DNA from: a virus
Strand: one strand, 5' to 3'
Virus record (IMG/VR): IMGVR_UViG_3300009152_000133
Span: 1-31,294 of that record
DNA length: 31,294 nt
The translations under genes were made by a program, and so were the position numbers. Positions 1-31,294 of the stretch are shown piece after piece. Each line of letters opens with the position of its first letter. Within the stretch, counting starts at the first letter, position 1. The notes under the pieces were generated by a model that saw only the letters and a list, made by a program, of their open reading frames with translations, was not told where the DNA came from and searched no databases.

Positions 1-2
1 AT

Positions 3-131
3 ATTGATGGGCAGATTTCCGAAATATTGAGCATAAAATACATAGATGAGAAGGCATACGCTGAGGTTACATATAGGACTAAAAGCAATTATGCCTCTGG
101 TAAAGTTGATATTATTTACATAAATCAATAA
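3..131 (+). CDS. C-terminal end of a gene cut by the left edge
   Basis: The reading frame is open from the first codon in the window and stops at TAA 129-131, giving 42 residues that end in ...DIIYINQ. Two bases separate the stop from the next start, as in the other tightly packed late genes here, so this is probably the end of a tail gene. The fragment is too short to identify. It is polar with alternating hydrophobic residues, consistent with beta structure. Confidence 0.6.
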   Translation: MDGQISEILSIKYIDEKAYAEVTYRTKSNYASGKVDIIYINQ

Positions 132-133
132 TT

Positions 134-358
134 ATGATGAATGCAGATACAAATAGGGTGGTGAATGACTTGAAAAGAAGCATGGATGCTATGATGGAAA
201 TTCATGCAAAGGCTCTGGCATCGATTCCGGACTCCTACGCCACTCAAAAAGAAGAAATAATGAATGACCTATCAATACTACCAAAACATGTAGAGAGGAA
301 AGATTTCGCTAGTATAAACGCATTACTCAATAAATATGCCAATAACGATATTAAATAA
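134..358 (+). CDS. Small helical protein, unknown function
   Basis: Seventy-four residues, mostly charged and helical (RVVNDLKRSMDAMMEIH near the start), with no membrane segment or recognised motif. ATG ATG occurs at 134; either Met may be used. Its last 23 bases overlap the start of the following large structural gene, which suggests translational coupling. The setting between tail genes makes a minor tail or assembly role plausible, but nothing in the sequence shows one. Confidence 0.6.
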   Translation: MMNADTNRVVNDLKRSMDAMMEIHAKALASIPDSYATQKEEIMNDLSILPKHVERKDFASINALLNKYANNDIK

Positions 359-2651
359 AGAGTATACCGATATATTCGGTAACGCTCTTCCTTTTTACCA
401 GAATAACGCTGGGGATAAAACATTGGTATCGTATAAGGTATTAGAGCAGATTCTGGTCGTATCAAATCCACAGAATGTATTGATGTTAAACTTCTTTGAA
501 AATACATGTACATGGGCAAATGGAAATTGGTATAAAGAGGGGTTTAATGTAGGGGATAATATTCAATTCCGTAAGTACGATTCACTGGGCAATTTAATCA
601 CAGTTGATACTGCAATAATTATATCAATTACCGGTGTAAATTACTCTGTTTTAAAAGTAGATGATATCGCTTCATCGGTACAAATAAATGTATCAAATCA
701 AGAGATTCTGGCAGTATGTCCTTTAACTGATTACAGAGCAGAGGAAATCGTGGTAACGATGAATCATGTAGTTTCTGGTACTATGGGAAGTGAGTACTCT
801 TTAATCGATGGAGAGGCGACGGTCTTTAGATTTAATGTTCGTGATGTGGCTGGGTTTCCATATCCAACGGCTGGGACTATTTTATTAGGTGAGGCAGTAG
901 GTAAACACTCTGGTCAATTTGAGGTTACTGCTGAGATAGAATTTACCAACGAAACACCTTTATCAGTGGGGTATCAAATAGGCTTAGGCTCGGTGTATTA
1001 TATTCGCTTTAATGTGATTAATTCTGGTATATATAACCAAACTGATTTCAATTACAATAATTGCCTTAAAATACACGATAAATTTGAGTACGCAAGACTT
1101 CTGGGGCAACCATTTAATCGTAATGTATTTTTTCTTACAGATGAGGCGAATACCGGCTGGTTTGATGAGGCATATAATGTAGGAATAGTTGATGCAACAC
1201 TGGTTCAAGGTATCACAGAACTGGCATTTGATACACCTACATCTGCACAGATTATTGTGCAAGGAACTTTGGCATTTACTGATGTTGCGATTGGGGGGTG
1301 TTATGTATCAGATGATGAAGATTATTATAAGAATCAAATTCCATCGCAATCGATATTCTCGATGTGTATTCCATCGACACCTTTGTTCGTATTTCCACAA
1401 TCATCACCTATCAATCCAGACGGCGCATGGTGGGATTTACAAGTGAATGGATATACGCTGGTCGGCACTACATGGACAATCGATATTACATTCATTCCTA
1501 TGGGTAATTTCGATGCCTTTATGAACACTCGAGCAGAGGGTGATAGAACATTCTACATGTGGCTAAAAATAGGCTCGGTTAATCTTCTCGTATACTCTGG
1601 TCAACTGGTCTCAAATCCACCGATTGGAGGACTACTAAAGATGACACAAAATATCTTCATAGACCACTCTGAAAATTATGATAATACTATTGACTCGGAC
1701 ACTTACTATGAGGCAAATATAGAGGATGATTTGGCGTTTATTGGTCACTTTAGATTGGAGGAAAACCAAGTATACGAAAGTATGACGGCTCGTATCGAAG
1801 CGCACAATACAGTATCTGGAGATTCATTCACTTTAACCTCTGTAAATTACAACTTCAATAGCGTACCTCTGGTGGCTGGTAGATATGTTCTTAACCTTAC
1901 TCAACCGGTGTTGACTATAATGCCGTCTACGAGCGTAAAAAGGGACTCTGCATTCACTCTGGAGCCGTCTTATGATATTCCGATGGCGTATGGAGTAAGA
2001 ATCTATTTTCCTTTCATCTATCGATGGGAATATTGGCTACAACAACTCAATGCTTCAAGTGACTTTTTTCCTAACCAGAATAAAAACTGGTTTCCATACG
2101 GAAATACTGGTGATTGGAATCTAAGATTACACCTTGAATTAGTTAAGAATAATGAAGCATTTGTATTCGATGATGCAATTAGAATTAAGGACTACGATTC
2201 CAACGAAAATATCTATCAAGAAATTGACCTTTATCGTGAATCTACCGGCGCTCTGGTTTCTGTGGTTATTGATTCGGAGTTACACAGAATAGTGGCTACG
2301 CATACAAATATAGATATGTCACCATGGGGTGCGAAAACATGGGGAATGATTACTATTGAGCCGACTGAAAGTTCACCAAGATGGCTGGTATCTACAACAG
2401 TCCCTTTCGACAATAATTCAGCGAATCCTTTGACACCAATCTCTGGACTTCTGGTCGCAATAACAAATCCAGCGCCTCACATAGCAGTAATGGAATGCTA
2501 CTTTGATTCTAGCAAAATTAATCTGGCTAATGGAGTAAAAATAACCACTAAAATTAAGGGATGTTCTGATGGCTTAATAGGTGGAAAACAAAAAACTGAT
2601 AATACTTTAAAAATGAAAACGGACGGAACAATAAAACAAAAATCATACTAA
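336..2651 (+). CDS. Large tail structural protein (tail tip or fibre type)
   Basis: A 771-residue protein with no signal peptide or membrane segment. It is rich in Tyr, Asn, Thr and Val and has the alternating pattern of a long beta-sheet protein. No catalytic motif is visible. It ends in a Lys-rich tail (KQKTDNTLKMKTDGTIKQ). It starts inside the preceding small gene and is followed after one base by a jelly-roll protein. Its place between the tape measure (right edge of the window, on a circular map) and the lysis genes is where tail-tip, baseplate and receptor-binding genes normally lie. The call rests on size, composition and position; no named domain was recognised. Confidence 0.65.
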   Translation: MPITILNKEYTDIFGNALPFYQNNAGDKTLVSYKVLEQILVVSNPQNVLMLNFFENTCTWANGNWYKEGFNVGDNIQFRKYDSLGNLITVDTAIIISITGVNYSVLKVDDIASSVQINVSNQEILAVCPLTDYRAEEIVVTMNHVVSGTMGSEYSLIDGEATVFRFNVRDVAGFPYPTAGTILLGEAVGKHSGQFEVTAEIEFTNETPLSVGYQIGLGSVYYIRFNVINSGIYNQTDFNYNNCLKIHDKFEYARLLGQPFNRNVFFLTDEANTGWFDEAYNVGIVDATLVQGITELAFDTPTSAQIIVQGTLAFTDVAIGGCYVSDDEDYYKNQIPSQSIFSMCIPSTPLFVFPQSSPINPDGAWWDLQVNGYTLVGTTWTIDITFIPMGNFDAFMNTRAEGDRTFYMWLKIGSVNLLVYSGQLVSNPPIGGLLKMTQNIFIDHSENYDNTIDSDTYYEANIEDDLAFIGHFRLEENQVYESMTARIEAHNTVSGDSFTLTSVNYNFNSVPLVAGRYVLNLTQPVLTIMPSTSVKRDSAFTLEPSYDIPMAYGVRIYFPFIYRWEYWLQQLNASSDFFPNQNKNWFPYGNTGDWNLRLHLELVKNNEAFVFDDAIRIKDYDSNENIYQEIDLYRESTGALVSVVIDSELHRIVATHTNIDMSPWGAKTWGMITIEPTESSPRWLVSTTVPFDNNSANPLTPISGLLVAITNPAPHIAVMECYFDSSKINLANGVKITTKIKGCSDGLIGGKQKTDNTLKMKTDGTIKQKSY

Positions 2652-2652
2652 C

Positions 2653-3270
2653 ATGGCAAACGAAAAAATCCACGATTATGTTGACCAAGTGGTCGGCTCT
2701 GAAATTAGAAATAACCAGATTTTCATAGATACCGATACCGAGATTTCGGCTGGTAACTGGTTATCTAAAAAATTACTTTTATCCGATGCACTATCGGAAT
2801 TTAATCAGCCATTTGGTGACTTTTATGACACCACTATACAGATTCAATCTGGTGCAAATTTGGTAAAAGCGATGCAATTAAATTCGGCAGTTACTGCAAA
2901 TGGAATTTCAGTGGTATTAGATGGATTATCGCTTCCAACTAAAATTAAGACTACGAAGCAAGGATATTTTAATATTCAATTTTCAGCACAAATCAGTCGC
3001 ACCACTGGTGGCTCATCGCAACAAGTTTCCATCTGGCTTCGCAAAAATGGGGTTGATGTACCTCAGTCAAATACACATATTAATGTGGTGTCAAATAGTA
3101 ATAAATCAGTCGCATCATGGAACTGGTTTCTAGCATGTAATGCAAACGATGAAATACAAATAATGTGGAGCGTGACCGATGTGGCGATACAACTTTTATC
3201 GGAGGTGGCAAATGTGGTGGTTCCACATCCAGCGACTCCATCTCTTATAGTAACAATATCTAAAGTCTAA
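2653..3270 (+). CDS. Tail protein with C1q/TNF-like jelly-roll pattern
   Basis: A 205-residue protein. Residues about 70-205 carry the pattern seen in phage virion proteins with a C1q/TNF-like beta jelly roll: a strand with GYFNIQFSAQI, then VSIWLRKNGVDVPQSNT, then an SWNWFLACNANDEIQIMWS segment and a final hydrophobic strand. Such trimeric heads often form the tips of fibres or decorate virions and may bind the cell surface. Residues 1-65 look like an attachment segment. It lies one base after the 771-residue protein and four bases before the next tail gene. The fold assignment is by eye; receptor binding is inferred. Confidence 0.6.
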   Translation: MANEKIHDYVDQVVGSEIRNNQIFIDTDTEISAGNWLSKKLLLSDALSEFNQPFGDFYDTTIQIQSGANLVKAMQLNSAVTANGISVVLDGLSLPTKIKTTKQGYFNIQFSAQISRTTGGSSQQVSIWLRKNGVDVPQSNTHINVVSNSNKSVASWNWFLACNANDEIQIMWSVTDVAIQLLSEVANVVVPHPATPSLIVTISKV

Positions 3271-3274
3271 CGCT

Positions 3275-4744
3275 ATGTCTTGCGCATGTATAACGATTAC
3301 ACTGAGTTCAACTAGTTCTCCTTTTAGCACCACTATTTCAGCAGATGCCATTGGAACATTCAATAGTCATAATTATTATTACTGGGTGTATGAGGGAAAT
3401 GATTATTACCTTTGGTATGATGGAGTAAGTCAATGGAATGTTACGATTGGTGGTCTCGGACCATCGTTTCCAAATACTACTTTCTGGAAAGATGCTTTCG
3501 ACCTTTGTCCTCCTATTGGAAGTATGCCACAATGGGCAGTTACATCATATTTTGATGAGTTTACGACTATCGCATGTGAGGGGACTTATGGCGTATGTTG
3601 TATTGAATTAATCTGGTGTTTTTTATTACATGGTGAGGTTGCATGTACACTTATTACTACAACAAAAGTAGGTGACGGCTCTTACACTTTTTCATGGACA
3701 AATCCAAATAATGACCAATTAATAGATTACACAATTGACTTCACTGGTGGTAACTGGGTAATCACTGATTCATTTGGCGATAAATGGGCATTAAGTGGTG
3801 ATTTATTTTGTCCAATAGGTGAGTGGACTGTCGGTCATAAGCCACTAGTATCAATAGAATCAAAAGAGATTGAATGTCCAATAGACCCACGATGCTGGAA
3901 TGAGGATAGAATCTATAAGCAATACGATGTGGTTACGCTTCCAAACGATAATATAGAAGATGATAGAGGCAATCAAGATTGTTGTTGTGAGCAACTGGTC
4001 TTAGGAAGTCAATCATCGAATTCATGGGAAAATGATATTACTCCAGCGTGGATAAAGGTCGATGCTTCCGGCTCTGCAACCATCGTACTTAAGAAAGATG
4101 GAGAGGCTACAACATATCCATTGGCAGTGCTTCCAATAGTAAGACAACCAAACGCGTATTATGCTGAGGTAAATTGGGGAGATGTACTGGCTTCTGATGG
4201 CGCTGGGTGTTATACTATTGAGATTGAATATAACATCGCTGGAATCGTAGGTAGTGTCCTCTGGGGTAACTATACCTTGATGCCTTACTCAATACAAAAT
4301 GCGATGTATACTGCAAGGGTAAGAGCCGTATTTAATTCATATTTTTACAAGGAAGATATTGACTTTACTGATACAAATATGCAAGGTACTTTGCGCTTCG
4401 CTGGGATGATTGGTAGGCGACAACCGAACACCGAAATTGATAATATCATTTACGGAACAAGGGAGATGAAATCTGTGGTTAGAGAAAATCTAAATGTCTA
4501 TGAAATATCAACAGACCCATTAGACGAATGTATCATCAAGCCGTTGATTGAATTGTACCTACTTCATGAAAATGAATTGTACATCAGCGACTATAATTAC
4601 CACAATCATTCGTACCTTTACAATGATTTACCGGTGATACTTGAGGAAAGTGCAGACATCACATACTATGATTGGAGCCGAAAGGCAAGTCTAGTAGCGA
4701 AAGTAGGGGATAAGATAAAGAATAATATGAACAATTTTAAATAA
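3275..4744 (+). CDS. Tail structural protein, Cys- and Trp-rich
   Basis: A 489-residue protein beginning MSCACITITLSS. It is beta-rich with many Trp, Tyr and Cys residues (for example ECPIDPRCW and a QDCCCEQ cluster in the middle), without a signal peptide or membrane segment. The C-terminal third contains helical and acidic stretches (EDIDFTDTNMQG). It is the last large gene of the tail block. It has no recognised family. A fibre, tip or chaperone-like accessory role is likely from position alone. The paired cysteines could bind metal or be buried in small beta domains; nothing here decides between these. Confidence 0.6.
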   Translation: MSCACITITLSSTSSPFSTTISADAIGTFNSHNYYYWVYEGNDYYLWYDGVSQWNVTIGGLGPSFPNTTFWKDAFDLCPPIGSMPQWAVTSYFDEFTTIACEGTYGVCCIELIWCFLLHGEVACTLITTTKVGDGSYTFSWTNPNNDQLIDYTIDFTGGNWVITDSFGDKWALSGDLFCPIGEWTVGHKPLVSIESKEIECPIDPRCWNEDRIYKQYDVVTLPNDNIEDDRGNQDCCCEQLVLGSQSSNSWENDITPAWIKVDASGSATIVLKKDGEATTYPLAVLPIVRQPNAYYAEVNWGDVLASDGAGCYTIEIEYNIAGIVGSVLWGNYTLMPYSIQNAMYTARVRAVFNSYFYKEDIDFTDTNMQGTLRFAGMIGRRQPNTEIDNIIYGTREMKSVVRENLNVYEISTDPLDECIIKPLIELYLLHENELYISDYNYHNHSYLYNDLPVILEESADITYYDWSRKASLVAKVGDKIKNNMNNFK

Positions 4745-5164
4745 ATGACAATGATAGTAAATAGATATTATTTCGAACTGGTGGGGAATTACATAGTAGT
4801 ATATTGTGTGAATGGCGATGATATGGAAGTAGAAACTTTATTGCGCCAAGTATTCATTCCATTTACATCGAGAATTATTACTGATGTGACTGAGGTAGAT
4901 GGAAAATTAATGGTAAATAACTTAATGCTTTTACTTGAAAATACGGCTTTAATATCAGTCAATAGATATTGTGAGGAAGTACTAAGAGACGGAACGCTGG
5001 TGTCTGATTTTGAGCCTCAAAAGGCTGGTCAGCCAATGGCGATGTTCTTCTGGCTTAGCGAAAGATGTGAGTTCGATACGATAATTCAGCAAGTGGCTCA
5101 GTTTACTGGTGTCACCATGGTACAAAATACCAAAATAATTGAACAACCTTTAAAAGCATTATGA
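4745..5164 (+). CDS. Small protein before the lysis genes, unknown
   Basis: A 139-residue protein that starts on the base after the previous stop (TAA ATG). Residues 1-30 are strongly hydrophobic and beta-like (YYFELVGNYIVVYCVNGD) but lack an N-terminal basic segment, so a soluble or virion-associated protein is more likely than a membrane one. No motif is recognised. The tight coupling suggests it belongs with the tail genes. Confidence 0.6.
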   Translation: MTMIVNRYYFELVGNYIVVYCVNGDDMEVETLLRQVFIPFTSRIITDVTEVDGKLMVNNLMLLLENTALISVNRYCEEVLRDGTLVSDFEPQKAGQPMAMFFWLSERCEFDTIIQQVAQFTGVTMVQNTKIIEQPLKAL

Positions 5165-5165
5165 T

Positions 5166-5483
5166 ATGAAATGGAACGGAGATTTTAGTGATTTAATGGC
5201 AGTTGGAATTGGAGTGGCTGGTGCATTATTGAAAGGGATAAAATCAAAACTGAATAAAATGACTGTTCTTATTGGTTGTATTGTGGCTGGTATTCTTACC
5301 TACTCTGCAACTGGAATAATAGAAATGTACTACGCAACACTATCACCAAAGATAATCATTCTGGTGTCCTTTTCAGTAGGCTGGTTAACCAATGAGATTA
5401 CACAAAAGATGGATGACTTTATTGGGGATGTGTACGCTATGGCTATTGCTTACATTAAAACTTTTTTCACTAAAAAACCTTGA
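5166..5483 (+). CDS. Holin-like membrane protein
   Basis: A 105-residue protein with three hydrophobic segments (about 9-23, 32-52 and 62-76), a basic loop KGIKSKLNK between the first two and a Lys-rich C-terminus (FFTKKP). Size, topology and place at the start of a lysis cassette match holins, which open the inner membrane at the end of infection. It resembles small holins of the LydA / phage holin 3 type, but I cannot assign a family from sequence alone. It is directly followed by a spanin-like protein and a candidate endolysin. Confidence 0.7.
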   Translation: MKWNGDFSDLMAVGIGVAGALLKGIKSKLNKMTVLIGCIVAGILTYSATGIIEMYYATLSPKIIILVSFSVGWLTNEITQKMDDFIGDVYAMAIAYIKTFFTKKP

Positions 5484-5484
5484 T

Positions 5485-5769
5485 ATGAAATCATTTGTAT
5501 TTTTAATTCTATTCATGGCTTCCGGCTATTGCTGGGGGTTAAATGACACAATAAGTGACACAACATATAAACATAGTGTAATTCAAGTCGATGAGCATCT
5601 GGTTATTCAAGATTCAATCTTCATTGAGACTACTATTGAAAGGGTAAAGAAAGAAGTTAAGGCATATGAATCTGGGGACTTAATTCATAAGGTAGTATCA
5701 GTATCAGTTATCGCTCTGGTCTTATTGTCATTTATCAATCACTACATTAAACGCAAACGCAATGGTTAG
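5485..5769 (+). CDS. Candidate unimolecular spanin
   Basis: A 94-residue protein. The ATG at 5485 is preferred over an upstream in-frame ATG at 5392, which would run through the holin gene. Residues 1-18 form an export signal (MKSFVFLILFMASGYCWG). Residues 30-60 are beta-prone (SVIQVDEHLVIQDSIFIE) and then basic-helical. Residues 68-85 are a membrane segment followed by a basic tail (KRKRNG). A cleaved or lipidated N-terminus outside and a C-terminal inner-membrane anchor with positive residues inside is the topology of unimolecular spanins, which link the two membranes during lysis. The Cys at 16 is not in a classic lipobox (preceding residue is Tyr), which is the weak point. Confidence 0.5.
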   Translation: MKSFVFLILFMASGYCWGLNDTISDTTYKHSVIQVDEHLVIQDSIFIETTIERVKKEVKAYESGDLIHKVVSVSVIALVLLSFINHYIKRKRNG

Positions 5770-6334
5770 AAACTACACAGATGCACAATTACTAAATAAA
5801 GTAAAAAGCCTAAATTCATTCAAATCGCTTCCGACTGGATATTGGATTCTGGGTGTTCAATCCCAAAATGATGCGTATAATTTATTTGATGATAAGTTCT
5901 ATTTATTCAATAATGACAAATTTATCCTCGTAACTTCTGGCACAACCAATGCCGGTGTTAATGGTTTAATGAAGTATGATTCATACAATAAAGATGGCGT
6001 AGCAGTCATAAAGACAAATGAGTGGTATTACGATGTTTGGAAATATGGACTACATCGAGGCAAGATGAGAGCCTTAAGACAAGTTAGACCTTTCTTGATT
6101 TCTCGTGATGGCGACAAAGATAAAATGATAGAAGAAGGCATTTCACACCCAGTGATGTGTGGAATAAACTTCCATGCAAATACTTATGACATGGACAATA
6201 AAGTCATAAAAGAGATTATTGGAGGGTGGAGTTTAGGGTGTCAAGTCGTAAATAACACACCAAAATATATTCAAATCATCGACATGATTCAGCCTCAAAA
6301 GGTCGTTTCATACTGCTTACTCAAAGAATTTTAG
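5762..6334 (+). CDS. Candidate endolysin with L,D-transpeptidase-like motif
   Basis: A 190-residue protein overlapping the spanin-like gene by 8 bases. It begins YTDAQLLNKVKSL and contains GINFHANTYD around His138 and GGWSLGCQVVNN with Cys160. The spacing and form H...SxGC resemble the catalytic motif of YkuD-type L,D-transpeptidases (HG...SHGC), which act on peptidoglycan. I know similar uncharacterised proteins from other Bacteroidetes phages and prophages, usually without a function. No signal peptide is present, as expected for a holin-dependent lysin. The position as last gene of the holin/spanin cassette supports a cell-wall enzyme; the chemistry is inferred. Confidence 0.55.
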   Translation: MVRNYTDAQLLNKVKSLNSFKSLPTGYWILGVQSQNDAYNLFDDKFYLFNNDKFILVTSGTTNAGVNGLMKYDSYNKDGVAVIKTNEWYYDVWKYGLHRGKMRALRQVRPFLISRDGDKDKMIEEGISHPVMCGINFHANTYDMDNKVIKEIIGGWSLGCQVVNNTPKYIQIIDMIQPQKVVSYCLLKEF

Positions 6335-6395
6335 GTCTTAAAATCGTTCTGAGGGCAAATTTCTACAAATTGTCGAAAACGGCATTTTAAGGCAT

Positions 6396-6489
6396 TTTAA
6401 GCAACTTTACACCATTTTCTATATTCGGTGTTATAGAGACGACGAAGTAAGAAACGCTATGGAGGCTAGGGCTGGAGAGCGTCAAAAAA
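6396..6489 (+). repeat. Dispersed structured element, copy A
   Basis: First of three copies. Conserved blocks: TTTAAGCAACTTT (6396-6408), exactly 21 bases, GTTATAGA (6430-6437), six bases, GAAGT (6444-6448), AGAAA (6450-6454), then a G-rich segment ending GAGAGCGTC and a run of A. Possible stems: ACACC/GGTGT (6410-6414 with 6427-6431), or GGTGTT with AACGCT (6427-6432 with 6453-6458, two G-U pairs), and ACGCT/AGCGT (6454-6458 with 6478-6482). Similarity to copy B extends upstream to about 6354 (GGCAAAT...GGCATTT). Unlike copies B and C, it is followed by several hundred non-coding bases. Confidence 0.75.
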
Positions 6490-6548
6490 CAGCGAATCGC
6501 TGGAAGCCTAATAGATAGGACAAATCAAAAAAAAATCAAAAATAATCG

Positions 6549-6587
6549 TCTATGTTTAGAGGGATAGAGAGCGTCATCTAAAAAAAC
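6549..6587 (+). repeat. Partial copy of the dispersed element (3' half)
   Basis: GAGGGATAGAGAGCGTC at 6559-6575, preceded by GTCTATGTTTA and followed by ATCTAAAAAAAC, matches the 3' end of copies A and C (CTAT, variable bases, GAGGGGTAGAGAGCGTC, A-run). The 5' blocks TTTAAGCAACTTT and GTTATAGA are missing, so this is a remnant or a separately used half-element about 86 bases after copy A. Confidence 0.55.
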
Positions 6588-6588
6588 A

Positions 6589-6621
6589 TTTGGTTATATT
6601 AAATTTAATTTACAATCTTTG
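6589..6621 (+). promoter_or_regulatory. Promoter candidate, Bacteroidetes type
   Basis: TTTG at 6589-6592, a 21-base spacer, then AATCTTTG at 6614-6621, one mismatch from the TAnnTTTG -7 box of Bacteroidetes promoters. It points into the non-coding stretch ending at the terminator 6855-6884, so a transcript of about 250 nt could start near 6628. Confidence 0.4.
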
Positions 6622-6627
6622 TTTTGT

Positions 6628-6884
6628 CCAACGGGGCAACGGTCTTTGAAATGCGAACACACAACAATCCAACTTAGTCAGATAGGTAAGATACGAAAAC
6701 GGCTTAGGCTCACAGTAGTTAAAAAAGTGGTTATCTGAGATGGGGGTACAAAAAGTGGTTAGTTCGAAAAAATCCTAAGTGAGTTACATACATGTACATG
6801 CGTATTTTTTACGAGCCTACATGTGTGCATATGGGCGTTCTTTTTTTTGCGATTAAGCGATGTTGGAAACGGCATCGCTTTTTT
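6628..6884 (+). ncRNA. Candidate non-coding transcript
   Basis: The interval lies between the promoter candidate and a strong terminator and contains no open frame longer than about 33 codons. Internal features are a 6-bp long-range stem (6703-6708 with 6774-6779) enclosing two direct repeats AAAAAGTGGTTA. The ends are inferred from the promoter and terminator. It may instead be a long leader of the early operon with a conditional terminator. Confidence 0.3.
6855..6884 (+). terminator. Factor-independent terminator
   Basis: Perfect 8-bp stem AAGCGATG (6855-6862) with CATCGCTT (6873-6880), a 10-base loop, and a run of T to 6884. It lies just before the first early gene, so it either ends a small RNA or late transcript, or attenuates the early operon. 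Confidence 0.8.
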
Positions 6885-6900
6885 GCGTTATAAACAAATT

Positions 6901-6926
6901 AGTCGAACAATTTAAAAAGCAAAATC
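6901..6926 (+). promoter_or_regulatory. Leader box shared with the ERF-fusion gene
   Basis: AGTCGAACAA (6901-6910) followed by A-rich sequence with AAAAAGCAAAA, 18 bases between the 8-mer AGTCGAAC and the ATG at 6927. The same arrangement occurs at 13354-13378. The 8-mer is exactly complementary to the loop of the hairpin RNA candidate at 15188-15195. It could be a translation-control site, an operator or a conserved leader. Confidence 0.45.
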
Positions 6927-7049
6927 ATGAAAAAAGAAATGAGAATTACCAGAACAAAAATTCAGTTGGAAATCGCTACTGCAAAATTTGGACATCGTTC
7001 AGCAAAAACAATCCAGTTAAGAATCAAGTTAAACAATTTAAAAAACTAA
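6927..7049 (+). CDS. Small basic protein, first early gene
   Basis: A 40-residue frame, ATG 6927 to TAA 7047-7049, rich in Lys, Arg, Thr and Ile (it ends QLRIKLNNLKN). It is preferred over an overlapping 80-residue frame starting at 6860, because that one begins inside the terminator stem and lacks an A-rich leader, whereas this one follows AAAAAGCAAAATC. Its function is unknown; the high basic charge suggests nucleic-acid contact. Confidence 0.5.
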   Translation: MKKEMRITRTKIQLEIATAKFGHRSAKTIQLRIKLNNLKN

Positions 7050-7053
7050 GACC

Positions 7054-7449
7054 ATGCAAAATTCACACTTTAAAAACAGAACGGCAAACGGACATTCACT
7101 AAACAAAATGAATGACCAAAATTACTTACTACGCAGAAAAGTAATTGACATTATTTATGACCTTAACAAACTGGTTAAACTTCCTCGCATCGAAGTTAGA
7201 ATTGTATCTGGTGGAAAAGCAGAGGTTTGTGGTTACGCTTACATGGGTGGATGTGTAGTTCATATGAACGAATCACACATCAATACAAAACACTTCTACC
7301 AAGTTGTACTACACGAAATACTTCACGCAGTTCTGGCTACGCCACACGATGAGAACTGTGATTTAATGTCGGCTTATGTTAGACCACTGACCGATGCAAA
7401 AGCATTACAATTATTCTTAAATTACTTTTCACCTTTAAATAAAAACTAG
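7054..7449 (+). CDS. Zinc-peptidase-like protein (HExxH)
   Basis: A 131-residue protein with VVLHEILHAVLATPHDENCDLM at residues 84-105. HEILH (87-91) is a zinc-binding HExxH. His98 is a likely third ligand and Met105 a possible Met-turn, so it resembles metzincin or M10-like minimal proteases, with one extra residue between the second and third His compared with HExxHxxGxxH. Its substrate is unknown; small phage proteases of this kind could act on host or phage proteins early in infection. An alternative start at 7108 (MNDQNYLLRRK) would remove a polar 18-residue tail and has an A-rich leader; the motif is kept either way. Confidence 0.6.
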   Translation: MQNSHFKNRTANGHSLNKMNDQNYLLRRKVIDIIYDLNKLVKLPRIEVRIVSGGKAEVCGYAYMGGCVVHMNESHINTKHFYQVVLHEILHAVLATPHDENCDLMSAYVRPLTDAKALQLFLNYFSPLNKN

Positions 7450-7454
7450 AAATT

Positions 7455-7709
7455 ATGACTAAGCAACAAATGATTGAAACACTAAGATTGAAAGAGGGTA
7501 AGGCATGGGAAAGATTAAAAGACCATGAGGAATATTGTCAATCAAAATATGGTGGGGAAAGTGAATACAAAGATTGGACAGACACTCAAAAAGCAATATA
7601 CGACAGATACATTATTATCTGGGTGGCAATAAACGAAACTTTAAAAGACCTTAAAATTGAGGCATACAATTACTCAGAAAGATTAGAACTTAAAAACAAA
7701 AATTTATAA
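7455..7709 (+). CDS. Small early protein, unknown
   Basis: An 84-residue soluble, charged, helical protein with an aromatic middle (YCQSKYGGESEYKDW) and a Lys-rich end. It starts after the A-rich leader AAAACTAGAAATT, which recurs upstream of the neighbouring genes at 7713 and 7979. It has no recognised domain. Confidence 0.6.
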   Translation: MTKQQMIETLRLKEGKAWERLKDHEEYCQSKYGGESEYKDWTDTQKAIYDRYIIIWVAINETLKDLKIEAYNYSERLELKNKNL

Positions 7710-7712
7710 ATT

Positions 7713-7967
7713 ATGAAACACTTAACACAAACGATTGACTTTAGCAAGGTGCAAGAGTTCGTCAACAAATTTGAAACTGAATATCCACACCTCTACCTCC
7801 AGATTACTCTGGATGAGGTGGCTGGGTGGTTATCACAACCACACTGGAAAATGTACTCCGACAATCTGGCTTCTGGTATTATTACGCAAGGCGTTTATGA
7901 TACATTCATGCTGGGAATGTTTAGTGACTGGGTACAAGCAAATCAATTCGTAGAAGTAAGTTTTTAA
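7713..7967 (+). CDS. Small early protein, unknown
   Basis: An 84-residue soluble protein with many aromatic and acidic residues (GWLSQPHWKMYSDN). There is no membrane segment and no motif. A frame in another register (7735-7953) covers the same DNA but lacks an A-rich leader. It is part of a run of short, closely spaced early genes. Confidence 0.6.
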   Translation: MKHLTQTIDFSKVQEFVNKFETEYPHLYLQITLDEVAGWLSQPHWKMYSDNLASGIITQGVYDTFMLGMFSDWVQANQFVEVSF

Positions 7968-7978
7968 AAATAGAAATT

Positions 7979-8359
7979 ATGACAATTAGAGAACTAGAAA
8001 TTACAAAGCAAATGGTAATAAATGAGCAAAGTCCTTTCAAGACCAGAAGAGAGGTCTGGACTGCTGAATTTATATTTAATGATGGATATGTTGATACCAC
8101 TTATTGTGGTGTCATCTTTCCATATCTAGATGAAGAGTGGGGTGATTATTGTGAGGGTGGTAATGTAGTTGGTGAGACTGTCCAATACACATATAATGTG
8201 GAGGATATTGACTTCATTACTTTCTGGCGAGAGGGTGAGATTGATGGACCAGAAGAGACCGGCTCATTAGAATATCTCAATCCAGATATTAAGAGGCTCT
8301 GGCTTTCTGACCTTAGCCAATACATGACAGACAATGCAGATATATTTATTGAACTTTAA
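7979..8359 (+). CDS. Acidic early protein, unknown
   Basis: A 126-residue, strongly acidic protein with many Trp and Tyr (YLDEEWGDYCEGGN; FWREGEIDGPEETG). No basic clusters or known domains. Acidic small proteins in phage early regions sometimes mimic DNA and block host nucleases, but nothing here proves that. Confidence 0.6.
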   Translation: MTIRELEITKQMVINEQSPFKTRREVWTAEFIFNDGYVDTTYCGVIFPYLDEEWGDYCEGGNVVGETVQYTYNVEDIDFITFWREGEIDGPEETGSLEYLNPDIKRLWLSDLSQYMTDNADIFIEL

Positions 8360-8371
8360 AAAACAGAAAAC

Positions 8372-8590
8372 ATGGGAAATATGAGTTACTGCCGATTTGA
8401 AAATACGGCTAGAGATTTAGGTGATTGCTTAGAAGCAATTCAAAATAACGATTTATCAGATATGTCAACTTATGAAACAAACGGGTTTCTGGCTCTGGTT
8501 GAATTTTGTAAAACAATAGCATCCATTTACGAGGACTTCGATGAGGATGATTTAAAGGGAATGATTACAGAATTAAATAACGATTACTAA
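8372..8590 (+). CDS. Conserved small protein with MSYCRFxNT start
   Basis: A 72-residue protein that begins MGNMSYCRFENTARDLGDC. I know this MSYCRFxNTxxDLxDC beginning from short hypothetical proteins of Bacteroidetes phages and plasmids; no function is established. The rest is acidic and helical (DFDEDDLKGM). Start context is AAAAAACAGAAAAC. Confidence 0.65.
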   Translation: MGNMSYCRFENTARDLGDCLEAIQNNDLSDMSTYETNGFLALVEFCKTIASIYEDFDEDDLKGMITELNNDY

Positions 8591-8609
8591 CCAAATAAAA
8601 AAAAGCAAA

Positions 8610-9017
8610 ATGAACAAATTAACTTTAACACAAGCGATTGAGAAAATGACTTCAATCCAGAACAATCCGGAGCTATTATCCGGCTCTTTGTATTCAGCAC
8701 AAGATGTGATTAACATCTTAAAATCTATTAAACAACCAACATCGCTTCCGGCTAACTGGAAGTCTGAATTATGTGAGGTAATTGAAAACATGATTGACGA
8801 AGAATTATCATCTGAATTCGTCGACTACGATGAGGTAGAATTTCAACTAAATGGAAATGAGATTTCTCTTGAATCCGTAGGGGTAAATACAAGGGCAGTA
8901 AGGAGAGCAGTCGAGTATCTGGTTGAAGATAGAATAACTGAAATTTTAACCTCTGATGATGAGCAAGATAATGAGGAAATTACTAACGACCAAAACGAAG
9001 AAAATGAGCAAGTATAA
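8610..9017 (+). CDS. Very acidic early protein, unknown
   Basis: A 135-residue protein. The N-terminal half is mixed helical; residues 105-135 are almost only Asp, Glu, Asn and Gln (SDDEQDNEEITNDQNEE). The start follows AAAAAAAAGCAAA, a leader form shared with 6927, 10866 and 13379. Its 3' end overlaps the next gene by 14 bases. The acidic tail could bind a basic partner or mimic DNA, which is inference. Confidence 0.6.
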   Translation: MNKLTLTQAIEKMTSIQNNPELLSGSLYSAQDVINILKSIKQPTSLPANWKSELCEVIENMIDEELSSEFVDYDEVEFQLNGNEISLESVGVNTRAVRRAVEYLVEDRITEILTSDDEQDNEEITNDQNEENEQV

Positions 9018-9282
9018 ATTCAACACTGATTGTGCTTTCTGGGAGCAGATGGCAGATGGTGAAAAAACAATATCAGTTAATGGAAAACCAATGCCGATGG
9101 CTTACTACAATCTTATCGTATCTATTAGAGATATTAAGTTATACGCAGTAGGTATGAAGCCACACCGATTCTGGAAGATTACCGATGTAAAAAAGTATTT
9201 CGGCATCAAGGGTGATGCTTCTAAAATGAGAGGTCAATTAGAATTAATTCAAGAGTATTTAAACCAAAAAACAGAGCAATGA
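9004..9282 (+). CDS. Small early protein upstream of exonuclease
   Basis: Ninety-two residues from the ATG at 9004 (MSKYKFNTDCAFWEQM), chosen over an in-frame ATG at 8956 because the upstream 16 residues lie wholly within the previous gene. It is soluble, mixed alpha/beta and basic in the middle (KITDVKKYFGIKG). It overlaps the following nuclease gene by four bases (ATGA), so the two are probably translated together; a partner role for the nuclease is possible but unproven. Confidence 0.6.
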   Translation: MSKYKFNTDCAFWEQMADGEKTISVNGKPMPMAYYNLIVSIRDIKLYAVGMKPHRFWKITDVKKYFGIKGDASKMRGQLELIQEYLNQKTEQ

Positions 9283-9995
9283 AAAATCACGAGTATTTAG
9301 TACGAGCATCATCCATTGGGGACTTGATGACAAAGGGTAGAGCAAAGGATTCTGAGTGGGGGGACACCTCACTCGGAGTTATCCGTAAAGCAGTGCTTTC
9401 AAACAAGTACGGCATAGAAGAATACATAACATCTAAACACATGGAGAAAGGTATTTTAAATGAGTCTGAAGGACTTTCGATGTATCGTGAATACATTGGT
9501 GGCTCTTTTCAAATTGATGATGTTAAGCAACGACTTATGAATAACTATTGTTCCGGTGAGCCGGACTTAATTCACGATGGGATTGTAGTCGATATAAAGA
9601 ATAGTTGGTCAGCTAATTCGTTTCCTTTCTGGGACACCGAAATTAAGAACAAGTCTTACATATATCAGTTACAGACTTACCTCTGGTTGACTGGCTTGAA
9701 ATCTGCGAAACTGGTCTACACATTAACCACTACTCCAGAACACATCCGGCTACAAGAAATTCAACGGCTCTGGTTTCGGTTATGTGACAAGCCGGAGAAT
9801 GCAGAACTACCACAATACGAAGTCGAGTTACTGGCTGAGGAAATGATTAATAAAGAGATGGTATTCGACCATATCCCTAAGCAGAACAGAATCAAGATAT
9901 TCTCCATCGATAGAGACGATGAAATGATTGCACAAATCGAGGAACGGATAATTAACGCTAGGGTTAAGTATGACGAACTTTATTCACAAATCTAA
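9279..9995 (+). CDS. PD-(D/E)xK exonuclease, YqaJ/Cas4-like
   Basis: A 238-residue protein. The motifs in order fit a RecB/YqaJ-type nuclease: an N-terminal RASSIGDLM, an acidic helix NESEGL (about 61-66), GEPDL with Asp96, VDIKNSW with Asp105 and Lys107, and the QLQTY motif (Gln130, Tyr134). These residues bind two metal ions and cleave DNA. In phages such enzymes resect double-stranded ends to make single strands for an annealing protein. The partners in this window are the ERF-domain protein (13379) and the SSB-like protein (14551). It starts within the ATGA overlap with the previous gene. Confidence 0.75.
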   Translation: MKNHEYLVRASSIGDLMTKGRAKDSEWGDTSLGVIRKAVLSNKYGIEEYITSKHMEKGILNESEGLSMYREYIGGSFQIDDVKQRLMNNYCSGEPDLIHDGIVVDIKNSWSANSFPFWDTEIKNKSYIYQLQTYLWLTGLKSAKLVYTLTTTPEHIRLQEIQRLWFRLCDKPENAELPQYEVELLAEEMINKEMVFDHIPKQNRIKIFSIDRDDEMIAQIEERIINARVKYDELYSQI

Positions 9996-10005
9996 TAAAT
10001 GTACT

Positions 10006-10188
10006 ATGAAAGCAACGAAACACGCTGAGAAGTTAGAAAAACGCCAAATAGAGTTATCTGTGCCACTACAATATAATGTGGTGCAGTATATTAATTTCTG
10101 GACTGGGAATTCTATTGCAGAGTCTAAAGGTGGCTCTTTTAATCTGGACCTTTACATGAGATATTTATCAATAAAATCAAAATTATGA
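10006..10188 (+). CDS. Small basic protein, unknown
   Basis: Sixty residues from the ATG at 10006 (MKATKHAEKLEKRQ). An upstream in-frame ATG at 9970 overlaps the exonuclease gene and is less likely. It has a basic N-terminal helix, then a short aromatic segment (YNVVQYINFW). It overlaps the next gene by four bases. Confidence 0.5.
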   Translation: MKATKHAEKLEKRQIELSVPLQYNVVQYINFWTGNSIAESKGGSFNLDLYMRYLSIKSKL

Positions 10189-10490
10189 GCAGAAGTTATC
10201 CAATATGGAACAAAGTGACTGCATGTATTTACGGCAGTAGCAAATCCTTTGGCGCTAAGGATGATTCCGGTATAGAAATACTGGTTGGGAACGGCGCTAA
10301 CAATTCACACTTATTTGTGGAATTGAATACCAAGAAAATCATTACAGATGATAAGGTCATATTCAAGTTTTATGTCGATGGCGTAAAAGTAAAAGAGGCT
10401 CGGTTTACTAATGTAAAAGGGAAGGCTTCTGGAGAGCCTACTATGGAATTTTTTAATAACTTTACATTCAAATCTGGAGACCTTTCATAA
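10185..10490 (+). CDS. Small protein, unknown
   Basis: A 101-residue, beta-rich and basic protein (IEILVGNGANNSHLFVEL; KFYVDGVKVKEARF) without known motifs or membrane segments. It shares ATGA with the gene before and TAATG with the one after, placing it in a tightly coupled string leading to the replication genes. Confidence 0.6.
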   Translation: MSRSYPIWNKVTACIYGSSKSFGAKDDSGIEILVGNGANNSHLFVELNTKKIITDDKVIFKFYVDGVKVKEARFTNVKGKASGEPTMEFFNNFTFKSGDLS

Positions 10491-10633
10491 TGTATAAATT
10501 AACCTACTTAATAGGGGGGGTAGAAGTCGAATCTTACTACCTCCCAAATTATGCTCTTTGCCGGTGGAAAGAAAAGCAATTAAGAGCATCTGGCTTCTAC
10601 CAATCTGGTATCTTCAAAATCACAAATGTATGA
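10490..10633 (+). CDS. Very small protein, coupled to neighbours
   Basis: A 47-residue frame from ATG 10490 to TGA 10631-10633, beginning MYKLTYLIGGVEVESYYLP and ending FYQSGIFKITNV. It shares TAATG with the preceding stop and ATGA with the next start, which is strong positional support. The aromatic, beta-like composition is protein-like. Function unknown. It fills what would otherwise be a gap in the operon. Confidence 0.6.
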   Translation: MYKLTYLIGGVEVESYYLPNYALCRWKEKQLRASGFYQSGIFKITNV

Positions 10634-10869
10634 AGATGAAAAAGATTGTCATAGAGGCTGAATTTGTAGAGTTTAAGACTCTAACTTCGATGCTTAATGA
10701 GATTGTTGAATTAGCAAGGTCTGGACAACAATATAATGCCGATGGAACGGCTTATAAAACTTACATAAAACAACGCTATAAATACCATCTTGATTTCATG
10801 GAGAAAACACCATGGGTAGAGAAAGAAATTGACGGCGTTATTCATCTAATAATAAAAAGCAAAATATGA
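10630..10869 (+). CDS. Small protein before the initiator
   Basis: Seventy-nine residues from ATG 10630 (MKMKKIVIEAEFVEF). A longer frame from 10558 would overlap the 47-residue gene and is not preferred. It is helical with a conserved-looking QQYNADGTAYKTY segment. It is coupled to the initiator gene by ATGA. Function unknown. Confidence 0.55.
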   Translation: MKMKKIVIEAEFVEFKTLTSMLNEIVELARSGQQYNADGTAYKTYIKQRYKYHLDFMEKTPWVEKEIDGVIHLIIKSKI

Positions 10870-11534
10870 GTGGATATGTTAGAATAAATAGGTCAGTGCT
10901 GGAGCATTGGATATTCAAAGATGCGTGGAAATTTAGATGCTGGATAGACTTGATTTCTCTGGCAAATTATTCCGAGCAAAAAGCAGATATAGGAGGTGTA
11001 CTTCTGGTCTGTAAACGAGGTGAAACACTTCGAAGTTTAGACACTCTGGCTGGTCGCTGGGGGTGTGATAAAAGTAAGGCTCGGAGGTTTCTGAAGTTGT
11101 TGGAGTCGGATGGCATGGTGGTACTCAAAAACGAAACGAGAACGACACGCATAACTATCTGTAAATACGATGATTACCAGTCGGATAATTTTGAAAGTGA
11201 AACGCAGACGAAAACCAAACGAAAACCAGACGAAAACCAGACGAACCCAAACAATAAAGATAAGAAAGATAATAAAGATAAGAAGGTAGAATTTAAAGCC
11301 TCAATATCTCCTTTCCTAGAGAAATTTGGTAGGGATATGTGTAATGAATTTTATCTCTACTGGACCGAAACGACTAAGGACAATAAATTACGATGGGAGA
11401 AAGAAACTGCATTCGATGTATCTCGTAGACTAGGCAACTGGAAAAAGAACGAGAAGGCATTTAGCAATGATTCCGGCGTGGCTTCTGGTGATGACCTTAT
11501 GAATAATGTAATGGCTAAAATCGGTAAAAAATGA
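10866..11534 (+). CDS. Replication initiator / replisome organiser
   Basis: A 222-residue protein. Residues 1-100 match the winged-helix N-domain found in phage replisome organisers (GYVRINRSVLEHWIFKD; a DKSKARRFLKLLESDG recognition helix; a TTRITICKYDDYQ wing). Residues about 105-140 are a hydrophilic linker (KTKRKPDENQTNPNN), and 145-222 are helical and may contact the helicase. Such proteins bind origin DNA and recruit the helicase, and the next gene is a DnaB-like ATPase coupled by an ATGA overlap. The linker-coding DNA carries 11-bp tandem repeats (11208-11251), a candidate origin inside the gene, as in lambda O. Confidence 0.7.
   Translation: MSGYVRINRSVLEHWIFKDAWKFRCWIDLISLANYSEQKADIGGVLLVCKRGETLRSLDTLAGRWGCDKSKARRFLKLLESDGMVVLKNETRTTRITICKYDDYQSDNFESETQTKTKRKPDENQTNPNNKDKKDNKDKKVEFKASISPFLEKFGRDMCNEFYLYWTETTKDNKLRWEKETAFDVSRRLGNWKKNEKAFSNDSGVASGDDLMNNVMAKIGKK
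11208..11284 (+). repeat. Iteron-like repeats, candidate replication origin
   Basis: Four head-to-tail 11-bp units: ACGAAAACCAA (11208-11218), ACGAAAACCAG (11219-11229 and 11230-11240) and a degenerate ACGAACCCAAA (11241-11251). They are followed by a purine-rich AT stretch with two copies of AATAAAGATAAGAA (11253-11266, 11271-11284). Because 11 is not a multiple of 3, each unit is read in a different frame, so the repetition exists at DNA level and not in the protein. Iterons next to an AT-rich segment inside the initiator gene are the hallmarks of an origin. Confidence 0.55.
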
Positions 11535-12484
11535 TACTCAAAAAAGGAACTGCAATGCAGTACTTACTTGACTACAAATCTGGTAAGATTAAACATGGTC
11601 TTGGCATAGGTACAGAACTTGATGACTACCTAAGATTCAAACCAAATCAACTGGTAATAATTTTAGGACACGATAATGTTGGAAAGTCATACTGGATAAA
11701 CTGGTACTTTCTGACTCTGGCTTTAACCTACGATATGAAATTTATTGTATGGTCTGGAGAGAATAAACATGGTCAAATTCTTAGGGATATGGTACAGATG
11801 TATTCCGGCGTTCCTTTCAAAGAATTATCTGAGAAGGAAATACAAAGTTACACGATGTTTATTGAGCAATATTTCGACTTCGTAGATAATAGCAATCTGT
11901 ATAAGCCAAAAGAACTTCTGGACATATTTGCGCAATCTGGGGCAGATGCCGGTCTTATAGACCCATACACTGCATTGGACAGAGATATGACACATGAGGG
12001 TAATTACAAATTCTTAAATGAGGCTCGGTTATTTGCCAACAGAACTGGTATGACTATTTACATAAATACACATCCCAATTCGGAATCTGGGCGCTCTGGA
12101 AATCTGTACACCGATGGTGATTGGAAGGGACACTTACGACCACCCTTAAAAGCATCGATTGAAGGAGGTAAGCCATTTTTGAACAGATGTGATGATATGA
12201 TTGTAATTCACCGATTGGTAAAGCACCCTACGATGAAATACTACACCATGATTGATGTAGAAAAAATCAAGGACCAAGACACCGGTGGAAAGAACACGAG
12301 CCTTAATGACCCGATACTATGTGAGTTCAATTATGGTCTGGGATTTAAGATTGCTGGTAAAGATGCTCTGGCTTCTGTACGACCTAAAAAAACTCCAATG
12401 CCATTCCAAGTCACAAAAAAGATTAATTTTGAGCCGAATGATTGGAACGAGCCGAAGTCAAACGATAAAGAATGTCCCTTTTAG
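11531..12484 (+). CDS. DnaB-like replicative helicase / RecA-fold ATPase
   Basis: A 317-residue protein with Walker A GHDNVGKS (46-53), a SGEN segment at strand 2 (about 75-78), Walker B ADAGLIDP with Asp144, and an INTHPNSESG segment near 173 at the sensor/H3 position. This is the RecA-like core of SF4 helicases without the usual DnaB N-terminal domain, as in many phage hexameric helicases. It would unwind the fork after loading by the preceding initiator, with which it overlaps by four bases. The tail is Pro/Lys-rich and ends KECPF. Confidence 0.75.
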   Translation: MILKKGTAMQYLLDYKSGKIKHGLGIGTELDDYLRFKPNQLVIILGHDNVGKSYWINWYFLTLALTYDMKFIVWSGENKHGQILRDMVQMYSGVPFKELSEKEIQSYTMFIEQYFDFVDNSNLYKPKELLDIFAQSGADAGLIDPYTALDRDMTHEGNYKFLNEARLFANRTGMTIYINTHPNSESGRSGNLYTDGDWKGHLRPPLKASIEGGKPFLNRCDDMIVIHRLVKHPTMKYYTMIDVEKIKDQDTGGKNTSLNDPILCEFNYGLGFKIAGKDALASVRPKKTPMPFQVTKKINFEPNDWNEPKSNDKECPF

Positions 12485-12486
12485 TC

Positions 12487-12789
12487 ATGGATGTCGAACT
12501 ATATTTGATAGGTAGAAAGGCAGTGTTGAATCTGGTCTACTGGAAAGTCAAAACCTCGAGAGAGGAAATAGAAAAAACACATCCACATAAGGTTGATTTG
12601 ATTGAGTCGATGAAACGAACAGAAGTTGATTTACTGGAGTCATTAGAGTGCTTCTACTGGCTTGAAAAAAACTGGCGTTCCGATTCAAGACGAAATTATC
12701 AACTCGAAAGGCTAAATGCAGAATTATTAATCGAGGTCGCTGAACTCAAAAAACAGAACAATCAGTTAATTGATAGAGTAAATTTGTGA
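12487..12789 (+). CDS. Small coiled-coil protein
   Basis: 100 residues from ATG 12487 (MDVELYLIGRKAVLN); an in-frame ATG at 12472 inside the helicase gene would add five residues. The C-terminal half is a heptad-like helix (ERLNAELLIEVAELKKQNN), a probable coiled coil. Its place between helicase and NinG suggests a replication or recombination accessory, with no motif to show which. Confidence 0.55.
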   Translation: MDVELYLIGRKAVLNLVYWKVKTSREEIEKTHPHKVDLIESMKRTEVDLLESLECFYWLEKNWRSDSRRNYQLERLNAELLIEVAELKKQNNQLIDRVNL

Positions 12790-12790
12790 T

Positions 12791-13336
12791 ATGAAGAAGT
12801 GTAAACACTGCAAGAAACCATTTGTACCAACTTTTAGTACGCTTGAAAGAACTTGTAGGGAGTATCAATGTCTTGTTCTAGAGGCAATGTCGAAAGTGCG
12901 AGAGAGGGCAGATATGGAAGCCAAAAAAAGCAAGGAAAGGCTAAAAGTGATGAAATCCAATCTGGAGACTGTTCAATCACTAACCAAGAAGGCTCAAGCA
13001 GTGTTCAATACTTTCATTCGATTGCGTGATGCTGGGATGCCTTGCATATCATGTGGTAAACTTCTGGCTGGTAAATATGATGCCGGTCATTATTTTTCCT
13101 CTGGTGGTCACAAGGCAGTAACCTTTGATGAACGGAATTGTCATGGTCAGTGTGTTTACTGCAATAGACACCTCCATGGGAATCTTCTGAACTACCAAAT
13201 AGGGATTGTAAAAAGGATTGGAGATGGCATATTTGAACTTCAAGAAAAAGCACACGAAACACGAAAATTTACTAAAGAAGAACTGATTGAAATAATAGAA
13301 ATATATAAACAAAAATGTAAGGATATATCAAAATAA
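12791..13336 (+). CDS. ninG: NinG/Rap-type recombination protein
   Basis: A 181-residue protein, close to lambda NinG in length. The N-terminus has a zinc-ribbon-like CKHCKKPF...CREYQC (Cys4, 7, 22, 27). A helical basic stretch follows (AKKSKERLKVMK). Then comes the family core: FIRLRDAGMPCISCG (Cys85, 88), DAGHYFSSGG (His100), DERNCHGQCVYCNRHLHGN (His118, Cys121, 124, Asn131). NinG proteins bind branched DNA and help resolve recombination intermediates. The gene sits among phage recombination genes, and the leader box of the ERF-fusion gene follows it. Confidence 0.85.
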   Translation: MKKCKHCKKPFVPTFSTLERTCREYQCLVLEAMSKVRERADMEAKKSKERLKVMKSNLETVQSLTKKAQAVFNTFIRLRDAGMPCISCGKLLAGKYDAGHYFSSGGHKAVTFDERNCHGQCVYCNRHLHGNLLNYQIGIVKRIGDGIFELQEKAHETRKFTKEELIEIIEIYKQKCKDISK

Positions 13337-13353
13337 TGATTAACTTTACTATA

Positions 13354-13378
13354 AGTCGAACAACTAAAAAAAGCAAAT
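13354..13378 (+). promoter_or_regulatory. Leader box of the ERF-fusion gene
   Basis: AGTCGAACAA at 13354-13363, then an A-rich stretch with AAAAAAAGCAAAT up to the ATG at 13379. It matches the leader at 6901-6926 in sequence and in distance to the start codon (17 versus 18 bases after the 8-mer). A TAACTTTA (13341-13348), resembling the promoter box at 22794, lies just upstream, so transcription may start in this gap. Confidence 0.45.
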
Positions 13379-14539
13379 ATGAAAGTAATAGAAATGAAGG
13401 TAACTTCAACCCAACTGATGAGGGCAGAAAAGTTATACGACTTCAGTAGTCTACGCAACTCAATAACCAAAGGTGATAGCCAACTTTATGGAGCGATAGG
13501 AGAGGTGGTAGTAATGGACTATCTGATATCCTCTGGCGTTCCTACGGAATATGTGGGGTGTAAGGACTACGATTTAAAATCCGGTGAGGTTACAATCGAT
13601 GTCAAAACCATTCGAGTAAATGTACCTCCCAGAGATGAGCATAACGCCAATATTTCTGCGCACAATACAAGACAAAAAACATTCATGTACTTCTGGGTGT
13701 ATGTAAAGGAAGATATGTCTACTGCATGGCTGGTAGGATGGCTCGATAAGGAAAGTTTTTTCGAGGAAGCAAAGCTAAATAAAATTGGCGATGAGGATGG
13801 GGGTGGCTGGGTATTCAAGTCTGATACCTACTCCATGAAAATAAAACATCTGATAAATACAGATGACTTAATTAGTAATTTAAAATCAATAAATATGAGT
13901 GCAACAAAAAAGCAGTACGAAGAAGTACGAGAGGATTTAGGTCTGGAATTCCAGCCTCAATCAAGTTATCAGTCGAACAGAAATTTATGGTCGGCTCTGG
14001 CTGGATTTCAACAAGAAGTCCCAGTCATACATAAAGCAACGCAAGGTTACGGATATACCTATGCCGATTTGACAAAAATCATCCAAGTGATTAACCCAAT
14101 TTTAGCCAAGCATGGATTAGGCTATACGCAACCTCTGGTGGGAAGTTCAATCAAGACTATCGTATTCCATATCGAATCCGGTGAAACGCTGGAGAGCGTA
14201 ATTGATATCCCTCAAGGAGTATCACTCAAAGGCATGAATGACTTCCAAGTTTTGGGCAGTGCGATTTCCTACTTGCGTAGGTACTCACTCGCAAGTATTT
14301 TGACCTTGATTACAGATGCCGATTTAGATGCTTCTGGTGAGCAAACAAAGAAGTCTACTCCAGCAGTTAAGACTTCAACACAAAAGCCAACAATCATTGA
14401 GAAAGATTTCTTGAAATTATGTGGCGCAATCAATGCGAAAAAAGAACACAATGGAGAGTTAATAGATGAGGCATGGGCAGTTAGAATGTACTCTCTAAGC
14501 AAAGAACAATTATCAACAATACAAATGTTAAACAATTAA
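13379..14539 (+). CDS. Nuclease-like domain fused to ERF annealing protein
   Basis: A 386-residue protein of two parts. Residues 1-165 look like a PD-(D/E)xK domain: GAIGEVVVMDYL (Glu42), KDYDLKSG (Asp65), TIDVKT (Asp74, Lys76), then a WLVGWLDKESFF strand-helix. Residues 173-386 are an ERF-family single-strand annealing protein (WSALAGFQQEVPVIHK, GYGYTYADLTKIIQ, LGSAISYLRRYSLASIL, DADLDA). ERF promotes strand annealing. An internal ATG at 13895 with an A-rich leader would give a 214-residue protein, the normal ERF size, so two products are possible. The fusion could also come from a one-base change joining two genes: stops occur in the +1 frame just before 13895. Confidence 0.75.
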   Translation: MKVIEMKVTSTQLMRAEKLYDFSSLRNSITKGDSQLYGAIGEVVVMDYLISSGVPTEYVGCKDYDLKSGEVTIDVKTIRVNVPPRDEHNANISAHNTRQKTFMYFWVYVKEDMSTAWLVGWLDKESFFEEAKLNKIGDEDGGGWVFKSDTYSMKIKHLINTDDLISNLKSINMSATKKQYEEVREDLGLEFQPQSSYQSNRNLWSALAGFQQEVPVIHKATQGYGYTYADLTKIIQVINPILAKHGLGYTQPLVGSSIKTIVFHIESGETLESVIDIPQGVSLKGMNDFQVLGSAISYLRRYSLASILTLITDADLDASGEQTKKSTPAVKTSTQKPTIIEKDFLKLCGAINAKKEHNGELIDEAWAVRMYSLSKEQLSTIQMLNN

Positions 14540-14550
14540 AAAAAACAATT

Positions 14551-14886
14551 ATGAAAGTATCTGGAAAAGTTCATTTTATTGGACAAATAAAAGCAATAAG
14601 CGATAAGTATCAAAGTCGTGATTTAGTCTTAAAGACTGACGATAAATATCCACAAACAATCCCATTCCAATTATCGCAAGATAAAGTCAATCTGGCTGAC
14701 AATCTTAAGATAGGTGATTCAGTCGAGGTAAGTATAAATATACGAGGTCGTGAATGGAAATCACCTACTGGAGATGTTAAGTATTTTGCAACGCTGGATG
14801 TCTGGTCAATTCAATATCAAAATACAAATACACAAGCACCGGTTACAGAGGAAAATCCTTTCGGTGATGATGATTCAATTTTCTAA
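14551..14886 (+). CDS. SSB-like OB-fold protein (DUF3127 type)
   Basis: A 111-residue protein. The start MKVSGKVHFIGQIKAISDKYQSRDLV and the later SVEVSINIRGREWKSPTGDVKYFATLDVW match the small OB-fold DUF3127 family of Bacteroidetes. The C-terminus ENPFGDDDSIF is the acidic, phenylalanine-ended tip typical of single-stranded DNA-binding proteins, which dock partner enzymes. It probably coats single strands made by the exonuclease (9279) and hands them to the ERF-domain protein encoded just upstream. Confidence 0.75.
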   Translation: MKVSGKVHFIGQIKAISDKYQSRDLVLKTDDKYPQTIPFQLSQDKVNLADNLKIGDSVEVSINIRGREWKSPTGDVKYFATLDVWSIQYQNTNTQAPVTEENPFGDDDSIF

Positions 14887-14887
14887 C

Positions 14888-15112
14888 ATGGTAGAAATGA
14901 CCTCAACACAACTGGCTAATGTAAATAAGTCAGCAAGAAAACTAATCATTGATTATATTACTCGAAAGGGTATAACGCTTAACTTTTTTGCAAAGCAATC
15001 TGGGTGTCATCAGAATCAACTCTGGTTATATCTGTACTCCAATGAGTCCAACAAAGGATTGCATTCTGGTACGCTTGAAAAGATTGGAATGTATATGCAT
15101 AAAAATCAATAG
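14888..15112 (+). CDS. Small HTH regulator (Cro/CI-like)
   Basis: Seventy-four residues from ATG 14888 (MVEMTSTQLANVNKSARK); an ATG at 14750 in the same frame lies inside the SSB-like gene and is not preferred. FFAKQSGCHQNQLWLYLYSNESNKGLHSGTLEKI has the layout of a helix-turn-helix of the Cro/CI class with a short following helix. It ends two bases before the promoter candidate at 15114 and may control it, a positional inference. Confidence 0.6.
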   Translation: MVEMTSTQLANVNKSARKLIIDYITRKGITLNFFAKQSGCHQNQLWLYLYSNESNKGLHSGTLEKIGMYMHKNQ

Positions 15113-15113
15113 A

Positions 15114-15144
15114 TTTGTTAAAGTCGAAATAATGAATATATTTG
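15114..15144 (+). promoter_or_regulatory. Promoter, Bacteroidetes type
   Basis: TTTG (15114-15117), a 19-base spacer, and TATATTTG (15137-15144), a perfect TAnnTTTG -7 box. Transcription would start near 15151, just before the structured RNA candidate at 15158, and continue into the membrane-protein and modification genes. Confidence 0.65.
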
Positions 15145-15157
15145 CAATATAAAATCT

Positions 15158-15230
15158 GGGTGGAGGTAGTTTTTCATAAACAAGAATGTTCGACTATTCT
15201 CTAATTGCTTTTAGCCTCCACCCTTATTTT
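15158..15230 (+). ncRNA. Structured small RNA or leader candidate
   Basis: Closing stem of nine perfect GC-rich pairs, GGGTGGAGG (15158-15166) with CCTCCACCC (15215-15223), enclosing 48 bases with an inner hairpin AGAAT/ATTCT (15183-15187 with 15196-15200) whose loop is GTTCGACT. The 3' side runs into TTATTTTAT, a weak terminator-like end. The loop is the exact reverse complement of AGTCGAAC found in the leaders at 6901 and 13354. It could be a trans-acting small RNA or a cis-acting leader of the gene at 15251. Confidence 0.5.
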
Positions 15231-15250
15231 ATCGCACAAAAAAAAGTAAT

Positions 15251-15475
15251 ATGAAACATACAAAATTCAAAACATTTATCGGGATATGTCTGATGCCTCT
15301 GGTGTTCTCATTATTCTTATTTGATAGATTGATTATGACTTTTTTGTTCTGGTCTGAAGTTCCATCTATGAGAACATGGATGACCAAAGAGAAGTTAATG
15401 ATGATTTCATTCTGGAGAGTGTTATTAGTGATGATTATTTATGGAATAATATCATTTATAAGATGGTGCTTCTAA
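15251..15475 (+). CDS. Small membrane protein
   Basis: A 74-residue protein with two hydrophobic segments (about 8-33 and 50-71), basic residues at the N-terminus (KHTKFK) and a positive loop (RTWMTKEK). It follows an A-rich leader 20 bases after the structured RNA candidate. Its function is unknown. It overlaps the GP88-like gene by 13 bases, so it is in the same transcript. A superinfection-exclusion or membrane-remodelling role is possible but not shown. Confidence 0.6.
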   Translation: MKHTKFKTFIGICLMPLVFSLFLFDRLIMTFLFWSEVPSMRTWMTKEKLMMISFWRVLLVMIIYGIISFIRWCF

Positions 15476-16137
15476 CACAAAACTCTGATTTAAGAAAGAG
15501 TGGAATATATGGCTGGACTCTACCAGCACACTGGGTAACTTTATCCTCTGGCAAGAAGTTCAATACATGTCCCAACGCTGGAATATGTGGCGCTTTCTGT
15601 TATGCCAAATCTGGTACTTATCAATTCTCCAATGTCAAAAAAGCACATTTAGAGAAACTTGAATTAGTGCTATTCAATCGAGCCAAGTGGCTTAACCTCA
15701 TGAACGAGGAAATATCAAAACCAAAGTACACCGGCAAATTCATTCGTATACACGATGCTGGTGATTTCTTTTCAGAGCAGTACGCTCAAGACTGGCTTTA
15801 TCTAGCCAAGCAAAATCCAAAAACAATTTTCTATACATACACCAAAGAGGTGGAATTATTCAAATACAAATTAAGGCTTTCTGTACCTCCAAACTTCATA
15901 GTAATATATTCTTTTGGAGGTCGTCAAGATAAAATGATTGATACCGATGTAGACCGTCACTCAGATGTATTCCATGATTACGATGAGATGATTGCTAAGG
16001 GGTATAACGATATCGGTGAAGATGATAAACAATCTGCAATCAACCAAAATCACAAAGTAGGCTTATATCGCAATAACATAAAACACTTCATCAAAAAGAT
16101 GGGGGATAAAAACTTTTCACAATGGCAAAAAAAATGA
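15463..16137 (+). CDS. GP88-like protein with Cys cluster, possible radical-SAM enzyme
   Basis: 224 residues from ATG 15463 (MVLLTQNSDLRKSG); an in-frame ATG at 15376 lies inside the previous gene. TCPNAGICGAFCYAKSG gives Cys36-x5-Cys42-x3-Cys46, followed by IRIHDAGDFFSEQY, FYTYTKE and VIYSFGGRQD strands that fit a partial TIM barrel. This pattern matches the phage GP88 family, which looks radical-SAM-like with a spacing unlike the canonical CxxxCxxC. No activity is established. It heads the modification cluster and overlaps the first ParB-like gene by 16 bases, so it may tailor a base or cofactor. Confidence 0.6.
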   Translation: MVLLTQNSDLRKSGIYGWTLPAHWVTLSSGKKFNTCPNAGICGAFCYAKSGTYQFSNVKKAHLEKLELVLFNRAKWLNLMNEEISKPKYTGKFIRIHDAGDFFSEQYAQDWLYLAKQNPKTIFYTYTKEVELFKYKLRLSVPPNFIVIYSFGGRQDKMIDTDVDRHSDVFHDYDEMIAKGYNDIGEDDKQSAINQNHKVGLYRNNIKHFIKKMGDKNFSQWQKK

Positions 16138-16766
16138 ATTGGAAAACACAAGAGGCTCGGCTCGTAAATGTATCAGAGGTAAAATTGAATCCTCGTAACC
16201 CAAGGTCAATCAGAGACCACAAATTCAAGAAACTGGTTAAGTCAATAAAGGACTTTCCAGAGATGTTGGAGATGCGACCAATCGTAGTTGATGAGGACAT
16301 GGTAATTTTGGGGGGTAACATGCGTTTTAAGGCACTTTGCGAGGCTGGACTAACCAATGTTACAATAATTCAAATGACCGGTCTGAGCAAGGAAAAAAAG
16401 GATGAATTCGTAATCAAGGATAATGCAAGTTATGGCGAATGGGATTGGGATGCTCTGGCTAATAAATTTGATGATGTCAAATTAGGCGACTGGGGACTCG
16501 ATGTCTGGCAACCAAACGATTCAATATATTCATTAGACAACTCTGATGAGGAGCATGACTGCGAGGGAGAGGAAATACAATCAACTAATTCCGGTGATGC
16601 TTCTGGCGATAGAAATGTAGAGCCAAAGAAAGTGATACAGATTGAATTCCAGATAGGTGATTACAACGAAGCATTCGGACTTGTTACTTTGCTGAGGTCA
16701 AAGAAAGTCAACATAGGAGAGGTGCTAATACAAACAATGAAAAAAATGATTCAAAATGAAAATTGA
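16122..16766 (+). CDS. ParB-like protein, first of a tandem pair
   Basis: A 214-residue protein with the ParB N-terminal fold: NPRNPR (23-28), a helix KLVKSIKDFPEM, IVVDEDMVILGGNMRFKAL with the GGNMR motif at 64-68 in place of GERR, and VIKDNASYGEWDWDAL (97-112). Residues 150-214 are an acidic linker and a small extra domain. This subfamily is common in phages next to DNA-modifying enzymes. ParB-fold proteins include CTPases and a free-serine kinase (SerK), so it may be an enzyme and need not be a partition protein. The ATG at 16134 is an alternative start. Confidence 0.65.
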   Translation: MAKKMNWKTQEARLVNVSEVKLNPRNPRSIRDHKFKKLVKSIKDFPEMLEMRPIVVDEDMVILGGNMRFKALCEAGLTNVTIIQMTGLSKEKKDEFVIKDNASYGEWDWDALANKFDDVKLGDWGLDVWQPNDSIYSLDNSDEEHDCEGEEIQSTNSGDASGDRNVEPKKVIQIEFQIGDYNEAFGLVTLLRSKKVNIGEVLIQTMKKMIQNEN

Positions 16767-17325
16767 AATCTATCCAATAGGAGATTTAAAGCCATACGCT
16801 GAAAATCCACGCAACATCGATGAGTATAAATTCGAATCTACCAAGCAATCTATTCTGGACTTTCCGGATATGATGGGAGTGAGGTATGTCATTATCAATA
16901 AGGACAAAGAAATCCTTTGTGGTAATATGCGTTACAGAGCATGTTCTGAGTTAGGCTATGCTTCTATTCCAGCCATGATGGTTGATATGACTGATGAGAA
17001 GGCAAAAGAACTAATCATCAAAGACAATCTATCATATGGGGAATGGGACTGGGAGGCGCTGGAACTGGACTGGAATACCGGTATGGTCGATAAGTGGCTG
17101 GGGAAACAAACGATTGATTATTCGGCTCTGGACTATGAGGACCTTACTGACCAAGTAGACATGATGACTTCTGGCGTTAAACACGCAATACAGATAGTAA
17201 TTGATGCAGAACACTTCGATATGGCAAAAGACTTAGAGAAGGAATGTAGGGAACGCAAACTATACATAGGAGGCAATCTACTAGAAGAACTGCAAAACAC
17301 TCGGAGAGCGTATGAAAACCATTGA
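16756..17325 (+). CDS. ParB-like protein, second of a tandem pair
   Basis: A 189-residue paralogue of the preceding gene: ENPRNIDEY (about 16-24), LDFPDMMGVRYVIINKD, ILCGNMRYRA (53-62) and IIKDNLSYGEWDWEAL (87-102). Cys55 stands where the first copy has Gly. The middle and C-terminal parts diverge, but both end in a similar domain (HAIQIVIDAEHFDMAKDL against KVIQIEFQIGDYNEAFGL), so the whole gene was duplicated. It overlaps the copy before by 11 bases and the dioxygenase after by 14, which implies joint expression and probably a joint complex. Confidence 0.65.
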   Translation: MKIEIYPIGDLKPYAENPRNIDEYKFESTKQSILDFPDMMGVRYVIINKDKEILCGNMRYRACSELGYASIPAMMVDMTDEKAKELIIKDNLSYGEWDWEALELDWNTGMVDKWLGKQTIDYSALDYEDLTDQVDMMTSGVKHAIQIVIDAEHFDMAKDLEKECRERKLYIGGNLLEELQNTRRAYENH

Positions 17326-18100
17326 TTTAGGCATTGTAAAGCACAACTGCAAGGTAGGTGATGTATGTGGTATGATTTCACCCAATGTTACAGAGGACTG
17401 CTTTCTGGCTGACGGCGATGAGATTATAGGATTCTACATTCGTGATATACGCAAACACAATCCAATGTTAGCAAAGTATGTAGCAATAGCCAATGCTGAA
17501 TTTCGCTCCAAGCGAGTACCCAAGGCGACTATGTCAAGGTCATCAGCAGTAAATGCTCGTAGGGAAGGAGGTCTGGGTGTAGAACAATACTCTACAATCA
17601 TTGGCTCAGTTCCTCCAAAGCCTCACATGAGGAGAGCGTATCCTACAAGGAGTAGTGTACATGATGTTAAGAGCGCTGAGGTCTTTATCAAAGCCATGCT
17701 AAATGTATGTAGGGAGAGCGAAGAGTTAATAAAACTTCTAACACCTCACATCTATGAGCAACAACAACGAATCATCGCTGAGAATGTACCGGAGGAGTGG
17801 AGGTTAGGAACGCTATTCACATCATCCATATCCAACTACAACATCAGCGCTTCATATCATGTTGACAATGCAAATCTCAAAGGATGTGTAAATGTTATTA
17901 TAGCCAAACGAGAGGGCAGTAGAGGGGGGAATACAACAGTCCCAGACTATGATGCTACCTTTGGCTCTTTTGACAATTCGATGCTGGTCTATCCGGCATG
18001 GCGCAATCTACATGGAGTGACACCAATAGTACCTACTGAGCCGAATGGTTACAGAAATACTCTGGTGTTCTATCCACTAAAAGCATTCCGAAATGAGTGA
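17312..18100 (+). CDS. 2-oxoglutarate/Fe(II) dioxygenase, TET/JBP-like
   Basis: A 262-residue protein. The C-terminal half has a complete double-stranded beta-helix dioxygenase signature: SYHVDNAN with His183 and Asp185, RGGNTTVPDYDATFG, NLHGVTP with His234, and GYRNTLVFYP with Arg248. The two His and the Asp bind iron; the Arg binds 2-oxoglutarate. An N-terminal region of about 150 residues is unassigned. This form fits phage dioxygenases of the TET/JBP superfamily that oxidise 5-methyl groups in DNA. With a 5-hydroxymethyluracil-kinase-type gene downstream, oxidation of thymine is the most economical proposal; 5-methylcytosine cannot be excluded. Confidence 0.7.
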   Translation: MKTIDLGIVKHNCKVGDVCGMISPNVTEDCFLADGDEIIGFYIRDIRKHNPMLAKYVAIANAEFRSKRVPKATMSRSSAVNARREGGLGVEQYSTIIGSVPPKPHMRRAYPTRSSVHDVKSAEVFIKAMLNVCRESEELIKLLTPHIYEQQQRIIAENVPEEWRLGTLFTSSISNYNISASYHVDNANLKGCVNVIIAKREGSRGGNTTVPDYDATFGSFDNSMLVYPAWRNLHGVTPIVPTEPNGYRNTLVFYPLKAFRNE

Positions 18101-19103
18101 TACAATATTCAAGATTAAGTCATACGACAGAAATCAAGTACAATGGGAAAAGCATCTATACGACCTTACTCCAGTCGAAAAACACGATGGAATCTGGTTT
18201 AAGCGAGAGGACTATTTTGCACCTCTGGGGTACGACTCTGTAAATGGTAGTAAGTTACGACAATGTATCTATCTGGTTAATCGATGGGTAAAGACCAAAA
18301 GAATATCCGGTGTGGTTTCTGGCTCAGTAGTAGGCTCACCACAACATCCATTCATCGCTTCAATCTGTAAGCATTATGGAATAGGATGCCTTATCGCTAC
18401 CGGTAGTAAAAACTACCTCGAACATAAGAACATGGTACTAGCGCATAGTTTAGGAGCCAAGTTCTATGTAGCCAAAGTAGGCTATGCAAAAGCACTACAA
18501 TCAATATCCTTTTCACTGGCTAAGAAAATCCCCAATCATGAAGTATTAGAAACTAATATCACAGTTGATGAGAAACTAAACAAACCAGAAGCCATCGAGC
18601 GCTTTCATGAGGTAGGAGCATTCCAAGTTAGGAACATTCCAGACCACATCGAAACACTTATCATACCATGTGGCTCGTGCAATTCAGTAGTATCAATTTT
18701 GTATGGTCTGGCATTACACACACCCAAGTCATTGAAGAATATTGTACTGATGGGAATTGGAAATAACGGCTCAAAAAATCTGGGGTACATACCAAAACGG
18801 CTCGGAACAATCAGTGATGTCATAGGCGTGAAAATCAACTCAAAATTTGACATGACTGAAATTGGATTCGGCTCTTCAACCTCCTCTGGTGCAAAAATGA
18901 AAATACATCATTTCAATTTGAACGGAAGTGGATATTGTCAATATTCAGACTTGATGCCTTACAAGATTTCCAGCATAGAGTTTCATCCTCGATATGAAGG
19001 AAAATGTATCAATTACATCATGGCAAATAAAGACAAATTTGCAGAATTTTGGAATGAAAAAACACTGTTTTGGATAGTAGGAAATGAGCCAAAATGGGTA
19101 TAA
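18093..19103 (+). CDS. PLP-dependent enzyme, fold type II
   Basis: A 336-residue protein. WFKREDYFAPLGYDSVNGSKLRQ (about 35-57) resembles the KRED...GGNKxRK start of D-cysteine desulfhydrase, ACC deaminase and threonine-synthase-like enzymes, with Lys54 the likely Schiff-base lysine. SGSVVGSPQHP (76-86) fits the substrate loop and IIPCGSCNSVVS (190-201) the phosphate-binding loop. In the described thymidine hypermodification pathways, PLP enzymes work on the amino acid attached to the base. Here it lies next to the dioxygenase (8-base overlap) and upstream of the amino acid:DNA transferase, so the same job is inferred. Making a free amino-acid substrate is the alternative. Confidence 0.7.
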   Translation: MSDTIFKIKSYDRNQVQWEKHLYDLTPVEKHDGIWFKREDYFAPLGYDSVNGSKLRQCIYLVNRWVKTKRISGVVSGSVVGSPQHPFIASICKHYGIGCLIATGSKNYLEHKNMVLAHSLGAKFYVAKVGYAKALQSISFSLAKKIPNHEVLETNITVDEKLNKPEAIERFHEVGAFQVRNIPDHIETLIIPCGSCNSVVSILYGLALHTPKSLKNIVLMGIGNNGSKNLGYIPKRLGTISDVIGVKINSKFDMTEIGFGSSTSSGAKMKIHHFNLNGSGYCQYSDLMPYKISSIEFHPRYEGKCINYIMANKDKFAEFWNEKTLFWIVGNEPKWV

Positions 19104-19139
19104 TTTGGCAAATGTCTAAAATGGCATTTAAGAGCCAAA
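19104..19139 (+). terminator. Hairpin directly after the PLP gene
   Basis: TTTGGC (19104-19109) pairs with GCCAAA (19134-19139), and AAATG (19110-19114) with CATTT (19125-19129), separated by a 4-base bulge. It starts on the base after the stop codon. No T-run follows, so it may stabilise or process the mRNA and need not terminate it. Part of it (GGCAAAT...GGCATTT) is shared with the region before copy A of the dispersed element. Confidence 0.4.
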
Positions 19140-19147
19140 AGAGTTAA

Positions 19148-19242
19148 TTTAAGCAACTTTCCACTATCTGCTAATAAAGGCGTTATAGAAATTGAGAAGT
19201 GAGAAACGCCTATTGGAACGAGGGGTAGAGAAGGGCAAAAAA
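19148..19242 (+). repeat. Dispersed structured element, copy B
   Basis: TTTAAGCAACTTT (19148-19160), 21 bases, GTTATAGA (19182-19189), six bases, GAAGT (19196-19200), AGAAA (19202-19206), then GAGGGGTAGAG and a run of A to 19242. GGCGTT (19179-19184) pairs perfectly with AACGCC (19205-19210). The element ends 14 bases before the ATG of the amino acid:DNA transferase gene, so it forms the leader or promoter of that gene. Confidence 0.75.
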
Positions 19243-19256
19243 TATAATATTGAAGT

Positions 19257-20354
19257 ATGGAATTAGGTAGATATTGCCAACTAAATGGCATACAAGAGGT
19301 TACAAATTTGGAGATGGGAATGGACTTTCGCAGACCAGAATATAGGCGAGAAGTATTCTTAAGATTCTATGAATTTCATCTCAAATATAAGGCACACGCT
19401 GGAGCAATTTATTACATATTTCCGTTCATTTTTGAAAAGCATAAAATGACAGATGAGCAGAAATTATGGTTTACTTTCATCAACGGATGCTCTCAAAATG
19501 TGGTCACAACATACCTCATCTGGCTGAAATTTCCAGACATAGAAAATGTCAATATCGATGAATTATCAAAATACTTTAGAGAGAATTATACCAGATTTGG
19601 ATGGGACACAGATAGGCGATATGTCAAAAATCAATTTGAAGATGTTGTCAAAATGTACATCGAACTTCTGGGGGGCAAAACACAAGAACAATTATTTGCA
19701 CCATTCCTAAAGTCAGAAAACAAGTACACCAACTTTGATAACCTCTGGTCATTCGTGATTGACAAATTTTATCTATTCGGAAGATTAGCCACATTTTCAT
19801 ATTTAGAGTATTTAAGATTGGCTGGTCTCAATATAGATTGCTCTCAATTATTCCTTGACGATATTAGTGGCTCTAAGTCCCATCGTAATGGCTTATGCAA
19901 GGTACTGGGCAGAGATGACCTTGACTGGTACAACAATGATGTGAGTTATACCGATGAGGTCTTAAACTGGCTTAAAGAGGAAGGAGCATTATTACTCCAA
20001 GAGGCTAAACAACGATTTCCACATGAGGACATATCCTACTTTACTCTGGAAACTACATTATGTTGTTACAAGTCATGGCATCGAATAAACAGACGATATC
20101 CAAATGTATACAACGATATGTTCTACAATAGAATCAAGGTCGCTGAAAACAACTGGAATGACAAAACTCCTTTCGTACTCTTCTGGGATGCTCGTAAACA
20201 AGTATTACCAAAACGGCTTAGAGTAGAGTCTAATCCAAAAGACTATGGAGTAGCACCAACCAAACAAAATCATTATCTTAAAACCGGTCAAGTCATCATG
20301 ATGGATGGTGATTGGGAGTGTTTTGAGAATCTTTATAACAACTATGTATACTAG
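19257..20354 (+). CDS. Amino acid:DNA transferase (aGPT-PPlase family)
   Basis: A 365-residue protein. FRRPEYRREVFLRFYEFHLKY (24-44) with KAHAGAIYY, then DEQKLWFTFINGCSQNVVTT (66-85) and WDTDRRYVK (116-124) match the family of alpha-glutamyl/putrescinyl thymine pyrophosphorylases, now called amino acid:DNA transferases. They replace a phosphorylated hydroxymethyl group on thymine in DNA with an amino acid. Length and motif order look complete. It is followed by the matching P-loop kinase. The identity of the amino acid cannot be read from sequence. Copy B of the dispersed element is its leader. Confidence 0.75.
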   Translation: MELGRYCQLNGIQEVTNLEMGMDFRRPEYRREVFLRFYEFHLKYKAHAGAIYYIFPFIFEKHKMTDEQKLWFTFINGCSQNVVTTYLIWLKFPDIENVNIDELSKYFRENYTRFGWDTDRRYVKNQFEDVVKMYIELLGGKTQEQLFAPFLKSENKYTNFDNLWSFVIDKFYLFGRLATFSYLEYLRLAGLNIDCSQLFLDDISGSKSHRNGLCKVLGRDDLDWYNNDVSYTDEVLNWLKEEGALLLQEAKQRFPHEDISYFTLETTLCCYKSWHRINRRYPNVYNDMFYNRIKVAENNWNDKTPFVLFWDARKQVLPKRLRVESNPKDYGVAPTKQNHYLKTGQVIMMDGDWECFENLYNNYVY

Positions 20355-20355
20355 A

Positions 20356-20856
20356 ATGAACGAGAACATACTTTTAATAGGCTCTGCTGGTACTGGCAAG
20401 ACATGGGTGATGAAATCCCTAATAAATAAATTTAAATGCGAGAGACGGCAGAAATATGGCAAATTCTATTTCCATACCTCCGATGCTCTGGTCATAGTAG
20501 GCAAATATGACGGCACTACATTCGAAGGCTCTGACCGATTGTCAATGAGTGTTATTACTGACCTCGATGCTTTCTTATCACTTACTGAAAATAAAGTAGT
20601 AATTTTGGAGGGTGATAGATTCACAAATAGCAAGGTTATAGCAAAGGCAAAACCAATAATCATTAAGATACTCGGTGATGGTCTGGCTGGGAGGCTTAAA
20701 AGAGGCTCTAATCAAACCGAGCGCCATTTGAAGTCTATTGCAACACGAGTGAGCAACATACCATTAACCGATAGGGACTACATAGTGAATAACTCTGGTG
20801 AGGCTCTTGAAATAATAACTAAAATAATCAACGGCGATGAGGAAATTAATCAATAA
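20356..20856 (+). CDS. P-loop kinase, 5-hydroxymethyluracil-DNA-kinase type
   Basis: 166 residues from ATG 20356 (MNENILLIGSAGTGKT), one base after the transferase stop; in-frame ATGs at 20305 and 20344 lie inside that gene. Walker A is GSAGTGKT (9-16). Further motifs are VIVGKYDG (46-53), GSDRLSM (58-64) and VVILEGDRF with Glu85, Asp87 and Arg88. This order resembles the P-loop kinases that phosphorylate 5-hydroxymethyluracil in phage DNA. The product would be the substrate of the transferase encoded immediately upstream. Confidence 0.7.
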   Translation: MNENILLIGSAGTGKTWVMKSLINKFKCERRQKYGKFYFHTSDALVIVGKYDGTTFEGSDRLSMSVITDLDAFLSLTENKVVILEGDRFTNSKVIAKAKPIIIKILGDGLAGRLKRGSNQTERHLKSIATRVSNIPLTDRDYIVNNSGEALEIITKIINGDEEINQ

Positions 20857-21025
20857 GATAAGATACATAATGCTAACCAAGACAGAAAGGAAACTAATAG
20901 GGATTTCTGCTATGCTTACAGAGGAATACATAAGGTCAAGAACATTCCGTAGAATGATGGACAAAACGCAAGTAGGGGACTACATTAAACAAACAATTAA
21001 TAACTGGCAAGATGAAACGAAATGA
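20837..21025 (+). CDS. Small basic protein before the terminase
   Basis: A 62-residue, helical and basic protein (KTERKLIGISAMLTEEY; SRTFRRMMDKTQVGDY), overlapping the kinase gene by 20 bases and the small terminase gene by 14. An internal start at 20870 would give 51 residues. It has no recognised motif. Confidence 0.5.
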   Translation: MRKLINKIRYIMLTKTERKLIGISAMLTEEYIRSRTFRRMMDKTQVGDYIKQTINNWQDETK

Positions 21026-21383
21026 GACAAGAACTGACATACAAAAAAAGGCGATGATTCAAGCAATGGCATCATGTCTGGGTGTAGTATCAACTGCATG
21101 TAAGAATGTAGGCATGTCGAGGCAGACACACTATGAGTGGATGCGTGAAGATTTAGACTATGCAAGGGACATAAAAGACATCGAAAACATCACGCTTGAT
21201 TTCGCTGAATCCAAACTACACGAACTTATATTTGAGGGCAATGTGGCTTCTGTAATATTCTTCTTAAAGACCAAGGGTAAGATGAGGGGATATATTGAGC
21301 GCTCTGAGGTTGATGTCAACCACTCTAAGCCGGACTTATCTGGTCTTACTACTGCTGAGTTAATGGATTTACTAAAGGACTAA
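21012..21383 (+). CDS. terS: Terminase small subunit
   Basis: A 123-residue protein. Residues 10-45 form a helix-turn-helix (KKAMIQAMASCLGVVSTACKNVGMSRQTHYEWM) of the kind found in phage small terminases of the phBC6A51 homeodomain-like class; a helical oligomerisation segment follows (DFAESKLHELIFEGNVAS). It recognises the packaging site and recruits the large subunit, encoded two bases downstream. The C-terminus (LTTAELMDLLKD) may contact that partner. Confidence 0.75.
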   Translation: MKRNETRTDIQKKAMIQAMASCLGVVSTACKNVGMSRQTHYEWMREDLDYARDIKDIENITLDFAESKLHELIFEGNVASVIFFLKTKGKMRGYIERSEVDVNHSKPDLSGLTTAELMDLLKD

Positions 21384-21385
21384 CA

Positions 21386-22774
21386 ATGGATGTCTCTGAG
21401 CGTAAAAGATATGTAAAGGAGGTCTTTAAACAAGAACTGGCTAGGCGTGACTTCTGGCAGTTTTGTTTATACTATGACCACGACTTCTATTCGGCTCGTA
21501 CTTTCTTAAAGGACATAGCGATAGCATTCCAAAAGGTCGAGGAGGGTACAATCAAATCACTATCGGTGTCCATGCCTCCAAGAGCCGGAAAGAGTTACAT
21601 CACATCACTATTCTGCGCATGGACTCTGGGACGCAATCCGGCTGAATCCGTTATGCGTAACACATGTACGGCTACATTATATCTCAAGTTCGCATACGAT
21701 GTAAGAGCCGTTATCAAGTCAGATACCTACACCATGGTATTCCCAGATGTAAGGCTTTCTGATGACAAGAAGAATCTACAAGGATGGAACACAAACCACT
21801 CCAAGCAAGTAGGTTATTTTGGCGCTGGAGTAGGAGGAACTATCATCGGATTCGGAGCAACAAAGGTCGCTATAACAGATGACTTGTATCGAGGTATTGA
21901 GGATGCTCTTAGTGATACCACCAATGACCGTATTCAACAATGGAAGCAATCAACACACGATAGTAGATTTGAATCTGGGTGCGCTCGTATTGACATAGGT
22001 ACACGCTGGTCTGTAAAGGATGTGATAGGTACGGCGATGGGAGATGGCGTGTATGAGGAGTCCTTGATAGTATCTGCATTAGATAAAGATGATAGGTCGT
22101 TCTGCGAGTCTGTAATGACCACTGAGGAGTATCATGACAAGAGGCTTCGAACGGCTAAGGAAATCTGGGTAGCAGAATACATGCAACAACCGGTGGATGT
22201 GGCTGGTCGCTTATTCGGTGATATCCAATATACATCAACAGAGGAATTGAGCGCTATCATTGAGGCTAATAAGTCACAAGCAAATCCCTCTGGCGTTGAT
22301 GGGGTGGTAGGCTATATCGATGTCGCTGACCAAGGTAAAGACTATACGGCTCTGGCAGTATGCGCTATCGTCAAAGGCTCTATGTACATCGTTGACTATC
22401 TATTCACAAGGGATAATACCGATATCACTTTGCCACTTTGCGCTGGTCTTTTATCCAAGTGGAATGCCTCGTATTGTAGGGTAGAATCCAACTCCATGGG
22501 AGCAATGTTTAGCCGTAACCTACAACGACTTTTACCTACAACGAAACTTCTCCAAGTGCATAACACGACCAACAAAGACACACGAATAATTATGCAGTCA
22601 GCATGGATTCAAATGAGGTTTAATTTCGTACTGACTGGTGATGCACACCAACACCAATTTATCAGCAACACTCTGGGTTATAGCAAAGAGGGTAAGAACA
22701 AGAATGACGATGCACCCGATTGTTTAGCCGGTCTATCAATCTTTGTCCAATCAATGTTTAAACATTTAGTATGA
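21386..22774 (+). CDS. terL: Terminase large subunit
   Basis: A 462-residue protein. The ATPase domain has SMPPRAGKS as Walker A (62-70) and VAITDDLYRG as Walker B (161-170, Asp165/166). The nuclease domain begins at GYIDVADQGKDYTALAV (309-325) with Asp312 and has a late acidic cluster NDDAPD. It pumps DNA into the prohead and cuts it. The order small terminase, large terminase, portal, protease, capsid is the standard HK97-type packaging module. Confidence 0.9.
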   Translation: MDVSERKRYVKEVFKQELARRDFWQFCLYYDHDFYSARTFLKDIAIAFQKVEEGTIKSLSVSMPPRAGKSYITSLFCAWTLGRNPAESVMRNTCTATLYLKFAYDVRAVIKSDTYTMVFPDVRLSDDKKNLQGWNTNHSKQVGYFGAGVGGTIIGFGATKVAITDDLYRGIEDALSDTTNDRIQQWKQSTHDSRFESGCARIDIGTRWSVKDVIGTAMGDGVYEESLIVSALDKDDRSFCESVMTTEEYHDKRLRTAKEIWVAEYMQQPVDVAGRLFGDIQYTSTEELSAIIEANKSQANPSGVDGVVGYIDVADQGKDYTALAVCAIVKGSMYIVDYLFTRDNTDITLPLCAGLLSKWNASYCRVESNSMGAMFSRNLQRLLPTTKLLQVHNTTNKDTRIIMQSAWIQMRFNFVLTGDAHQHQFISNTLGYSKEGKNKNDDAPDCLAGLSIFVQSMFKHLV

Positions 22775-22793
22775 TATTGAAAGAATTTTATAG

Positions 22794-22801
22794 TAACTTT
22801 G
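22794..22801 (+). promoter_or_regulatory. Promoter -7 box candidate before the portal gene
   Basis: TAACTTTG fits the TAnnTTTG box. The only upstream TTG is at 22777-22779, 14 bases away, which is shorter than usual, so the match is partial. It lies 10 bases before the portal start at 22811, which would give a very short leader. Similar AACTTT words occur in the dispersed element and at 13341. Confidence 0.35.
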
Positions 22802-22810
22802 TAAAAATGA

Positions 22811-24019
22811 ATGCGTATGAATCTTAACTTTTGGGAGAACTTCTTTGGTGTAAACATTTCATCAGTAGACTCTGGTCGTTACATAGACCAAATGAAACGA
22901 TTATTCCCAGCGCAATCGCAAATCTGGGGTAAGAAGGATGCCGTATGGGTAGACACAACTGACATCTGGAAATTGTTTATTGAGATACCGGAACTAAGAG
23001 CCGTAATCAACAAGAGAGCCTCCATGATGGCTTCCAACAAACCATGCCTTTACAAGGATGACAAAGAGGTCGAATCGCACTGGCTTCTGGACCTTATCAA
23101 CAAGCCTAACGCAATACAATCATGGTCGGATGTGGTCTATACTATGTCAGTACAAGATGCTCTTTACTCAAATACATTCTGTTACGCTCCAGCGAGGTCG
23201 CTGAACATACGCAATTTATTCGTGCCTCTACCGGCTAACAAAATACGCATGAATCTTTCGGGTAAGAAGTTAAAGCAAATGGATGCAAATGACCTTATCG
23301 AATACTTCACTTTCAAGTACGATGATGAGACTAGAGAGCGTATTGAATGGAACGATATGGTGTATCTAACCACTGACGATGGAATGAATCTGGTTAAGCC
23401 AACAAGCCGTATCGAGACACTCAAATATCCACTATCAAACATCAAGGCTTCTTATCACAAACGCAATGTATTATTAGAGAATATCGGTGCTATTGGAATC
23501 CTTTCGGCGCAACAGAACGACATGGGGGGTGCTATCCCAATGACACCAGAAGAGAAGAATGATATTCGTAGGGATTGGTACAACAGACAAAAGGATGAAT
23601 TAATCATCACTGAGGCTAATGTTAATTGGCAACCTATGTCCTATCCTACAAAAGATTTATTACTCTTTGAGGAGTTAACTGAGGACAAACTGGCTATCAT
23701 CGATGCGTTCGGAATGAACTACAATTTATTCTCATCAACTAACGGCTCGACTTTCTCTAATGTAAAGGACTCTATACGAATGGTTTACACTGATACAATC
23801 ATACCGGAAACACAATCCATGTACGATAGTATTATCAAGCAGTTTGGACTCGATGCTGAGGGGTATAAGTTACACGCTGAATTCGACCATTTGCCGGTGC
23901 TTCAACATGACGAACAAATGTCTGCCAATGTGCTGAAATTAAAAACAGAAGCAATCGAGAAGATGACCAACTTAGGTCTTATAACAATCGATGAGGCTCG
24001 TGCAATTCTTGATATTTAA
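22811..24019 (+). CDS. Portal protein
   Basis: A 402-residue protein. Residues 50-110 (IWKLFIEIPELRAVINKRASMMAS; WLLDLINKPNAIQSWSDVVY) and the central wing and stem follow the pattern of HK97/SPP1-like portals. FGMNYNLFSSTNGSTFSN (about 305-322) is the typical segment before the crown helices. Twelve copies form the DNA entry ring at one capsid vertex. It stands between the large terminase and the prohead protease, as expected. The C-terminus (MTNLGLITIDEARAIL) is a conserved feature of this family. Confidence 0.85.
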   Translation: MRMNLNFWENFFGVNISSVDSGRYIDQMKRLFPAQSQIWGKKDAVWVDTTDIWKLFIEIPELRAVINKRASMMASNKPCLYKDDKEVESHWLLDLINKPNAIQSWSDVVYTMSVQDALYSNTFCYAPARSLNIRNLFVPLPANKIRMNLSGKKLKQMDANDLIEYFTFKYDDETRERIEWNDMVYLTTDDGMNLVKPTSRIETLKYPLSNIKASYHKRNVLLENIGAIGILSAQQNDMGGAIPMTPEEKNDIRRDWYNRQKDELIITEANVNWQPMSYPTKDLLLFEELTEDKLAIIDAFGMNYNLFSSTNGSTFSNVKDSIRMVYTDTIIPETQSMYDSIIKQFGLDAEGYKLHAEFDHLPVLQHDEQMSANVLKLKTEAIEKMTNLGLITIDEARAILDI

Positions 24020-24034
24020 TTAATAAATTACACT

Positions 24035-24784
24035 ATGAAAACAACTTCATATTCAACTAAATCTGGCTTCGAAATCAAGGACATGGATTCAGCTACACGC
24101 AAGGTAGCAGTCTATCTGGCGAAGTTCGATAACATGGACTCTGACGGTGATGTAATTCGCAAGGGTGCATTCGCTAAATCAATCATGGAGCATGGACCTC
24201 AATCAGCATCAAATCGTAAGATAGCATTCCTACGCCACCATGACTGGCAACAACCGATTGGCAAATTTCTGGAGTTATCTGAGGACAATAATGGTCTGTT
24301 AGCCGTTGCTGAGATGGGTAGAAGTTCGTTAGCAGAAGATGCGTGGAAGGACTATGAGGATGGAATCATTCGTGAACACTCTATTGGCTTCCAATACATC
24401 AAAGATAAAATGTCATTTGTAGAGGATGAAACTCTACCGATGAAAGGATATTACGAGATTCGTGAGGTAAAACTATACGAAGGCTCGGCAGTAACTTTTG
24501 GCGCAAATGAAATGACCAATGTAATTTCGGTTATGAAAAGTGAGGAGAGAGCAACTTTCTTGAACCAACTTAACCTTTCCTTTAACAACACACTCAAGTC
24601 ACTCTTAGAACGCAGAGAATCAAGCGAGGGAGCATTTGAGTATGAAATGAAATTAAAGTATATCAATTCACAACTTTTGCAACTCGCATCAGCAGAGTCG
24701 GAAATCCACTCTGTAAAGAACGAGCCGTTAACAATAGTGACTGAATTTGATTGGTTTAATGTGATAAATAAAATAAATGTTTAA
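24035..24784 (+). CDS. Prohead protease (HK97 S78 family)
   Basis: A 249-residue protein. FDNMDSDGDVIRKGAFAKSI (31-50), IAFLRHHDWQQPIGKF with His68/69, and DGIIREHSIGFQY with Ser116 are the defining motifs of the serine protease that trims the capsid and scaffold during prohead maturation. The C-terminal 70 residues are a charged helical tail, possibly acting as scaffold. It is located between portal and major capsid genes. Confidence 0.85.
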   Translation: MKTTSYSTKSGFEIKDMDSATRKVAVYLAKFDNMDSDGDVIRKGAFAKSIMEHGPQSASNRKIAFLRHHDWQQPIGKFLELSEDNNGLLAVAEMGRSSLAEDAWKDYEDGIIREHSIGFQYIKDKMSFVEDETLPMKGYYEIREVKLYEGSAVTFGANEMTNVISVMKSEERATFLNQLNLSFNNTLKSLLERRESSEGAFEYEMKLKYINSQLLQLASAESEIHSVKNEPLTIVTEFDWFNVINKINV

Positions 24785-24801
24785 CTTAAAATTTGTAAAA
24801 A

Positions 24802-26004
24802 ATGACAAATGAATTAACACCAGAACAAGTGATTGAGAAAATCAACGGGATGTTCGCAGAAAAAACGGCTGGGATGCCTACGCATGACGATGTCAATGCA
24901 TTAAAATCTGAAATCGAAAGTCTTAAAGGCTTCGAAAAGAAATCGGCAGATATGGAATTAGCTCTGGCTAAATTCGAAGGTCGATTAGAGGCAATGTCTG
25001 AGAAGGCAGTTAGTCCAAAAGCAGAATCATTTGGCTCTATCGGTGACCAAGTGGTTAAGGCGTATTCTAATCAAATTGAGTCTATCAAAGAAGGTAAGTC
25101 AATCAACTTAGAAACGAAAGATACTACAATCGTAGGTGATTACACTGGTAACATCGCTCTATCAACTTTAGAGGCTGGGGTTAACCGAATCGCACGACAA
25201 GTAGCAAAAGTTCGTAACGCAATGTCTATGGGTACAACTACCTCTAAATTCGTAACTTACATTCAACAAACTTTGCAGTCAACTGCTGGGTGGACTGGTG
25301 AAGGTGTCGTTAAAACTGAGGGCGATTTAAAGTACCAAGAGGTTTCTGTTGAAGTGAAAAAAGTGGCTGGTTTCATCAAAATCTCAAAAGAGATGTTGGA
25401 GGATTTAGCATTCGTTCGTAACGAGGTTAACACTGATTTGATGGAGACTATCGATAACCAAATCGAAAACAATCTATTGAATGGTAACGGCGTAGGCTCT
25501 AACTTGAATGGTATCATCAATCAAGCAACTGCATGGACGGCTGGTACTTTCTTGAACACCGTTACTTCTGCAAATCTTGCCGATGTAGTTCGTACTTCAA
25601 TTGCACAAATTGAAACGGCTAAATTCATGGCAACGCATGTAATTTTACACCCGAGAGATGTTGCTAAATTATCTTTAAGCAAGACAACGACTGGTGAGTA
25701 TACTTATGGCGCTTTCGTTGTGAATCCAGTTACTGGTGACCCGATTATTGCTGGTCTACCAATCATCTCAACTACATGGATGACTGAGGGAACTTTCTTA
25801 GTTGCTGATATGACTAAGGCTCAAGTAAGAATGAGAGAAGGTATGAATATTCAAGTAGGTTACGAAGGTGATGACTTCAAGCGTAACATGGTGACAATTC
25901 TTTGTGAGGCTCGTTTGGTTTCGTTTATTAAAGCGAACGATACTGGTGCATTCGTAAAAGGAACTATCGCTACTGCTATCGCTGGTCTTGACCCATTAAT
26001 CTAA
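24802..26004 (+). CDS. Major capsid protein (HK97 fold)
   Basis: A 400-residue protein. Residues 1-85 are a helical, acidic scaffold-like delta domain (VIEKINGMFAEKTAGM; LKSEIESLKGFEKK). The mature part carries HK97-type signatures: RNAMSMGTTTSKFVTYI, AGFIKISKEMLEDL, ATHVILHPRDVAKLSL, DPIIAGLPIISTTWM and the final RLVSFIKANDTGAFVKGT. The preceding protease should remove the delta domain. An A-rich leader (AAATTTGTAAAAA) lies before the start. Confidence 0.9.
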   Translation: MTNELTPEQVIEKINGMFAEKTAGMPTHDDVNALKSEIESLKGFEKKSADMELALAKFEGRLEAMSEKAVSPKAESFGSIGDQVVKAYSNQIESIKEGKSINLETKDTTIVGDYTGNIALSTLEAGVNRIARQVAKVRNAMSMGTTTSKFVTYIQQTLQSTAGWTGEGVVKTEGDLKYQEVSVEVKKVAGFIKISKEMLEDLAFVRNEVNTDLMETIDNQIENNLLNGNGVGSNLNGIINQATAWTAGTFLNTVTSANLADVVRTSIAQIETAKFMATHVILHPRDVAKLSLSKTTTGEYTYGAFVVNPVTGDPIIAGLPIISTTWMTEGTFLVADMTKAQVRMREGMNIQVGYEGDDFKRNMVTILCEARLVSFIKANDTGAFVKGTIATAIAGLDPLI

Positions 26005-26036
26005 TCTTTTTATTAACGGAATAATCTAAAAAAATC

Positions 26037-26348
26037 ATGGAAAAAAAACCGAGAATACCAAGAAAAAGAAAGGCGCTTGATGTTAAAATCGACACAAAAC
26101 ATGTTGATGTAGATATCCATCGTGATGCTTCTGGCGTAGTTGATGTAATCATTGATACTCCGATTGTAGATGCTCATTTTCACAAAGATGCTCAAGGTAA
26201 AAAGACCTTTGAAATCATCGATGCGCATGAGTATTCTTTCGAGTCAAATGGTACTTCACCTCACTTGCCTAAGGGGTCAATATGGAAAATTACTGGCGAG
26301 ATGTTGAAGAATTTTTTAGCAAAAGGATTAGGTAAACACATTAAATAA
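26037..26348 (+). CDS. Small protein after the capsid gene
   Basis: A 103-residue protein with a very basic start (MEKKPRIPRKRKALD), then a repeating His/Asp beta-like segment (VDVDIHRDASGVVDVIID; VDAHFHKDAQG) and a helical end. Position after the capsid gene suggests a decoration, scaffold or head-completion protein, but no family was recognised. The two VD..xH.DA.G units look like a short internal duplication. Confidence 0.6.
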   Translation: MEKKPRIPRKRKALDVKIDTKHVDVDIHRDASGVVDVIIDTPIVDAHFHKDAQGKKTFEIIDAHEYSFESNGTSPHLPKGSIWKITGEMLKNFLAKGLGKHIK

Positions 26349-26354
26349 ATAACT

Positions 26355-27590
26355 ATGTTTCTAACACCAACAGACTTTACTGGGAAGTACGAATTGCATA
26401 CTGGGATGTATGATACGGCTAAGTTGCAATCGTATATTGATAAGTATGAAGTGAGATATTTAAGGGAGTTATTAGGGGTAACCTTATACAACGAATTTAT
26501 ATCTGATTTAACGATTCAATATGTTCCAAAGTCACCCAACTTTCTGCAGTTATACAATCCCTTTGCTGAGGATGTTAACATGTATCAAATGCTGGAGTCT
26601 GATGGTATGTTAGAGATGTTAAAAGGGTTTATCTATTTCGAGTACTCGAAGGACCTTATGATGCAACAGACTACCTATGGTGGCGTTCAACAAACGGCAG
26701 AAAATAGCAAGGTATTAAACACTCTACAATCACTTATCTACAATAGATATAATGAGGCAGTTAGGACATACAGAGCGATACAAGATTACATCTTGTTGAA
26801 TACTACTATGCCTACAAACCAAGTGGTAGAAATAAGTCAGTGGAGTGCTGGTACTGGTTATTTTGCTGACGATATAAACGCCATTACAATGTCTAAATCA
26901 GCAAAGGTAATTTCACTTACCTCTGGTGGTACTGGTTACACGACCGGACTCAAGGCTACCACCGGTGGCTCTGGCTCTGGTCTTAGTGTGAACATTACTG
27001 CTATTGGAGGTATCATAACATTTGCCTCCATCGAGGTGGCTGGAATAGGCTATTCGATAGGCGATGTTGTGGCGATTGCTGGGGGCGTAGGTGGTACTAT
27101 TACCATTACCGATATCTATCCATATTCCATAGGCGCTGGGTGTGAAGTAAGTTTTACTGCACACTCTATTGGAGGGGTAGCAAACAAGTCGATTGTATCT
27201 GGAGGTACTCTTTATGTAACTTCACCTACACAACTTAATACTACCGGTGGCTCTGGCTCTGGGTGTAAGGTTACCATAGTGGCTACGGCTGGTATCGTTA
27301 CGGCAATTACGATTGCAGTACAAGGCACTGGCTACACAGTTGGAGATACACTTACTATCATTGCCGGTGTCGGCTCTGGTGCAACATTCTTAGTAACGCA
27401 AATCTATAATGGAGAAATCAATGTAATTAACATTACTGAGGGTGGTATCAATTATGAGTTAGGCGACTTTCTGGGTGTGCCAAGAACAAGTGGACTTAAT
27501 GGAAATGCGAGGTATGAGGTAACTTATATTGGTAAAGGGCATTATGGGGACTTCAAAGGTCAAATTAAACGAACGGCATACTGGATATGA
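26355..27590 (+). CDS. Head-tail adaptor with Gly-rich repeat extension
   Basis: A 411-residue protein. Residues 1-155 are helical and fit the DUF6712-like head-tail adaptors of Bacteroidetes phages (FTGKYELHTGMYDTAKLQ; YLRELLGVTLYNEFI; MLKGFIYFEYSKDL; YNRYNEAVRTYRAIQDYI). Residues about 185-385 are Gly-rich beta repeats: a TTGGSGSG segment at 202-209 and again at 297-303, and IGYSIGDVVAIAGGVGG (231-247) against TGYTVGDTLTIIAGVGSG (325-342). The family is usually near 150-200 residues, so the repeats are an added surface domain, perhaps decoration or adhesion. It overlaps the next gene by four bases. Confidence 0.65.
   Translation: MFLTPTDFTGKYELHTGMYDTAKLQSYIDKYEVRYLRELLGVTLYNEFISDLTIQYVPKSPNFLQLYNPFAEDVNMYQMLESDGMLEMLKGFIYFEYSKDLMMQQTTYGGVQQTAENSKVLNTLQSLIYNRYNEAVRTYRAIQDYILLNTTMPTNQVVEISQWSAGTGYFADDINAITMSKSAKVISLTSGGTGYTTGLKATTGGSGSGLSVNITAIGGIITFASIEVAGIGYSIGDVVAIAGGVGGTITITDIYPYSIGAGCEVSFTAHSIGGVANKSIVSGGTLYVTSPTQLNTTGGSGSGCKVTIVATAGIVTAITIAVQGTGYTVGDTLTIIAGVGSGATFLVTQIYNGEINVINITEGGINYELGDFLGVPRTSGLNGNARYEVTYIGKGHYGDFKGQIKRTAYWI
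26961..27262 (+). repeat. Internal direct repeat in the adaptor gene
   Basis: ACCGGTGGCTCTGGCTCTGG occurs at 26961-26980 and 27243-27262. The offset is 282 bases, that is 94 codons, so the repeat is in frame and marks a duplicated Gly/Ser-rich beta unit in the protein. Confidence 0.7.
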
Positions 27591-28270
27591 AAGATATAGC
27601 AAGAGTAGTAGAGGAGTTAGTAAACGCCATCGATAACACCATTTTAGGTGACTTTGATGCGCTTTCTGGTCATATCAATACTTGCCATACAAAATGGACT
27701 AGAGTGGGTAAGGTGGTAGAGAATAGCGCCGGTGATGAATATCGTGTAACCTCTGTGGTAAACGATGAATACATTACGGCAGTTCCGATACTACCTAGTT
27801 CACCTCCCCTCGATGGAGTTATTACAATTCCAAGTCCTTTCTGGATATCCGGTACGCACATAGCAACGAACAATGAGTGGACTAAGGCTAGTAAAAATCT
27901 GTTGAACAAGACTCCATTGGCATGGCTTCTGGAGACTCTTAGGATGCAGAAATATGGTCTGGCAGACACGAGGGATTTCGAATCGGAAATACGCTTATTT
28001 TTTCTTGATGAAACTGATGTAGTAAATTACTATACGGCAGACCATAGAGAGCAAGTAGTAGAGCCTATGGAGGAACTCGCAAAAGCATTCATTGATGCAG
28101 TGGCTTCTAATCGTAATTTTAAGACCTTAGAGGAGTACGAAATGCTAACTTTTTCACGATTTGGGGTGGAAAGAAGTGATGGAATGTTCCAAAACATATT
28201 AGACGCAAATCTATCCGGTGTAGAGTTAAGGGTAACTTTAACAAAATACAAAGATAATTGTAAATGTTAG
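27587..28270 (+). CDS. Head closure / neck protein
   Basis: A 227-residue protein. A helical start (IARVVEELVNAIDNTILG), a beta-rich middle (WTRVGKVVENSAGDEYRVTSVV) and a helical end with DETDVVNYYTADHREQVVEPMEELAKAF. It follows the adaptor through an ATGA overlap and precedes the tail tube gene, where head-closure or neck proteins lie. The C-terminus KYKDNCKC holds two Cys. The call is from position and general pattern. Confidence 0.55.
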   Translation: MKDIARVVEELVNAIDNTILGDFDALSGHINTCHTKWTRVGKVVENSAGDEYRVTSVVNDEYITAVPILPSSPPLDGVITIPSPFWISGTHIATNNEWTKASKNLLNKTPLAWLLETLRMQKYGLADTRDFESEIRLFFLDETDVVNYYTADHREQVVEPMEELAKAFIDAVASNRNFKTLEEYEMLTFSRFGVERSDGMFQNILDANLSGVELRVTLTKYKDNCKC

Positions 28271-28322
28271 TCACCAAAGTGGTGCAAAAAAAAGTTTAAA
28301 TAATTGCTAAAAAATAGAAAAT

Positions 28323-29231
28323 ATGGCATTAGGATGTAACTGCGACACTGGTCTATCCAATACTGGACAACCATCTTGCGTAACGCTACAAAGCGTAACA
28401 AGTAAAATTATTCAAGTACCTTTAATCGCTAACGATGGTACTGTAAACAGAATCAGTTTAACAACTGCAATCACCCCAACGACTTTCAGTTTGTTGGTTA
28501 ATCAAACAGATGCTTCTAAGAGATGGTATCCGTTACCAAATGTGGAGAATGTTGAATTAGCAAAGGCTGACACACAATTCGAAGAGGCTAACTCTGGTCG
28601 TAAGGCTTTCTTACGCCAAGGTATACGCTCATTCGCTGGTGAGTTATGGGCGACTTCTGGGACTCCACAATTTTTAGGTAAATTGCAGTCTGACAGATGT
28701 GTAAAATTTGGTATCTACATCGTTGATGTGAATGGTAACTTAGTAGGCTCTAAACAAGGAGATTACTTATATCCAATCACTGTTGACAACAATTCATGGG
28801 ACCCAAAATTCATGTTTGCAACAGACACAACAATCAACAAAATCATGTTAGGTTTCGACTTCGACAGATTATTTGATGAGTCTACAATGTGGATGATTAC
28901 TGCAACAGAAGGACAAGTTGATTTCAATTCATTAACTGGTTTATTGGATGTGAATTTCTCAACTCCAACTCAAGTATCTGGTGTATCAATTAACTTCAAT
29001 GCTTTCCTTTCTTATGGAACTGCAATCAATCCTTTGAAGTATCAAGGAGCGATTACAACGGAGTGGGTTATGACCAATTTAACAACTGGCTTAGTAGTAG
29101 TAGGTACAACAACCGAAACTGCAGTAGCCGGAAATTACACTGGTTTATTCACAATGGTAGTTGGTAACAAATATCGTTTGAGAGTGACTAAGGCTGGTTT
29201 CGTTGGTGACTTATTGTTCACTGCAATCTAA
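28323..29231 (+). CDS. Major tail tube protein
   Basis: A 302-residue protein, beta-rich, beginning MALGCNCDTGLSNTGQPSC. The first two thirds have the tube-protein pattern (GIRSFAGELWATSGTPQFLGKL; CVKFGIYIVDVNGNLVG; TTINKIMLGFDFDRL). The last 90 residues look like an Ig-like or carboxypeptidase-regulatory-like domain (YQGAITTEWVMTNLTTG; YRLRVTKAGFVGDLLF), common as a surface decoration on tail tubes. It lies between neck and tape measure genes, is followed by a terminator, and has codon use like the capsid gene, suggesting high expression. Confidence 0.7.
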   Translation: MALGCNCDTGLSNTGQPSCVTLQSVTSKIIQVPLIANDGTVNRISLTTAITPTTFSLLVNQTDASKRWYPLPNVENVELAKADTQFEEANSGRKAFLRQGIRSFAGELWATSGTPQFLGKLQSDRCVKFGIYIVDVNGNLVGSKQGDYLYPITVDNNSWDPKFMFATDTTINKIMLGFDFDRLFDESTMWMITATEGQVDFNSLTGLLDVNFSTPTQVSGVSINFNAFLSYGTAINPLKYQGAITTEWVMTNLTTGLVVVGTTTETAVAGNYTGLFTMVVGNKYRLRVTKAGFVGDLLFTAI

Positions 29232-29235
29232 TCTT

Positions 29236-29256
29236 GATTGACACAAAAAGTCAATC
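29236..29256 (+). terminator. Hairpin after the tail tube gene
   Basis: Perfect 7-bp stem GATTGAC (29236-29242) with GTCAATC (29250-29256), loop ACAAAAA. No T-run follows. It may protect the 3' end of the tail tube mRNA after termination further downstream. Confidence 0.4.
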
Positions 29257-29325
29257 TAAATTAAGTGGCAAACTCGCACATTGAAGGGTGCAAGGTCAAC
29301 CAAAAATCGATTGATTTAATGTAAG

Positions 29326-29353
29326 AAAGGGGGTAGAAATATCCCCTTTTTTT
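29326..29353 (+). terminator. Factor-independent terminator
   Basis: AAAGGGG (29326-29332) pairs with CCCCTTT (29343-29349) around a 10-base loop, followed by T to 29353. It ends the head and tail-tube transcript; copy C of the dispersed element starts the next unit 50 bases later. Confidence 0.85.
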
Positions 29354-29402
29354 AGTTAAAAAGGTAATTTGTTAAAATGCTCTGAGAGGTAAAATAAAGC
29401 AC

Positions 29403-29497
29403 TTTAAGCAACTTTACACCATGTGGTAGTAAATGTGTTATAGAAAGAGCGAAGTCAGAAAACTCTATCGATATGAGGGGTAGAGAGCGTCAAAAAA
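29403..29497 (+). repeat. Dispersed structured element, copy C
   Basis: TTTAAGCAACTTT (29403-29415), 21 bases, GTTATAGA (29437-29444), six bases, GAAGT (29451-29455), AGAAA (29457-29461), then GAGGGGTAGAGAGCGTC and a run of A. CTCTA (29463-29467) can pair with TAGAG (29481-29485). It ends 12 bases before the ATG at 29510 and follows a terminator, so it must be in the leader or promoter of the tail-assembly operon. Confidence 0.75.
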
Positions 29498-29509
29498 AGG
29501 AAAATAAGT

Positions 29510-29983
29510 ATGGCAGATTTAATGGAAACTGCACTAGGAATGGTGCTAAATAGGTACAGAAATTTGAAGGAAGAATACCTCTGGCGCAAAGTTTTTAACG
29601 ATGCAAAATTCAGAGAATGGACTCTTGATTTGATACGGCAAGACCAACTTTTCAAGCAAGGAATTGACGGAGATGGAGATATAATTGGCACATATTCTGA
29701 GTACACAGAAATGATGAATCCAGAGAAAGTGGCTGGTACTCCATTCACACTTTTTGACACCGGCGACTTTTATAAATCATTCGTTTTGTATATTTACAAA
29801 AATTACATAGAGGTCGATGCTAACCCAATTAAGATAAATGACAAAGGAGAAAAAGAAAACCTATTTTGGAAATATGGTGAAAACATTATCGCACTTACTG
29901 ATGAAAGTCTGGCGAAATTACGGGAAGAATTCCTCGTTAGATTTAAAAAAGAACTCAAAGAATTACTATACCTCAATCAATGA
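29510..29983 (+). CDS. Tail-assembly region protein, unknown
   Basis: A 157-residue protein. Helical N-terminus (METALGMVLNRYRNLKEEYLW), a beta segment TPFTLFDTGDFYKSFVLYIYKNYIEVDANP in the middle, and a basic helical end. The middle resembles phage tail-completion or minor virion proteins of Bacteroidetes phages. It is the first gene after copy C of the dispersed element and two genes before the tape measure. A tail-assembly or tail-terminator role is inferred from position. Confidence 0.55.
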   Translation: MADLMETALGMVLNRYRNLKEEYLWRKVFNDAKFREWTLDLIRQDQLFKQGIDGDGDIIGTYSEYTEMMNPEKVAGTPFTLFDTGDFYKSFVLYIYKNYIEVDANPIKINDKGEKENLFWKYGENIIALTDESLAKLREEFLVRFKKELKELLYLNQ

Positions 29984-29984
29984 C

Positions 29985-30407
29985 ATGCCTCTGGCTAATT
30001 GGATGCAGTGTACTGGGGGTGATTTGTCTGGGTGTCGTGTAAACGGCTTAGGGAACGCTCTAATGGATGAACTGATGTGGGAGGTTATATACGATAGTTA
30101 CATCAAAGAAATGGGATTAGACAAGATGTATGGTAAACTTCTGGAATTAATGAAGAAAAAAGCACAAATAGAATGTGACTATGTGGCTACAAATGACAGA
30201 TTTAAACTAACTTTGCTAGAAATCGAAGAGCGAAAACTCAAAGAAATGATTGATGTCAGTGATGGCAAGGCTTCTGGAGGTATTGACAAATCTCTGGTCT
30301 ATATTAGTAAGTGGGTTGGTAGTTGGTTAAATCCAAAACACATGACGGCAAAGGAGTACTTTGTGCTTCTACAAGAAATGGAAAAAATGAACAAGAATAA
30401 TACTTAA
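29985..30407 (+). CDS. Probable tail assembly chaperone
   Basis: 140 residues from ATG 29985 (MPLANWMQCTGGDLSGC), one base after the previous stop; an in-frame ATG at 29838 lies inside that gene. It is mostly helical (KMYGKLLELMKKKAQIECDY; LTLLEIEERKLKEMI; TAKEYFVLLQEMEKM). Its place directly before the tape measure is typical of tail assembly chaperones, which bind the tape measure during tube assembly. I see no clear slippery heptamer for the frameshift used by many such genes. Confidence 0.5.
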   Translation: MPLANWMQCTGGDLSGCRVNGLGNALMDELMWEVIYDSYIKEMGLDKMYGKLLELMKKKAQIECDYVATNDRFKLTLLEIEERKLKEMIDVSDGKASGGIDKSLVYISKWVGSWLNPKHMTAKEYFVLLQEMEKMNKNNT

Positions 30408-30411
30408 GGCT

Positions 30412-31294
30412 ATGGCTAAAAAAATCAGCGCAAAGGATATATTTACTAACGAAGATATATTCAAAAACATACGGCAGTCGGCAGAAGATACCATCGTATC
30501 TCTGGGTAAAATCAATACTGAATTTAAAAAGACGGCTTCTACGCTGAAATCTACCATAGGACAAACGAAATTTGACTCAACAAAGTCTATAAAAGAGTTC
30601 ATTTTACTGACTGAAAAAGCTAATAAACTGGCGCAAGAGTCAGCAAAAGTCGAGGCATTACGCAGTAAGGCTATTCAGCAAAGTGCAAAGGCTTCGCAAG
30701 AACTTGAAAAAATACAACAACAGAAGGTAAAAACTGAATCAGCCAACATTCGTCTGGCAAGGCAACAAGCAACCGAGCAAGAAAGAACGGCAAAAGCACA
30801 AGAGAGAAGCGCCAAAACGGCTCGTGATGAGACAAACGCTTACAAGCAACTGGAAAAGGCAACGAGGGACTTAAAAAACCAATCTAAGGAACTCGGAGCA
30901 GAGATGCTGAGACTTGAGATGACTGGGAAAAAGAACTCGGCAGAATATCGCAAACTTTCTACCATCTATGGCGATGTAACAAAGAAGGCTCAACAAGGTG
31001 ATGCTCAATTAAAGAAATTAGACCAAACAGTAGGGGATAACTTTAGGAATGTAGGTAACTACGAAGGCGCTATGCGTAAACTTTCTGCTGGTCTGGGTGC
31101 ATTAGGCATTGGAATAGGGGTTGGACAAGTGTTAAAATTCGGCGCTGATGCCATTATAAACTTCAATCAACAAGTAGCAGACCTACAAGCCATTACCGGC
31201 GCTGGTGGTAAAGACCTTGAATTCTTTAGTGAACAAGCAAATAAACTGGGAGTAAATGTAGAGGGGGGTGCTTCAGCAGTAATTGAGGCATATA
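30412..31294 (+). CDS. Tape measure protein, N-terminal part
   Basis: The frame starts at ATG 30412 (MAKKISAKDIFTNEDIF) and is open to the right edge (294 codons). It has a long Ala/Gln/Lys/Glu-rich coiled coil (AKVEALRSKAIQQSAKASQ; ERTAKAQERSAKTARDE), then the conserved NFRNVGNYEGAMRKL and LGALGIGIGVGQVLKFGADAI, and the QVADLQAITGAGGKDLEFF segment usual in phage tape measures. The protein sets tail length and is ejected with the DNA. A hydrophobic segment at about residues 225-243 fits membrane insertion. Confidence 0.85.
   Translation, partial: MAKKISAKDIFTNEDIFKNIRQSAEDTIVSLGKINTEFKKTASTLKSTIGQTKFDSTKSIKEFILLTEKANKLAQESAKVEALRSKAIQQSAKASQELEKIQQQKVKTESANIRLARQQATEQERTAKAQERSAKTARDETNAYKQLEKATRDLKNQSKELGAEMLRLEMTGKKNSAEYRKLSTIYGDVTKKAQQGDAQLKKLDQTVGDNFRNVGNYEGAMRKLSAGLGALGIGIGVGQVLKFGADAIINFNQQVADLQAITGAGGKDLEFFSEQANKLGVNVEGGASAVIEAY

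Follow-up and report, generated by a model that had tools for sequence, protein, structure and literature searches.

The window, by which we mean the whole stretch of DNA analysed here (31,294 nucleotides, IMG/VR record IMGVR_UViG_3300009152_000133), is a 31 kb linear fragment of an uncultivated phage, a metagenomic contig, containing seven conserved open reading frames, arranged head to tail on the + strand between positions 15463 and 20856, with neighbouring frames overlapping or nearly so. The initial annotation had placed seven genes here, and all are present.

15463..16137, + strand: GP88-family protein, 224 aa, accessory, function not assigned (PF17338, 8.3e-46)
16122..16766, + strand: ParB-like protein 1, 214 aa (ParB_N, 1.3e-4; phrog_498, phrog_620)
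16756..17325, + strand: ParB-like protein 2, 189 aa (ParB_N, 3e-7)
17312..18100, + strand: TET/JBP-type 2OG/Fe(II) oxygenase, 262 aa, putative hydroxylase of thymine in DNA (PF12851, 4.3e-7)
18093..19103, + strand: fold-type II PLP enzyme, 336 aa, proposed to tailor the attached amino acid (phrog_3650, 9e-82)
19257..20354, + strand: ADDT, amino acid:DNA transferase, 365 aa (PF18724, 9.8e-20; phrog_3271, 3e-78)
20356..20856, + strand: small P-loop kinase, 166 aa, putative kinase of hmU DNA in the TET route (Walker A GSAGTGKT)
21012..22774, + strand: terminase small- and large-subunit genes, adjoining the cassette; context, outside the pathway

Every cassette gene is under purifying selection when the window is compared with its relative L002 (dN/dS 0.02–0.14, dS 0.8–1.5), and a gene-neighbourhood check finds the same gene order again in further IMG/VR contigs. 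Hundreds of TET-family loci are present in IMG/VR; in the 95 collected for neighbour counts, which are related so that the counts are not independent, 75 have a TerL gene no more than 4.4 kb from TET, and in 30 ADDT accompanies TET, which is reckoned to be beyond chance. A near-identity search among isolated phages and an Rfam search gave no match to the window, promoter-like sites in the window are fewer than in shuffles, and a scan of GTDB genomes found no TET relative and therefore neither host nor prophage.

The transferase and the PLP enzyme

The 19257 product was initially annotated as an amino acid:DNA transferase, and the profile search agrees, with 71.7 bits to PF18724 (curated cut-off 26.2) over profile positions 12–228 of 232. 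It is 41–44% identical to its mycobacteriophage counterparts, 39% to that of Montesquieu and 30% to that of the ViI-like Cba120. The window ADDT is nearer to that of phages without a PLP enzyme (Zemanar) than to ViI, an observation that counts against the pathway reading.

The fold-type II PLP enzyme is likewise as described: the expected PALP match is found at 2e-3, Lys54 is invariant in 13 sequences including those of E. coli phage Cba120 and a Vibrio Ackermannvirus, as are Gly194, Ser195 and Asn197 of the GSxN loop, with a PDB sequence search returning nothing useful. The protein is 38–44% identical to the Ackermannviridae PLP protein, whose homologue is kept in 345 phage records with listed genera that are those of Ackermannviridae hosts, and in a tree the TET-route PLP enzymes form one supported set beside those of the Ackermannviridae. 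With a true ADDT (PF18724) and a ViI-type PLP enzyme, the pathway type recognised initially, an amino-acid-type base-hypermodification cassette, stands. The final base had been considered unpredictable, but homology between this PLP enzyme and the one that Ackermannviridae conserve makes it predictable in part: the base reported for those phages is 5-(2-aminoethoxy)methyl-dU (5-NeOmdU).

Fold-type II PLP enzymes usually perform beta-elimination or replacement and are not typical decarboxylases, which speaks against a decarboxylation here. The thymine pathway could also hold with a PLP enzyme that works by elimination or substitution, or that produces the amino-acid donor, giving a base other than 5-NeOmdU; we regard this as possible but somewhat doubtful, since the genera listed for the 345 records with the homologue are those of Ackermannviridae hosts, and the base of these phages, 5-NeOmdU, can formally be read as an O-linked decarboxylated serine, even though the Montesquieu relative carries the label ACC deaminase and no classical decarboxylase (PF00282) is found in these phages. 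As no PF00282 was found, the reaction of the ViI-type PLP enzyme cannot be read from its family.

The back end of the cassette is exchanged in close relatives. L004/L005 retain TET (82%), GP88 (94%) and the kinase (63%), and in them the PLP enzyme and ADDT are swapped for a glutaminase-like protein, a GNAT protein and another ADDT (30%). Among the 30 TET loci with ADDT, 12 have the PLP enzyme, 15 the glutaminase-like protein and none both; the replacement comes with or without GNAT, together with ADDT. An ADDT tree splits the PLP set from the glutaminase-like set, although its high-GC actinophage rows are long branches of unsure placement.

ParB-like proteins, GP88, oxygenase and kinase

Both ParB-like proteins named initially match ParB_N (PF02195; curated cut-off 26.3), the first at 22.3 bits, under the cut-off, and the second at 30.8 bits, over it. 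In PHROGs the first matches phrog_498 ('DNA methyltransferase', 5e-26) and phrog_620 ('ParB-like', 1e-25). Counted over the related loci, 90 of the 95 have a ParB-like gene no more than 3.5 kb from TET, likewise reckoned to be beyond chance; in four of the five exceptions TET begins at most 860 bases from the contig or locus end, and the fifth is LilMcDreamy, in which an annotated ParB-like gene 1 is present.

The GP88-like Cys-cluster protein is confirmed by its match to PF17338 (157.1 bits, curated cut-off 24.4) and contains the motif C-x5-C-x3-C; the start at 15463 is preferred, being shared by most relatives. The motif suggested a radical-SAM-like enzyme, which we do not claim: the N-terminal stretch holding the Cys cluster has a pLDDT of 35–50 in the AF2 model, and neither Foldseek with this model (no significant match) nor a PDB sequence search gave anything useful. 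GP88 was initially proposed to take part in a variant pathway. It is fused to the kinase in L025, but most cassettes lack it, and isolated phages carry it in unrelated contexts. In L122, GP88 and ParB adjoin a different, 7-deazaguanine-type cassette; because of these occurrences elsewhere we treat GP88 as accessory. That the ParB-like proteins and GP88 simply happen to lie nearby and take no part in the modification system would fit the patchy presence of GP88, and is a minority possibility in view of the ParB association with TET, the GP88-kinase fusion and the pairing of GP88 with ParB beside the deazaguanine-type cassette.

The window oxygenase scores 29.8 bits against Tet_JBP (PF12851), under the curated cut-off of 34.9, which counts against the pathway reading. 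All 46 members of its family match Tet_JBP at E<=0.01 (best 3.4e-12), and none of the predicted residues H183, D185, H234 and R248 varies among 46 relatives. A PDB sequence search gave weak TET2 only; in that weak alignment the C-terminal His and the Arg fall on TET2 residues, and the HxD also aligns to TET2 at a non-significant score. The PHROGs label 'queuine tRNA-ribosyltransferase' (phrog_6059) was rejected, as Tet_JBP matches all members.

The dioxygenase had been viewed as an addition giving variant chemistry. This does not hold: it is of TET/JBP type and seems to substitute for the ThyA-like 5-hmdUMP maker, so that, judged from sequence, it probably takes the place of the first step of the pathway and is not an extra late step. 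ThyA (PF00303) is absent from the window, a fragment outside which a missing gene may be located, and from 16/16 ADDT+TET records, which include the complete phages Tonitrus, Zemanar and LilMcDreamy. In four phages with ADDT and PLP but without TET, Tet_JBP is found in 0/4, HMUDK_hel in 4/4 and ThyA in 3/4, with PF00303 present in Cba120, Vibrio 1.244.A and Montesquieu. The ADDT phages tested thus appear to follow either the TET/JBP route or the ThyA plus HMUDK_hel route, with no mixing.

A phage TET is reportedly active in C5-cytosine hypermodification, on 5mC and not on T (Burke 2021, a title cited in PMC11347163), which counts against the pathway reading, and about 10 TET loci of one phage group carry a C5 methylase ~2 kb upstream. 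It is nonetheless unlikely that the enzyme oxidises 5-methylcytosine and that 5hmC is the base from which the cassette makes a hypermodified cytosine: the C5 methylase (PF00145) is absent from the window and from 16/16 ADDT+TET records, the three complete phages included, in none of the 3 TET records that carry a C5 methylase does ADDT lie near TET, and ADDT elsewhere goes with hmU-making phages.

The P-loop protein was initially taken to be of the known 5-hmU-kinase type, which proved not to be the case. HMUDK_hel (PF18723) has no match anywhere in the window, and HMUD2 (PF18747), which matches the Cba120 kinase at 1.8e-149, is not among the families matched by the P-loop protein; its matches in the family profile search are weak and generic, and a tblastn search against phages gave no match. 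That it matches no characterised hmU kinase family counts against the pathway reading. It scores 17.6 bits against Ploopntkinase3 (PF18751), under the curated cut-off of 27, and its own family profile finds Ploopntkinase3 proteins in Tonitrus (2.5e-9) and Zemanar (4e-6), marking it by sequence as a remote relative of the TET-phage kinase. Its model (pLDDT 89) matches nucleotide, nucleoside and shikimate kinases, and it is predicted to fold like a small nucleotide kinase. ADDT-kinase fusions occur in two lineages (L007/L008 and L021/L022) and, with the GP88-kinase fusion, link the cassette genes together. That the protein is instead a DNA packaging component, as its match to phrog_800 ('terminase small subunit' in PHROGs, 1e-8) and its position near TerS and TerL could suggest, is very improbable, given that a distinct HTH-type TerS comes after it, that the mycobacteriophage protein under that label is Ploopntkinase3 (4e-74), that its model is like small nucleotide kinases and that two lineages have it fused to ADDT.

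A proposed route to hypermodified thymine

We consider it likely that the cassette directs post-replicative thymine hypermodification, a reading in which we infer every catalytic step, thymine as the substrate, the amino acid and the role of ParB. The TET/JBP-type oxygenase would hydroxylate the thymine 5-methyl group in phage DNA to give 5-hydroxymethyluracil, as trypanosomatid JBP1/JBP2 do, and with hmU made on DNA a hmdUMP synthase would not be required. The small P-loop kinase would then phosphorylate the hydroxymethyl group to form a leaving group, ADDT would put a free amino acid in its place, and the ViI-type PLP enzyme would trim the amino acid once attached, decarboxylation being the most likely reaction. 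The predicted base product is an aminoacyl-thymine, possibly the 5-NeOmdU known from ViI, which would arise with serine as the donor. The ParB-like proteins, found close to TET in almost every locus, would probably select or hold DNA sites, and the modified DNA would be packaged by the adjoining terminase and resist host nucleases.

The initial claim of a new gene combination stands in part: the core of ParB, TET, ADDT and kinase was already annotated in Tonitrus, and the hybrid of TET with a ViI-type PLP enzyme is new as far as could be searched. The probable union of a base-J-type first half with a ViI-pathway second half was, within the same searches, found only in environmental phages. A bolder proposal, which we hold only tentatively, is that this is a second route to ViI-type bases, in which hmU is made in situ at ParB-chosen thymines and passed to a ViI-type back end to yield 5-NeOmdU or a close relative at selected sites, without genome-wide replacement of T, the front end (TET and kinase) and back end (ADDT and tailoring enzyme) being exchangeable modules. 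If so, phages would arrive at hmU, ahead of aminoacylation, by either of two interchangeable ways, one acting on nucleotides (ThyA-like) and the other on DNA (TET/JBP-like); the latter could be site-selective and would let amine-bearing thymines be written enzymatically on ordinary DNA. Since close relatives swap PLP for glutaminase/GNAT, the link between genes and final base can be tested directly, and these phages would offer candidates for a thymine-specific TET enzyme.

Relation to known systems

The core order and families of the window are those of the 'thymidine hypermodification system' of Rhodococcus phage Tonitrus and similar actinophages (PMC11955845), and of mycobacteriophages such as Zemanar (ParB, Tet-like, aGPT-Pplase2/ADDT, kinase), in which the small P-loop kinase also precedes the terminase. 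These phages differ in having no PLP enzyme of the window's kind and no GP88 in the cassette; their TET is just 24–27% identical to that of the window, and their kinase is a clear Ploopntkinase3, whereas the window kinase is remote. The ParB-FkbM-TET cassette of cyanophage MED4-184 has a TET 50% identical to that of the window, with ParB upstream and TerL downstream, but an FkbM-type methyltransferase where the window has ADDT, kinase and PLP enzyme. The trypanosomatid base J pathway (JBP1/JBP2 and a glucosyltransferase) resembles the proposed first step, in that a TET/JBP oxygenase hydroxylates T within DNA (PMC10276184), and differs in the glucosyltransferase, none being identified in the window, where hmU would instead be activated and aminoacylated. 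The 5-NeOmdU pathway of the Ackermannviridae (ViI, Cba120; PMC6449724, PMC11721090) has ADDT and a homologous PLP enzyme in common with the window, but ViI-type phages obtain hmdU by a ThyA-family enzyme and use HMUDK_hel/HMUD2 kinases, none of which was found in the window. Glutamicibacter phage Montesquieu resembles the window in its ADDT, its adjoining fold-type II PLP enzyme and its Ploopntkinase3-type kinases, and carries a ThyA/pyrimidine hydroxymethylase and HMUDK_hel in place of TET.

Organization of the proposed modification cassette

IMG/VR lists the record as a linear virus of 31,294 bases, and the window carries tailed-phage genes for an ERF recombinase, NinG, terminase, portal, prohead protease and capsid. 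The run of seven genes recognized in the initial annotation is present, as follows.

15463-20856, + strand: GP88, two ParB-like proteins, 2OG/Fe(II) oxygenase (TET), fold-type II PLP enzyme, amino acid:DNA transferase (ADDT) and P-loop protein, in that order, from ORF calls and profile matches

These genes overlap or touch, with the sole exception of one 153-base gap, and the terminase genes directly follow that of the P-loop protein. Values of dN/dS are 0.02-0.14 at dS 0.8-1.5 for 7/7 genes relative to the related locus L002, and all seven are thus real and maintained.

The oxygenase matches Tet_JBP at 4.3e-7, under the Pfam curated cut-off; 46/46 family members from other contigs and phages also match (best 3.4e-12), and the proposed iron ligands and 2OG arginine (H183, D185, H234, R248) are invariant in the family alignment. 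The family occupies more than 500 IMG/VR loci and has actinophage relatives, and its members in isolated phages are variously labeled queuine tRNA-ribosyltransferase, oxidoreductase or Tet-like J-binding protein. Queuine tRNA-ribosyltransferase or DpdA-like labels are attached to such oxygenases in many phage records (phrog_6059, NC_020847.1, NC_042035.1 and others).

Proposed source of the hydroxymethylated base

To our knowledge, hydroxymethylpyrimidines made by TET/JBP enzymes were first suggested as starting points by Iyer 2013. Screening of complete or long records for alternative hydroxymethylpyrimidine routes showed that genes of the thymidylate synthase family and C5-cytosine methylases are both absent from all 16 ADDT+TET records, three of which are the full genomes of Tonitrus, Zemanar and LilMcDreamy. 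All four phages with ADDT and PLP enzyme and without TET (Cba120, Vibrio 1.244.A, Montesquieu and L023) encode HMUDK_hel, and three encode ThyA, none being seen in L023, which is a fragment. Given these distributions, it is simplest to suppose that T is converted to hmU within DNA by the oxygenase, and that the other phages import hmdU as a nucleotide; 5hmdUTP is thought to be incorporated in ViI, M6 and phiW-14, with a DNA kinase acting afterwards (PMC6449724). That 5mC rather than T is the oxygenase substrate is weakened by the absence of C5-cytosine methylases from the ADDT+TET records.

One phage group (L033-L041, L088, L099) has a C5-cytosine methylase ~2 kb upstream of ParB-TET; these TETs might be relatives that act on 5mC, and could serve to control for substrate choice.

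Proposed transfer and tailoring

The 19257 product is securely ADDT by profile match, as initially assigned, and Lys54 of the PLP enzyme is invariant in aligned sequences. Decarboxylation of attached serine by this enzyme is our inference from the base in Cba120 and Vi01 DNA, 5-NeOmdU (PMC11721090), and from what is reported in Lee 2022. Among 30 TET+ADDT loci, which are mutually related so that counts are not independent events, 12 have the PLP enzyme and 15 a glutaminase-like gene (GATase_6 match, under cut-off), which in some is accompanied by a GNAT; the two never co-occur. PLP-linked and glutaminase-linked ADDTs form separate sets in the ADDT tree, and the window's set includes PLP-linked ADDTs from both front ends plus two lineages without PLP. 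Loci L004/L005 are, from their sequences, natural back-end swaps: identity to the window is 94% for GP88, 82% for TET and 88-91% for TerL, with ADDT just 30% and PLP missing.

An FkbM-type methyltransferase is found in 24 other TET loci, never with ADDT. At L068:941-1639 and about 23 other loci it lies between ParB and TET, with terminase after TET, and both ADDT and kinase are absent; such cassettes may represent a second fate of TET-made hydroxymethylpyrimidine, perhaps O-methylation. The annotated start of Zemanar gp3 (ADDT) seems to lie 29 codons too far downstream, with same-frame homology from about 1765 (L011:1765-1852), and LilMcDreamy gp4 (L014:2656-3759) is an Asp/Arg beta-hydroxylase-type 2OG enzyme between an ADDT-like gene and the kinase.

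A ParB-like gene lies <=3.5 kb from TET in 90/95 loci irrespective of tailoring gene, so a general role, for example site choice, would be plausible. GP88 is counted as accessory because it occurs in fewer than half of the cassettes, has unrelated contexts in isolated phages, and in L122 (L122:174-4577; GP88 88% identical to the window's) precedes, with ParB, a deazaguanine-type neighborhood of DpdA-like, Vut_1-type transporter, QueE-like radical SAM and FolE genes, then terminase. L122 would thus hold a 7-deazaguanine type cassette in the slot of the window's thymine cassette, its DpdA being a protein without Pfam match that we take by eye to be such.

The P-loop protein and comparison with known systems

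The P-loop protein was first described as 5-hmU-kinase-type, which profile searches do not bear out: it matches neither HMUDK_hel nor HMUD2, whereas Cba120's own kinase matches HMUD2 at 1.8e-149. A profile built on its family recovers Ploopntkinase3 proteins of Tonitrus (2.5e-9) and Zemanar (4e-6). Its structure model (pLDDT 89) has fold matches including uridine-cytidine, guanylate, shikimate and adenylate-type kinases, and because all lie at TM ~0.5 and E 1e-3 to 1e-4, they support the fold class and not the substrate. Fusions to ADDT (L007/L008, L021/L022) and to GP88 (a 428-aa ORF, L025:10795-12081) tie the kinase to the pathway. Zemanar gp4 (L011:2875-3465) is annotated as terminase small subunit and matches Ploopntkinase3 at 4e-74; the label is probably wrong, perhaps likewise in PHROG 800.

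As to the claimed novelty of the combination, its core is already annotated in Tonitrus (PMC11955845), and the new part appears to be the pairing of TET with a ViI-type PLP enzyme, which we found only in the window and 12 IMG/VR loci (11 with ADDT visible; L069 is cut by the contig end); among matches listed from 50,697 phage records the two shared no organism. Montesquieu differs in having ADDT and PLP with ThyA and HMUDK_hel in place of TET. The Ackermannviridae homologue of the PLP enzyme (345 phage records) shares 38-44% identity with it. In the ADDT tree, the Ackermannviridae sequences form a separate long branch. Isolates with an oxygenase relative include cyanophage MED4-184 (51% identity), and the proposed conversion of T to hmU in DNA has its precedent in base J synthesis (PMC10276184).
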